In this document: piece by piece, positions 1 through 38,724 of the stretch
Numbering within the stretch: the stretch's first letter is position 1
Layout of the letters: each line of letters begins with the position of its first letter
Origin: a virus
IMG/VR virus record: IMGVR_UViG_3300044682_000028
Location: 1 to 38,724 of that record
Length of the DNA stretch: 38,724 bases
Reading direction: 5' to 3' (one strand)
Position numbers and translations under genes: made by a program
Notes under the pieces: model-generated
Database searches by the model: none
Told to the model about the DNA's origin: nothing
Seen by the model: the letters and a program-made list of their open reading frames with translations, nothing else

Positions 1-111
1 TAAGTCGACCGCGCGCGCCTTCGTTCGCGCCGCGGCCGGTCAAGTTCTGGCGCCTCGGCGCTGGATGTACCCCACATGAACGAAACCAACGAACAACAGC
101 CGATCGCTTCG
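1..111. repeat. Terminal direct repeat, left copy (circular overlap)
   Basis: These 111 bases are identical to the last 111 bases of the window (38614-38724). The right copy runs into the same start codon and first codons of the scaffold gene, so the two ends describe one locus. A perfect repeat of about one assembly word length fits a circular or circularly permuted molecule better than a biological terminal repeat. This agrees with the headful packaging expected of a P22-like phage. Confidence 0.9.
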
Positions 112-1023
112 ACTCCTGCGGCGCCGTCCGCTCCGGTCGAAACTCCGCTTTCTGATTTGTCTCTGGGCGACTATCGCGCCACGCGCGAACCAAAGAAGCC
201 TGCGAACGAAGCGAAAGCGGCGGCTCCCTCTCCTGCCGCTGCTGCTGGCGAAACCGACGAAGTCGAAGAGCTGGAAGCAACCGCAACCCCTGAACAGCAT
301 GCGGAGCGAAAGAAAAAGCTCGGCGGCTTCCAAAGGACGATCAGCAAGCAGAACGAAGAAATCGCAGCGCTGAAACAACGCCTGGGCGCGCAAACGCCTG
401 CGGCGGCTGCAGCTCCTGCGACGCCTCCCGCTCCACCGGCTGCTATGCCGGCCGCAGCGCCTGCTGAAGCCTTTGACAAGCCAAAACCCGTGCTCGCCGA
501 TTGCGCGACGCTCGAAGAATTTACGGAAAAACTCTCGGACTGGAAAGACGAAGAGCGCACCTGGCGCAACGAACGCAAAGCGACTGCAGCGATAGAAGCT
601 GCGGCGCGGACGGCGCTCGTTGAAAGCTGGCAGACTCGGCAGACTTCCTTCAAAGAGCAAACAGAAGACTACGACGCGGTGCTCGCGCTCGTTGACGATG
701 TGATGGTCTCCCCCGCTCACCAGAAATTATTTCTGGAATCCGATCACGGGCCGGCGCTGGCGTACCACCTGGCGCAAGACCCGGACGAACTCAAGCGGTT
801 TGTTGGACTCTCACCAACCAACGCGGCGAAAGAAATCGGCAAGCTCGAAGCGCTTCTGTTTCCCGTGGCACCGGCTGAATCAGAAGAACCTGAACCCAAA
901 GTAAGCGCGGCGCCGCGGCCGTTTCGTCCGGTCACGGGCAACTCGGCGCGCGTCTCCCCGGATCCCGCAAAGCTCACCTCCGCGGAGTACCGCAAAGCAC
1001 GCGAGTCCGGCCGCATCAATTAG
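76..1023 (+). CDS. Head scaffolding protein (P22 gp8-like by position)
   Basis: This protein of 315 residues lies directly between portal (across the join) and coat, the place of the scaffolding gene in P22 (gp8, 303 residues). The family guides coat assembly into procapsids and then leaves. Residues 1-150 are rich in Ala, Pro and Glu, with an Ala/Pro-rich stretch around 110-135. The rest is charged and predicted helical, and the C-terminus is short and basic, as in other scaffolds. The ATG at 76 is chosen because the nearby ATG at 65 meets a stop after three codons. No strong ribosome site is visible. The assignment rests on length, composition and synteny rather than a diagnostic motif. A second partial copy (38689-38724) is only the end overlap. 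Confidence 0.8.
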   Translation: MNETNEQQPIASTPAAPSAPVETPLSDLSLGDYRATREPKKPANEAKAAAPSPAAAAGETDEVEELEATATPEQHAERKKKLGGFQRTISKQNEEIAALKQRLGAQTPAAAAAPATPPAPPAAMPAAAPAEAFDKPKPVLADCATLEEFTEKLSDWKDEERTWRNERKATAAIEAAARTALVESWQTRQTSFKEQTEDYDAVLALVDDVMVSPAHQKLFLESDHGPALAYHLAQDPDELKRFVGLSPTNAAKEIGKLEALLFPVAPAESEEPEPKVSAAPRPFRPVTGNSARVSPDPAKLTSAEYRKARESGRIN

Positions 1024-1080
1024 CGCTCGCGCTTACGCAACCCGCGCGGCTCAATGTCCGCGCTTTAGGACCTCTCCGAA

Positions 1081-2355
1081 GTGGCAAATAACCTCTTAAC
1101 CGACTCTCACATCACCGCGGAAGCGCTGATGATCCTCGAGAACAATCTGATGTTCACAAAACAAGTGGACAGACAGCTCGACCAGGAATTCAAAAACGCC
1201 AAACGCGGCGCCGTGATTAGCGTTCGCAAACCGCCAAGATACGTGGTCCGAGATGGCCAAAACATCGCCATTCAGGACACCGTACAAACGCAGGTCCCTT
1301 TCACCTTGTCGCATCAATTCGGCGTCGACGTCGAATTCTATTCCGCGGATTTGGCGCTGTCCATCTCCGATTTCGGAACGGAAATTCTCGCGCCGCAAAT
1401 GGCCGCGATTGCGAACGCGATCGACTACTCGGGCATGCAACAAGCGTTGAACGTCCCGAACGCGGTCGGTACGCCGGGCGCGACCTTCGCCGGCACGCAA
1501 ACCGCACAGCAGACGCTAAGCACCTTCACGACCGCGAATGCATTGCTCGACAAGAACGCTTGTCCGCGCGATGGCAACAGGGCGGCGGTCATCAACGAAG
1601 ACGCGCAAGCCATTCTCGTCGCGAATCTCTCGGGGCTCTTTCAGGATGGCGACGATATCGCGCGCCAGTACCGCGAGGGAACGATGGGCAAGACCGTCGG
1701 CAACAAATTTACGATGGATCAAAACGTCGCCTCGTTCACCATCGGCGCGTTCTCGGGTACGGCTCTGGTGAACGGCTCGGGGCAGGGCGTTCTCACGCCT
1801 CCCGGTCAAGGTCTCGGGCAGGGCGGCTACACGCCGTACACGCTGCTCGTGAAGGGCTTCACGCCGGGTACGCTCGTCGCCTCAAACGGCGATCGCTTCA
1901 CACTGCCGAATACCTTTGGCGTCAATCCGCAATCGCGCGCCACGTGGAACAGGCTGCAACAGTTCGTCGTTCTGAATACCTCGCCTGTGATCTCGGATGG
2001 CTCGGGGAACGCGGCGCTGCAAATCTATCCGCCGATCATCGGGCCCGGCACGGCTTACACGACCGTGACACGGCTTCCGCTGAATAACGACGCTTTGACC
2101 TTCATCGGTACGCCGGGCACGGTCACACCGCAAAACTTGGTTTTCCATAAAACCGCGTTCACCTTCGCTTGTGCAAACCTCCCGCTACCGGGCGGCATGC
2201 ACATGGCCGCGCGCAAAGCGGATAAGCAGCTCGGCATCTCGCTGCGTTTTGTGGCCGGCTACAACATCGCAACCGATCAATTCATCGGCCGTTTCGATGT
2301 TCTCTGCGGCTGGCTCACGCAACGGCCTGAGCTCGCGTGTGTGGTGTACGGCTAG
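1081..2355 (+). CDS. Major coat protein, P22 gp5 family (HK97 fold)
   Basis: This 424-residue protein is the major capsid subunit (P22 gp5 is 430 residues). The N-terminal part resembles the P22 coat family: a helix-rich start (LLTDSHITAEALMILENNL), then VRKPPRY and a PFTLSHQFGVDVEF strand region, and a C-terminal stretch with MHMAARKADKQLGISLRF. The middle (about 190-300) probably corresponds to the inserted domain typical of this family. Translation starts at GTG 1081, with AGGA at 1067-1070 ten bases upstream. It follows the scaffold gene, as in P22. Nothing appears truncated. Members of this family form icosahedral heads around scaffold and portal. Confidence 0.93.
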   Translation: MANNLLTDSHITAEALMILENNLMFTKQVDRQLDQEFKNAKRGAVISVRKPPRYVVRDGQNIAIQDTVQTQVPFTLSHQFGVDVEFYSADLALSISDFGTEILAPQMAAIANAIDYSGMQQALNVPNAVGTPGATFAGTQTAQQTLSTFTTANALLDKNACPRDGNRAAVINEDAQAILVANLSGLFQDGDDIARQYREGTMGKTVGNKFTMDQNVASFTIGAFSGTALVNGSGQGVLTPPGQGLGQGGYTPYTLLVKGFTPGTLVASNGDRFTLPNTFGVNPQSRATWNRLQQFVVLNTSPVISDGSGNAALQIYPPIIGPGTAYTTVTRLPLNNDALTFIGTPGTVTPQNLVFHKTAFTFACANLPLPGGMHMAARKADKQLGISLRFVAGYNIATDQFIGRFDVLCGWLTQRPELACVVYG

Positions 2356-2384
2356 ACGCTTTTCCCAAAGGAGACAACTTATCA

Positions 2385-2891
2385 ATGAAAACTCTGACTC
2401 TCACTCTGGCGGCGCTCCTCGCCTCCGTCTCGCTCTACGCGCAAGCTCCCGGTCAAACCATCACGCCGGCGCCGGGGCAGTTCTACCCGATCACGCCGTC
2501 GTCGACTGTTCCGGCCGCGAGCGGCTCTTACATCTCGCCCGTCGTGGTCTCCACGGCGCCGACGTATCTGCAGGTCTGCGGAAGTTACAACATCTGGTAC
2601 TACAACTGGCAAACCGGCGCGCTCTACGGCTGCGTGAACGGCGGGCTGATTCCTCTGCCGCTGATGGAGCGCACCGGCACCACCAACAACACCGATCAAT
2701 CGGGCTTTATTACGCTCGTCGCGGGCGCGGCGACGTACACGTTCACCGGCACCTACGTGACGGCTCCCGTTTGCACGGCGTCGGACACGACCGCGCTGGC
2801 GCTCGTCAAACCGACTACGACGAATACGACCCTTTCCCTTACCGGCACGGGTACGGACGTCATTGCTTACTCCTGCACGGCACGCACCTAA
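2385..2891 (+). CDS. Small exported Thr-rich protein next to coat
   Basis: This 168-residue protein opens with a classic Sec signal: MKT, a hydrophobic stretch to about residue 19, and an AQA cleavage motif near residue 21. The mature part is rich in Thr, Ser and Ala and looks all-beta, with four Cys in two pairs (about 66/86 and 127/164) that could form disulfides. Its end (TFTGTYVTAPVCTASD, then TLSLTGTGTDVIAYSC) resembles a small domain seen in many phage fibre and host surface proteins. A strong AAAGGAGA at 2367-2374 sets the ATG at 2385. The place after coat would suit a head decoration or head fibre, but a cytoplasmically assembled virion protein should not need a signal peptide. It may instead act in the host periplasm or on its surface. 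Function is unknown. Confidence 0.75.
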   Translation: MKTLTLTLAALLASVSLYAQAPGQTITPAPGQFYPITPSSTVPAASGSYISPVVVSTAPTYLQVCGSYNIWYYNWQTGALYGCVNGGLIPLPLMERTGTTNNTDQSGFITLVAGAATYTFTGTYVTAPVCTASDTTALALVKPTTTNTTLSLTGTGTDVIAYSCTART

Positions 2892-2934
2892 AAGCGCGCG
2901 GCGCATACAACCTCGAAAGGACAAACAGAACACT

Positions 2935-3228
2935 ATGGCGGCTCCCACTAAATCCGTACAGCATCTGCAGAACACCGGCCATCACTGGCTAGAGAAAGAT
3001 CAGGCGCAACCGGCCTACGCGGTGCAGGAATTCCCGAAAACCATGCACCATAAAGACGGCTCGACGGCGACCGTCTTTGATCCAGCCGGCCAAGCCAAAC
3101 TCGGCTCCGACTGGGAACAATCGCCCGCAATTTGGGCCGATCGGCGCGCGAAGGAAGCGGCCGACAAAGACGCCAAAGACAAAGCAGCGGCCGACAAAGC
3201 CGATGCGAAAGACAGCGGCAAGAAGTAG
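2935..3228 (+). CDS. Small hypothetical structural-region protein
   Basis: This 97-residue protein has no family I can name. Residues 1-65 are mixed, with HKDGSTATVFDPAGQAKLGSDW suggesting a small beta-rich unit. The last 35 residues are a run of Lys, Ala and Asp (repeated ADKDAKDKAA-type units), probably a helical or disordered tail. ATG 2935 follows GAAAGGA at 2915-2921. It lies between the exported protein and gp4, in a place with no P22 counterpart. Codon use matches the structural genes. A minor head protein is possible but unproven. Confidence 0.7.
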   Translation: MAAPTKSVQHLQNTGHHWLEKDQAQPAYAVQEFPKTMHHKDGSTATVFDPAGQAKLGSDWEQSPAIWADRRAKEAADKDAKDKAAADKADAKDSGKK

Positions 3229-3241
3229 TTAAGGCAAACTC

Positions 3242-4006
3242 ATGGCGTCGACTCCGTACACGGTCCTAAATCTCATCTCGCGTTCCATGCGCCTCGTCGG
3301 CGCGCTCAATGTCGGCGATGCTCCGACCGCGGCAGAATTGCAGGATGGGCTCGAAGCACTGAATGCGATGGTCGACGCCTGGGCGAATCAGCGGCTCTTG
3401 ATCTACACGACGCAGCGCCTCCTGTTCGGTCTCAACAGCGGGCAACAGAGCTACGAAATTGGACCCAACGCGGTCGACTGGGTGACGGCGCGGCCGGATT
3501 ATCTGGAGGGCGCCGGCCTGGTGTATGGCGTCGGCGGCGTCAATTTCGAGCGGCCGGTCGAGATTTACACCTGGGACGAATGGCAGAATCAACGCTCGAA
3601 ACAGCTCTCGACGTCCGTTGTCACTGCGCTGATTTATGACTACGGCTTTTCGAATCCGAACTCGAGCGCGACGGATACGGGCTCGGGTACGGTCTTCGTG
3701 TGGCCGGTTCCGAACGCCACGGGCCTGCTCGCGCTCTATCTTCCGCTCGCGGTGCAACAATTCACGAGCGCCAATCAGACGGTCTCGCTTCCGCCTGGCT
3801 ACCGGCGCGCGCTGCAATACAATCTCGCGGTCGAATTCTCGCCTGAATTCGACACGGAGCCCTCGCCCGTGGTGCTCGCGATCGCCGAGTCTTCGCTCGA
3901 CTACATCAAACGCAACAATGTGCGCCTGAACGCGCTGCGCTGTGATCCGGGGATGGCGCGGCATCAACGCGGCGGGCAGGCTTTCAATCTCTACGTAGGC
4001 GAATAA
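3242..4006 (+). CDS. P22 gp4-like tail accessory / head completion protein
   Basis: This 254-residue protein matches the P22 tail accessory factor gp4 family, which binds under the portal after packaging and begins to close the head. The N-terminal signature is visible: LISRSMRLVGALNVGDAP, then AELQDGLEALNAMVDAW and a QRLLFGLNSGQQSYEIG strand region. The end (PPGYRRALQYNLAVEFSPEF) is also typical. It is longer than P22 gp4 (166 residues), as many relatives are. ATG 3242 has AAGG about eight bases upstream. Its TAA overlaps the next ATG by one base (4006), implying translational coupling to gp10. In P22, gp4 also has weak muramidase activity; nothing here tests that. Confidence 0.9.
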   Translation: MASTPYTVLNLISRSMRLVGALNVGDAPTAAELQDGLEALNAMVDAWANQRLLIYTTQRLLFGLNSGQQSYEIGPNAVDWVTARPDYLEGAGLVYGVGGVNFERPVEIYTWDEWQNQRSKQLSTSVVTALIYDYGFSNPNSSATDTGSGTVFVWPVPNATGLLALYLPLAVQQFTSANQTVSLPPGYRRALQYNLAVEFSPEFDTEPSPVVLAIAESSLDYIKRNNVRLNALRCDPGMARHQRGGQAFNLYVGE

Positions 4007-5250
4007 TGGCGGCTTTCGAAAACTTCATCGGCGGCAGTTATCAAGGGCGATCGCAGCAACAGGACGCGGAGCGCTCGGCGAACCAGTACGTGGAACCGGC
4101 GGGCGCCGCGGGCGCGAACGCCAAAGGCGCGGCCGTGCTGCTCTCGAAACCGGGCCTGGCGACGTTCGCGACGTTCGCGGCCGGCGCGGTCGTGAGCGAA
4201 TGCGCGCTCAACGGCCGCGGCTTTGCCGTGGTACAGCTCGGCGCCTCCAATTACTTTTATGAAGTGCTGGCGAGTGGGCTCTCGATCAACTACGGCACGC
4301 TGCCGGGCGATCGCCGGTCGCAAATGTGTGCGAGTCAGAATCAAATCGTGATTTTGTCGGGCGGGCTCGGCTTCTGCTTTACGCTCGCGACGAATACGCT
4401 GGCGCTCATCACGTCGGGCGCTTTTCCGATTGGCGCGGTGAAGGTGGGCAATCTCGACGGCTACTTCGTCGTCCTCGAGCCGAATTCGCAAGTCTTCGCG
4501 ATCTCGTCTCTGAACGATGGAACCACCTGGAACGCGCTGGATTACGGCGACGCCGAAGGCGAACCGGGCAACATCACGACGTTTATTGTGGACCATCGGC
4601 AAATCTGGTTTTTTGGGAACAATCACGCCGAAATTTACTACGACTCGGGCGCGGCGAATTTTCCGCTGGCGCGGCTCGAGGGCGCATTTATGGAACAGGG
4701 CGCGGGCGTGTGTATCGATGGGCTTTTCCAGTGCGATAACACCATCTTTTGGCTCGGCGGCAACCGTGACGGGCAGGGGATTTTCTGGCGGGCGAACGGC
4801 TATCAACCGACGCGCATTTCGACGCCGGCGATTGAGTACCTGGTCGAACAATGGCCGACGCTCGCCGATGTGTCGGGCTACTGTTACCAGGAATCGGGGC
4901 ACACCTTCGCGCGCTGGGATGCGCCTAGCGCGAACGGCGGGCTCGGCGCTTCGCTGCTCTTCGATGTGCTCTCGGGCTTCTGGCACGAGCGCTTTTTTTG
5001 GAACGCTTCGCTCGGGCTCGAGCTGGCCGACTTAGCGCGCTCGCACATGTTCGTCTTCGGTAAACATCTCGTCGGCGATTGGCGTTCGGGCACAATCTAC
5101 GAGCAAAGCATGCAATACAATTCGGACGCCGGCGCGCAAATTCGGCGCATCCGCGCGGCGCCGGATCTGTCGAACGGCGGCAAGTACGTCAAGTACGCCG
5201 AATTTCGGTTGCTGTGCGATGTGGGCGTGGGCCGGGCGGTGGGGAGTTAA
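4006..5250 (+). CDS. P22 gp10-like DNA stabilisation protein, lacking its C-terminal part
   Basis: This 414-residue protein is the tail hub or plug of the gp10 family, which binds gp4 and keeps packaged DNA inside. Family features are FENFIGGSYQGRS near the start, repeated beta-propeller-like strands, FGNNHAEIYYDSG, and the late block FGKHLVGDWRSGTIYEQS followed by IRRIRAAPDLSN. Relatives continue after a VGVG-type segment with a SxDGGRxW strand block. Here the gene stops right at that point. The missing block is found at the end of the next gene (5250-6476). The two parts add up to about 480 residues, near P22 gp10 (472). The TAA and the next ATG overlap by one base in the -1 frame. Confidence 0.88.
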   Translation: MAAFENFIGGSYQGRSQQQDAERSANQYVEPAGAAGANAKGAAVLLSKPGLATFATFAAGAVVSECALNGRGFAVVQLGASNYFYEVLASGLSINYGTLPGDRRSQMCASQNQIVILSGGLGFCFTLATNTLALITSGAFPIGAVKVGNLDGYFVVLEPNSQVFAISSLNDGTTWNALDYGDAEGEPGNITTFIVDHRQIWFFGNNHAEIYYDSGAANFPLARLEGAFMEQGAGVCIDGLFQCDNTIFWLGGNRDGQGIFWRANGYQPTRISTPAIEYLVEQWPTLADVSGYCYQESGHTFARWDAPSANGGLGASLLFDVLSGFWHERFFWNASLGLELADLARSHMFVFGKHLVGDWRSGTIYEQSMQYNSDAGAQIRRIRAAPDLSNGGKYVKYAEFRLLCDVGVGRAVGS

Positions 5251-6476
5251 TGCCGACTCTTCAATACCGCGGCGTCATCGCGTTGACGTTTAGCCGCTTC
5301 GCGCCGATCACGCTCTCGGGTACGTGGGTGGGTGATCCCTCGGGCGTCGGCGCGCTCTCGCAATCGTATGACCTCATTACTCAAGCGCTCTCCTTTGGCG
5401 GCGCGGCCGGCTACGTGGCGCCGTGGTCCTTCTTCATGCTGCTCAATGGGAAGTACAACTTCGTCACCATCTCGAATTCTCAGTCGGGCGGCAACACCGC
5501 GGGCAACGCGCTCACAGGTTTGCTCATCGCCGGGCACCTGATAACGGGCGGCATTACATCGGCCGGGCTCGTCGTTGTGAACGATACGCTGCTCCCGGCG
5601 ACGCTCACGAATGCGACGATCGCGCTCAATAACCTACCGATGACGACGGGCTGCGGGACGATCACGGGCGTTGTTGACACCGGCTATCCTATGCCGGTTA
5701 CACTCGGGCCCGGCGATCAGTCGTACGGCCTCCCTTTTCAGAATTTCACGGACGGCTACAATCGGCTCGCGCTCTACACGCCGGGCGGCGTCGCGCATGC
5801 GCCGGCGCTTTTCGGCGCGCTCTACGACAGGCAGATGTTCAACGCTTGCGACGTGATCAACGGCATCAATTACACGTACTGCAGCCAGATCGGCTCGAAC
5901 AATTTGCAGGTTTGGCGCTTCAATCCGGCGAGTGGCACGATTACGTTTTCCACCTATAACGAAGCTATCCTCGTTTCCGCGCCGGGCACGGGTATCAGCG
6001 AGTTTGACAAGCCGACACCGTACGGCTTTCAATTTAGGGACGCAACGCTCGGGCTCTGCCTGTGCGATATGTCGATGCAGAACTACTGGCAGCTGCAAGT
6101 GAGCTCGCCCGTGTCGTACCTCGATCAAATGACTTTCGACGCGGGCGGGATTGCCTACGCTTTCGGCAACGATGGCAATGCTTATTGGTCCGGCGTGCCC
6201 TACTTGAGCGCGATCGTCGGCGCGGGCGGAATTCCGGCAGGCGGCGCGCCGGTCACGGGCACGGGCGTTACTCCGCAAATGATCTTGCAAGTGTCGAACG
6301 ACGGCGGGCGTTCCTGGGGAAATGAACGCACCGCGTCCCTCGGCGCCCTCGGCGCGACGCATACGCTGGTCCGCTGGCGGCGCCTGGGGCGCTCGCGCAA
6401 TCGCTGCTTTCGGACGATCTGTACTGAGAACGTGAACGTCGCGCTGGTCGCGGCCGATCTGGATAGCTCGCGCTAA
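5250..6476 (+). CDS. Unknown domain fused to the displaced C-terminal block of gp10
   Basis: This 408-residue protein has two parts. Residues 1 to about 340 are an all-beta-looking domain rich in Gly, Thr and Ala, with several Cys (for example in NACDVINGINYTYC and LGLCLCDMS); I do not recognise it. The last ~65 residues (ILQVSNDGGRSWGNERTAS, then LVRWRRLGRSRNRCFR) are the block that normally ends gp10-family proteins. So this gene carries both an insert and the tail of its neighbour. It starts at ATG 5250, overlapping the stop of gp10 (TAATG), without its own ribosome site. Reinitiation is the simplest reading. A -1 frameshift joining the two would also restore one polypeptide. The insert may form an extra tail lobe in the place where P22 has its needle gene 26. 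Confidence 0.85.
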   Translation: MPTLQYRGVIALTFSRFAPITLSGTWVGDPSGVGALSQSYDLITQALSFGGAAGYVAPWSFFMLLNGKYNFVTISNSQSGGNTAGNALTGLLIAGHLITGGITSAGLVVVNDTLLPATLTNATIALNNLPMTTGCGTITGVVDTGYPMPVTLGPGDQSYGLPFQNFTDGYNRLALYTPGGVAHAPALFGALYDRQMFNACDVINGINYTYCSQIGSNNLQVWRFNPASGTITFSTYNEAILVSAPGTGISEFDKPTPYGFQFRDATLGLCLCDMSMQNYWQLQVSSPVSYLDQMTFDAGGIAYAFGNDGNAYWSGVPYLSAIVGAGGIPAGGAPVTGTGVTPQMILQVSNDGGRSWGNERTASLGALGATHTLVRWRRLGRSRNRCFRTICTENVNVALVAADLDSSR

Positions 6477-8936
6477 ATGGCTTCCGCGCTCGGCAAACCG
6501 GCCTATTCGGCGCCGCTGGTCCTACCGTCCGGCGTGGTGTCTCCCACGTGGCTGCGCTGGTTCAACGAACTGTTTGCGGCCGGGCAAGCGTTGCAGGCGG
6601 CGCAAAGCGCGCTCGCGTCACTCCAAGCAACGCTCGCGACGGATACCGCGAACATCAAAGCGTTACAAACGGCGATGCTGGCGGCGCAAAGCGCGATCGC
6701 GGCCTCGGCCGCGGCGCTGGCGCTCGTGCAAACGACTCTCACCTCGTTAGGCAACACGGTCGCGCAACACACCCAACAAATCGCGGCGTTAAGCGCGGGC
6801 GTCGCGGCGCTGCCCTCCGCGCTTTATTTCAACGTGAAAGATTATGCGGCGACGGGCAACGGCGCGGCCGATGATAGCGCGGCGATTCTCGCGGCCGTCA
6901 ACGCGGCGAATGCGGCGGGCGGCGGCTGCGTTTTCTTTCCGGCCGGCACTTACTCAACAGGCACCATTCCGCTGTATAGCTTCGTGAGCTTCGAGGGCGC
7001 CGCGGAAGAGTCGAGCATTCTGAAGCTCAAACCGGGCACGAATGCGGATCTCTTTCAAGGCACCATCGCCGGCTATACCAACGGGGTGAACGGGTACACC
7101 GGCACAACCGCGCTGGTGAACCTGGCGGCGCCGGCCGGCACGGGCTCAAACACCGGGATAACGGGCTTTGCGATTCGCAACCTCACGCTCGATGGCAACG
7201 TGTCAAATCAAACCGGGTACGGCGCCGGCCTGCGGCTCTATGGCTACGGTTATCGGCTCGCGAACCTCTACATCCGCAACTTCTACGGCGACGGCATCTA
7301 TGCCGACTGGAACCCCAACACTTCTTCGTTTTCGCTCTCGCCAAATCAGCTCGAGTCGCAATGGCTCAACCTGAAAATTCACGATATCGGCTACTCGCTG
7401 GCAAGTTCCGTGTCGATGGGTATTCGATTGGCGGGCGGCACAGATAACCAACTGTCCAACATCATCATTTACAAAACCGGGTCGCACGGCATGCAAATCG
7501 GCCCGAATGCTCAAGCGGCGCAATGCACCTCGCTGCATGTGTGGGGCGTCGCGAACGGAAACAACGCGGCCGGCATCTTGTGCGAAGCAAACGGCTGTAT
7601 GTTCGTGAATTGTGAAGTCGAGGGCTCGGACGTCTGCGAAGTCGCGCTGATTTGCGCGCAAGTCAACTGGTACGGGGGCAAGGTGTTCGGCGGTGGCACG
7701 CCGGGCACGGCCTACACGGGCTTTCAACTGGGTCAGCTCGCCGGCGATTTGCCGTTTGTCGGCTCGGCCAATCAAACGACGCCGGGCTCGCTCGCAAATC
7801 CCCCCACGGCTGCGGCCGGCACCATCTACACGTGTTCGGCTTCGATCATCGAAACCTACCTCGAGAACACTTACGGCGGCGCGCTGAATCCGCGCTCGGA
7901 AAACTCGAACATCATCAACGTGGTGTGCAACCAAACCGGGACCACGGCGATGCGCGTGTCGCCGGTCTCGGCCGCAACGCTCAACACCAACGACGCCTTT
8001 TCTGTGCGCGTCAAAGGCATCACGAGCGATGGCAGTTTCGGCACCGCGGGCGGCTTCCAGACAGGCAATTCGGGGAACCCCGCGTTCGCAATCTATGATG
8101 CGTCGGGGCACGCGCTCTTTCTCATCAATGGCGCCGGCCGGCCGTTCGGCGCGGGGCTCTTTACCGTGCCTGGAAGCGACATAAACGGCTATGTCGACTG
8201 GTTTTTCGCGACGAAAACCTATCAAATCACGCATACGGGGTTCTTTCAGTCGCTCGCCTCGGGCTTTGCGGTCGGCTCGAACGTGGCGGCGACGGTCGCA
8301 ACCGCCAGTATTCCGGCGCCCTGGCAGCTCGGCGCCGGCGCAACGGTGGTCGTCTACAATTCGGCCGCGGCGCCTCCCTACTCGCCGAACCCGCAAACGC
8401 CGTACTCGTACGGCAAGGTGCGCGTCAACGCGGCCTCGGCCGTCACGGGCCTCATTCTGCAAGCGGGCTCGATCGACGGCACGGAAGTCACGCTGTGCAA
8501 CGAATCGGCCTACCCGCTGACGTTCGCGGCGACGGGCTCGAACGTCGCGCTCGCCTCCTGGCAAATTCCCGCGGGCTCGGCGCGTAAGGTCATGTGGAAC
8601 GGCTACACCGCGCTGTGGTATCCCGAAGCGGCGCTCGCGACGACGGGCGGCGGCTACACCGTGCAACCGCAACGCACCATTACCGCGAGTACGACGGCGC
8701 TGGCGACGGATGCAATGCTCTTTGCAAATGCGGCCTCCGGCGCGATCACGGTCACGCTCCCGGCGACTCCCTCGACCAATCAAATTGTGGAAGTCAAGAA
8801 AATCGACTCAAGCGCGAACGCGGTCACGCTGACGCCGGCGACGGGCACGCTTGACGGCGCGGCGAGCGTGTCGTGGTCTCTCTCGCTGCTGGCGCTCGAA
8901 GTGCAATTCGACGGCGCGAACTGGTGGATTATATGA
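6477..8936 (+). CDS. Tail spike with pectate-lyase-type beta-helix
   Basis: This 819-residue protein is the likely receptor-binding or depolymerising spike. Residues 1-35 may attach to the tail. About 35-115 is Ala/Gln/Leu-rich and helical, a probable trimeric coiled coil. From about 120 the sequence FNVKDYAATGNGAADDSAAI followed by GGCVFFPAGTYS is the hallmark start of the pectate-lyase-3 family, and repeating beta-helix coils follow to about 550. The C-terminal 100 residues (from GGGYTVQPQRTITAS) are Thr/Ala-rich beta strands ending in NWWII, a probable trimerisation cap. ATG 6477 directly follows the preceding TAA. Whether it cleaves a polysaccharide or only binds cannot be told from sequence. 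Its last bases overlap the next gene. Confidence 0.9.
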   Translation: MASALGKPAYSAPLVLPSGVVSPTWLRWFNELFAAGQALQAAQSALASLQATLATDTANIKALQTAMLAAQSAIAASAAALALVQTTLTSLGNTVAQHTQQIAALSAGVAALPSALYFNVKDYAATGNGAADDSAAILAAVNAANAAGGGCVFFPAGTYSTGTIPLYSFVSFEGAAEESSILKLKPGTNADLFQGTIAGYTNGVNGYTGTTALVNLAAPAGTGSNTGITGFAIRNLTLDGNVSNQTGYGAGLRLYGYGYRLANLYIRNFYGDGIYADWNPNTSSFSLSPNQLESQWLNLKIHDIGYSLASSVSMGIRLAGGTDNQLSNIIIYKTGSHGMQIGPNAQAAQCTSLHVWGVANGNNAAGILCEANGCMFVNCEVEGSDVCEVALICAQVNWYGGKVFGGGTPGTAYTGFQLGQLAGDLPFVGSANQTTPGSLANPPTAAAGTIYTCSASIIETYLENTYGGALNPRSENSNIINVVCNQTGTTAMRVSPVSAATLNTNDAFSVRVKGITSDGSFGTAGGFQTGNSGNPAFAIYDASGHALFLINGAGRPFGAGLFTVPGSDINGYVDWFFATKTYQITHTGFFQSLASGFAVGSNVAATVATASIPAPWQLGAGATVVVYNSAAAPPYSPNPQTPYSYGKVRVNAASAVTGLILQAGSIDGTEVTLCNESAYPLTFAATGSNVALASWQIPAGSARKVMWNGYTALWYPEAALATTGGGYTVQPQRTITASTTALATDAMLFANAASGAITVTLPATPSTNQIVEVKKIDSSANAVTLTPATGTLDGAASVSWSLSLLALEVQFDGANWWII

Positions 8937-10114
8937 GTTTTATTCCGAACGCGGCGCAAATCGATAAGGCGACTTTCACCGAAGGCGTCACTCCCGTTAC
9001 ACCGATCGGCGGCGAGTGGAATGATACCAGCGCGACTCTCACGACGGGGCAGGTCGCCGGCCTCCGCATCACGGAGAAACGCGCCGCTCACGTCAACCTA
9101 CGCACGGAAGCGGGCGTCGAACTGGGCGGGTCGACGCCTCTGGCGGTTTCCGGTACGGTCGCGGTCTCCACTCTGCCAGCACTGGCGGCCGGCGCGAACG
9201 CGATCGGCACGGTAACGGTCGCCAATCAACCGGCGCTCGTCGCGGGCTCGGCGGCGATCGGCTCGGTGAGTGTCTCGAATCTGCCGGCGACGCAACCCGT
9301 ATCGGGTACGGTCGCCGTCTCGAGTCTGCCGGCGCTGGTAGCGGGCTCCGCGGCGATCGGCTCGGTGAGTGTCTCGGCATTGCCGGCACTGCCGGCCGGC
9401 GCGAACGCCATCGGCACGGTGTCCGATTCGACGCTGGCCGCAATCATCACAAGCGGGAAAGCGGCGGTGACGGATGCGGCGGCAGAGGCTTCGCTCGCCT
9501 CGCTCGCGGCGCTCATTGTGTCCGGCAAGCTCACGGTCTCGGATAGCGCGCTCGACGCGCTCATTGCCTCGGGCGCGCTCGCCGTCAAGGACGCTACGCT
9601 CGACGCGCTCATCTCGGGCGGCAAGCTGGCGGTCTCGGACGCGCTGCTCGAAGCGGTCATCTCGGGCGGCAATGTGAAAGTCGCGCCGCAAACTTCCAAT
9701 CTGGTCACGGGCTCGGGCGGTACGCTTTATCCGCAACTCATCGGCAACTTAATGATTGTGTCGGCAAGCTACACCACCACCACGAAGATCCTGACCGCGA
9801 CGGTCGGCTATTACGTCACGGCGTACGTTTTCACAATCAACCCGGCCGCGACGCAAGCCTCGGGCGCGCCGATCGCCGTGGGCCTGTACGACGTGTCCGG
9901 GGGCACCACAACTTATCTGGCCTACTATCTCGTCAATGTTCCGGCCACGGTCGCGTCGCCTCTGCCGACGTATCCGACTTTCACCGCGCCGGCCGGCTTC
10001 TTCTGGAACAACAAAGTATCGGGCTCGGCTCTCTGGATGGTTGTGTCGTCTCCACTCACGGCGGGCGCGGCGGGCCTGATGCTGAATTACGGGCTCTGTT
10101 CTTTCGTCGGTTGA
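8933..10114 (+). CDS. Repeat-containing fibre-like protein
   Basis: This 393-residue protein starts at ATG 8933, overlapping the spike stop (ATATGA). After about 60 ordinary residues it consists of short repeats: VSTLPALAAGANAIGTVTV, then VSNLPATQPVSGTVAVS, and again with small changes to about residue 165. A second repeat type follows (IASGALAVKDATLDALISGG, about 175-250). Such short regular repeats usually form beta-prism or coiled fibre shafts. Residues 255-393 look like a globular beta-rich head with YYVTAYVFTIN and FFWNNKVSGSALWMVV. I infer a side fibre or spike-associated adhesin made with the spike. There is no enzymatic motif. Confidence 0.75.
   Translation: MSFIPNAAQIDKATFTEGVTPVTPIGGEWNDTSATLTTGQVAGLRITEKRAAHVNLRTEAGVELGGSTPLAVSGTVAVSTLPALAAGANAIGTVTVANQPALVAGSAAIGSVSVSNLPATQPVSGTVAVSSLPALVAGSAAIGSVSVSALPALPAGANAIGTVSDSTLAAIITSGKAAVTDAAAEASLASLAALIVSGKLTVSDSALDALIASGALAVKDATLDALISGGKLAVSDALLEAVISGGNVKVAPQTSNLVTGSGGTLYPQLIGNLMIVSASYTTTTKILTATVGYYVTAYVFTINPAATQASGAPIAVGLYDVSGGTTTYLAYYLVNVPATVASPLPTYPTFTAPAGFFWNNKVSGSALWMVVSSPLTAGAAGLMLNYGLCSFVG
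9252..9378 (+). repeat. 99-bp imperfect tandem repeat in the fibre gene
   Basis: The segment from 9252 recurs from 9351 with few changes: both copies read cggcgatcggctcggtgagt and continue alike. The period is 99 bases, or 33 residues, so the reading frame is kept. Further diverged copies lie on both sides. Such repeats allow the fibre shaft to change length by slippage or recombination. Confidence 0.75.
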
Positions 10115-10119
10115 TTTCT

Positions 10120-10491
10120 ATGTCTACTCGCATTCAGCAAACCCAGCTCCTCACGAGCGCACTGTTTTTGCAACAACTGCAAGGCTCGCTCTACGCCGCG
10201 GCAATTCCCGTGTTTACTGAAGGCGCCGGCGTCACCAATCACGCGAATCGGCTAGCGTTCGCGCGCGGCATTGTGGCGAGTGGCGCGCAACAAGCGGCTT
10301 TCTTTGCGCCGGCTGTCTTGAGTCAAGCGGGCGTCTTGTCGGATCTGACGGCCAACGTCGTCGGGGCAAGTGGAACGGTGATTCAAGACGCTAACTGCGA
10401 CGCGGCGGTCGGCGCGCTCTTCAACGTTTACGCGACTTGGTACGCGGCCGGCATCTCGACGTTTACGACACTGCCACTACTCGGAACGTGA
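10120..10491 (+). CDS. Hypothetical protein between fibre and gp14 genes
   Basis: This 123-residue protein is Ala/Gln-rich and probably helical, with QQTQLLTSALFLQQLQGSLYAAAIPVF near the start. It has no family I recognise. ATG 10120 is used here; a TTG at 10111 overlapping the previous stop is an alternative that adds three residues. Its stop overlaps the GTG of the next gene by three bases, so it belongs to the same coupled group. The position between tail fibre genes and ejection genes suggests a small virion or tail protein. That is inference only. Confidence 0.7.
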   Translation: MSTRIQQTQLLTSALFLQQLQGSLYAAAIPVFTEGAGVTNHANRLAFARGIVASGAQQAAFFAPAVLSQAGVLSDLTANVVGASGTVIQDANCDAAVGALFNVYATWYAAGISTFTTLPLLGT

Positions 10492-10955
10492 TTCGGTTAG
10501 AGCGGACGCTCGACCTCGAGCTCGTGCGGCAAATCATGACGCATGCGGCGCTCTATCCGTTTCTGGCAGACGATTTTTACCCGGCCTCAGAAGACTTTCG
10601 GCCGAATGCAACCGCCTCGATCTGGTACTTGCTGGTCTTCGATGGCGACGAGCTCCTCGGGCTCTTTATGAGTCATCCGATTAACGCGCTGGCCTGGGAA
10701 GTCCACGTCGCGCTCTATCCGGTCGCCTGGGGGCGCCGGGCGAGGGCGGCCGGTAAAGCCTTTCTGTGCTGGCTCTGGCAGATGACGCCGGCGCGCGTCG
10801 TCGTCGGCTTCGTGCCGACGTCGAATCCGCTAGCGGTCGCCTATGCCAAAGGGCTCGGCCTGCGGGAAGTGGGGCGCGTCCCGCTCTGCTATCAGCGTCA
10901 GTTTCAGCTCTTCGACATTGTCATTCTGTGCCGTGAACGGCCGGCAATTTCTTAA
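10488..10955 (+). CDS. GNAT-fold protein in the position of P22 gp14
   Basis: This 155-residue protein has the look of a GNAT acetyltransferase-like fold: an N-terminal helix (ELVRQIMTHAALYPFLADDF), strands around WYLLVFDGDELLGLF, then WEVHVALYPVAWGRRARAAGKAFLCWLW and a final NPLAVAYAKGLGLREVGRVP block. The usual acetyl-CoA loop is only partly matched. It lies immediately before the gp7-like gene, exactly where P22 has gene 14, whose product belongs to a similar small family used in virion assembly. GTG 10488 overlaps the previous stop. An assembly role for the ejection proteins is inferred from this synteny. Catalysis is not shown. Confidence 0.75.
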   Translation: MIRLERTLDLELVRQIMTHAALYPFLADDFYPASEDFRPNATASIWYLLVFDGDELLGLFMSHPINALAWEVHVALYPVAWGRRARAAGKAFLCWLWQMTPARVVVGFVPTSNPLAVAYAKGLGLREVGRVPLCYQRQFQLFDIVILCRERPAIS

Positions 10956-10970
10956 AGGAAAACATCAAAC

Positions 10971-11777
10971 ATGGCAGCACTGGCAGGCTTAGGCCTATCG
11001 ACGGTCGGCTCACTCGTCGGCGCCGGCAAACAGGCGGGCGCGGCGAAGTCCGCGGCGGCGACGCAAGCGAACGCGGCGACGCTCAACGCGGCGACGGAAG
11101 CGGCGGCGACCAATAAGGCCAACACCAACACCGCGCAGAATCTCGCCACGACACAAGCGGCCGAACAACCCTATCAAGCGGCCGGCGCGACGGCGCTTTC
11201 GCAGCTCTCGGCCGGCACGGCGAACGGCGGCGTCTTCAATTCGACCCCGACGTCCGCGCAAGTCATGGCGCAAGATCCCGGCTATAACTTCACACTCGAC
11301 CAGGGGCAACAATCGCTCGAGCGCGCGGAAGCGGCAGGCGGCAGCGTCGGAAGCGGCGGCGCGCTCAAAGCGGGCGCGCAATATGCGAGCAACCTGGCGA
11401 CGCAATCGTACGGAACGGCGCTCAACAATTTCATGGCGACGCGGCAGGCGAATTACTCGAATCTCACGGGGATAGCCAACTACGGGCAGAGCGCTAACCA
11501 AACGATGGCGAACGCCGGCACGGCCGAATCGGCCAACATTGCGGGTACGACCTTACAAGGGACGGCGGCGCAAACCGGCGACTTGCAACAAGCGGCGAAT
11601 GCCACATCGGCGGGCACGATCGGGCAGGCGAACGCCTGGAACTCGGCGCTCTCCGGCATCGGCACGGCCGGGCAAGGCTACCTCGCCTCCCAGGGGCTCT
11701 CGAATCCCTTCAACTCGGGGCAGAGCTCGAGCGGCTATCAGGACGACGCCAACACGGGCGCCGCGAATTTCGGTTAG
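10971..11777 (+). CDS. DNA ejection protein, P22 gp7-like
   Basis: This 268-residue protein resembles the gp7 group of internal virion proteins, which leave the head with the DNA and help it cross the envelope. The Ala-rich N-terminus (residues 1-65) may insert or be helical. The family block is DPGYNFTLDQGQQSLERAEAA (about 102-122), then SGGALKAGAQYASNLATQSYGTALNNF and a Gln/Asn/Ala-rich tail. It is slightly longer than P22 gp7 (229). AAAGGA at 10954-10959 precedes ATG 10971. Two larger ejection-type genes follow, as in the P22 order 7-20-16. Confidence 0.85.
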   Translation: MAALAGLGLSTVGSLVGAGKQAGAAKSAAATQANAATLNAATEAAATNKANTNTAQNLATTQAAEQPYQAAGATALSQLSAGTANGGVFNSTPTSAQVMAQDPGYNFTLDQGQQSLERAEAAGGSVGSGGALKAGAQYASNLATQSYGTALNNFMATRQANYSNLTGIANYGQSANQTMANAGTAESANIAGTTLQGTAAQTGDLQQAANATSAGTIGQANAWNSALSGIGTAGQGYLASQGLSNPFNSGQSSSGYQDDANTGAANFG

Positions 11778-11795
11778 AAGAAGGAACTCAAACTC

Positions 11796-13703
11796 ATGTC
11801 TTCAATGGCTGATCCTAGCGTCATCCTGGCGGCGCAACCTCCTCAGATCCAAAGTTTTCAACAGGCACAAAACCTCGCCAATATCGGCAAATTGCAGCAA
11901 GGGGAACTGGCGGCGCAACCTGTGCAGCTGCAGGCGGCGCAGCTACAGAACCAACAAACGCAACAAAACCTCGACTCGACGAAGGCGCTCAATGACGCCT
12001 GGGCTTCTTCGATGACGCCGGGCGCACCAGCCGGCGCCGATGGTACGCCGGCGACGCCTCCCGGCATCGATTACGACAAGATGCAGAACGCGCTGATTGT
12101 CGGCGGGCATGGCGCGCTCGCGCCGTCCATTATGAAAGCGCACACCGAAGCGCAGACGGCGCAAACCGCGCTACTTGACCAGAAGGCCAAACTGTCTACG
12201 CTACAGGACGATTCAAATGGCGCCATCGGCAACGTCGTCAAGAAGGCCGAATATGATCCGCGCGTCTTCATCCAGCAAACCAGTGCGGGGCTAACGAATA
12301 ACTCGATTGATCCAACGCTCGGCGTCCCGGCTCTCAAGCAAGTGCAAGCGGCGCTGGCGCAAGATCCTACGGGCGCGTCGGCGGTGCCGATCGTGAGAAG
12401 CATCGTAGACGCGGCGATTGCGAAGAGTCCCGAACAACAGAAGCAAATCGCGGCGGCGAACGAAGCGCAAGCCAAACTCACGGCGTCGCAAACCGGCGAG
12501 ACGAAAGAAAACGCCGAATTGCCCGGCCAACAAGCGACGAGCGCGCAACAAGTGCGCGCGAACGCCGCGGCGCAACTCGGCGCCACGAAGACGCCGGACG
12601 AATACGCGGCGGTGCTCGGCCAACTACCCTATTCGGTCGCGCAACAATTCGCCGGCCTGACGCCGGCGCAAGCGCTCGCCAGAGGTCTCAATCCCGAACA
12701 AGCCACGACGGCGACACAAGCGGCGGCGAACGCAACGGAAACGCAGAAGCGCGACTTGCAAACGGCCGCAAACGAAAACGCGAATTTAGGCGTCGCGCGC
12801 GGGCGCCTGGCGGTTGAACAAAGTAACGCGCAAGTGACACGCGCCGCGGCTGATCCCTGGGGCGTGCTCGGCTTAAATAAGAACGCGCCGGGCGCGGCAT
12901 CGGGCGCGCCTGTGCTGCATGGTGATGCGTTCCTCGCGACGATTCCGCCGCAAATGGCGGCGACGGTCAAAGCCGTAGCAGAAGGGCGCCAAACGGATCT
13001 GCCGCGGGGCGGTAAAGAGCTCGATCAACTCATGGGCGCGGTGAATACGTATGATCCGACTTACTCGAAGCAACGCGCGCAGCTGCGGTCGGCCGATACC
13101 ACCGGCAAGCAAGGACAAAACATCGATAATCTGAACGTCGCCGTCGTCCATCTCGACCAGTACCACGAGGTTATGAAGGCGATGAATAACGGCACTTTTC
13201 AACCGGGTAATCAGCTTTACAATTGGGCGGCGGCGAAGTTCGGCGCGGCCAACGTCACAAACCCGGATTTCGTTCGCCAGTCGCTGGCGGGCGAAGCGGC
13301 AAGCGCGCTGAAGGGCAACGCGACGGATCCCGAAATCGCCGGCGTGATGAATACGTTAGGCAAGAATCAAAGCCCGGCGCAACAAGAAGGAACCGCGCTC
13401 GAGGGTCTGAAGATTCTCGGGGCGAAGCTCAACCGTTACGACGAGCGCTATCACGAGCTCGCACAAGATGATCCCTGGTCGCCGATCGGCAAGACGGCGC
13501 AAGCGGTTTTCGATCGCTACGGGATAACGCCACTGGCACGAACGGCCGGTACACCGGCGCCTGCAGCGGGCGGCGGTACCCCGGCTCGTTTGGCGGCTCC
13601 CGCGGCGCCGGCTGTGACGCGCGGCCAAGTGGTGAAGCTGAAAAACGGCTCGAGCGTCGTTGTGACAGCGGTACATCCAGACGGCACTTTCGACGCGAAA
13701 TAA
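11796..13703 (+). CDS. DNA ejection protein in the P22 gp20 position
   Basis: This 635-residue protein is Gln/Ala-rich and helical, with long coiled-coil-like parts at about 25-65 and 225-340 (LQQGELAAQPVQLQAAQLQNQQ near the start). It lies between gp7- and gp16-like genes, so it is taken as the gp20 counterpart (P22 gp20 is 471 residues); sequence alone would not prove it. A more globular region (about 360-590) includes VAVVHLDQYHEVMKAMNNG. After a Pro/Ala linker, the last 30 residues (RGQVVKLKNGSSVVVTAVHPDG) look like a tiny SH3-like beta domain. AAGGA at 11781-11785 supports ATG 11796. Confidence 0.8.
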   Translation: MSSMADPSVILAAQPPQIQSFQQAQNLANIGKLQQGELAAQPVQLQAAQLQNQQTQQNLDSTKALNDAWASSMTPGAPAGADGTPATPPGIDYDKMQNALIVGGHGALAPSIMKAHTEAQTAQTALLDQKAKLSTLQDDSNGAIGNVVKKAEYDPRVFIQQTSAGLTNNSIDPTLGVPALKQVQAALAQDPTGASAVPIVRSIVDAAIAKSPEQQKQIAAANEAQAKLTASQTGETKENAELPGQQATSAQQVRANAAAQLGATKTPDEYAAVLGQLPYSVAQQFAGLTPAQALARGLNPEQATTATQAAANATETQKRDLQTAANENANLGVARGRLAVEQSNAQVTRAAADPWGVLGLNKNAPGAASGAPVLHGDAFLATIPPQMAATVKAVAEGRQTDLPRGGKELDQLMGAVNTYDPTYSKQRAQLRSADTTGKQGQNIDNLNVAVVHLDQYHEVMKAMNNGTFQPGNQLYNWAAAKFGAANVTNPDFVRQSLAGEAASALKGNATDPEIAGVMNTLGKNQSPAQQEGTALEGLKILGAKLNRYDERYHELAQDDPWSPIGKTAQAVFDRYGITPLARTAGTPAPAAGGGTPARLAAPAAPAVTRGQVVKLKNGSSVVVTAVHPDGTFDAK

Positions 13704-13712
13704 AGGTCTCCT

Positions 13713-16700
13713 ATGGCTTCTGGTCAATACTCACTGAGCGATCTGCAAACAGCGGCGCCTCCCGTCGCGCCGGCGACTAGCGCGGGGCGGGGGCGGTTCT
13801 CGGCGGCGGATCTCGCGACGCCTCCCGCGGCGGCGCCGGCTCCTTCGGTGGGCGGCTTTCTCGGCAACCTGGCGCACTCTACCGGCAATTTCGTCGGTAA
13901 TTTCGTGCATGCGGTCGGGCATCCGGTCGACACGCTCAACGCGATGGGTGACACGATCGAAGGCGCGGGCAATGAATACGTGCCGGGCTACACGGCCCTA
14001 AAAACGGCGACGGGCGCGACGCCGGAAACCCTGGCACGTCAGAACGCAACCGTCGACGCTTTCAAGAGCAATTTGAAATCGCGTTACGGCTCGCTCGACA
14101 ATTTCGGCCACACCCTCTATACGGATCCAGTCGGCACGCTGGCCGATCTCTCGGCGGTCGCGGGCGGCGTCTCGGGCGTGGCGCGCGGCGTCGGCACGGT
14201 AGCGGAAATGGCCGACGCGGCGAACGTCGCGGGCGGCGCGGCGCGCGTGGCGAAGGTCGCCAACACGGTCGCGGATGCAACCAACCCGGTTGCGGTCGCC
14301 GGCAAAGTGGTCGGGCCCGTCGTCGATGCGGCGAAAACCGGGGCGGGCAATCTGATGCGCTCGGGCGTCGAGAAACTCACGCAGGGTACGCTCGACCCGG
14401 CCGAAGCGGCGGCGGTCCAATACGGTCACGAGCAAGGCGTACAAATACCGCGCTCGGTTGAAACCGGCTCAAAGGTTGCGGCGAACGCCGAAAACATCCT
14501 CCAGAATATGCCGGGCTCGGCCGGCATTGCGAAAACCGCGAAAGCGGCCACGCAAAGCACGCTCGAAGCGGCCGGCGCCAACACGGTCGATCAGCTCGGC
14601 GCGGCGCCGGGCACGAATGCGCCGATTCCCTCGCCCGTCGACGCCGGCGAAGCGATTCACGCGGCTCTCGATCAAAACATCGCGCAACATCACGCTGCGG
14701 CCGGCGAATCCTACGATTTACTGCGCTCGATCGAGTCACAACCGGAACACCTGCAGACCGTGCAAACCGGAACAAAGCGCGTCGACTCGGGCCTCGTCGA
14801 TGATAACGGCTCGCCGATCTTCAAGACGGCGCCGGTCCTGGAAGATATCCAACTGCCGGTCGACTTGCGGCCGGTCAAAGCGGCGCTACAGCCGATCTAC
14901 GATCGCATGATGCGGCAAATGCCGGTCGCGCAACAGCAGGCCTCGGCCGGGCTGAAGGCGCTCGACAATATCATTAACGGGCGCGACTACGAATCGGCCT
15001 CCATTACCGATGAAAACCTGGGCGCGATCAAGCAGGTTGCTCGGGATACCACGTCGCCGATCGGTCAGGGGCTGGCGAAAGCGGCGGTGAAGCAGCTCGA
15101 TCAAGCGGTGCGCTCAACAGTCGCGCGCGCCGGGCCGGATGCAACGGCCGCGCTCGAGCAAGGGCGCGCCTCGACCATTGCTAAGTACGGCGCGCAAGAC
15201 GTCAAGGATTCACTTCCCACGGAACCGGCGCAAGTCGTGGCAAAGCTCACGGCGCCGGGCGATCGCTCCATCAATTTGCTGCGCTCGGTCGCAGAACAGG
15301 CACCGGAGCAAGTGCCGGCGCTGCGGCAATCCCTCGTTCAAGGCCTGCTCGACCAAACCACGGCCGACGCGGGCATGGCGCGCACGCAAGGACCGCTGGC
15401 GGCGTGGAACAAGCTGGGGCCCGAAACTAAATCTGTCCTGTTCGACAATCCGCAGCAAGCGCAAGGCGTCACGAATTATTTAACGCTGGCGAAGAAAATC
15501 GGCGAAAACCCGAATCCTAGTGGAAGCGCGCAAGTGCTGTCCTTCGTCAAGGGCGTGGGCCTGGTCGTGACTGCGCCGCATGTGGGTATCCCGATGCTGC
15601 TAGGCTCCCGCGCGTTGACGAAAATGCTTTTCAATCCGCGCAACGCGGAAGCGCTGACGCTCGGCCTGAAGACGCCGGCCGCGAGTGGCGCCGCGGGCGC
15701 GGCGCTCGGCGATCAAATCATCAAAGCGGCGGGCTCGGACGTACGGCCTATTCCGTCGCAATCGACGCCGGGCACTAGCGCGCCGGCCGAATCCGTGCCA
15801 GCTATAAGGGGAGTAGTAAGCAATGGAACAAGCACCAACGCCGGAACAGCCACCAACGCCGGACCAGCTCAAGAAGGGCAAGCAATTCGAGCAACGGCTC
15901 AACCAAGTACGGGCGCTGCGAGCGGCCAAACAAGCCAAAGTGCGGCCGGTCCCGGCAGTTCATTCGCCGAAGGCGGCGCCGATCCCCGACTCGGAATCCG
16001 AACCGTTATCAAAGTCCCTGGCAAACCTGGGCCGGGCTATCCCGCGCAATACAAACTCGCAGAGTTAGACGACGTCAACCCTTCGCACAATGGGCTGACG
16101 TTCCAACCGAATCCAAAATACCCAATTATCAACGATCGGAACTACTCCAACCAAGTCAACCAGGGCGAAGTGGTCAAAGCGGCGAGCGCGGCCGAATTTG
16201 ATCCGCTGCAACACACCTCTAACAACCGCGAAGCGACGAGCGGGCCTCCGGTTGACGACTCGGATGGCAACGTGTTGAGCGGCAATTCCCGCACCATGCA
16301 GCAACAGCGCGTCTACGCCGGCAATCCCACGGGCGCCGTGGCGTTGCGCGCGGATCTCAAGGACAAGGCCGCGCTTTATGGCTACGATCCCGCGGAGGTC
16401 GACCGCATGGCGAAACCCACACTACGGCGGGTGATTGACGACTCGGTGCTCGACTCGCCCGCGGCCAAACAAGACGCAATCTCTGATTTCAATAAGTCGA
16501 ACACGAAAGCGCTGACGCCGGCCGAACGCACGATGTCCGACGCGCGCCGCGTCTCGCCTGGGACGCTCGAGGACGTCGCGGCGCGGCTCGACGCCAAAGG
16601 GCCGGATGCGACGGTCGCGCAAGTGCTCGACGGTAAATCGGGGCTCGAGATACTCGACAAGCTGGGCGCCGATGGCGTGATCACTCCGCAAGAGCGCGCC

Positions 16701-17267
16701 GCTTTCGCGGATCCTGACGGACTGACGGCGGCCGGCCGCGATCGCATCCAAAAATTGATGATTGGGCGATTCTTCAGTGATCCCGCGCAACTTGACGCGA
16801 TTCCTGATTTGATCCGCGGCAAAGTCGAACGCCTGGCGGCGCCGCTGGCGCAAGTCGAGAGTAAACCCGGCTGGAGTCTCACGCCGGACGTACAAGCGGC
16901 GCTTGATCTCGTCCACCGGGCGAAGGTCGCGAGGACTCCAAACCTCGACGATTTCATTCGGCAAGACGGCTTATTCGGAACACAGAAGTACTCGCCGCAA
17001 GCGGTCACACTGGCGAAAGCGCTCCAGGGCGCCTCCTCGCCGGACGTCCTGGCCGCGGCGCGGCAATACTCGCAAGATGCGGCGTACGCGGATAAAGGCC
17101 CGTCGTTGATGGGCAACACGCCGACGCCGGCCGAATCCTTCGCCGACTCGTTCGGCGCGATCAAATCGCGCGCGGAAGTGAAGGCGGCGGCGAAGCCTGC
17201 GGCGCCGGCAATCGAAGCAGCCGAATTAAAACCACTGAGCAAGATCGGCAAGAAAAAGAAATCCTAG
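13713..17267 (+). CDS. Giant ejection protein: gp16-like part fused to a ddrB-ParB domain
   Basis: This 1184-residue reading frame is about twice P22 gp16 (609 residues), in whose position it lies. Residues 1-690 are Ala-rich and helical, with Gly/Ala-rich membrane-active-looking segments (about 45-110 and 135-200), as in internal virion proteins. About 690-765 is a low-complexity linker. From about 770 to 1100 the sequence matches the ddrB-ParB family of phage polyvalent proteins: VNPSHNGLTFQPNPKYP, SGPPVDDSDGNVLSGNSRTM with the GNSRT motif near residue 855, then LTPAERTMSDARRVSPGTL and DGVITPQER. Domains of this family are thought to act on DNA and to be injected with it. AAAGG overlaps the preceding stop before ATG 13713. 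The linker contains an alternative frame that may be coding (15823-16068), so the fusion could reflect frameshifts. Confidence 0.85.
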   Translation: MASGQYSLSDLQTAAPPVAPATSAGRGRFSAADLATPPAAAPAPSVGGFLGNLAHSTGNFVGNFVHAVGHPVDTLNAMGDTIEGAGNEYVPGYTALKTATGATPETLARQNATVDAFKSNLKSRYGSLDNFGHTLYTDPVGTLADLSAVAGGVSGVARGVGTVAEMADAANVAGGAARVAKVANTVADATNPVAVAGKVVGPVVDAAKTGAGNLMRSGVEKLTQGTLDPAEAAAVQYGHEQGVQIPRSVETGSKVAANAENILQNMPGSAGIAKTAKAATQSTLEAAGANTVDQLGAAPGTNAPIPSPVDAGEAIHAALDQNIAQHHAAAGESYDLLRSIESQPEHLQTVQTGTKRVDSGLVDDNGSPIFKTAPVLEDIQLPVDLRPVKAALQPIYDRMMRQMPVAQQQASAGLKALDNIINGRDYESASITDENLGAIKQVARDTTSPIGQGLAKAAVKQLDQAVRSTVARAGPDATAALEQGRASTIAKYGAQDVKDSLPTEPAQVVAKLTAPGDRSINLLRSVAEQAPEQVPALRQSLVQGLLDQTTADAGMARTQGPLAAWNKLGPETKSVLFDNPQQAQGVTNYLTLAKKIGENPNPSGSAQVLSFVKGVGLVVTAPHVGIPMLLGSRALTKMLFNPRNAEALTLGLKTPAASGAAGAALGDQIIKAAGSDVRPIPSQSTPGTSAPAESVPAIRGVVSNGTSTNAGTATNAGPAQEGQAIRATAQPSTGAASGQTSQSAAGPGSSFAEGGADPRLGIRTVIKVPGKPGPGYPAQYKLAELDDVNPSHNGLTFQPNPKYPIINDRNYSNQVNQGEVVKAASAAEFDPLQHTSNNREATSGPPVDDSDGNVLSGNSRTMQQQRVYAGNPTGAVALRADLKDKAALYGYDPAEVDRMAKPTLRRVIDDSVLDSPAAKQDAISDFNKSNTKALTPAERTMSDARRVSPGTLEDVAARLDAKGPDATVAQVLDGKSGLEILDKLGADGVITPQERAAFADPDGLTAAGRDRIQKLMIGRFFSDPAQLDAIPDLIRGKVERLAAPLAQVESKPGWSLTPDVQAALDLVHRAKVARTPNLDDFIRQDGLFGTQKYSPQAVTLAKALQGASSPDVLAAARQYSQDAAYADKGPSLMGNTPTPAESFADSFGAIKSRAEVKAAAKPAAPAIEAAELKPLSKIGKKKKS
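15823..16068 (+). CDS. Possible embedded gene in the linker of the ejection-protein fusion
   Basis: An 81-codon frame lies inside the fused gene, shifted by one base. It has a textbook start: the stops TAA (15805), TAG (15814) and TAA (15817) in its own frame, AAGGGGAG nine bases before ATG 15823, then a Pro/Gln and Lys/Arg-rich helical sequence (LKKGKQFEQRLNQVRALRAA). To about 15,960 its codons end in G or C more often than those of the long frame, which is low-complexity there; beyond that point the long frame looks better. It may be a real overlapping gene, or the true N-terminus of a separate ddrB-ParB protein joined by a frame change. Which of these holds is unresolved. Confidence 0.45.
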   Translation: MEQAPTPEQPPTPDQLKKGKQFEQRLNQVRALRAAKQAKVRPVPAVHSPKAAPIPDSESEPLSKSLANLGRAIPRNTNSQS

Positions 17268-17506
17268 TCGGCCGGGTAAAGCTCGCGGTTAGCCGTGTGT
17301 TTTTCCATCGAAGACACCGCAACAGTACAAGAAAACGGCGAGTTGAAGAAGTTCGAACCATTGCCAGAAGCTCATAAGTACTAAGCGTATCGGCGCCGCG
17401 GCCGGGCTCGCTAGACGCCCGCGCCGGACTAAGCCGTACTGCGCCTAAGCGCTCCCTCGCTCCGTGACGTTCGTTTCCGAACGCCTCCACCCCAAAGGAA
17501 AAACAA
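17268..17506 (+). other. Intergenic stretch with a possible 29-codon reading frame
   Basis: This gap separates the ejection genes from the last fibre gene. A frame from GTG 17295 to TAA 17384 would encode 29 residues (CFSIEDTATVQENGELKKFE-type sequence) with protein-like composition, but it has no ribosome site. The second half (17,385-17,480) is GC-rich and can fold weakly. I see no convincing terminator or promoter. Confidence 0.35.
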
Positions 17507-18460
17507 ATGAATACGTCTCTCTGTCCCGTGCCGCGGCTGCAGTTCAGCGACTTGAACGGCGTGCCGCTGGCGGGCGGCTTCGTGTATACCTACGCGGCCG
17601 GCACGTCGACGCCGCAAGCCACGTACCAAGACTCGGCCGGCGCGACGCCTAACACCAATCCGATCGTTCTGGATTCGACGGGCTCGGCGCTGATCTGGCT
17701 CGCGGCGCTGAACTACAAAATTCAGCTGACGGATCTCAACGGCGTGGTGCAATGGACGGTCGACCAGGTCTCGAGCGTGTCGCAAACTGAGCTGCAGGGC
17801 TCGGGCTCGTTCTCCTCGCTGGCGGTCACGGGATCGGCGACGATCGGCGGTACGCTCGTCGTGACGGGCGCTGTCACGGCGCCGACGTTGACGGTCACGG
17901 GCTCGGCGAGTGTCAACGGAGCGCTGGCGGCGAATTCGTCGACGATCGCGGGGAATGCTTCCGTCGCCGGTACTTCCTCCGTGGGCGTCTCGGCGGTCTC
18001 GGGCAATGAGACGGTCGGCGGTACGCTCGTCGTCACGGGCATGGGCACGTTCGGCGACCTCACCGTCAACGGCGTGGAAATCGATGCGCTGATTACGTCC
18101 CTGATCCCGGTCGTAACAGCGGTCGCCGGCACGCTCATCATTACGAACGTCGCGACGGTCGGGAATTGGGTGATTTTCACGTTTGGCGCCACGGCCGGCA
18201 CGCGCGTACGGATCGCACTGGGGGCGGGCGGGGGATTGGCTACGGGCGCGTCCATTCCGATTCCGTCTGGTTTCTCGACGAGCGGCCTGATCGCGGGCGC
18301 GTCGGTCGATAGCGTCACGGCGACGAGTGGTAATCAGCTCTCGCACTTCAATGTTTCGGTCGCGGCGGGCGTCGTCACGGTCGCGGCCGGCGATGCGTCG
18401 GGGCACGTCTTCACGCCTACGGCGGCGTGGTGGGGCTTCTGCGTGCTGCAGGGCTACTAG
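17507..18460 (+). CDS. Tail fibre / adhesin protein
   Basis: This 317-residue protein starts at ATG 17507 with AAAGGA at 17494-17499. Residues 1-85 (PRLQFSDLNGVPLAGGFVYTY, then STPQATYQDSAGATPNTNPI and ALNYKIQLTDLNG) are the module that begins many phage fibres and spikes and anchors them to the virion. Residues 95-185 are short Gly/Thr/Val repeats; TIGGTLVVTGAVT and TVGGTLVVTGMGT are two copies. This suits a beta-solenoid or triple-stranded shaft. The last 130 residues look like a globular tip ending in WWGFCVLQGY. It is the last gene of the rightward late block, separated from the other fibre genes by the ejection genes. A receptor-binding role is inferred. Confidence 0.8.
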   Translation: MNTSLCPVPRLQFSDLNGVPLAGGFVYTYAAGTSTPQATYQDSAGATPNTNPIVLDSTGSALIWLAALNYKIQLTDLNGVVQWTVDQVSSVSQTELQGSGSFSSLAVTGSATIGGTLVVTGAVTAPTLTVTGSASVNGALAANSSTIAGNASVAGTSSVGVSAVSGNETVGGTLVVTGMGTFGDLTVNGVEIDALITSLIPVVTAVAGTLIITNVATVGNWVIFTFGATAGTRVRIALGAGGGLATGASIPIPSGFSTSGLIAGASVDSVTATSGNQLSHFNVSVAAGVVTVAAGDASGHVFTPTAAWWGFCVLQGY

Positions 18461-18478
18461 TTCACCTACGATCAACAG

Positions 18479-18652
18479 TTAACCTACGATTCTCGGCGCC
18501 GCTGGAAGGAACACGGGCGCGTCGTCGGCGACGGGCTCGATGTGCGCCTCTTCGTCCGCATACTGGGCGCGCTGCTGCGTGAGCCACATTTGCGCCTGGC
18601 GTTCGCCGGCCGTGCCGTAGTCCTCGCCTTCACACCACAATCGATAAGTCAT
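18479..18652 (-). CDS. Small acidic hypothetical protein
   Basis: This 57-residue protein (MTYRLWCEGEDYGTAGERQA at the start) is acidic and Gln-rich in its first half, with a Pro/Ala tail. I do not recognise it. Its ATG (18650-18652) overlaps the stop of the gene upstream in an ATGA arrangement, which supports it as a real coupled gene. It is the last gene of the leftward operon and converges with the fibre gene, leaving only 18 bases between the two stops. No hairpin terminator is visible there; the word cctacgat occurs twice (from 18465 and from 18483). Confidence 0.7.
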   Translation of the reverse strand: MTYRLWCEGEDYGTAGERQAQMWLTQQRAQYADEEAHIEPVADDAPVFLPAAPRIVG

Positions 18653-18819
18653 AAATCCAGCGGCGGCTCGTCGTCGCTACACACCAGGTCGGCGAAATGC
18701 GCGTACAGCGCGCGCATGCGGCAATCGAGGGCGTGTTCGGTATTGGCTCCCATCAGATGACACTGACAGAAGCGGCACAGCGTCGGCGCGCTCGGCTCTT
18801 CCTGTTCGCGGGTAGACAT
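18649..18819 (-). CDS. Small Cys/His-rich, probably zinc-binding protein
   Basis: This 56-residue protein has four Cys and two His in a compact pattern: Cys15, Cys18, Cys20, His21, His29 and Cys33 (CRFCQCHLMG, then EHALDC). That spacing could hold one zinc ion. The end is acidic (CSDDEPPLDL). It starts at ATG 18819 with no clear ribosome site, and ends overlapping the next gene. It belongs to the leftward operon downstream of the replication initiator. Small phage zinc proteins often bind host enzymes, but no function can be given here. Confidence 0.7.
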   Translation of the reverse strand: MSTREQEEPSAPTLCRFCQCHLMGANTEHALDCRMRALYAHFADLVCSDDEPPLDL

Positions 18820-18937
18820 AGGATTGTTTATCGGCCACTCTGAAAGATCCCGGCTGGTTTGGCGCGGGCTTCAGCGTGCGCACTAGAAATTATGTCAACC
18901 TTGCGCGGGCGCTTCCCTTCCCTCCCTGGCAAGCAAA

Positions 18938-19300
18938 TCATCCGGCGATCGCCCGTTGGACTTGCGCGACGGCGCGCGCGTGCGCGGCTTCCGCTTCGCC
19001 ATACGTCGACGTGCGCTCTTGCGCGACGATTTGCTGATCCGGTGAAAAGGCGATCGTTTCGAAGAGTAGCGGCGGCAGTTCCGGCCGAAAGATCCGCGCG
19101 ATATTCATGTCGACGCCGATGAATACGGTTGAAATCCAGTAACCGGCGAAGTTTTCCTGCTTGACGTAGCGCTCGGCTCGGTGCGCGAGTCGCCATTGCG
19201 TCCACTCTTCGAAATTGCGCGCTTTCACGGCCACGCGGTCGATAAGCATATAGAAATCCTCGTCGGTGATCTTGTGCCGCGGCGCTTCTTCGTCGCTCAT
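18938..19300 (-). CDS. Hypothetical protein of the leftward operon
   Basis: This 120-residue protein is mixed alpha/beta and well ordered by composition (ITDEDFYMLIDRVAVKARNF, then FEEWTQWRLAHRAERYV and IGVDMNIARIFRPELPP). I know of no named family. A GAGGTGA ribosome site lies about seven bases before ATG 19300. It follows the double-HTH gene by only 15 bases, so the two are surely cotranscribed. The 118 bases between its end and the next small gene hold nothing I can identify. Its good ribosome site and conserved-looking hydrophobic pattern argue for a real gene. Confidence 0.75.
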   Translation of the reverse strand: MSDEEAPRHKITDEDFYMLIDRVAVKARNFEEWTQWRLAHRAERYVKQENFAGYWISTVFIGVDMNIARIFRPELPPLLFETIAFSPDQQIVAQERTSTYGEAEAAHARAVAQVQRAIAG

Positions 19301-19315
19301 CGCATCACCTCGAGC

Positions 19316-19852
19316 TCATCCCTTAAACGCCTCCAAGCTCTTGCGCGCAATTCTCCACCCTCCTGATTTGCGCGCTTTCACCTTCCCGCTACGGATCAGC
19401 TGCAGTAAATCCGCGCGGGCGAAACCATACTCGCACGCCTCGGTAATCGTCAGCCAGAGCTTCTGCGTGACGGGTACGGCCGCGGGCGGCGGCGGCGCGA
19501 TCGCCCGGGTGAGCGATTGCTGCCATGTCTCGAGCAACTGATTGAAGAGCGCGACGGTCTTATCCGGCACGATCGGCACTAAGGCGGGGCGCGGCGGCGC
19601 GGCTTTACGCGGAGTTTCCGCGTCATTCCGCGTTTTCTCGATCGCGGGGCGTCCTTCACGCTGCAGGCGGCGCACATCGCCCGCGTCGTACATCCGTTCC
19701 GGCCGCTTCCCTTCGCGCGTCTGCCGCTTGAATTTCAAGAAACCGTGCTGCGTCCATTCCTGCAAAGTGCGCTGCTTAATGCCGAGAGCGCGCATGGTCT
19801 CCTCGGCGTCCATCCACTCGCTTGACAGCAAAGTGGGTTTCAATTCTGGCAT
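19316..19852 (-). CDS. DNA-binding protein with two MerR/excisionase-type HTH domains
   Basis: This 178-residue protein has two helix-turn-helix units of the MerR/excisionase type. The first is at about 14-62 (MDAEETMRALGIKQRTLQEW, then a KFKRQTREGKR wing and YDAGDVRRL). The second is at about 131-177 (LTITEACEYGFARADLLQLI, then a KVKARKSGGWRI wing). A Pro/Ala linker at 80-128 separates them. Such an arrangement could bridge two half-sites on DNA. GGAGGAGAGG just before ATG 19852 is the strongest ribosome site in this operon. Position downstream of the replication gene and near the integrase makes it a candidate excisionase or regulator. Neither role is proven. Confidence 0.8.
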   Translation of the reverse strand: MPELKPTLLSSEWMDAEETMRALGIKQRTLQEWTQHGFLKFKRQTREGKRPERMYDAGDVRRLQREGRPAIEKTRNDAETPRKAAPPRPALVPIVPDKTVALFNQLLETWQQSLTRAIAPPPPAAVPVTQKLWLTITEACEYGFARADLLQLIRSGKVKARKSGGWRIARKSLEAFKG

Positions 19853-19879
19853 TCTGCCTCTCCTCCAAAACTTAGTACT

Positions 19880-20209
19880 TCACTGCAGCGTCACGAGCGG
19901 GCCGGGCTCGGGCTCTTCGGGCGGCGGGTCGTTCTCCGCGTTGTAGCCGAGTTCGGCGCATTCGGCATGGGCGACGAAACCGTGCGAGCGTAACACCTCA
20001 ATCAAGGCGTCGGCGGTCTCGCGGGCGATCTGCGCGGATCGCGTGTCGCGGTCGTTCTGGGGATGGCGCAAGGCGAGCTGTAGATTTCCGCACACGTACA
20101 TGATCGCCATTAGGTCCCATCTCATCGGGAATTCAAAGAGCGGGTTTCCCTTCTCGGCGCGCTCACGGTCCATTCGTTGCATTAACTCTTCCATTGCTTC
20201 TCGCGTCAT
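19880..20209 (-). CDS. Hypothetical helical protein
   Basis: This 109-residue protein is mostly helical: MTREAMEELMQRMDRERAEK, then LMAIMYVCGNLQLALRHPQN and ARETADALIEVLRSHGFVA. It ends in a Pro/Glu-rich tail. GAGGTGA lies seven bases before ATG 20209, inside the previous gene, whose stop it overlaps by four bases. Related-looking proteins occur in phage early operons without known function. No motif for catalysis or metal binding is seen. Confidence 0.75.
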   Translation of the reverse strand: MTREAMEELMQRMDRERAEKGNPLFEFPMRWDLMAIMYVCGNLQLALRHPQNDRDTRSAQIARETADALIEVLRSHGFVAHAECAELGYNAENDPPPEEPEPGPLVTLQ

Positions 20210-20580
20210 AGCGTCACCTCGTTACACTTCGCACACCACCAACGGCCGCGGCCGATCGATTGCAGCGCCTGGCCGCTGAAGCAGCGCCGGCACGGCTGTA
20301 AATCGTGCTCGAGGGCGGCGAGCTCGCGCTGCTCGAGCTGGCTCCGGAGCTCGGCGTATTGTTCGCAGTGTCCGCGGAAGCTCTGCAGGCTCCAATCTTT
20401 CCAAGTCGGCCGAAACATGATCCAGCAATGGACTGCCTCATCGGGAATTTCGAAGTTGCCGGCGATCGCAAGCAACGTTTCGGCCGATTCCCGGAGCGCG
20501 ACGTCGTCGGCAAGGGCGGCGTTTGGAAGCGTCCGCAACGCGCTCACGATCAGGTCGACGGCTCCCTCGCGTAAGGTCAT
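20206..20580 (-). CDS. Small protein with a C-terminal zinc ribbon
   Basis: This 124-residue protein has an N-terminal helical part of about 90 residues and a C-terminal four-Cys ribbon: Cys97 and Cys100 (PCRRCF), Cys116 and Cys119 (WWCAKCN). The spacing fits a single zinc. It starts at ATG 20580, overlapping the previous stop, and ends overlapping the next gene. In a replication-region operon such ribbons often contact nucleic acid or polymerase. That is an inference; the family is not known to me. Confidence 0.75.
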   Translation of the reverse strand: MTLREGAVDLIVSALRTLPNAALADDVALRESAETLLAIAGNFEIPDEAVHCWIMFRPTWKDWSLQSFRGHCEQYAELRSQLEQRELAALEHDLQPCRRCFSGQALQSIGRGRWWCAKCNEVTL

Positions 20581-20900
20581 GCGGCGCTCTCGGGCGGCTT
20601 GCGCGGCGGGGCGCCGGCTCGCAGTCGCTGCAGCTCCTCGAGCAACGCCTGGGCGACGGCAACGTGTTCGTAATTAGTGACGCGCACGCGGGCTAGAATA
20701 CCCGATTCGCGCGTGCTCAAGTCGCGCCAGTTGATCCAAACGAAACGGACCCCATGGGTACTCTCTTCGTGGGTCCACAACGCAAAGGCGAGCGGGCTGG
20801 CGGGCTGGCGCTGCTGCCAGATGCGGCGCAACGTGTCGACGGCTTCGGCCGCGGCGCTCGGCGGGCGTTTGTGGATCCGAACGAGTTGGGCCGTCCTCAT
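20577..20900 (-). CDS. Hypothetical protein following the replication initiator
   Basis: This 107-residue protein starts at ATG 20900, four bases inside the end of the initiator gene (ATGA overlap), with GGTGAAGAG a few bases upstream; an upstream in-frame ATG at 21053 is ignored because it lies inside the initiator. Residues 40-80 look like a beta-rich core (SPLAFALWTHEESTHGVRF, then VWINWRDLSTRESGILARV). The end is helical and then Pro-rich. In lambda this place belongs to the helicase loader P, but I see no AAA or P-like feature, and at this size it cannot be a full loader. Confidence 0.72.
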   Translation of the reverse strand: MRTAQLVRIHKRPPSAAAEAVDTLRRIWQQRQPASPLAFALWTHEESTHGVRFVWINWRDLSTRESGILARVRVTNYEHVAVAQALLEELQRLRAGAPPRKPPESAA

Positions 20901-21787
20901 AGGCTCTTCACCTGGGCAAATTGCGACGTGTACTGGCGCGTATCGGTGCTTTCGGCGCGGCCGGGCGGCATGCGCTGCAAATCGTCGACGGCGCCACGCA
21001 TGGACATGACGATGTAACCGAAGGTCTTGGCGGTCTCGGGGTGTTTGACCCAAGCTCGCAAGGTCGACTCGACTTTGTCGAGCACTCTTTTCACCTGGCC
21101 GCGGTCGCCGGCAATGCGCGCAAGCTCCCTGGTCGCGTTTCGCACGGTCGGCTCGTCTGGTTGCAGTTCATACCCGGATTTGGCGACCGTATAGCGGAAC
21201 TCGTCGGCGAGTTCTTGCTCGAGAGAAGGGTTTGGGTTGGGTTTGGGCTGCGGCGGCTGCTCGTCACAGCTAGCTGTCTTATAGCTAGCTTTTTTAAGAG
21301 CTAATGATGCGTCGCCGGAAGTGGGCGGTTTTCCGTCCACAAGTGGCGGGTTTTCCGTCCACTCACTGGGCGGTTTTCCGTCCAGAAGTGGCTGGTTTTC
21401 CGTCCACTCACTGGGCGGTTTTCCGTCCAGAAGTGGCTGGTTTTCCGTCCACTCACTGGGCGGTTTTCCGTCCACTGGTGGCGGGTTTTCCGTCCACTTC
21501 ACGAACGAGTGGAGCTTCGCTGTGTCGAGTCGGCAGAGTAACGGCTTGCCGCGCTGGCCGCTGCCGGGCGCCGGCACGAGCACGCCATAGCGTTCGATCA
21601 ACTCGTGTTTCTTCTTGCGGACGGTCTCACGGTCCAAGTACGTCAACGCGACACACTCGCGCTCGCTGAGGTCGATAAAACCGTCCGGCGTGCGCGGCGC
21701 TTGGGCGTGCGCGGTGAGCACGGCCACAAGTCGCATATCCTCGAAGAATTTCAGCCACGCTTTCGGCAAGCAAAGGAAGTCGCTCAC
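20897..21787 (-). CDS. Replication initiator, lambda-O-like in architecture
   Basis: This 296-residue protein (lambda O is 299) has an N-terminal winged-helix-like domain (about 1-92: FLCLPKAWLKFFEDM, then ALTYLDRETVRKKKHELIER and a YGVLVPAPGSGQRGKPL wing). Residues 98-154 are WTENP/DGKPP repeats encoded by the iterons. A basic/polar linker follows, then a helical C-terminal domain (about 185-270: EFRYTVAKSGYEL, then VKRVLDKVESTLRAWV). It starts at GTG 21787, overlapping the upstream stop (GTGA). The origin lies inside the gene, as in lambda. By analogy the N-terminal domain binds the iterons and the C-terminal part recruits the host helicase. No helicase or primase gene is visible, so host replication proteins are presumably used. 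Confidence 0.82.
   Translation of the reverse strand: MSDFLCLPKAWLKFFEDMRLVAVLTAHAQAPRTPDGFIDLSERECVALTYLDRETVRKKKHELIERYGVLVPAPGSGQRGKPLLCRLDTAKLHSFVKWTENPPPVDGKPPSEWTENQPLLDGKPPSEWTENQPLLDGKPPSEWTENPPLVDGKPPTSGDASLALKKASYKTASCDEQPPQPKPNPNPSLEQELADEFRYTVAKSGYELQPDEPTVRNATRELARIAGDRGQVKRVLDKVESTLRAWVKHPETAKTFGYIVMSMRGAVDDLQRMPPGRAESTDTRQYTSQFAQVKSL
21266..21496 (-). other. Putative replication origin: eight iterons plus A+T-rich stretch
   Basis: The 13-base word TGGACGGAAAACC (- strand) occurs eight times without mismatch. On the + strand the copies start at 21327, 21349, 21372, 21394, 21417, 21439, 21462 and 21484. The spacing alternates 22 and 23 bases, about two helical turns. Downstream in gene direction (21266-21310) the DNA becomes A+T-rich for this genome. 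It includes a perfect 12-base palindrome, acagctagctgt (21266-21277), a second agctagct at 21283-21290 and a T tract. Initiator gene, iterons and A+T-rich element in this order copy the lambda origin. Confidence 0.85.
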
Positions 21788-22182
21788 TGGGCGCCTCCTC
21801 GACGAGCTTCGCGACGAGTTTGCGCGCGTCGGACAGCTTCTCGTCTGAGCTGTTTCCGGCGCTCTTCGTGGTTCGCGATGGCGCGGCGGGCCTGGCGCGA
21901 ATTGATAACCGGAAAGGTCTCGCCGGGGTCTGGGCACGAGCGCAAAACGATGTGTACGTTTCGCCCGGTTGAAACATCGAAAACGGTCTTGATGTAGCCG
22001 GCCTCATTTAAGCGGCGCACGGCGCGGTGAATGGTTCGCAAGCCTAACTCGAGGATTGCGGCAAGCTTAGGCGCGGCATGGCACCCAGAGGTCAGCGGGG
22101 CGGGGTCTTGGATGAGATAGTCGAGTAGTTTTCGCTCGGCTCGACTAAGTACTATTCCTGTGCCTGAAAACGCACGGTACAC
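21784..22182 (-). CDS. Winged-helix DNA-binding protein, first gene of the replication operon
   Basis: This 132-residue protein has a winged-helix domain at about 12-80: LSRAERKLLDYLIQD, then KLAAILELGLRTIHRAVRRL as the recognition helix and AGYIKTVFDVSTGRNVHIVL as the wing. The last 40 residues are very basic (many Arg) and helical. It starts at GTG 22182 with AAGAGGAG upstream, and its stop overlaps the initiator's GTG by three bases. As the first gene after the control region it may autoregulate the operon or assist the initiator at the origin. It could also be a divergent primosome protein. Function is not settled. Confidence 0.8.
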   Translation of the reverse strand: MYRAFSGTGIVLSRAERKLLDYLIQDPAPLTSGCHAAPKLAAILELGLRTIHRAVRRLNEAGYIKTVFDVSTGRNVHIVLRSCPDPGETFPVINSRQARRAIANHEERRKQLRREAVRRAQTRREARRGGAQ

Positions 22183-22485
22183 GGGTCGGCTCCTCTTGTG
22201 GTTGGGCCGGAAACCGTTGCATCATGAAGGTAATCGCAGCGGGCATTTTCCGACGCTGCGGTCTCCGGCGTTTCGCAATTCTTCCGCTTTGAGCCGTTCA
22301 AACTTTTGCGGGTAAGAGACGGCTCGAGCGGTTTGTTTACGGGGACGCCGAGAGTTCAGCGAAGCCCGCTTGCTTCAATCTCGATAAGATGAAGCTGTCC
22401 GGTTAGATACTCCTTTGGTGATACTTGTCAGTCCTGGTTCTATCACGCCTCGACAACAAGACATTATCCCGATAAGCTGTGGACC
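22183..22485. promoter_or_regulatory. Divergent control region between replication operon and integrase
   Basis: These 303 bases separate two divergent genes, so both promoters must lie here. I cannot identify clear -35/-10 pairs. Visible elements are an inverted repeat cgcagcg (22235-22241) / cgctgcg (22254-22260) with a 12-base gap, and the word cgataag twice (22382-22388 and 22470-22476), each near agctgt. These could be operators or integrase arm sites. No open frame of interest is seen. Confidence 0.5.
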
Positions 22486-23466
22486 ATGTCCACTCTCCCC
22501 GTACCACCCGAACAGACGACGCTGTTCGAAACTGGTGTAGACGTGTCATCCGTCCGTGCCGTGAGGGATCGCTTGTTAAAGTCTGCCCATGCTCACAATA
22601 CTGTCCGCGCCTATGCGTTCGCCTGGCGCTCTTTTCGCGCCTGGTGTGTCGACGCTGGCCGGGCTTCTCTGCCCGCTTCTCCCGATACCTTAACGCTGTT
22701 CGCGGCTTGGTGCGTCGAGCAAGGCTTCCGGCTGCAGACGATTCAATTGCGACTGGCCGCAATCCTGCGCTATCACGTCGAAGCGGGTCTGCCGACGCCG
22801 ATGGACGACTCGGTGCGCGAATTACTCGCCAGTGCGGCGCGGGAGAAGCGCGAACCAAAGGCCGGTAAGGCGGCGTTAACGCTGCGGCAATTGCGGCGCA
22901 TGTGTACCTTGCTGCAGAACGATGCGAGCACCATCAGCACGCGCGATTGTGCTTTGCTGCTGCTCGGCTTTGCGGCCGGTTGGCGGCGTTCCTCGCTCGC
23001 TTCGCTCGATCTCTCCGATGTGGACTTTCGGCGCCGCGGTATGCTCGTCGTTCTGCGTTCCTCGAAGACCGATCAAGAGGGCCGCGGCTTGCTGGTCGGC
23101 ATTCCGTACGGCGACTCGGAGCTCACCTGTCCGGTACGTGCGCTCAAGGCCTGGGTGAAGGTGCGCGGCAGTTGGCCGGGTCCGTTGTTTACGCGCGTCT
23201 CGCAGATCGGCAACGTCTTGAGCAAAGGGCTGACGGGCGAAACCGTCAATGATCGCGTGAAGCGGGCGTTACTGCGTATCGGCGTCAATCCCGACGCCTA
23301 CGGGGCGCATTCGCTGCGCGCCGGCTATGCGACAACGGCCGCGGAAGCGGGCGCCTCAGATATCGCCATCATGCAGCGGGCGGGCTGGAAGTCGATGCAA
23401 ACGGTATTGCGTTACGTGCGGCCGGCGCGAGCGTTTCGGGCGAATCCGATGCGCGGCGTCCTCTAA
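22486..23466 (+). CDS. int: Tyrosine-type integrase
   Basis: This 326-residue tyrosine recombinase marks the phage as temperate. The N-terminal core-binding domain spans about 20-115 (SAHAHNTVRAYAFAWRSF). The catalytic domain shows the expected residues: Arg167 in GWRRSSL, Lys194 in RSSKTDQEG, His275-x-x-Arg278 in HSLRAG, Trp301 in GWKS, taking the place of the second His, and the nucleophile Tyr310 in VLRYVR. The length is normal for a simple XerC/D-like or phage integrase without a large arm-binding domain. ATG 22486 is used. It is transcribed away from the replication operon and ends before two terminators. The attachment site is not identified. Confidence 0.95.
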   Translation: MSTLPVPPEQTTLFETGVDVSSVRAVRDRLLKSAHAHNTVRAYAFAWRSFRAWCVDAGRASLPASPDTLTLFAAWCVEQGFRLQTIQLRLAAILRYHVEAGLPTPMDDSVRELLASAAREKREPKAGKAALTLRQLRRMCTLLQNDASTISTRDCALLLLGFAAGWRRSSLASLDLSDVDFRRRGMLVVLRSSKTDQEGRGLLVGIPYGDSELTCPVRALKAWVKVRGSWPGPLFTRVSQIGNVLSKGLTGETVNDRVKRALLRIGVNPDAYGAHSLRAGYATTAAEAGASDIAIMQRAGWKSMQTVLRYVRPARAFRANPMRGVL

Positions 23467-23634
23467 AAATCTCGTGCCTGCGGCGGGCGGCGAAGCGCGA
23501 CCGATTCAGGCTGATAGTCCACATCTCCCCTCGTCGGCCGGCTTCGCTTCCGCATTCTCCATGCTACGCGGGCAGTCCTTTTGTGTGGCATCCTGAAAGT
23601 ACTCCTAGAAGCTTGGAACTGTTTACCTGTGGGC

Positions 23635-23677
23635 GCGGGCGCCGTTTCCGAATCCGGCGTCCGCGCTTCTTTGTTTT
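23635..23677 (+). terminator. Intrinsic terminator after integrase
   Basis: The arms gcgggcgccg (23635-23644) and cggcgtccgc (23655-23664) pair over ten bases with one G-T pair, around a ten-base loop. A T-rich tail follows (23665-23677). It would stop the integrase transcript. Confidence 0.75.
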
Positions 23678-23689
23678 CAGACGCAAAAA

Positions 23690-23713
23690 AGCCCGGCGTT
23701 TGACGGCCGGGCT
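23690..23713 (-). terminator. Intrinsic terminator of the leftward operon
   Basis: The arms agcccggc (23690-23697) and gccgggct (23706-23713) form a perfect eight-base stem. On the - strand it is followed by six T (complement of 23685-23690), a strong signal for transcription coming from 26,581. On the + strand the tail is only ctcttt, so it may also act weakly there. Confidence 0.85.
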
Positions 23714-23892
23714 CTTTCGTCAACGGCGACGCTTACGGCATGGGCAAGCGAACCGTTAACACTCAGGTCTATCGATCGGTTTCAATCCACACAGCGCACG
23801 CCGGAAAACTGCCCGGTTACTTCGGCTCCTTGGATCTGCTTCAATGAGGCCGGCGCACTGCGGATTCTTAGGTTAGCAGAGCGCTACGCAAT

Positions 23893-24159
23893 TCAGCGCG
23901 CCGTCTCGAGCTCCGCGTCGTCGTCGAGCGGGTCGCCGTAATCGTCGCGCTTCGCGCGTTCGGACATGAGCGCGGCGGCTAGGTCGTAGCAGCGCTGCGC
24001 GACTACCGCACATTGAATAGGGAACCGAGGCGTCACCAATCGCGCATCTTCGGCCATGAGGGCAAGCACGGCGGGCAACGCGGCGACGACGTAGCGCTCG
24101 AGCGTCGCGCGCGCTTCCTCATCGCTGGCGCTGATTACAGGTCTAGTAAAGGGCTTCAT
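23893..24159 (-). CDS. Small helical hypothetical protein
   Basis: This 88-residue protein (SDEEARATLERYVVAALPAV, then LALMAEDARLVTPRFPIQC and YDLAAALMSERAKRDDYGDP) is helical with an acidic end. It is the last gene of the second leftward operon, 180 bases before the terminator at 23690. ATG 24159 overlaps the stop of the upstream gene by four bases; the much longer upstream in-frame extension is rejected because it overlaps that gene entirely. Similar small proteins occur in phage early regions without known roles. Confidence 0.72.
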   Translation of the reverse strand: MKPFTRPVISASDEEARATLERYVVAALPAVLALMAEDARLVTPRFPIQCAVVAQRCYDLAAALMSERAKRDDYGDPLDDDAELETAR

Positions 24160-24482
24160 CGAGGGCGCTGGCGGTTTCGGGCGGCGGCGCCTTTTTTCGC
24201 GGTGCGGATTCGTTGGCGTCGCGGGACTTTCGCGTAAGCGGTGCGCCGTACTTCGGGGTCGGCGCGATGGCAACCGCAAGAGACGTGCCGGCCGTTTTTC
24301 AAGCGCGTGTCTCGGGCGATGGTGCGTTGATTGCACGGTTTTCCATCGGGCCGGGGTCGTTTGCAGCGGCACTTCCAAAGGCCGTGCGCTCCTCCTCTCG
24401 CGTCCTGTTCCAAGCGTTCCAGATAGAGGACTTCCAAGTATCCGTAGACATGGCCGGTCAGGTCTTCTCGTTGTGGGGGCAT
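24156..24482 (-). CDS. Cys-rich protein of a common phage zinc-binding type
   Basis: This 108-residue protein starts with DLTGHVYGYLEVLYLERLEQ and continues to LWKCRCK and VSCGCH. This pattern (LTGxxxGxLxVL, then WxCxC, then SCGC) recurs in small phage proteins, some of them linked to AP2/HNH homing-type genes. Cys38, Cys40, Cys50, Cys69 and Cys71 may bind zinc. No HNH or AP2 domain follows here; the C-terminus is Arg/Lys-rich instead. A nucleic-acid-binding role is plausible. It overlaps the next gene by four bases. Confidence 0.72.
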   Translation of the reverse strand: MPPQREDLTGHVYGYLEVLYLERLEQDARGGAHGLWKCRCKRPRPDGKPCNQRTIARDTRLKNGRHVSCGCHRADPEVRRTAYAKVPRRQRIRTAKKGAAARNRQRPR

Positions 24483-24535
24483 GGCAGAATACCGGCCTCA
24501 TTCTATCTAGCTTTAATGAGGCCGCAATCGGGTTA

Positions 24536-24781
24536 CTAGGTGGTGACTTCACCGCGCAATACGTATTGCTTGCCCCATCCCAAGATCTCGCCCTTTGCGC
24601 TGAAGGGAGTGGCCTCTATGTATACATTCGGGTAGTCCGCTGCATTGCTATAGAAGCGCTTGAAACAAGCAACCGCAAACTCATACGTTTCAAACCACTC
24701 AGCGTATGTGTTCTCAGTGCGCGCACAGTCCCAAACGAGTTGATAGCGGAGGTGCTCGGAATCGTTGAATTTAGCGTACAT
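24536..24781 (-). CDS. Hypothetical protein of low GC content
   Basis: This 81-residue protein (YAKFNDSEHLRYQLVWDCA, then FETYEFAVACFKRFYSNAAD and VYIEATPFSAKGEILGWGK) is a compact alpha/beta protein with many aromatic residues. ATG 24781 is chosen because GGAGA lies six bases upstream; an ATG at 24805 would swallow that site. Two 60-base lines I counted inside it are 45 and 50 percent GC, well below the neighbours, which suggests recent acquisition. It overlaps the next gene upstream by 11 bases. I do not recognise a family. Confidence 0.72.
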   Translation of the reverse strand: MYAKFNDSEHLRYQLVWDCARTENTYAEWFETYEFAVACFKRFYSNAADYPNVYIEATPFSAKGEILGWGKQYVLRGEVTT

Positions 24782-25034
24782 TGGTTGTCTCCAGAATGCG
24801 CTCAACCAACACGCGCGCCTGTTGGTTTAGATCGCGTTGATACGTGTAGTCATTTGTCCCGTCATCGGGCCTGTAGATCCACCCTTTGAGATTGTTGCCT
24901 GGTAGATCAACAGGCCCAACGAAACGCATACTCTTGTCGATTTTCCGCAATCCCCGATTCAGTTCAGAGATTTGCTTGCGCGTCAGTTTTACTTTGATGA
25001 GGCAAACGTAGTGCTCGTGCGAACTCGCGCTCAT
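24771..25034 (-). CDS. Hypothetical protein of low GC content
   Basis: This 87-residue protein (SSHEHYVCLIKVKLTRKQISE, then LNRGLRKIDKSMRFVGPVDL and DGTNDYTYQRDLNQQARVLV) is alpha/beta and basic. One 60-base line within it counts 50 percent GC, so it shares the unusual composition of its downstream partner. The two were probably gained together as one cassette. ATG 25034 is taken; the longer frame upstream lies inside the Gp157 gene. The pairing suggests a two-gene accessory unit such as an anti-defence or toxin pair, but no signature supports either. Confidence 0.7.
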   Translation of the reverse strand: MSASSHEHYVCLIKVKLTRKQISELNRGLRKIDKSMRFVGPVDLPGNNLKGWIYRPDDGTNDYTYQRDLNQQARVLVERILETTNVR

Positions 25035-25038
25035 TTTG

Positions 25039-25548
25039 TTAGCTCCTGATGAGTGAAATTTTGCTTGAGAGTCGGCAACCCCATGCGGCCGGGTCGGCGT
25101 CTTCGAGCGCGGCAAGCGCGCGTTTGATCGCGACTTTGTCGGGCGTGGCGGGCGGTACTTTCGGCGTGTTGAAATAGGCGCGCGGAATGAGCGACTCGTC
25201 GACAATCTCGAGCGCTTCCGCGGCCGTTTGCAGGCGCATGGCGCAACGCACGCCGTTGACGCTCTTCAATCCGGCCGCGTCCATGCGCCGGATGATCTCG
25301 TCTTCTAAGCGCGCAATGCGGGCGCACGTTACGGCTTTCAGGCGCTGAAAGGTTTTGATTTCGGCGGCGTATTCGGCGGTACGCTTTTCGAGCGCCTCGA
25401 GCAAGCGGTTAGCCTGCTCGACTTTGTATTTGAGTCGCGATTCGGCGGCGCGCTCGTCGTTCGCGGCGGCTTTGCGCTCGACGATCGACGCGGGGCGCGG
25501 GGCGGCGAATAGCGCAAGGTTTGCGTACGCGCTTTTCGGGAGTGCCAT
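25039..25548 (-). CDS. Gp157-family protein
   Basis: This 169-residue protein matches the siphovirus Gp157 family. The core is a long coiled coil (about 35-90: SRLKYKVEQANRLLEALEKR, then LEDEIIRRMDAAGLKSVNG). A beta segment follows (VRCAMRLQTAAEALEIVDES), then IPRAYFNTPKVPPATPDKVAIKRAL. The last positions (AWGCRLSSKISLIRS) match the GxxLxxxxSLxIR end seen in the family. Members lie in early recombination/replication regions, often near SSB or annealing proteins; the exact role is unclear. It starts at ATG 25548, directly after the Pro-rich gene. Confidence 0.82.
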   Translation of the reverse strand: MALPKSAYANLALFAAPRPASIVERKAAANDERAAESRLKYKVEQANRLLEALEKRTAEYAAEIKTFQRLKAVTCARIARLEDEIIRRMDAAGLKSVNGVRCAMRLQTAAEALEIVDESLIPRAYFNTPKVPPATPDKVAIKRALAALEDADPAAWGCRLSSKISLIRS

Positions 25549-26292
25549 CTAGCGACCTTCCTTCGACGCGCTGATTCGCAACGTCAGCGCACAAGCGCGT
25601 AAGCTTTCCTCGCTCAAGACAAACGGCCGGCCGCGATGGGCGGCGTACGCTTCCAGGTTCACGACGGCGTCAAAGGCGTCTTTCAGGGAGATGAAGAGCA
25701 AGTGCGCGGGGCTGGCGGCTTCCATCGCGATCGGCGGGGTGAAAGCGGCGGCGGGCGCTTTCGTCGTGGGAGCGGGCGCGGCGAAGCTCTGCTGCTCGGG
25801 CTGGCGGGCGGCGGCGCCACGCTGGTAGCCGTTGGCGTTCGGCGCCGGCTTGTCGAGATTCTTCGGGTAGCGTGGCGCCTCGTTCTCTTCGTCCCAAGTC
25901 GGAAGCGGCGCCTCGGGCTGGAAGTAGGTGGGCGGCGGCGGCGCGGGCTGGCGCTCGCGGGGGGCGTAGACGGGCTGCGGCGCTAACAGGCGCGAGGGCG
26001 GCGCGGGCGTCTCGGATCCTCCGGTGACGCGGTGTACGGTGTAGATCTGCCGGCCGTTCGCGACGGTCTTCAGCAGTTCGATGGTTTCCCCGCGCTCGAT
26101 GCGGGCATTCCGAATCGCGATGTCGCCCTCGGGGGCTAAATAGAGATTCGAAGACTGGCCGTCGATGATCGCGGTATAGCGATACTCAATTCCACCGGGG
26201 GCGTAGTCCGATTTGACCTGGGTTCCGCTGTCTTCGAGCGTCGCGACGAGCGCAACGTTTGTCATGGGTTTGCAATTCGGCTTTCGGGCCAT
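25549..26292 (-). CDS. Pro-rich early protein, possible single-strand DNA-binding role
   Basis: This 247-residue protein has three parts. Residues 10-92 are beta-rich (VALVATLEDSGTQVKSDYAP, then YRYTAIIDGQSSNLYLAPEG and RQIYTVHRVTG) and could form an OB-like barrel. Residues 95-185 are a Pro/Ala/Gln-rich linker. Residues 195-247 are helical (AHLLFISLKDAFDAVVNLEA, then LSEESLRACALTLRISA). It is paired with a Gp157 gene, where phages often have an SSB or annealing protein. That context suggests, but does not prove, ssDNA binding. ATG 26292 is preceded by AAGGAG at a long spacing of 12. The ORF continues upstream inside the zinc protein gene, which is ignored. Confidence 0.7.
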   Translation of the reverse strand: MARKPNCKPMTNVALVATLEDSGTQVKSDYAPGGIEYRYTAIIDGQSSNLYLAPEGDIAIRNARIERGETIELLKTVANGRQIYTVHRVTGGSETPAPPSRLLAPQPVYAPRERQPAPPPPTYFQPEAPLPTWDEENEAPRYPKNLDKPAPNANGYQRGAAARQPEQQSFAAPAPTTKAPAAAFTPPIAMEAASPAHLLFISLKDAFDAVVNLEAYAAHRGRPFVLSEESLRACALTLRISASKEGR

Positions 26293-26296
26293 GGGG

Positions 26297-26581
26297 TTAA
26301 GCAGCTCCTTGATTGGTTTTGACTGGGTAGACGCTGGCGGCGGCTTTGCGGCTGACGCGGCAAGCGGCGCACACCTCACCGCCGTGAAATGGCTCGACGT
26401 GCTCTTCGCAGAAGAGCTCGCCACATCCGACACACTCATGCGTGCAATCGCTACATAGGTATTGATGCGAGCAACCGGGCGCGCTGCATTCGCTCGCCAG
26501 GTCGTTCGCGCCGTCCATCGCGCAACCTCCCATCGAGCATTCCGCTTTCGTTTCGTAGGGGCTGTTCGGTCCGGCGTTCAT
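26297..26581 (-). CDS. Multi-zinc cluster protein, first gene of leftward operon
   Basis: This 94-residue protein has 13 Cys and several His in its middle (ECSMGGCAMDG, ECSAPGCSHQYLCSDC, ECVGCGELFCEEHVEPFHGG, VCAACR). The pattern resembles RING, B-box or ZZ-like treble-clef clusters binding two or three zinc ions. The start at ATG 26581 is preferred over one at 26608 for a specific reason. A -35/-10 pair (26588-26616) ends six bases before 26581, and there is no ribosome site at either. The mRNA would then be leaderless. As the first gene of its operon it may be a regulator or a host-takeover protein; no family is certain. Confidence 0.75.
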   Translation of the reverse strand: MNAGPNSPYETKAECSMGGCAMDGANDLASECSAPGCSHQYLCSDCTHECVGCGELFCEEHVEPFHGGEVCAACRVSRKAAASVYPVKTNQGAA

Positions 26582-26587
26582 GTATTT

Positions 26588-26616
26588 AGTATGCGTGCTG
26601 GCTTGCATCGAGTCAA
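26588..26616 (-). promoter_or_regulatory. Leftward promoter, leaderless, with ACGCAT overlapping -10
   Basis: Read on the - strand: TTGACT (complement of 26611-26616), 17 bases, then CATACT (complement of 26588-26593). The ATG of the zinc protein (26581) lies six bases further. The word ACGCAT (26591-26596) overlaps the -10 box, so a protein bound there would block the promoter. Confidence 0.6.
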
Positions 26617-26641
26617 TGCGCGAAGCCTAAGTTTAGTTTGC

Positions 26642-26702
26642 TTGCTAGTCGGTACGCATGACGGTATACGTCTTTGCTAACAGGCACGCATGATACTATG
26701 TA
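26642..26702 (+). promoter_or_regulatory. Two tandem rightward promoter-like units with identical inner motif
   Basis: TTGCTA at 26642-26647 and TATACG at 26665-26670 are 17 bases apart. A second TTGCTA at 26674-26679 and TATGTA at 26697-26702 are also 17 apart. The units are offset by 32 bases, three helical turns. Each holds ACGCATG at the same place in the spacer (from 26654 and from 26686). They lie between divergent leftward and rightward genes and look like promoter-operators bound by one regulator. Confidence 0.6.
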
Positions 26703-26708
26703 GGCGCA

Positions 26709-26870
26709 TTGGCGAAGAAGAAATACACCACGATTCAGGAGATGGCGACGGCGGGCGGCAAAGCGCGCGCTAAGTCGATGACGAAAGAGGAGCGCTCGGC
26801 AGGCGCCAAGAAAGCGGCCAACGCTCGTTGGGCTGCGCTGAAAGAAAAGAAGGGAAAAGGCGCCAAGTAA
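26709..26870 (+). CDS. Small basic protein, first rightward gene
   Basis: This 53-residue protein is very basic (KKKYTTIQEMATAGGKARA, then MTKEERSAGAKKAANARWAA and a Lys-rich end). The KAANARW-type motif recurs in small phage and plasmid proteins that are thought to bind DNA. It starts at TTG 26709, exactly six bases after the -10-like TATGTA (26697-26702), with no ribosome site, so translation may begin on a leaderless mRNA. An internal ATG at 26742 is too close to its GGAG to be better. As the first gene right of the operators it is a candidate regulator of the lysogeny or late switch. Confidence 0.65.
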   Translation: MAKKKYTTIQEMATAGGKARAKSMTKEERSAGAKKAANARWAALKEKKGKGAK

Positions 26871-26891
26871 GGCGGAAGTTCCTAGCGATTG

Positions 26892-26918
26892 ATGCGTGCT
26901 AGCAAGTATAATTAATAT
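26892..26918 (+). promoter_or_regulatory. Consensus -10 box directly before a leaderless gene
   Basis: TATAAT (26907-26912) is a perfect -10 box, followed by six bases and then ATG 26919. No good -35 lies 16-18 bases upstream. Instead the motif in reverse orientation, ATGCGT (26892-26897) plus gctagcaa (26898-26905), abuts the -10. This may be an activator-dependent or repressed promoter. Confidence 0.6.
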
Positions 26919-27152
26919 ATGACAGACGTGCAACTCTATTTCGCGGTCGGGCTTCCCTGCTTCACCATCCTGATGAGTCTCGGCGTGCAATTCGTGGGCT
27001 TTCGGGATTTCCGGCTCGAGATGCGCGATCTGCGGCAAGAGCTGCGCGAATTTCGCACTGAAGTGCGTACCGCGCTCGACGTGCTCACCGGCAAGATCGG
27101 CGAAATGGACACGCGGCTGGCGGTACTCGAAGACAGGGGCGCGGGTAAATGA
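26919..27152 (+). CDS. Small membrane protein with coiled-coil tail
   Basis: This 77-residue protein has one N-terminal membrane segment (about 5-27: LYFAVGLPCFTILMSLGVQFV) and then a charged heptad-like helix (DFRLEMRDLRQELREFRTEV, then LTGKIGEMDTRLAVLED). There is no ribosome site; the ATG lies six bases after a perfect TATAAT, so the mRNA is probably leaderless. Small proteins of this shape occur near phage control regions and in lysis modules. Superinfection exclusion or a holin-like role are both possible; neither is shown. Confidence 0.75.
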   Translation: MTDVQLYFAVGLPCFTILMSLGVQFVGFRDFRLEMRDLRQELREFRTEVRTALDVLTGKIGEMDTRLAVLEDRGAGK

Positions 27153-27171
27153 AGAGCGCGAACATGAAGGT

Positions 27172-27411
27172 ATGACCGACCCGGAGCGCTTAGACGCCTT
27201 GCGCCAGCATCTCGTGGGGCATAGCTACGGCTCCGCGTTTCACGCCGTCACGACGCCGGACGGCTACGCCTCATTGCGCGATTACCTGCTGCGCACGCGC
27301 GTCGTCGAGTTTCACCGGCTGCCGCTCTCCGACAGTGAACCCTTCGTGCTCGACTTACACTTCTACGGCGAGTCGTTTGAAGCGGCGGTCGACACACTGC
27401 CGGTGCGCTGA
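27172..27411 (+). CDS. Small hypothetical alpha/beta protein
   Basis: This 79-residue protein (TDPERLDALRQHLVGHSYGS, then TPDGYASLRDYLLRTRVVEF and LDLHFYGESFEAAVDTLPV) seems a compact helix-strand protein. AAGG lies shortly before ATG 27172. It follows the membrane protein gene by 19 bases and is probably cotranscribed with it. I know no family. Codon use matches its neighbours, and the ordered hydrophobic pattern supports a real gene. Confidence 0.65.
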   Translation: MTDPERLDALRQHLVGHSYGSAFHAVTTPDGYASLRDYLLRTRVVEFHRLPLSDSEPFVLDLHFYGESFEAAVDTLPVR

Positions 27412-27423
27412 GACGCTGAAGGA

Positions 27424-28029
27424 GTGAAGTCTTCCCTTCTCTTCTTGGCGTGGGCGCTGTGCGCGCGCGGCCAAACGTCGCCGGCTGCCGCGGCGACTTC
27501 GATCACGATCGCCGTCAACATTCCGGTCACAACCGGGCCGGCGCAAACCATCCAAGTGTCCATCCCTCTCCAGACTCTCGCGAACGCGCTGGCGCCGCTA
27601 CTGCCGGCCGCGCTCTCGGTGCCTCCCTTCTCGCTCGGCAATTCGGGCGCGCTGTGGTGGGTCGACCGCAACGGGGTAAACCCTCCGCAAGCGGGCGCCG
27701 GGCCTTTCGTACTGGATATTTTGCCGTTAGTGGTGCCGCGGCTCACGGCCGTAAATCAATTCGCGGGGCTGCAGCTGTTTCACGGCGGCGTCGAATTGCA
27801 GGACGGCACCATCACGACGGGCTACGCCGATGGCGAGACGCCGGCCGGCCTGGTGGACGGGAAGAACGCGGCGTTTACGCTGGCGCATGCGCCGGTCGCG
27901 GCGCCGGCGCTTTTCCTGAATGGGCTGCTGCAGCGCACGCCGGCCGATTACAAGCTGACGGGCGCGGCGCTGGTGTTCGCGGCGGCGCCGGATCCCGCGG
28001 CGACGATTACGGTGTTCTATCGCTGGTAG
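27424..28029 (+). CDS. Exported protein with a phage fibre-type C-terminal domain
   Basis: This 201-residue protein begins with a Sec-type signal (KSSLLFLAWALCARGQTS, cleavage near residues 16-22). The middle is Pro/Thr/Ala-rich. The end (VDGKNAAFTLAHAPVAAPAL, then FLNGLLQRTPADYKLTGAAL and ATITVFYRW) is a small beta module found at the ends of many phage fibres and host surface proteins. It starts at GTG 27424, which overlaps a GAAGGAG sequence. A second exported protein lies next to coat (2385). An exported phage protein in front of the terminase genes suggests a role in the host envelope, for example receptor masking. This is inference. Confidence 0.7.
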   Translation: MKSSLLFLAWALCARGQTSPAAAATSITIAVNIPVTTGPAQTIQVSIPLQTLANALAPLLPAALSVPPFSLGNSGALWWVDRNGVNPPQAGAGPFVLDILPLVVPRLTAVNQFAGLQLFHGGVELQDGTITTGYADGETPAGLVDGKNAAFTLAHAPVAAPALFLNGLLQRTPADYKLTGAALVFAAAPDPAATITVFYRW

Positions 28030-28041
28030 CGCGGCGCGTCT

Positions 28042-28437
28042 TCACGTGATCGTCACACCATTCAGACCGATGGCGGCGTTCGCGGTTGCGGTTGCTTCCC
28101 GAATCAGGCGAATCGCGGCGCTGCGATCGGCGCACGCCGGGCAGGCCTGCAGGATCAGGCGCGCGAAGTCGAGGGCGCCGTGACTCACGGCCTCCATTTT
28201 CGCCTGCTGCGTCCCCGAAATGTCGTGAGAGGAGAACACCTCGGCCAAAAGGGCTTCTTGTTCGGTCGGCAACGCCGAGAAGACGAAACCGCGCGGCATG
28301 GTCTGCGCGCCGGCCGGGTGCGGGCGTTCCGGTTCGGGCTGCGTTTTCGGGCTGGCGGCGTCGTTGCCACGGTAGCCGAGAGAACCCGCGGCGGCGGCGG
28401 GCGGCGTAGTGCGTTTCTGAGTCGTCGAGTCGCTCAT
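28042..28437 (-). CDS. Acb2/Tad1-hairpin-like protein, possible cyclic-nucleotide sponge
   Basis: This 131-residue protein has an N-terminal Pro/Ala-rich extension (1-52) and a helical C-terminal domain. The core (about 76-128: SGTQQAKMEAVSHGALDFAR, then CPACADRSAAIRLIREATAT and ANAAIGLNG) has the pattern of the Acb2/Tad1 hairpin family: a helix, CPxxxDRS, AxxxxREA and TANAAI. Characterised members bind cyclic oligonucleotides and so block CBASS or Thoeris immunity. I recognise the family by eye only, and cannot check the pocket. It is a - strand gene among late + strand genes, preceded by an HTH gene whose stop it overlaps by four bases. Confidence 0.6.
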   Translation of the reverse strand: MSDSTTQKRTTPPAAAAGSLGYRGNDAASPKTQPEPERPHPAGAQTMPRGFVFSALPTEQEALLAEVFSSHDISGTQQAKMEAVSHGALDFARLILQACPACADRSAAIRLIREATATANAAIGLNGVTIT

Positions 28438-28631
28438 GTGGGGAGTGTACCGCCTAAACCCTTTGTTTGTCGTCGGCAGTCCCTCCGGTAGCGCTCGTGC
28501 TCGCGCTGGCGGTACGCCTCGACGGCCGCGGCTGTGGCCTCTAAAGGTTTGCCCGTGTGGGGTGAGTCAATCTGTCCTGACGTCATCAGGCGTTGAGCGG
28601 TGCGCGTTGACACGCCTAGGACTTGTGCCAC
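28434..28631 (-). CDS. Small HTH protein upstream of the Acb2-like gene
   Basis: This protein of about 65 residues is a single MerR/excisionase-type helix-turn-helix (VAQVLGVSTRTAQRLMTSGQ, then IDSPHTGKPLEATAAAVEAY) with a basic end. GTG 28631 is the first usual start. An in-frame CTG at 28646 would restore a more typical LTPKEVAQ beginning, and a stop (28652) lies just above it, so the real start may be CTG. Its stop overlaps the next ATG (28437). The pair forms a two-gene - strand unit, and by analogy with anti-CRISPR-associated regulators it may control the unit. Confidence 0.7.
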   Translation of the reverse strand: MAQVLGVSTRTAQRLMTSGQIDSPHTGKPLEATAAAVEAYRQREHERYRRDCRRQTKGLGGTLPT

Positions 28632-28863
28632 TTCTTTCGGGGTCAGAAATTAATAGCCGAAATTGCCACATGCGATTAGGCAGCGTGTTCGCCTCCTATT
28701 TTCCCTCTATTTGGAGTAATTCGAGCAACATTACGCGCCATACGCGCCATACGCGCCAAATGTTTTGCCGCGGCCGGCGCCGGGCGCATGCTCAAATTGC
28801 GGCGCGAGACACCACTTACTCCCCTTTTCCTTGGCATTCGGTCCTCGGCGCCGCGGCTCTCCC
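28632..28863. other. Intergenic stretch with a 9-bp triple repeat
   Basis: This gap divides the leftward HTH gene from rightward genes, so it must hold divergent promoters. None is clear. The word tacgcgcca occurs three times without a gap (28732-28758). The first part (28,650-28,730) is relatively A+T-rich. A - strand frame through the repeats gives Met-Ala-Arg repeats and is not judged a gene. Confidence 0.5.
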
Positions 28864-28965
28864 GTGAGTTTCCGCGGGCTGCGGCTCTTATGCCTGCGCT
28901 ATCTTCTGGCCGCGGCGTGCCTGCTTTCAGCTTTGACGGTCGGCGCCTCCGCAATTATTCGGTGA
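28864..28965 (+). CDS. Tiny membrane peptide
   Basis: This 33-residue frame starts at GTG 28864 and has one hydrophobic stretch (LLCLRYLLAAACLLSALTVG) after a basic start, like a small membrane peptide or a signal sequence. Its stop overlaps the GTG of the next gene (GTGA at 28962-28965), the coupling style used across this genome. No ribosome site is obvious. It could be a holin-like or leader peptide. Support comes from the overlap and the hydrophobic segment only. Confidence 0.4.
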   Translation: MSFRGLRLLCLRYLLAAACLLSALTVGASAIIR

Positions 28966-29216
28966 AAGCCTGCCTGCATCTCGAAGGGCTTTCGCTCGTG
29001 ACGGTCCGGCGAAATATACACGGGTCTCCTCGCTCGCTGCATTTTCGCGACGCCACGGGCGGAAGTCCGATGCGCGCCACGGCGAAGCTGGGGCAGCGCT
29101 ACTCGTTTCAGGTGCGCGTCGGCGACGACACGCGCTGCTGGACGCACAAAGAGCTCGATACGGGCCGCGGAATGTTTCAAAGCGTGCTGGTTGGCGCTAT
29201 TTCACAGGAGTCTTAA
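28962..29216 (+). CDS. Hypothetical protein before terminase genes
   Basis: This 84-residue protein (KACLHLEGLSLVTVRRNIHG, then SLHFRDATGGSPMRATAKLG and SFQVRVGDDTRCWTHKELDT) looks beta-rich. It starts at GTG 28962, overlapping the stop of the tiny membrane peptide. An AGGAG for the following gene lies at its very end (29207-29211). No family is known to me. Its place just before the terminase operon may be accidental. Confidence 0.6.
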   Translation: MKACLHLEGLSLVTVRRNIHGSPRSLHFRDATGGSPMRATAKLGQRYSFQVRVGDDTRCWTHKELDTGRGMFQSVLVGAISQES

Positions 29217-29221
29217 CCTTT

Positions 29222-29488
29222 ATGGGCTGGATGAGTTTAGTTTTGGCAATGTTGCAGCTGGCGCCGACGCTGCTGGCGGCGATTACGGACGTAGAAACCA
29301 CGATCAAGGGCGCGCACTTGGGAAAAACCAAGAAAGCGCTCGTGATGGCGGCGGTCTCGACCGCGACGGATCATAAACCGGCGATTCTGCCGGCCGTCTC
29401 CGAGTACATCGATACGGCGGTAACGGCATTAAACGCGGCGTCGGTCTTCACGCACGCGCTCACGACGCCGGCGACTCCCGCGTCCTAA
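29222..29488 (+). CDS. Small helical protein upstream of terminase
   Basis: This 88-residue protein has a hydrophobic N-terminus (about 4-20: MSLVLAMLQLAPTLLAAI) and a helical body (KTKKALVMAAVSTATDHKPA, then AVSEYIDTAVTALNAASVFT). AGGAG at 29207-29211 is ten bases before ATG 29222. The next gene starts directly after its TAA. Similar small proteins often lie beside phage lysis or terminase genes. A membrane-associated role is possible. Confidence 0.75.
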   Translation: MGWMSLVLAMLQLAPTLLAAITDVETTIKGAHLGKTKKALVMAAVSTATDHKPAILPAVSEYIDTAVTALNAASVFTHALTTPATPAS

Positions 29489-30007
29489 GTGTTCGAAGCG
29501 ATCAAGCATCCGCGCAAACGCTGCTTTCTCGGCGCGTATAGCCTTACCGGCAACATCAAATTCGCGGCCGGCTGCGCGGGCGTGCGCCGCGAGCTGCACT
29601 ATGATTGGCGCGCCGCGGATCCCGAGTACGCGGCGGCGTTTCTTCGCGCGAAAGAGATGGCCGGCGACGCGCTCGAGGACGAATGCAAGCGGCGCGCGCA
29701 TAAGGGAACTAAGGAAGTCGTGCTGTACCAGGGGAAGCCGGTCTATCTCGAGAAGGTCTCGGCCGATGGCGTCGTGACGCGCAAGGCGCTCCAGCGCGTG
29801 AAGTATTCCGACTCGATGATGATGTTTTTACTCTCGGGCCTGAAGAGCGAGACGTTCCACGAACGCCGCGAAATCGCGCATTCGGCGCCGGAAGCGATCG
29901 CCCTGAAAGTCGACGTGACACATAAGGCCGATTTGAGCGGCCTCTCTGAAGATGAGCTCTCTTACCTCGAGCGGCTCGCCGCAAAACTTAATTTCTCTAC
30001 TTCGTGA
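29489..30007 (+). CDS. terS: Terminase small subunit
   Basis: This 172-residue protein has the features of a small terminase that recognises the packaging site. An N-terminal helix-turn-helix (about 8-45: KRCFLGAYSLTGNIKFAAGC, then AGVRRELHYDWRAADPEYAA) is followed by FLRAKEMAGDALEDECKRRA and the block YSDSMMMFLLSGLKSETFHE, which is typical of the family in front of its oligomerisation end. It starts at GTG 29489, right after a TAA, and overlaps the large subunit by 56 bases. P22 gp3 has the same genomic place. Confidence 0.85.
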   Translation: MFEAIKHPRKRCFLGAYSLTGNIKFAAGCAGVRRELHYDWRAADPEYAAAFLRAKEMAGDALEDECKRRAHKGTKEVVLYQGKPVYLEKVSADGVVTRKALQRVKYSDSMMMFLLSGLKSETFHERREIAHSAPEAIALKVDVTHKADLSGLSEDELSYLERLAAKLNFSTS

Positions 30008-30695
30008 CGCCGAAGCGGAGCGGCTGCGAAGGACTGGTCGACTCATTGATAGCTACTTTCCCAACACCGGAGAACATCGGCGAGAACGGTACGTCAAACA
30101 TCTGGACTTTTTCAAGGCCGGCGCGACGCACCGAGAACGCCTGTTTATGGCCGGCAATCGCGTCGGCAAGAGTGACACGGGCTGCTACGAAGACACGCTG
30201 CATCTCACCGGCGACTATCCGCACTGGTGGGAAGGCCGGCGCTTTGCGTGTCCGGTAGAGTGCTGGATTGCGGGCGAGACCAATCTCACCGTGCGCGACA
30301 TTCTCCAGAAGAAGCTGCTCGGCGCCTGGGGCTCATTTGGCACGGGGATGATTCCGCGCGACGCGATCGTGCATTGGACGGCCAAGCGCGGCGTTGCGGA
30401 TTCGGTGGATACCGTTTTCGTGCGGTCTCTCAATGGTGGGGTCTCGAGCTTATCGTTCAAGAGTTACGCGGAAGGGCGCCAAAACTTTCAGGGCACGGCG
30501 AAACACGTCATTCACTTCGACGAAGAGCCCAGTCAAGAAACGTATATCGAGGCTTTGCTGCGCACCATGATCGTGCCCGGCTGTGACACGGGCGGCTTGA
30601 TGATGGTCACATTTACACCCATAGAAGGTTGGTCGACATTGATAGAAGACTTCCTCGCCGGCGTCGAGTCTCAGAACGCCGCGCCGAGTGAATAG
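29952..30695 (+). CDS. terL: Terminase large subunit, ATPase half (split gene)
   Basis: This 247-residue protein is only the N-terminal motor domain of a large terminase, the ATPase that pumps DNA into the head. It shows the Walker A motif at 67-74 (AGNRVGKS), Walker B at about 185-192 (HVIHFDEE) and the coupling motif at 220-223 (TFTP). A KHLDFFKAGATHRERLF block precedes the P-loop, as in relatives. A stop follows at the point where other terminases enter a linker to the nuclease. The nuclease half is encoded alone 4 kb away (34686-35408); together they give 487 residues, a full-length terminase. The start ATG 29952 has GAAG next to it and lies inside terS. Confidence 0.92.
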   Translation: MSSLTSSGSPQNLISLLRDAEAERLRRTGRLIDSYFPNTGEHRRERYVKHLDFFKAGATHRERLFMAGNRVGKSDTGCYEDTLHLTGDYPHWWEGRRFACPVECWIAGETNLTVRDILQKKLLGAWGSFGTGMIPRDAIVHWTAKRGVADSVDTVFVRSLNGGVSSLSFKSYAEGRQNFQGTAKHVIHFDEEPSQETYIEALLRTMIVPGCDTGGLMMVTFTPIEGWSTLIEDFLAGVESQNAAPSE

Positions 30696-31617
30696 CACGC
30701 TGTACGTCGTTACGCCGATCTTCAACCCGGCCGGTTTTCGCGCGCGGGCTCGCCTGTACCATCCCTTCGCGGCGCACATGGCCGCATCCGGCGCTGTGCT
30801 CGTCACGGTCGAGGCGGCTTTCGGTGATCACGGCTTCGAGGTAACGGACTCGTTCGATCCGATGCATCTGCAGCTGAGAACCTCGGCCGTCCTGTGGCAT
30901 AAAGAGCGCATGATTAACCTCGGTATCGCGCATCTGCTGCGCCTGGTCCCGGACGCGCAGTACATTGCCTGGATCGACGCCGATGTGACGTTTTCAAATC
31001 CCGATTGGGCGGCGCAAGCGGTCCATCAGCTCATGCACCATGCTGTGATTCAGCCGTACTCGGAAGCGATCAGCCTGGACGCGAAAGAACAGTATTTGTG
31101 GAATTGTCCGTCGTCGTTTCGCTCCTACATCGACGGGCGCGGCTACCACCAGACGCCGCCGCTCCCGGCGAGCTACATCTATAAAGGGCATCCGGGGCTC
31201 GCCTGGGCCGCAACGCGCTCGGCGCTCGATTCACTCGGCGGGCTGTACGATACCTGCGTTGCCGGCTCGGGCGATACGGTCATGTCGAACTGTCTCAAGG
31301 GGCAATGGGATGTGTACCTGCCGGCGCCTCCGTCCGCGGGCATGGCGGCTTCGATGGAACGTTGGGCGGCGCGCTGCGATCGCTCGATCCACGCGAACGT
31401 CGGCTACGCGAACGGTTCACTCTTGCACCATTGGCACGGTCGCAGCGAAGCGCGCGGCTACGAGAAGCGCTGGTCGATTCTTTCGTATCATCAATTCGAT
31501 CCGGTGCATGATCTCGTCATCGACTCGCAAGGGATGTACGCCTGGGCCGGCAACAAACCGCGCCTCGAAGACGATATCCGGTTAAGTCTCACGTCGCGCA
31601 ACGAGGATGAGTTTTAA
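30688..31617 (+). CDS. GT-A type glycosyltransferase-like protein
   Basis: This 309-residue protein has a glycosyltransferase A fold signature: TLYVVTPIFNPAGFRAR at the start, a DxD motif (Asp97 and Asp99 in WIDADVTF) for metal and sugar-nucleotide binding, then YKGHPGLAWAATRSALDSLG and AGSGDTVMSNCLKG. The HHWHG stretch near the end is typical of a phage group of this type. It starts at GTG 30688, eight bases inside the terminase ATPase gene. It is the first gene of the insert between the terminase halves. Targets could be virion proteins, DNA bases or host surface sugar; sequence does not tell. Confidence 0.82.
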   Translation: MNSTLYVVTPIFNPAGFRARARLYHPFAAHMAASGAVLVTVEAAFGDHGFEVTDSFDPMHLQLRTSAVLWHKERMINLGIAHLLRLVPDAQYIAWIDADVTFSNPDWAAQAVHQLMHHAVIQPYSEAISLDAKEQYLWNCPSSFRSYIDGRGYHQTPPLPASYIYKGHPGLAWAATRSALDSLGGLYDTCVAGSGDTVMSNCLKGQWDVYLPAPPSAGMAASMERWAARCDRSIHANVGYANGSLLHHWHGRSEARGYEKRWSILSYHQFDPVHDLVIDSQGMYAWAGNKPRLEDDIRLSLTSRNEDEF

Positions 31618-31843
31618 TGGGGCGATGCACTGGTCCTGGACTACCTTCTTCGCTGAATTGGCGGGCGGGCTGGTCGGCGCGTTCGTCGGCGGTTGCCTGT
31701 GGCTCTTTGTCGTGGCGCCGCGGCTTGTCGATCGCCTCATCGCGCAACGGCTCGACTCGGAACACGGCACGCTGCTAAAAAACACGATCGCGGCCGGCGT
31801 GGCGGCGGCCGCGTTTGCCGACGAGCTCGAGCGGCGGAATTGA
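31607..31843 (+). CDS. Single-span membrane protein, holin candidate
   Basis: This 78-residue protein has one long Gly-rich membrane segment (about 14-38: FFAELAGGLVGAFVGGCLWL) followed by a basic stretch (APRLVDRLIAQR) and an amphipathic Ala-rich helix. Translation is set at ATG 31607, inside the glycosyltransferase gene; ATG 31625 is an alternative. Small single-span proteins in a late operon may be holins or spanin-like factors. No lysozyme lies beside it. The role is uncertain. Confidence 0.7.
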   Translation: MSFNGAMHWSWTTFFAELAGGLVGAFVGGCLWLFVVAPRLVDRLIAQRLDSEHGTLLKNTIAAGVAAAAFADELERRN

Positions 31844-32173
31844 ATGCTCTTCTACACCTCGATCCGCGATGATGCAGACGGCCGCTATTTAGGTTGGGTC
31901 TTCTACAACGCTCCCACGCCGGACGCGGCGAACGCGCACGCGGCGCACCTCTTCGCGCAAGCGAAGTCGATCGAGGGCGGGGGGCCTCTCGTCCTGGCGC
32001 TCGAAATCGATACCGTCGCGGTCGCGCCGGGCTCGATCGGTCTGCCGGCCGATTGCATCGGGCGCTTACTTGGGCGCGCCGATCTCGCCCGCGTCGAAAT
32101 TCTCGATCAAGAGCGCATGTTCCGAATGGCGCGCCGCGAAAAAACCTCGGATACTGCAAAGAGGCCTAACTAG
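31844..32173 (+). CDS. Hypothetical protein in the terminase insert
   Basis: This 109-residue protein (LFYTSIRDDADGRYLGWVFY, then APTPDAANAHAAHLFAQAKS and RLLGRADLARVEILDQERMF) seems an alpha/beta domain. ATG 31844 directly follows the previous TGA. I know no family. The ordered hydrophobic pattern and tight spacing make a real gene likely. It stands third in the insert between the terminase halves. Confidence 0.7.
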   Translation: MLFYTSIRDDADGRYLGWVFYNAPTPDAANAHAAHLFAQAKSIEGGGPLVLALEIDTVAVAPGSIGLPADCIGRLLGRADLARVEILDQERMFRMARREKTSDTAKRPN

Positions 32174-32193
32174 GTCGATGGAGAGTGGATCCG

Positions 32194-32328
32194 ATGGCAA
32201 CCAAGACGAAAGCAAAGAGCGGCAAGTCGGCCGTTGTGCCGACGAAAGCAATGAGCTCGACGAGTAAGGCGAAGGGCGGCAAGGCGACGAAAGCGGCGCG
32301 CCGGCCGGCCAAGAGCGAAACCTCGTAG
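32194..32328 (+). CDS. Tiny Lys/Ala-rich basic protein
   Basis: This 44-residue protein is almost entirely Lys, Ala, Ser and Thr (ATKTKAKSGKSAVVPTKAMS, then AKGGKATKAARRPAK), like a histone H1 tail. GGAGAG lies about seven bases before ATG 32194. Such proteins can bind DNA without sequence preference. Being expressed with packaging genes, it could condense DNA or enter the head. It is too short for the usual gene finders. Confidence 0.6.
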   Translation: MATKTKAKSGKSAVVPTKAMSSTSKAKGGKATKAARRPAKSETS

Positions 32329-32355
32329 CAGCGAAATTCTGAAAAGTTTGGGCGC

Positions 32356-32396
32356 GGGCGTTGTTCCCACTGATCCGGGAACGGCGCCCTTTTTTT
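32356..32396 (+). terminator. Strong intrinsic terminator inside the late operon
   Basis: The arms gggcgttgttccc (32356-32368) and gggaacggcgccc (32377-32389) pair over 13 bases with two G-T pairs. They are followed by seven T (32390-32396). The next gene's ATG is the very next base (32397). Downstream late genes then need read-through, antitermination or a new promoter. Confidence 0.85.
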
Positions 32397-32681
32397 ATGG
32401 CTAAAAAATCATCTGCGTGGGCGCATAAGAACGTCCCGAAGTTTTCCAAACCTCCGACGCCGGCCGCGTCTACCGTGCTCGATCTGGTGTTGATCTGGCG
32501 CGACTCGGCCGACGTGGTGCATACGCCGAGTGGCTACCTGCCGGCGACGTCGTACGAAGCGGTACGCGCCGAAAATCCCGCGCTCGCGCTTCCGCCGCTC
32601 TCTGAAATTCCGGTGCATTCGAAAGAATGGGCGCTCGAAGCGTCGGCGCGGATGGCCGCGGAGTGTCCGCGCGTCCAGTGA
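32397..32681 (+). CDS. Hypothetical protein starting right after a terminator
   Basis: This 94-residue protein begins with a basic stretch (KKSSAWAHKNVPKFSKP), followed by VLDLVLIWRDSADVVHTPSG and a helical end. ATG 32397 touches the T tract of the terminator, so it has no ribosome site. In-frame TTG 32361 would start inside the hairpin and add 12 residues. Its TGA overlaps the ATG of the next gene (TGATG). No known family. Initiation may depend on whether the hairpin forms in the mRNA. Confidence 0.65.
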   Translation: MAKKSSAWAHKNVPKFSKPPTPAASTVLDLVLIWRDSADVVHTPSGYLPATSYEAVRAENPALALPPLSEIPVHSKEWALEASARMAAECPRVQ

Positions 32682-33424
32682 TGGGCCGGGCGCGTCTGCG
32701 CGTGCAACAAGCCGCGATGATCGGCCGGCGCGATCGCCGGAAAGAGCTCAAGCGTACGGCCAAAGCGCGCGAACGTGAGCGCGTGGCGTTCGTCGCGATT
32801 GATTGGTACTTTTACAAACAACGATTTTCACCCGCGCCGCGCGCCGGCCTGCTGCAAACCAGTTTGAGCGATGCGAGCAATGCGAGTAACTGGGCCGCGC
32901 TCACAACGGCAGAAATACGCGCCCTCGACGCCAAAGCGAACGCTTACCTGGTCTCACGCGGGCAAAGCATCACGGCGCGCGACGTCCACAATTACGCAAC
33001 GGGTTCCTCTTTTTACATGCAACAAGCGACCAACCGATTAAGCGCTCAAGACAAGCGCGAACGCAAAGCCATGATCGACGAATACGGCGACCTCGTGAAA
33101 CGACTGGCGCCGGTCAAACCCGATATGTCGCGCCTCACGACGTTGACGGCCGCGATTCGCAGCTGGTATGAAGATGCGGACGCGACGGCGAGCGTCTCGG
33201 CGTTCGGCGAGCGCTACGTGGTCTCGCTCGGGCCGCGCGGCAATCAAACCAAAATCGAAAACATGCAAGACGTCTTCGCGGCGCTCGGCCGTGAGCGTTT
33301 TCTCTCCGTCTGCTCGCTCTCGCTCGCGAACCTGGCGGCGGCGCTCGACAATCCCGATGCGTACACGGTCTCGGAGCAAACCGGGCCGCGGCCGTTGACG
33401 GTGCAGGACACGGGCGGCGGCTAA
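32681..33424 (+). CDS. Hypothetical protein with basic N-terminus
   Basis: This 247-residue protein has a strongly basic helical start (RRDRRKELKRTAKARERERV), then WYFYKQRFSPAPRAGLLQTS and a mainly helical body (LTTAEIRALDAKANAYLVSR, then QATNRLSAQDKRERKAMIDE). No motif known to me is present. Its ATG overlaps the previous stop. The basic start suggests nucleic-acid or membrane contact. It is the largest gene of the insert after the glycosyltransferase. Confidence 0.7.
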   Translation: MGRARLRVQQAAMIGRRDRRKELKRTAKARERERVAFVAIDWYFYKQRFSPAPRAGLLQTSLSDASNASNWAALTTAEIRALDAKANAYLVSRGQSITARDVHNYATGSSFYMQQATNRLSAQDKRERKAMIDEYGDLVKRLAPVKPDMSRLTTLTAAIRSWYEDADATASVSAFGERYVVSLGPRGNQTKIENMQDVFAALGRERFLSVCSLSLANLAAALDNPDAYTVSEQTGPRPLTVQDTGGG

Positions 33425-34084
33425 ATGCACGGCGCCGACTGGAACGTCCAAACCCTCTACGCCTTTTTCGAAGCGGCGTATCAGGAAATCGGGCGCGACG
33501 TCGAATCCCGCTTTGCGGCAAACGAGGTGCTCGCGCAATCACGCCGCAACGCGCTCGAGATTGCGTTGAAAGCGGTGGAAGACCTCGCAAGCCTGGCGCA
33601 CACCGACATTGAGAAGTCGATTCTCAAGGCAGAACGAGACACGGATCGGCGCTTCGACGCCGCGGCGCTGGCCGCGGAGAAGGCGGTTCAGAAGGCCGAA
33701 ACCGCGACGGATAAGCGCTTCGAATCGGTGAACGAATTCCGCAAGACTTTGTCGGATCAAACCGCGCTTTTCGTCCCGCGTACGGAAGTCGATAAACGCT
33801 TCGACGCGGTCGACGAGTTCCGCTCGCGCTCGACGACGACGATTGCGGCGTTTGTCCCGCGCGGCGAAATTGAAGCGGGGCTGCGCGCGATTAACGACAA
33901 GCTGGCGAGCGAAGTCAAGAGCATCAACGAACGCTTAGGCGCGCTCGGGCTGCAGCTCACCGCCGTCGTGGAAACCAAAAACGGCGCGCGGCAGAACTGG
34001 GCCATGATCGCGATGGCGATATCGATTACGGCGCTGATCGTGGGCATTGTGATGACGTTCGTACGCTTCGCGGGGGGTAAATAG
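33425..34084 (+). CDS. Coiled-coil protein with C-terminal membrane anchor
   Basis: This 219-residue protein is a long coiled coil with internal repeats (DKRFESVNEFRKTLSDQTAL and DKRFDAVDEFRSRSTTTIAA, each followed by FVPR) and one C-terminal membrane segment (about 193-214: WAMIAMAISITALIVGIVM). Such proteins are common in phages near lysis genes; the role is not known. It starts at ATG 33425, immediately after the previous stop, and ends six bases before the beta-barrel gene. Together with the two neighbours it may form an envelope-acting unit. Confidence 0.75.
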   Translation: MHGADWNVQTLYAFFEAAYQEIGRDVESRFAANEVLAQSRRNALEIALKAVEDLASLAHTDIEKSILKAERDTDRRFDAAALAAEKAVQKAETATDKRFESVNEFRKTLSDQTALFVPRTEVDKRFDAVDEFRSRSTTTIAAFVPRGEIEAGLRAINDKLASEVKSINERLGALGLQLTAVVETKNGARQNWAMIAMAISITALIVGIVMTFVRFAGGK

Positions 34085-34090
34085 GAAACC

Positions 34091-34483
34091 ATGATCGTCA
34101 AGGCGACACGCGAAGGGATGCTCGGCGACATGACGGCGTCGGGCTGGCGCATTGATGCGACTCGTCTGTTCTGCGCGCTCCCGTCAACCAAAGCGCTGCG
34201 GCGTAGCGTCCTGATTACCAATCCGGCGAACGGTAAAAGCACGCGCGCGGAAGTGCTCGACGTCGGGCCCTGGAACGTCCACGATGATGCGTACGTGCTC
34301 GGCGGCTTACGTCCGCTGGCCGAATCCGGCCACAAAATCAACCTGCTCGGGCAGATGGTGCAAGGCATAACGAACGGCGCCGGCATCGACTTGGGCGAGG
34401 CAGTATGGGCGGCGCTCGAAATGACGAATAACGGGCCGGTCGACTGGCACTTCGACGACATCGAATTGACGGCGGCGGCGTGA
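34091..34483 (+). CDS. RlpA-like double-psi beta-barrel protein, endolysin candidate
   Basis: This 130-residue protein resembles the double-psi beta-barrel domain of RlpA-type peptidoglycan enzymes: TREGMLGDMTASGWRIDATR, then LPSTKALRRSVLITNPANGK, AEVLDVGPWNVHDDAYVLGG and NGAGIDLGEAVWAALEM. The Asp residues in DVGPW and GIDLG are at the usual active-site strand ends. In P22 a lysozyme follows the holin; no lysozyme, amidase or transglycosylase of a standard type is visible here, so this is the best candidate for the lysis enzyme. AGGAAA precedes ATG 34091. It lacks a signal peptide. Confidence 0.7.
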   Translation: MIVKATREGMLGDMTASGWRIDATRLFCALPSTKALRRSVLITNPANGKSTRAEVLDVGPWNVHDDAYVLGGLRPLAESGHKINLLGQMVQGITNGAGIDLGEAVWAALEMTNNGPVDWHFDDIELTAAA

Positions 34484-34689
34484 GCGATACGAACGCGGAC
34501 GCCATTCTCGAAGAGAGTTTGCTCGACTACATCGCGGAGTGCGATCGCGAAACGGCCGAAATGATGCGGACGCAAAGCGGCCACTACGCGCCGGGCTATA
34601 GCGATCAAACCGCGAATCACAGGCCCTGGACGCCGGAACGCTATGCGCGCCGGCAGGCGGCGCGCGACGAAAAAAAGCGCGGGGCGTGA
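34480..34689 (+). CDS. Small hypothetical protein before the terminase nuclease half
   Basis: This 69-residue protein is acidic at the start (DTNADAILEESLLDYIAECD) and basic at the end (RPWTPERYARRQAARDEKKR). It starts at GTG 34480 overlapping the previous stop, and its TGA overlaps the GTG of the nuclease gene. It is the last gene of the insert. No family is known. The double overlaps suggest tight translational coupling of lysis-like genes to the nuclease. Confidence 0.65.
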   Translation: MSDTNADAILEESLLDYIAECDRETAEMMRTQSGHYAPGYSDQTANHRPWTPERYARRQAARDEKKRGA

Positions 34690-35408
34690 GCAAATACGTC
34701 GTGCAGGCGGGCTGGGCGGACGCGCCGCATTTGTCGCCGGCCGTCTGCGAGGAGCTGCTCGCCAGTATCCCGTTTCACCAGCGCGAAGCGCGCATGAATG
34801 GCACGCCGGCGCTCGGCGACGGCAAGATCTACCAGGTGCCCGAAGAGGACTTCCGCATCGCGCCGTTCGTGATTCCGCCTCACTGGAAACAAGCCTACGG
34901 GCTCGATGTCGGCATCAATCGCACCGCGGCCGTGTTCGGCGCGCTCGACGAAGACTCAGACATCCTCTATCTCCACTCGCTGCATTATGCGGCCGACGCG
35001 ATCGCAGCGATTCATGCGGAAGCGATCAAGGCGCGCGGCGCCTGGATTCCCGGCGTGATTGATCCGTCCGCACGCGGGCGCAATCCGGTCGACGGCGAAC
35101 GCCTCATCGAAGTGTATGAACGGCTCGGCCTGCATCTCTCGCTGGCCGACAATTCCGTCTCGGCCGGCATCTACGCCGTGACGCAACGGCTCGTCTCGGG
35201 CCGGCTGAAGGTGTTCGCCTCGCTCTCCGAGTGGTTCGGCGAGTATCGCTTGTATCGGCGCGTCAAGGGCAAAATCGTCAAGGAAAAAGATCACGCCATG
35301 GACGCGACGCGCTACCTCGAGATGAGCGGGCTCGCAATCGCCAAAGCGGCGCCGGCGCCTCCCTCCTGGGACCAGCGGCGCACGGGCTCGAGTCGCTGGA
35401 GCGGCTAA
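34686..35408 (+). CDS. terL: Terminase large subunit, nuclease half (split gene)
   Basis: This 240-residue protein is the RNase-H/RuvC-fold nuclease half of a large terminase, which cuts packaged DNA. The first 65 residues (KYVVQAGWADAPHLSPAVCE, then SIPFHQREARMNGTPALGDG) are the linker region that in other phages is continuous with the ATPase. The metal-binding Asp residues are in place: Asp74 (YGLDVGINRT), Asp126 (GVIDPSARGR) and Asp202/Asp206 (EKDHAMDATRYL). The first residues after the GTG at 34686 are already homologous, so the break is at the domain boundary. The two halves must work as separate chains or be joined in some way. It overlaps the previous stop by three bases. Confidence 0.92.
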   Translation: MSKYVVQAGWADAPHLSPAVCEELLASIPFHQREARMNGTPALGDGKIYQVPEEDFRIAPFVIPPHWKQAYGLDVGINRTAAVFGALDEDSDILYLHSLHYAADAIAAIHAEAIKARGAWIPGVIDPSARGRNPVDGERLIEVYERLGLHLSLADNSVSAGIYAVTQRLVSGRLKVFASLSEWFGEYRLYRRVKGKIVKEKDHAMDATRYLEMSGLAIAKAAPAPPSWDQRRTGSSRWSG

Positions 35409-35413
35409 CTACT

Positions 35414-35626
35414 ATGCAAGATCATCCGACCGATTACCACGGGTACGTCCCGAATTCGTATGACGAGAACGCCGCGCCTCCGGATGTGCCGGCGCCACGT
35501 CGCGAAGAACCAAGCATCAATGATGCGCTCGTCGAGTTTCAGCGCATGACCGACGACCAGCAAGAAGCGTTCATCGAACGCCTGCAGGAATGGCAACGCA
35601 CGCACGTGGCGCCGGCGCTCTGGTAA
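35414..35626 (+). CDS. Small hypothetical protein between terminase and portal
   Basis: This 70-residue protein is Pro-rich and acidic at the start (QDHPTDYHGYVPNSYDENAA) and helical at the end (MTDDQQEAFIERLQEWQR). ATG 35414 lies five bases after the nuclease stop. No family is known to me. Its place in the packaging gene line suggests a minor head or packaging factor. It converges with a - strand gene one base later. Confidence 0.65.
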   Translation: MQDHPTDYHGYVPNSYDENAAPPDVPAPRREEPSINDALVEFQRMTDDQQEAFIERLQEWQRTHVAPALW

Positions 35627-35627
35627 T

Positions 35628-35924
35628 TTACTCGTTCCGCGGGCTGCTGCCGATCCAACGGAGCGCGCGCTGGTAGCGTCTCGGCTCGTTGCGCCGCAGC
35701 TTGTCGCCGATCTCGCCCCAACTCAAGCCATCGGCGACGGCCGCGGCGCGCAGCTCCATGGCGGCGTCGACGGCGTCGCGCCACGTCAAGAAATCGCCCT
35801 GCAGGTAAACGCGACCATCCCGAAATAAGACTTTCCACTCGCCCTGGCGGTACAGGACGCTCGCGCGGTTCAATTCGATCCACGCGATGCGCTCGGCGTC
35901 TGTGCGCTCGTTCTGCTGCTCCAT
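35628..35924 (-). CDS. Antisense-oriented small protein upstream of portal
   Basis: This 98-residue protein (ERTDAERIAWIELNRASVLY, then EWKVLFRDGRVYLQGDFLTW and AAMELRAAAVADGLSWGEIG) has a clear helix-strand pattern and runs against the late genes. It starts at ATG 35924 with GGGGAG directly in front, only 14 bases from the portal start on the other strand. Its own promoter must lie within the portal gene start. Such lone reverse genes are typical of morons expressed from the prophage. Function is unknown. Confidence 0.72.
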   Translation of the reverse strand: MEQQNERTDAERIAWIELNRASVLYRQGEWKVLFRDGRVYLQGDFLTWRDAVDAAMELRAAAVADGLSWGEIGDKLRRNEPRRYQRALRWIGSSPRNE

Positions 35925-35938
35925 CTCCCCAAACTCCC

Positions 35939-38098
35939 ATGAAAACTCCTGCGTTGACGAAACCGCGCGCGAAGAAAACCGGCGCCGCGCTCGAGACTTT
36001 TTTACGTGTCATGCGAGAACGGTTCAACTCGATCGAAGAGGCAGAGCGCGACATACGCAACGACGCGCTCGAGGATTGGCAGTTTCGCGCCGGCGACCAA
36101 TGGGACGAAGAAATCGAACGCGCGCGCACCGCGGACGATCGCCCGTGCTACACCATCAACCGGGTACAACAAATCGTTCGACACGTCACCAACGAGCAAC
36201 GCCAGCAACGGCCGGCGATCGAAGTTTCGCCGGTGGGCGATGGCTCGGACGTCTCAACCGCGGAAGTGCTGCAGGGCGTAACGCGCCACGTGGAAGCGAA
36301 TTCCGACGGCGATATCGCGTACGATACGAGTTTCGATTCGATGGCGACGGGCGGCTTCGGCTATTTTCGCCTGGCGCCGGAATACCTGCACGCCAAGAGC
36401 TTCGATCAAGAACCGAAATTTCATCGGGTGCTCAACCCGTTCTCGGTCTACTGTGGGCCGGCGAAAAAAGCCGATTACTCCGACATGCGCTATTGCATCG
36501 TGACGGATGACATTCCGCATGATGTTTTCGAAGCCGAATATCCGCAATCGGAGCTCGCCGGGCTGAATGAATTCTCGGGCGAAGGTGATCGGGCGCCGGG
36601 CTGGATCCGCGGCGACGGCGTGCGTGTCGCCGAGTACTTCTACATTGAATCGGAAAAACGGACGATCGTGATGGGGCGCGACTCGAAGGTGTACTTCGAA
36701 GACGAGCTGCCGCGCGGCGTCAAGATCGCGACGAATCCGAAAACCGGCGAACCGTACAAGCGCGAGACCGATATCGATACCGTCTATTGGTGTAAAACCA
36801 ACGGCGTCGAACTACTCGAAGATGAAATCGAAGTAGCTTGCGACTACATCCCGGTTGTGCCCGTCCTCGGTGAAGAATTCATCGTCGAAGGGCGCCGCTA
36901 TCTGGTCGGCGTGGTGCGCTACTCACGCACTCCCAACCAGATGTATAACCTCTGGACGTCGGCGATGGCCGAAACGATCGCGCTTGCGCCGAAAGCTCCC
37001 TGGATCGCCACGCCGGCGCAAATCGAAGGCTTCGAGCGCTACTGGAATTCCGCCAACGTCACGAACTGGTCGACGCTGCTTTACAACCCGGACGCGAAAG
37101 CGGCCGGCGCGCCCCATCGCGATTTCGCGGAACCTCCGATTCAAGCCATTTCAGAAGCGCTCGGCCACGCCGATATGGACTTGAAAAATACCTCGAGCTT
37201 CGATCCCGCGCTCGCGCAACATGGGCCGGAACAGAGCGGCAAAGCGCTGATCTTACGCCGGCAGAATAGTGATCAAGCCAACTTTGGATTTCAGGACAAC
37301 ATGGCGCGGGCGGTGCGGCATGGCGGGCGCATTGTCGTGTCGATGTGGCAACGCCTGGCCGATGTGCCGCGGACCGTGCGCGTGCTCAACCCTGACGGCA
37401 CGAAGGACCAGGTACAACTCGGCGTGCAAACCACCTACAAGGGCGCGCAAAAGGTGTTCGATTTGACGATCGGCGATTACGACGTCGCGGTCTCGACGGG
37501 TCCTTCGTATCAGTCACGCCGGCAGGAAGCAACCGAAAGTATCCTCGGGCTGGTGCAGAGCTTTCCGCCTCTCATGCAATTCTGCGGCGACTTGCTGGTG
37601 CGCGATATGGACTGGCCGCAATCGCAAGAGATTGCCGATCGCTTGAAGAAAATGCTTCCGCCGGCGCTGCAGGATCCCGCGGACGGCTCGCAACCGATTC
37701 CGCCACAAGCGCAGCATACGCTCGCCAATCAGGACCAGATGATTAAGCAGTTGACGACGGCGGTGCATGCCATGTCGGCGAAGCTCGAAGCGCAACAAAT
37801 TCAGAGCGCGTCACGCGAACGCATTGCGCTCATTAACGCGCGCGCCGGCATCCTCGAAGCGGCGCTCAAGGCCTCGAGTACCGAAGCGCTCGCGATCTTC
37901 AACGCGGATCTGGCGCAGATTGATCGGCAAATCGCACTGATCCCGGATCCCGCGCTCGGACAAGAAGCCGACGCGCCGGCTACCGGCCAAACCGCACCGG
38001 CACCAGCAACGCCGGCTGCTCCGGGGCCTCCAACGATCGCGGCGGCGCCTCCTGGCGCGGCGCCGGCCGCGGCGCCGGCTGCTCCCCCTGGAGCGTAG
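35939..38098 (+). CDS. Portal protein, P22 gp1-like
   Basis: This 719-residue protein is the portal, a dodecameric channel through which DNA enters the head (P22 gp1 has 725 residues). Family blocks are visible: ERDIRNDALEDWQFRAGDQW, then PCYTINRVQQIVRHVTNEQR, FDSMATGGFGYFRLAPEYL, NPFSVYCGPAKKADYSDMRY, and GVVRYSRTPNQMYNLWTSAM. The last 150 residues hold a helical barrel-like part (LANQDQMIKQLTTAVHAMSA) and a Pro/Ala-rich tail. ATG 35939 has no evident ribosome site and lies 14 bases from a divergent gene. The scaffold gene follows across the join. Confidence 0.95.
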   Translation: MKTPALTKPRAKKTGAALETFLRVMRERFNSIEEAERDIRNDALEDWQFRAGDQWDEEIERARTADDRPCYTINRVQQIVRHVTNEQRQQRPAIEVSPVGDGSDVSTAEVLQGVTRHVEANSDGDIAYDTSFDSMATGGFGYFRLAPEYLHAKSFDQEPKFHRVLNPFSVYCGPAKKADYSDMRYCIVTDDIPHDVFEAEYPQSELAGLNEFSGEGDRAPGWIRGDGVRVAEYFYIESEKRTIVMGRDSKVYFEDELPRGVKIATNPKTGEPYKRETDIDTVYWCKTNGVELLEDEIEVACDYIPVVPVLGEEFIVEGRRYLVGVVRYSRTPNQMYNLWTSAMAETIALAPKAPWIATPAQIEGFERYWNSANVTNWSTLLYNPDAKAAGAPHRDFAEPPIQAISEALGHADMDLKNTSSFDPALAQHGPEQSGKALILRRQNSDQANFGFQDNMARAVRHGGRIVVSMWQRLADVPRTVRVLNPDGTKDQVQLGVQTTYKGAQKVFDLTIGDYDVAVSTGPSYQSRRQEATESILGLVQSFPPLMQFCGDLLVRDMDWPQSQEIADRLKKMLPPALQDPADGSQPIPPQAQHTLANQDQMIKQLTTAVHAMSAKLEAQQIQSASRERIALINARAGILEAALKASSTEALAIFNADLAQIDRQIALIPDPALGQEADAPATGQTAPAPATPAAPGPPTIAAAPPGAAPAAAPAAPPGA

Positions 38099-38102
38099 CG
38101 GA

Positions 38103-38339
38103 TTACGACGGCAGTTTCGCGGGCGGCGCGGCTTCGACCGTCTCGGCTTGTTTGATGAGCGCTTCGCCTAACTGCCGCGCAACCCGCGGCGGCAATGCGG
38201 TCCACGCTACCGGCGTTCCGAAGTTGAGAATGACGACGCCTTTTTCCGTGTCGGCGGCGACACCGATTTGCAGCTCTCCTTCATCGTGCTGGTTGAGATG
38301 GCCGCGAGGAAAACGGCCGGTTTTTCCGAGTTTCGGCAT
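38103..38339 (-). CDS. Small paralogue A, reverse strand
   Basis: This 78-residue protein contains GHLNQHDEGELQIGVAADTE, then KGVVILNFGTPVAWTALPPR and RQLGEALIKQAETVEAAPP. It is a paralogue of the next gene (38349-38600): both have LxQH, a KGVVxLNF strand and an AxxLxEALxKH-type helix. The pair stands on the - strand between portal and scaffold. Their tandem duplication and reverse orientation suggest an independently expressed accessory unit. The family appears in many phages but its job is unknown to me. Confidence 0.75.
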   Translation of the reverse strand: MPKLGKTGRFPRGHLNQHDEGELQIGVAADTEKGVVILNFGTPVAWTALPPRVARQLGEALIKQAETVEAAPPAKLPS

Positions 38340-38348
38340 GCTCGCAGC

Positions 38349-38600
38349 TTAACCAGTCTTCGACCAGGGCGCTTTTTCGGGCGGGTGCGCCTCGAGCGTC
38401 GCAATGTGTTTGTCGAGCGACTCGCGGAGCTCGCGCGCCAATTGCAACGGGAAACCTACCCACGTCGTGGGCCGGCTGAAATTCAAATAAACGACGCCCT
38501 TGGTCGCGTCGGATGCAATCGCCAAGCGCGGCTCAACGGCGCGGGCGTGCTGGTCTAGTGGGCCGCTGACAATGCGGCTGATGCGTTCGGGACTAGCCAT
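38349..38600 (-). CDS. Small paralogue B, reverse strand
   Basis: This 83-residue protein shares its core with paralogue A: GPLDQHARAVEPRLAIASDA, then KGVVYLNFSRPTTWVGFPLQ and RELRESLDKHIATLEAHPPE. ATG 38600 is used; a GTG two codons upstream (38606) is possible. It lies nine bases upstream of gene A, so the two form an operon reading against the structural genes. The promoter should lie in the 90 bases up to the scaffold start, across the join. Both keep an intact frame, so both are probably used. Confidence 0.75.
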   Translation of the reverse strand: MASPERISRIVSGPLDQHARAVEPRLAIASDATKGVVYLNFSRPTTWVGFPLQLARELRESLDKHIATLEAHPPEKAPWSKTG

Positions 38601-38613
38601 CAACACACGATTT

Positions 38614-38724
38614 TAAGTCGACCGCGCGCGCCTTCGTTCGCGCCGCGGCCGGTCAAGTTCTGGCGCCTCGGCGCTGGATGTACCCCACATGAACGAAACC
38701 AACGAACAACAGCCGATCGCTTCG
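38614..38724. repeat. Terminal direct repeat, right copy
   Basis: This is identical to bases 1-111. It includes the first 12 codons of the scaffold gene (38689-38724) again. It should be removed to obtain the 38,613-bp circle and is not a second gene. Confidence 0.9.

Follow-up and report, generated by a model that had tools for sequence, protein, structure and literature searches.

A gp10-like tail hub gene in two reading frames, with a large domain between its parts

The known hubs of PHROG 578 (Hc3), i.e. P22 gp10, Sf6 gp8 and the Pam1 and Pan3 hubs, are single chains of about 440-500 residues. In a viral sequence of 38,724 nucleotides (IMG/VR record IMGVR_UViG_3300044682_000028, here called the window) the corresponding positions are instead divided between two predicted chains, with a 338-residue domain between the parts. 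This raises the question whether the hub is made as two polypeptides, or whether the division comes from an error in the sequence, a programmed frameshift, a separate role of the second protein or decay of the gene. A first-pass annotation of the window had proposed a precisely placed split of gp10, with its last block ending the next protein behind an unrecognised domain. The features of the locus are listed in Table 1.

Table 1. Features of the hub locus and the genes on either side of it.
Feature	Position	Strand	Evidence
Upstream gene, head-tail adaptor (gp4-like slot)	3242..4006	+	PF24175 SU10_adaptor E 1.3e-8; phrog_12985 E 1.6e-40; phrog_637 head-tail adaptor E 1.1e-5
ORF1, gp10/Hc3 hub protein without the C-terminal block, 414 aa	4006..5250	+	phrog_578 E 2.7e-68
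Conserved G-V-G codons, start of the insertion loop	5224..5232	+	Alignments of relatives; loop in the L027 model
Shine-Dalgarno-like GGGGAG, 3 nt 5' of the ORF2 ATG	5241..5246	+	Duplex with anti-SD -10.3 kcal/mol
TAATG, overlap of ORF1 stop and ORF2 start	5248..5252	+	Sequence
ORF2, insert domain and gp10 C-terminal block, 408 aa	5250..6476	+	Sequence; phrog_578 match at the C-terminus
Insert (cargo) domain, ORF2 residues 1-338	5250..6263	+	No relatives; codon usage and GC3 as in neighbouring genes
gp10 C-terminal block (C-block), ORF2 residues 339-408, Asp-box SNDGGRSW	6264..6473	+	phrog_578 profile 396-470; C-profile; L027 model
Tailspike-like gene, downstream	6477..8936	+	PF12708 E 9.2e-12; PHROG tail-spike matches

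Two open reading frames that tile one gp10

The phrog_578 profile (head closure Hc3, the P22 gp10 family) matches ORF1 over positions 8-400 of 486, and residues 336-404 of ORF2 over positions 396-467 (E 1.8e-9). Searched across the whole window it gives exactly two matches, 4024-5238 (profile 8-401) and 6255-6470 (profile 396-470), i.e. the pieces tile one gp10 and no family positions are missing. A C-block profile built for this analysis matches ORF2 with E 7e-28, and 19 of the 26 strongly conserved positions of the block are retained. Judged by these profiles, ORF1 and the C-block of ORF2 are shown to be homologous to a one-chain gp10 along its full length. The homology extends to the hubs of P22, Sf6, Pam1 and Pan3, where the gene order after the adaptor is also that of the window. 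The proposed split at a precise point is borne out, and the TAATG junction and the limits of both ORFs were confirmed in the sequence.

The propeller and N-terminal homology of PHROG 578 is found in ORF1, and the C-terminal platform block with its Asp-box lies directly downstream in ORF2. By sequence, however, the two are not in one polypeptide: a TAA at 5248-5250 ends ORF1, and ORF2 has its own start in the -1 frame relative to ORF1 and runs to a stop at 6474-6476. By homology, ORF1 contains the N-terminal platform strands, the beta-propeller and the first C-terminal platform strands, and ends five residues past the conserved GVG. Relatives do not end where the 414-residue protein ends, they continue in the same chain into the SxDGGxTW block, and the C-terminus of ORF2 aligns with gp10 C-termini by both phrog_578 and the C-block profile.

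Some details of the first-pass annotation change. Its estimate of about 340 residues for the insert is close to the measured 338 or so, while the block, given as about 65, measures about 70. The block was described as moved, but it is still at its normal place downstream and is only set apart by the insert. ORF2 was also placed in the slot of the P22 needle gene, which is not supported: neither ORF2 nor its insert matches a Pfam or PHROG family of the needle (P22 gp26), and a division of the hub gene is enough to explain the position of ORF2 after ORF1.

The N-terminus of the downstream tailspike-like protein is similar to that of the downstream gene in L001 (L001 8058-8402), the closest relative found. 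Further along the tail module there is a small DUF2824/GNAT-like gene (10437-10955, +; PF11039 E 1.4e-7) that overlaps the end of the preceding ORF. The large terminase subunit (TerL) is in two parts: the Terminase_6N profile is matched over positions 1-159 at 30141-30683 (+) and over 164-213 at 34698-34847 (+). The second part spans 34686-35408 (+), with Terminase_6C after the Terminase_6N piece, and the gap of about 4 kb between the parts holds several unannotated ORFs. A search for close relatives of this phage with its major capsid protein returned none.

The break in the fold and the insertion loop of the relatives

To place the break in the fold we used a structure model of the gp10 of a one-chain relative, L027, built with 40 sequences (mean pLDDT 89); the propeller and platform fold is seen in the model of that relative. 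A single-sequence prediction of ORF2 has a pLDDT of 28 and carries no meaning. The L027 model aligns end to end with the known hubs, with Z-scores of 38.7 for P22 gp10 (residues 1-471), 39.2 for Pan3, 35.8 for Sf6 and within 35-39 for Pam1. Unrelated propellers align only over about 42-360, so the break falls in the platform part and not in the propeller itself. Only one stretch of the model, 396-403 (VGLQSGQG), falls below a pLDDT of 50; it links strands 383-393 and 407-413. In the alignment to L027, ORF1 stops within the counterpart of this loop, on whose far side the C-block of ORF2 begins. The model thus puts the break in the platform domain, which faces the adaptor, at a beta-hairpin tip predicted to be disordered. 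In T7 and SU10 the platform is formed by N- and C-terminal segments and faces and contacts the adaptor (PMC6702177; PMC9509320). The counterpart of the C-block in the L027 model is the last five platform strands, 407-472, and since ORF1 would lack these strands it is unlikely to work on its own.

Profiles of the N-part and the C-block were searched over six-frame translations of all fetched loci, and the 292 loci sampled gave 240 distinct sequences. Both gp10 parts are in one open frame in all 240, so no second genome with a split gp10 was found among them and, by sequence, the chain break of the window appears to be unique. In five loci (L044, L105, L110, L112, L282) the full pair is absent, at or near a contig end or in N-masked sequence, and these were not counted as splits. 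The GenBank phage relatives that were inspected are all single CDSs of about 1.2-1.5 kb. L001 is one chain, with 65% identity over the propeller; its loop at the site of the break is short (GVGLDGGAVPGSDPQ), and it carries a different insert near the N-terminus. A literature search, with subscription journals mostly outside it, found nothing relevant on split gp10 or nozzle proteins.

The loop between the gp10 parts varies in length among the 240 relatives: at most 27 residues in 123, 28-54 in 84, 60-80 in 18, 81-200 in twelve and at least 300 in three. Inserts of at least 28 residues are therefore present in 117 of 240. The alignments show the hairpin loop after GVG to be a frequent site of in-frame insertion, judging from the short repeats, glycine-rich domain and esterase found there. 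L072 (4553-5455) carries an adhesin-like, glycine-rich domain of 300 residues (phrog_4474 E 1.9e-21; PF21722 below cut-off). In L169 (3921-5000) and L186 (3924-5000) the loop holds an alpha/beta hydrolase of 360 residues, with PF20434 (E 7e-17) and PF07859 both well above cut-off and the esterase family phrog_3341 at E 1.8e-13, i.e. by sequence a putative enzyme placed on the tail hub. About half of the relatives bear inserts in this loop, 28-360 residues long, so the insertion in the window is not unusual in kind; it is the chain break that stands out. The cargos of L169/L186, L072, L057 and L022 are in the same hairpin loop as that of the window, with the same flanking GVG and PQxML, but all are in frame and in one chain. 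The window insert shows no resemblance to any insert of the relatives, the best match having an E of 0.02 in a very small database. The window locus is a large cargo insertion with a chain break at the start of the insert.

Many of the loops of 36-73 residues contain repeats such as LLTESGxxITTESGDYLL, and an L(T)TESGDxL-like motif occurs one to three times in L026, L062, L101, L030 and others. By analogy with the SU10 dock loop, which uses three tryptophans (PMC9509320), the motif might form a hairpin on which a trimeric fibre docks. Inserts of 190-250 residues are also found elsewhere, in or before the propeller, in L001 (about 6175-6750) and in L169/L195 (after residue ~130), so that cargo is not confined to a single loop of gp10.

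Translation signals and competing explanations

The GGGGAG upstream of the ORF2 ATG forms the strongest duplex with the 16S 3' end among the 11 starts tested in the window. Its value of -10.3 kcal/mol is reached by none of the 53 other ATGs in 4010-8930 and by none of 178 first ATGs after GVG in the relatives. Sliding windows over ORF1 and ORF2 reach it 8 times in 2440, the number expected from the overlapping frames of one site. The G-richness is partly due to Gly/Val codons at the end of ORF1. At the junction a frame-specific codon score switches from the frame of ORF1 to that of ORF2. There is no slippery heptamer (X-XXY-YYZ, in frame) at the junction, and the RNA fold there is no better than that of shuffles (z -0.47). 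A group I or II intron as the interruption was rejected, as no intron RNA matched in Rfam: nothing in the window reaches the gathering score, and 4950-6500 has only sub-threshold chance matches. No tRNA was found, and no direct repeats of at least 8 nt flank the insertion. Tight junctions are ordinary in this operon, since the adaptor TAA and the ORF1 ATG also overlap as TAATG at 4006, and ORF2 and the next gene meet as TAA-ATG at 6477. In this one metagenomic record, the switch in codon score, the strong Shine-Dalgarno site, the lack of a heptamer and of an intron, the ordinary RNA fold and the tight neighbouring junctions make two polypeptides more likely than an indel in the sequence or a programmed frameshift.

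A sequencing or assembly indel near the G-run at 5241-5244 would mean that the true gene encodes a single chain whose loop insert has 338 residues. The ORF2 frame is open upstream to 5064, so that a single indel could part the frames; inserts of comparable size are found in one-chain hubs (L072, L169, L186) and the window is the sole split case. Yet the indel would need to lie no more than a few codons from the insert boundary and at the same time produce a TAATG beside the strongest ribosome-binding site of the segment, and no break is seen in any of the 240 relatives, whose data are of the same kind. We regard such an error as unlikely. Phages employ frameshifts in tail genes, and in a programmed -1 frameshift most ribosomes would stop at 5250 while some slip to make the full fusion, giving virions with a short and a cargo-bearing gp10. 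The -1 frame of ORF2 is open upstream, and the GTG-GGG codons would permit a single-tRNA slip to GGG. The absent heptamer and the fold count against this, the Shine-Dalgarno site and ATG make it unnecessary, and the short product alone would be without the platform strands, which together leave a frameshift improbable.

The two frames could also have separate roles, ORF2 being a tail appendage that captured the gp10 C-block as a docking tag and ORF1 a naturally short hub, or one accompanied by a second full gp10 elsewhere. ORF2 does carry start signals of its own and is not covalently joined to ORF1. On the other hand the record holds a single set of phrog_578 positions, ORF1 would miss the last five platform strands common to all relatives, and ORF2 comes directly after ORF1, the order expected of one gene; we find this reading somewhat harder still to accept. 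The least credible of all is that a defective phage recently acquired the break as a loss-of-function mutation. The interrupted TerL of the same record would fit such decay, but the conserved positions of the C-block are largely kept, the insert frame is open with local codon usage, and the hub gene has no other stop or frameshift.

The insert domain and a probable two-chain hub

The domain that the first-pass annotation could not recognise has no relative in any collection searched. Searches with tblastn found none among phages at E 10 and only chance matches among plasmids, and none was found in viral contigs (ORF2 peptides), Pfam, PHROGs, about 570 bacterial genomes or all fetched loci. Against PDB sequences the best match, residues 289-339 with sulfite oxidases at E 0.05, was taken as chance. 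A duplicated gp10 propeller was rejected as its origin, there being no match with the gp10 N-profile at full sensitivity. Charged residues are scarce in the insert (about 7% K+R+D+E), and Gly, Thr, Ser, Asn and aromatic residues are abundant. Its GC (0.61) and GC3 (0.79) equal those of its neighbours and its codon usage is local, so its composition does not mark it as a recent foreign acquisition. Relatives have esterase and glycine-rich cargos in this loop, and by analogy we lean towards a role in host-surface binding or an enzymatic one.

The likely reading of the locus is a gp10-like hub made as two polypeptides, where ORF2 completes the platform of ORF1 and the insert is mounted on the hub. 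Ribosomes would complete ORF1 and then re-initiate, or initiate afresh, at 5250. The C-block of ORF2 would give the platform domain of ORF1 its missing beta-strands in trans, and the ORF1-ORF2 pair would form the hub subunit docked on the adaptor ring; if P22 is a guide, there would be six such pairs. The insert domain would then be held non-covalently outside the tail hub, beside the tailspikes, where its probable role, by analogy, is to bind or process a molecule of the host surface. The cargo likely entered a one-chain gp10 first, with fission at the insert boundary afterwards. More specifically, we are inclined, though only slightly, to see a tail hub that is one chain in all sampled relatives and has here turned into an obligate subunit of two chains. 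In it a cargo protein translated on its own would donate about five beta-strands to the adaptor-docking platform, and a non-covalent surface domain would result.

The nozzle proteins T7 gp12 and SU10 gp17 likewise have a propeller, and a platform built from N- and C-terminal segments, and a fibre docks on their outer surface near the propeller end (PMC6702177, PMC9509320). Unlike the window hub they are one chain, with nozzle and dock domains inserted elsewhere, and their match to the L027 model is distant and structural only (SU10 Z 25-26; T7 9jyz Foldseek E 1e-9). The muzzle protein gp44 of PhicrAss001 (Z 26.8 to the L027 model) combines, as in the window, a gp10-like framework with a very large extra domain, for which contact with the cell surface has been proposed (PMC10172136). 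In contrast to the window, this insert is in an Ig domain within the propeller, in one chain of about 1360 residues.

Cargo insertion into the gp10 loop is recurrent, though it has apparently drawn little notice, and the window adds a new example of it. The platform loop of gp10 is a neglected site, and host-interaction functions may sit on the hub and not only on the tailspikes. If the two-polypeptide reading is true, an essential channel-lining tail protein that is cut at a display loop still serves as the hub, which would be a natural split-protein design.

Follow-up and report, generated by a model that had tools for sequence, protein, structure and literature searches.

The question raised by this locus is whether a small minus-strand gene set between plus-strand neighbours encodes a sponge of the Acb2/Tad1 hairpin family, as a first-pass annotation of the sequence had proposed, and which nucleotide signal of host defence such a protein could still bind. 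The window, meaning the whole stretch of DNA analyzed, is a complete 38,724-base IMG/VR virus record from an uncultured, soil-type bacteriophage. Because integrase, scaffold, coat, portal and terminase genes are all present, the phage is judged from its gene content to be temperate and tailed, with head genes of the P22-like type. The genes that define this setting are the following.

76-1023, 1081-2355 and 35939-38098: scaffold, coat and portal genes
22486-23466: integrase gene
27424-28029 and 29222-29488, plus strand: genes flanking the two-gene unit
29952-30695 and 34686-35408, plus strand: terminase large subunit gene, split

Within the unit itself and immediately upstream of it, these features are distinguished.

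28042..28437, minus strand: protein of 131 aa with an ATG start, assigned to the Acb2/Tad1 hairpin family through PF24729, phrog_1454 and an HMM of 62 relatives
28045..28272, minus strand: conserved core, residues 56-131, predicted by AlphaFold2 as a short helix and a two-helix hairpin
28273..28437, minus strand: Pro/Ala-rich N-terminal extension, residues 1-55, without regular structure in the AlphaFold2 prediction
28228..28230, minus strand: Ser70 (TCT), aligned with the family Tyr position (T4 Y8, PaMx33 Y11)
28183..28185, minus strand: Ser85 (AGT), aligned with the family Arg/Lys position (T4 K23, PaMx33 K26)
28434..28649, minus strand: small HTH_17/excisionase-like DNA-binding protein (PF12728, TIGR01764)
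28732..28758, upstream of the HTH gene: three perfect head-to-tail copies of the 9-bp repeat TACGCGCCA

The reading frame of the 131-residue protein is intact, and the two motifs reported earlier for its translation, CPACADRS and REATATANAAI, are both present. GC content at the three codon positions (0.64/0.58/0.79, a GC3 of 0.79) is like that of the confirmed genes of the window, and the plus-strand ORFs that overlap the gene have codon-position GC unlike these confirmed genes.

Membership in the Acb2/Tad1 hairpin family, as first proposed, is backed by Pfam, family-HMM and PDB-profile searches, and the predicted fold fits. The profile search for a hairpin-family match returned PF24729 (Acb2_Tad1_hairpin) as the sole Pfam match of the protein (E=6.1e-5, residues 71-123), though its 23.6 bits, and the 24.9 bits obtained in the genome search, are under the curated cut-off of 27 bits. 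The same model scores 35-73 bits on eight sampled relatives and 71 and 66 bits on the Acb2 proteins of T4 (Vs.4) and PaMx33, respectively, all over the cut-off. An HMM built from 62 phage relatives, from which the window protein was left out, scores it at 78.2 bits (E=1.8e-26), and the best of 2000 shuffled versions of the protein reached 9.8 bits. The near-clade HMM assigns 8.0 bits to T4 Acb2 and 4.0 bits to PaMx33 Acb2, neither separable from shuffles, so the link to these two proteins rests on Pfam. When a two-clade profile was searched against 177,635 PDB sequences, Acb2 homolog 43 (9ptq) ranked first (E=1.8e-4), and Tad1 sequences and T4 Vs.4 were among the first ten, at weak E-values of 0.035-0.13; phmmer with the protein found no match in the PDB. 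The PHROG matches, phrog_1454 (E=3e-7) and phrog_31113, are both families of unknown function, and PADLOC gave no match for the gene. On these sequence comparisons, assignment of the gene as a divergent member of the known Acb2/Tad1 hairpin family is well supported, despite the sub-threshold direct Pfam score.

Relatives were collected in three scans: an alignment-based scan of viral contigs yielded 80 loci, a scan of bacterial genomes, using the REAVMTAN pattern only, yielded 11 loci, several of them in Planctomycetota and Acidobacteriota bins, and a third scan yielded 80 loci of a sister clade. The nearest protein from an isolate phage is gp101 of the Tunturiibacter (Acidobacteriota) phage Tunturi_1, with 38% identity over 68 residues. 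When the full protein and the core were each scanned as single sequences against viral contigs, no close relative emerged but one locus (L103, 45% identity), and no sister carrying both Ser70 and Ser85. The soil-phage hairpin proteins (L005-L103, Tunturi_1 gp101 and phrog_1454) have 35-50% core identity to the window protein and a common (A/S)D(Q/R)(S/T)AAIR..RE....ANA helix; unlike the window protein, they retain FxYHxP and IR, and most of them are 68-80 aa long, lack a long tail and are co-oriented with their neighbours. The soil-phage clade L005-L084 has a near-invariant AAIR(K/L)(L/I)RE(A/C)VMTANA helix, a striking degree of constancy in a protein presumed to take part in an arms race, part of which reflects the search patterns.

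Alignment with the relatives places approximately 55 residues of the protein ahead of the usual family start, an extension that most relatives lack. The first-pass annotation had called this Pro-rich extension unusual, but other annotated hairpin proteins among the structural matches in BFVD include members of 118-195 aa, and a long extension is thus not unique.

AlphaFold2 predicts helices at residues 58-67, 75-98 and 103-124 of the whole protein and no regular structure over approximately residues 1-57, with per-block pLDDT values of 63-83 before residue 58. The core modelled alone (mean pLDDT 94.9, pTM 0.76) has helices at core positions 4-12, 20-43 and 48-69, and the two models agree. Both contain the hairpin-domain architecture of a short helix and a long antiparallel helical hairpin, and Acb2 has been described as having a single short helix and two long antiparallel ones (PMC12043709). 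In BFVD, entries named Acb2/Tad1 hairpin protein make up the best five matches and 15 of the 23 best, the highest-ranking having a probability of 1.00. Among solved structures, VIA-align ranks T4 Vs.4 with cGAMP (7UQ2) first, at Z 7.8/7.1, the latter for the core model, where unrelated hairpins reach 6-7, and Acb2 8H2X, second with the core model, scores Z 7.0/6.5, again with the core value last, against the same 6-7 for unrelated helical hairpins. Foldseek found no significant match to either model in the PDB (best E 1.6 and 3.2), and 9ptq and Tad1 are absent from the VIA-align listings for the models, an absence that does not exclude them. The predicted fold is thus supportive of a likeness to Acb2, and not decisive.

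Compared with Acb2 (PaMx33 ORF24; T4 Vs.4; 8H2X, 7UQ2), the protein is likewise a small phage protein with the same Pfam domain, and Acb2 structures are the best VIA-align matches of its modelled short helix and two-helix hairpin. It differs in its low identity (~16%), a shorter hairpin loop, the N-terminal extension of ~55 aa and the replacement of both the pocket Tyr and the pocket Lys by Ser. Tad1 (8KBB, 7UAV) also contains the hairpin motif at the second helix of the family (E 0.035-0.13), but it has an N-terminal antiparallel beta-sheet ahead of its hairpin (PMC12043709) and no strand occurs in either model of the window protein. With this beta-sheet domain absent, the earlier suggestion of Thoeris inhibition is not supported, and the Tad1/Thoeris reading was rejected.

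The dinucleotide pocket is where the protein is most distinctive. In the alignment, T4 Y8 and PaMx33 Y11 fall on the tyrosine of the FxYH segment and T4 K23 and PaMx33 K26 on the arginine of IR, a spacing of 15 positions, and both positions are Ser in the window protein. Y11 and K26 are important residues of the cyclic-dinucleotide pocket in PaMx33 Acb2. In the alignment of all relatives, Tyr and Arg are kept in 134/134 other sequences, a count that for Tyr is biased by the search patterns of two scans, and the window protein alone among the 135 aligned sequences has lost either residue. For the bacterial-genome loci, Arg is kept in 11/11 and Tyr in 10/11; in the remaining locus (L102), an FxYH segment could not be recognised. 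The Tyr is also missing from Acb2 homolog 43 (9PTQ), the top-ranked PDB sequence for the family profile, where Thr takes its place; this protein keeps Lys at the second position, and the match is at E=1.8e-4 only. The T4 substitution Y8A disrupts both function and the binding of cyclic dinucleotides (PMC12657218), a salt bridge holds the cGAMP phosphates (PMC10419184), and Acb2 has separate and independent pockets for cyclic trinucleotides, at the trimer interface, and for cyclic dinucleotides (PMC12043709). Since Tyr and Arg are both Ser, the canonical dinucleotide pocket of the window protein is predicted to be impaired; the trinucleotide site may be retained, and a specificity that is trinucleotide-only, altered or lost is possible.

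A sponge mechanism is likely in outline, with an uncertain ligand and a putative role in anti-defence. Like Acb2, the protein would probably form a small oligomer joined by its two-helix hairpins, and this oligomer would sequester a nucleotide second messenger of host defence, such as that of CBASS or type III CRISPR. With Ser at both positions 70 and 85, an active form would most likely have a ligand outside the ordinary cyclic dinucleotides; cyclic trinucleotides, bound at the interface of a hairpin trimer, are one example. Even chances are given to this reading of the gene as a divergent Acb2/Tad1 hairpin sponge that sequesters a defence second messenger, likeliest not an ordinary cyclic dinucleotide. 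It is quite improbable that the protein is a sponge which, having lost its dinucleotide pocket, keeps the trinucleotide-binding trimer interface only or has gained a new ligand.

The same substitutions could instead mark a degenerate sponge of Acb2-type descent that no longer binds nucleotides and is either in decay or kept by hitch-hiking. Met117 and the two otherwise invariant positions have all changed, the ATATAN segment resembles a local repeat change (GCAACC GCAACC) and the partner ORF has no normal start, but the reading frame is intact with phage-typical codon-position GC and most other conserved core positions are retained (F68, H71, Q77, P100, D104, R110, R113, E114, T118 and A119-N120). 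Decay is regarded as unlikely, though deserving some weight. Distinctly unlikely is a hairpin protein that has been repurposed, for example to bind a nucleotide unrelated to defence or another protein, and to which the flexible N-terminal tail contributes a further function. The loss of the canonical contact residues, a tail of ~55 residues without predicted regular structure and the extreme degree to which the second helix of the clade (REAVMTANAA) is conserved, odd for an arms-race gene, would fit such a change of role; the tail, however, has no recognised domain or function, further long annotated members exist and the conservation is due in part to the search patterns. It is very improbable that the protein is a normal cyclic-dinucleotide Acb2 with full activity, its pocket accommodating Ser in place of both residues: the Thr of the solved 9ptq indicates that the Tyr is not universal, but 9ptq retains its Lys, T4 Y8A loses cyclic-dinucleotide function (PMC12657218) and no other aligned sequence has lost either residue.

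The Acb2 family is common in phages, and the range of ligands decides which defences are blocked. A natural member without both dinucleotide-contact residues would help to separate the two pockets, and such a member would also put to the test the proposal in PMC12657218 that, to avoid Panoptes, phages shift Acb2 away from the dinucleotides of the guard. Should the dinucleotide pocket be lost and binding be trinucleotide-only or directed at a new ligand, then in a host with such a guard the phage could block trinucleotide CBASS without triggering a Panoptes-type guard, which senses dinucleotide depletion. Should the protein be inactive, the locus would mark a sponge gene in decay. Failing that, the known Acb2/Tad1 hairpin family is extended to one more uncultured phage.

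The two-gene minus-strand unit with an HTH protein, lying amid plus-strand genes, was confirmed from the ORFs and the strands of the flanking genes. The HTH ORF matches PF12728 (E=3e-7, 31 bits, over the cut-off of 27) and TIGR01764 (E=1e-6, 29 bits vs a cut-off of 28.8), and a single-sequence scan of viral contigs found no close relative of it. The ORF has no ATG; the frame is open right after a TAA at 28650-28652, and the GTG at 28631, its first common start, is the likeliest start of the gene. Since the frame opens exactly at the start of the Pfam HTH domain, a non-standard start or a disruption of the frame is possible. In another frame of the same strand, the upstream stretch 28650-28697 has a strong AGGAGG at 28692-28697 and an ATG at approximately 28670-28671. 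The HTH stop and the ATG of the hairpin gene overlap in ATGA, through which translation of the hairpin gene is probably coupled to that of the HTH gene, and the HTH protein, encoded by the first gene of the minus-strand unit, may regulate the unit. Four copies of TACGCGCCA occur in the window, three of them in the tandem array; a total of four was reached in 0 of 100 shuffles, and the repeats are possibly an operator. The search for a sigma-70-like promoter at the unit gave none, and sites resembling terminators are at chance level.

The description of this arrangement as a typical anti-defence layout did not hold among the relatives. By simple ORF calls, their neighbours are mostly co-oriented with the hairpin gene (49/60 upstream and 48/62 downstream), and no recurrent HTH neighbour is evident, one being apparent by eye in L082 only. 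A conserved unit of HTH and hairpin genes was rejected on this neighbour survey, as the minus-strand pairing is not a feature of the family.

Two further observations concern the phage itself. Although its head genes are P22-like, the phage encodes a Mu Gam-like DNA end-protection protein on the minus strand at 25039-25548 (phrog_253, E=1.4e-15). In the split terminase large subunit gene, the first part stops near position 154 of Terminase_6N and the second restarts at 165 and has Terminase_6C, with ~4 kb and several ORFs between them; a search of 28000-35500 with Rfam found no intron family. In the relative L090, the terminase large subunit gene is unbroken (1813-3240, 475 aa).

Follow-up and report, generated by a model that had tools for sequence, protein, structure and literature searches.

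A P22-type large terminase encoded by two genes suggests a motor built from two chains and a break reused as a cargo slot

The large terminase (TerL) is a standard marker gene of tailed phages and an essential motor that is usually treated as one polypeptide. In the virus contig analyzed here (IMG/VR record IMGVR_UViG_3300044682_000028, whose whole stretch of 38,724 nucleotides we call the window), ORFs and profile matches place a P22-type TerL in two genes, TerL-N and TerL-C, which lie 3,990 nt apart. The question is what such a break means for the motor, and what the genes within it are doing there.

A large terminase in two genes

TerL-N matches the Pfam ATPase domain Terminase_6N (E 4e-16), and its best PHROG match is PHROG 31467 (E 4e-63), a family still labelled "unknown function". 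It carries Walker A at residues 68-74 (GNRVGKS), Walker B at 187-192 (VIHFDEE) and TFTP at 220-223. TerL-C matches Terminase_6C (E 5e-7) and the solved nuclease domain of P22 terminase, 4dkw (E 3e-18), and contains Asp74, Asp126, Asp202 and Asp206. These motifs and residues, all listed in the original prediction, are conserved among relatives; the boundaries of the two genes and their summed length (247 + 240 = 487 aa) were likewise as predicted. The pair thus has the ATPase motifs of a P22-type TerL and its RNase H-like nuclease, metal-binding aspartates included, but in two ORFs instead of a single polypeptide. P22 gp2 has the same domains and motifs in one polypeptide, whereas here there are two genes with 4 kb between them. 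By fold, a one-ORF relative matches both 4dkw and D6E TerL. The original prediction had named an intact terminase elsewhere as an observation that would speak against it, and no further TerL besides the two halves was found within the window.

Table 1 Features of the split terminase locus in the window.
Feature	Position	Strand	Evidence
Terminase small subunit (TerS), overlaps terL-N	29489..30007	+	PHROG 4044, E 7e-26
TerL-N, ATPase part of large terminase (247 aa)	29952..30695	+	Terminase_6N positions 1-154 of 215; PHROG 31467
Insert ORF 1, glycosyltransferase-like (309 aa)	30688..31617	+	weak Glyco_transf_34 match, E 0.04
Insert ORF 2, small, apparent membrane stretch (78 aa)	31607..31843	+	ORF; no family
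Insert ORF 3 (109 aa)	31844..32173	+	ORF; sub-threshold PUA_3 match only
Insert ORF 4, Lys/Ala-rich peptide	32194..32328	+	similar ORFs in L003, L109
Intrinsic terminator, 13-bp stem then T7	32356..32396	+	-25 kcal/mol
Insert ORF 5, small protein	32398..32681	+	resembles short ORFs in L003, L109 inserts
Insert ORF 6 (247 aa)	32681..33424	+	C-terminal half matches L252 ORF
Insert ORF 7, coiled-coil-like, C-terminal membrane-like stretch (219 aa)	33425..34084	+	no family above cut-off
Insert ORF 8, RlpA-like by motif (130 aa)	34091..34483	+	L252 homologue; no Pfam match
Insert ORF 9 (69 aa), stop overlaps terL-C start	34480..34689	+	ORF; no family
TerL-C, last ATPase-domain part and RNase H-like nuclease (240 aa)	34686..35408	+	Terminase_6N 165-213, Terminase_6C, 4dkw
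Portal protein, downstream of terL-C	35939..38098	+	PHROG 156 portal, E 1e-119

The break had been placed exactly at the linker between the domains. It falls instead inside Terminase_6N, about 50 residues before the domain ends: in one-ORF relatives this domain extends as far as residue 270, and the position of the break corresponds to about residue 218. TerL-N stops about 24 residues past TFTP, TerL-C begins at the conserved SKYVVQAGW, and the last strand and the two helices predicted for the ATPase region belong to TerL-C. Within this transferred segment W10, H15, R36 and G39 are essentially invariant, and in every split locus but one the homology to TerL-C begins at query residue 1-4. The structural model places the break in a loop predicted with reduced confidence (pLDDT 73 for block 211-220 vs a model mean of 91.5).

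Nine predicted ORFs, not the eight genes first counted, fill the space between the halves. The expected overlap with both halves was seen: ORF 1 starts with a GTG inside the 3' end of terL-N, and at the other border the terL-C GTG overlaps the stop of ORF 9. A clear Shine-Dalgarno sequence was not found at the TerL-C start. A Xanthomonas jumbo phage has a protein with 39% identity to ORF 1 over 99%. Two separate contigs that carry the same split, L003 and L109 (63% TerL-N identity to the window), have TerS homologues before terL-N and Lys-rich peptide ORFs in the place of ORF 4 (L003 7574-7696, L109 6056-6181). ORF 5 resembles L003 7762-7959 by eye (YERMREAHPELALP vs YEAVRAENPALALP), with a terminator preceding both; that of L003, at the matching place, has -17 kcal/mol and a T7 run. 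The terminator within the insert was absent from the original prediction. A strong terminator between the halves may lead to unequal amounts of the two products unless there is readthrough or antitermination. Viral contig L252 has an ORF with 65% identity to ORF 8, and the ORF next to it is 42% identical to the C-terminal half of ORF 6; a TerL-C match was not found in L252. ORFs 6 and 8 had no match in reference phages, and a pattern-based search of viral contigs returned no relative of ORF 6, even though L252 has the counterpart of its C-terminal half. The lysis-type genes proposed for the insert have little support: the insert ORFs tested matched no lysis family in Pfam or PHROG, and ORF 8 is RlpA-like by its motifs. 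Intron scans of the gap with Rfam gathering and relaxed thresholds, which cover the families in Rfam 15, were empty. Intein halves at the TerL-N and TerL-C ends were also considered and rejected, as there is no room for them and the Pfam scan gave no intein family.

Recurrence of the split and its possible readings

With 91 of 215 distinct related loci broken at this very position, the split of TerL is more than chance. The related phages that the original prediction proposed to look for exist as far as the split is concerned, but the contents of their inserts vary, and the gaps range from overlapping start and stop codons up to 6.2 kb. The split state is inherited across whole clades, and parsimony on the tree gives 21 changes between split and fused states, at least 13 of them forced by strong branches. 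Essentially every split locus keeps the complete motifs in its two halves. For each half of split pairs, the window vs L003 and L109 among them, dN/dS is about 0.05-0.25 (with dS near saturation for many pairs), and no other terminase was found in the 20 split virus records checked. Together with clade inheritance, these results give good indirect support to the predicted functional two-protein terminase, as opposed to decay.

A decaying TerL, inactivated by the insertion in a defective phage or prophage, would account for 4 kb lying within an essential gene, and a broken appearance is indeed seen in a few relatives (L133 and L019, the second of which has a nuclease fragment in duplicate). Yet both halves of the window's gene are open, keep their motifs and are under strong purifying selection, and entire clades are split, so we consider decay very unlikely. 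That unrelated contigs were fused within terL by misassembly is extremely improbable: the record is a virus contig without end repeats, but L003 and L109 share not only the split but similar small genes in the gap, and the same kind of split occurs in cultured bacterial genomes, whose prophages (e.g. Kushneria aurantia DSM 21353 and Sphingopyxis flava) are among the split loci. The halves might also be exons, with a group I or II intron or a split intein restoring one TerL polypeptide. There are terL genes split by group I introns, namely in Jug phages (PMC12363816), in Bastillevirinae (PMC11878797) and in a Staphylococcus phage (PMC11934314). Inteins are known from TerL as well (PMC7156551), and in the relative L004 an intein-like insert lies at Walker A. 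Splicing is nevertheless highly improbable here. There is no Rfam intron match above threshold, overlapping ORFs fill the insert, the tail of TerL-N after TFTP is too short for an intein half, and an intron has no room in the 32 of 91 split loci where stop and start overlap or lie no more than 12 nt apart.

The remaining alternative accepts both proteins as functional but has them work apart, TerL-N as an independent motor and TerL-C as a free headful nuclease, with no joint subunit. Between the two halves, pairwise distances agree less well among split loci (r 0.44) than they do among one-ORF loci (r 0.64), as if separate halves diverge more freely, although this difference could also reflect sampling. 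To our knowledge, Phi29-type motors lack a nuclease domain, which may be counted for this alternative too. Against it, TerL-C retains a segment of the ATPase domain with its near-invariant residues, which would be odd in a stand-alone nuclease, and we regard separate action as unlikely.

A probable two-chain motor and its known counterparts

We therefore favor a P22-type TerL that is made as two working chains, with the junction between their genes as a cargo slot; we think this reading probably correct. TerL-N would supply the nucleotide-binding motifs, and TerL-C the last part of the ATPase domain together with the RNase H-like nuclease. Most likely, the chains pair after translation into one motor subunit, so that the ATPase fold is completed in trans. 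The break would be tolerated because the loop that holds it, after the TFTP helix, is variable and modelled with low confidence.

Two-ORF TerL is already known from plaque-forming Arthrobacter phages of cluster AY (BlueShadow, BillyTP; PMC12820723, PMC11920828), which, like the window, have separate genes for ATPase and nuclease. However, in our comparison with BillyTP those genes are consecutive and overlapping, belong to another TerL family (TerL_nuclease PF20441) whose nuclease proteins have no meaningful similarity to that of the window, and are broken at another place (359 + 198 aa). In the open-access literature we found no published report of this split in a P22-type TerL; the searches yielded only terL introns, TerL inteins and the AY phages. 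The intron-split terL genes of Jug phages and Bastillevirinae also have an interrupted coding sequence, but through spliced introns, none of which was found in the window. Herpesvirus UL15 is likewise a terminase gene in two parts with whole genes of lineage-dependent content between them (UL16 and UL17 within its intron, PMC3079670), but eukaryotic splicing joins its parts and the genes inside run on the opposite strand.

Other parallels are genes in pieces, where an essential gene also exists in two open parts: NrdA of Aeromonas phage Aeh1, split by MobE, is active, and the split gene 43 product of phage 25 co-purifies; mobE contains a terminator, as does the window's gap (PMC2988022). As in those enzymes, two open and constrained halves here add up to the usual protein, and some relatives of the window have an HNH-type gene in the gap. 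The window's own gap has nine ORFs and no endonuclease, and function was tested experimentally for Aeh1 and phage 25, whereas for the window we infer it.

Endonucleases and cargo at the junction

HNH or endonuclease VII genes, or a remnant, occur at the junction in seven relatives: endonuclease genes lie within it in L040, L086, L205, L211 and L212 and before terL-C in L021, and L027 has an AP2-like remnant. The HNH ORF in L211 and L021 opens with a near-copy of the terL-C 5' end. In the window, tblastn with four endonuclease-type sequences gave chance-level matches only for the insert. Mobile HNH-type endonuclease genes most likely opened the break in at least some lineages and would have left both pieces open, each with its own start codon; a similar origin may be supposed for the window. 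In some clades, however, the split may be older than the arrival of the endonuclease: three near relatives, L196 without an insert, L219 with one small ORF and L212 with an HNH gene, differ only in their cargo. After the break was opened, the junction would have served as a cargo slot, filled in this phage by the nine ORFs. A wider proposal, to which we give about even chances, is that much of the P22-type terminase family is an obligate two-chain motor whose nuclease chain donates a strand and helices to the ATPase domain, that the state has changed many times, driven by HNH-type endonucleases resupplying the displaced 5' end, and that the middle of the gene is a standing cargo slot.

If 91 of 215 sampled relatives have a two-part TerL, it will be overlooked or miscounted in tree building, in completeness checks and in annotation. 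A natural break within the ATPase domain offers a ready test of inter-domain communication in TerL, and the many independent state changes open gene splitting and refusion to study. The junction would also be a route for cargo genes into an essential late operon with the essential gene retained.

The cargo of relatives is mixed, with endonucleases, a GDSL hydrolase, a resolvase, a MotA/ExbB-like protein and many unknowns. In split loci, more than 500 bp lie at the junction in 19 of 69 cases vs before the portal gene in 6 of 69. The idea of a junction much richer in cargo than the TerL/portal boundary was only partly borne out, because one-ORF loci have more than 500 bp before the portal gene in 23 of 81 cases.

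The terminase ORFs and the insert of the window

The window spans an entire IMG/VR virus record (38,724 bases). Its late module is podovirus-like, with TerS, TerL, portal (PHROG 156), scaffold, coat (PHROG 283) and head closure, and a tyrosine integrase is also encoded. The P22-type large terminase is carried by two ORFs, terL-N and terL-C. From residue 43 onward, TerL-C aligns with the P22 nuclease domain structure 4dkw (E 3e-18); it also matches, weakly, the remainder of Terminase_6N (positions 165-213, E 0.025). No TerL match beyond these two was found across the window. The best match of the ATPase half is PHROG 31467 (261 aa, E 4e-63), whose label "unknown function" is probably an annotation gap.

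Features of the window
Feature	Position	Length	Details
Hc3 N-part	4006-5250		head-closure protein
Hc3 last ~76 residues	5250-6476		C-terminus of this ORF, behind ~330 unrelated residues
TerL-N	29952-30695	247 aa	Terminase_6N positions 1-154 of 215, E 4e-16
Insert ORF 1	30688-31617		glycosyltransferase-like; 39% to Xanthomonas jumbo phage protein
Intrinsic terminator	32356-32396		13-bp stem, T7; inside insert
Insert ORF 6	32681-33424
Insert ORF 8	34091-34483
TerL-C	34686-35408	240 aa	Terminase_6C, E 5e-7
Minus-strand ORF	35628-35924 (-)	98 aa	between terL-C and portal gene; runs against module direction

The gap is taken up by nine ORFs; terL-N overlaps with the first of them, and the start of terL-C with the last. 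A terminator occupies the corresponding position in the related locus L003, where it likewise precedes a small ORF resembling the window's. ORFs for Lys-rich peptides are present in the gap not only in the window and L003 but also in a third locus, L109. Since these three form a single fully supported clade in the tree, later gains or losses probably account for the remaining cargo. A viral contig, L252, carries ORF 8 together with part of ORF 6, and no TerL-C match was found in it; these sequences therefore travel without the window's terminase. Lysis-type genes had been proposed for the insert; family searches of the insert ORFs matched no lysis family.

Recurrence and position of the break

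Scans of viral contigs and bacterial genomes gathered 215 distinct loci in which both halves are present; 124 of them have a single ORF, and 91 are split at the same place as the window. This 42% is not a population frequency because the loci were picked by similarity to the window and its relatives, and a few split calls, such as L133, may be frameshifts. The site of the break does not vary: query residues 234-247 mark the end of TerL-N homology in every locus but L133, and, with one exception, TerL-C homology begins at residue 1-4. The halves overlap or lie within 12 nt in 32 split loci; gaps measure 13-60 nt in 7, 61-500 in 26, 501-1500 in 12 and above 1500 in 14. Misassembly could produce such a split, but it is also present in cultured Halomonas sp., Azospirillum spp., Sphingopyxis flava, Kushneria aurantia DSM 21353, Sphingomonas melonis and Bradyrhizobium sp., which argues against this explanation. 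The annotation of the public circular genome MW202785 gives each half as "large terminase protein". In three split loci (L144:6428, L166:8001, L090:8921), terL-C appears to start at ATT, in the exact position of the relatives' ATG, GTG or TTG.

The break had been placed exactly at the border of the ATPase and nuclease domains, whereas in one-ORF relatives it maps to about residue 218. In one of these, L116, residues 41-270 correspond to Terminase_6N and 301-431 to Terminase_6C. Its AlphaFold2 model (67 sequences, mean pLDDT 91.5) matches the terminases of D6E, P22, T4 and HK97, and the isolated ATPase domains of P74-26, about 250-258 residues long, align to it over about 246-274 columns. In the model, a strand (220-225) and two helices (235-244 and 247-255) precede the nuclease, which starts at ~286; pLDDT falls to 73 in block 211-220, a dip within an otherwise confident ATPase domain. 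Taken together, the break is within the ATPase domain as delimited by the profile and structure models, some 70 residues ahead of the nuclease's first Asp, and not at the domain border. Strand 220-225 would presumably join the ATPase sheet.

Conservation of the halves and origin of the split

Essentially every split locus retains Walker A K73, Walker B D190/E191 and TFTP together with nuclease D74, D202 and D206; the exceptions are gaps and a small number of alignment shifts (four or five rows, at D126 and D206). Between pairs of split relatives, dN/dS was 0.05-0.25 for both halves, with many dS values near saturation. Twenty split virus records were checked, and each has the two halves and no additional TerL. 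Clades made of split loci only were seen in two trees; the larger tree (198 rows) needs 21 state changes, of which strongly supported branches force at least 13; these counts do not distinguish splitting from refusion. Pairwise distances of the halves agreed less in split than in one-ORF loci (r 0.44 vs 0.64, sampling uncontrolled for divergence), a hint that the halves diverge more freely or are exchanged.

Several junctions carry endonuclease genes: HNH_3 plus AP2 in L040, endonuclease VII in L086, one HNH family in L211, L205 and L212, and an HNH ORF immediately before terL-C in L021. In L027, a 46-aa ORF aligns with the L040 protein at the AP2 end of the latter (41% over 39 aa, E 9e-5). 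The beginning of terL-C is nearly duplicated at the start of the HNH ORFs L211:7399-7995 and L021:929-1516 (in L211, MPAITESRYLVQA vs MPAITASRYLVQA); the insertion thus seems to have given its target gene a replacement for the start that it displaced. Near relatives differ, L196 having no insert, L219 one small ORF and L212 an HNH gene, so endonucleases may also enter pre-existing junctions. No endonuclease was found in the window; an endonuclease origin is thus likely for the phenomenon in general and unproven for the window's phage.

Comparison with other interrupted genes and cargo turnover

Essential phage genes in working parts are known from Aeh1 NrdA and gene 43 of phage 25 (PMC2988022), and Arthrobacter AY phages encode TerL as two consecutive ORFs (PMC12820723, PMC11920828), although there the TerL family is different and the break is at another place. 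Group I introns interrupt terL in known cases (PMC12363816, PMC11878797, PMC11934314), whereas no intron is detectable in the window. The herpesvirus UL15 intron contains whole genes (PMC3079670). Within an open-access library, we found no report of a recurrent P22-type TerL split with cargo. At L004:3832-5592, an intein-like insert sits at Walker A in a TerL-N whose nuclease half is likewise encoded apart.

Closely related terminases in L020 and L022 enclose different large cargo ORFs in junctions of about 2.8 kb, one with a GDSL hydrolase domain (L020), suggesting rapid cargo turnover. A small junction protein of about 50-86 aa ('..ERGI..G..S..IAR..') recurs in L068, L070, L078, L082, L094, L123 and L219, a clade that includes Halomonas-type hosts. 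More than 500 bp before the portal gene is commoner in one-ORF loci (23/81) than in split loci (6/69), a pattern that would fit a shift of the cargo slot from the TerL/portal boundary into terL. A further structural gene of the window, that of the head-closure protein Hc3, is split as well, and both of its parts lie in one continuous ORF in the L003 genome.
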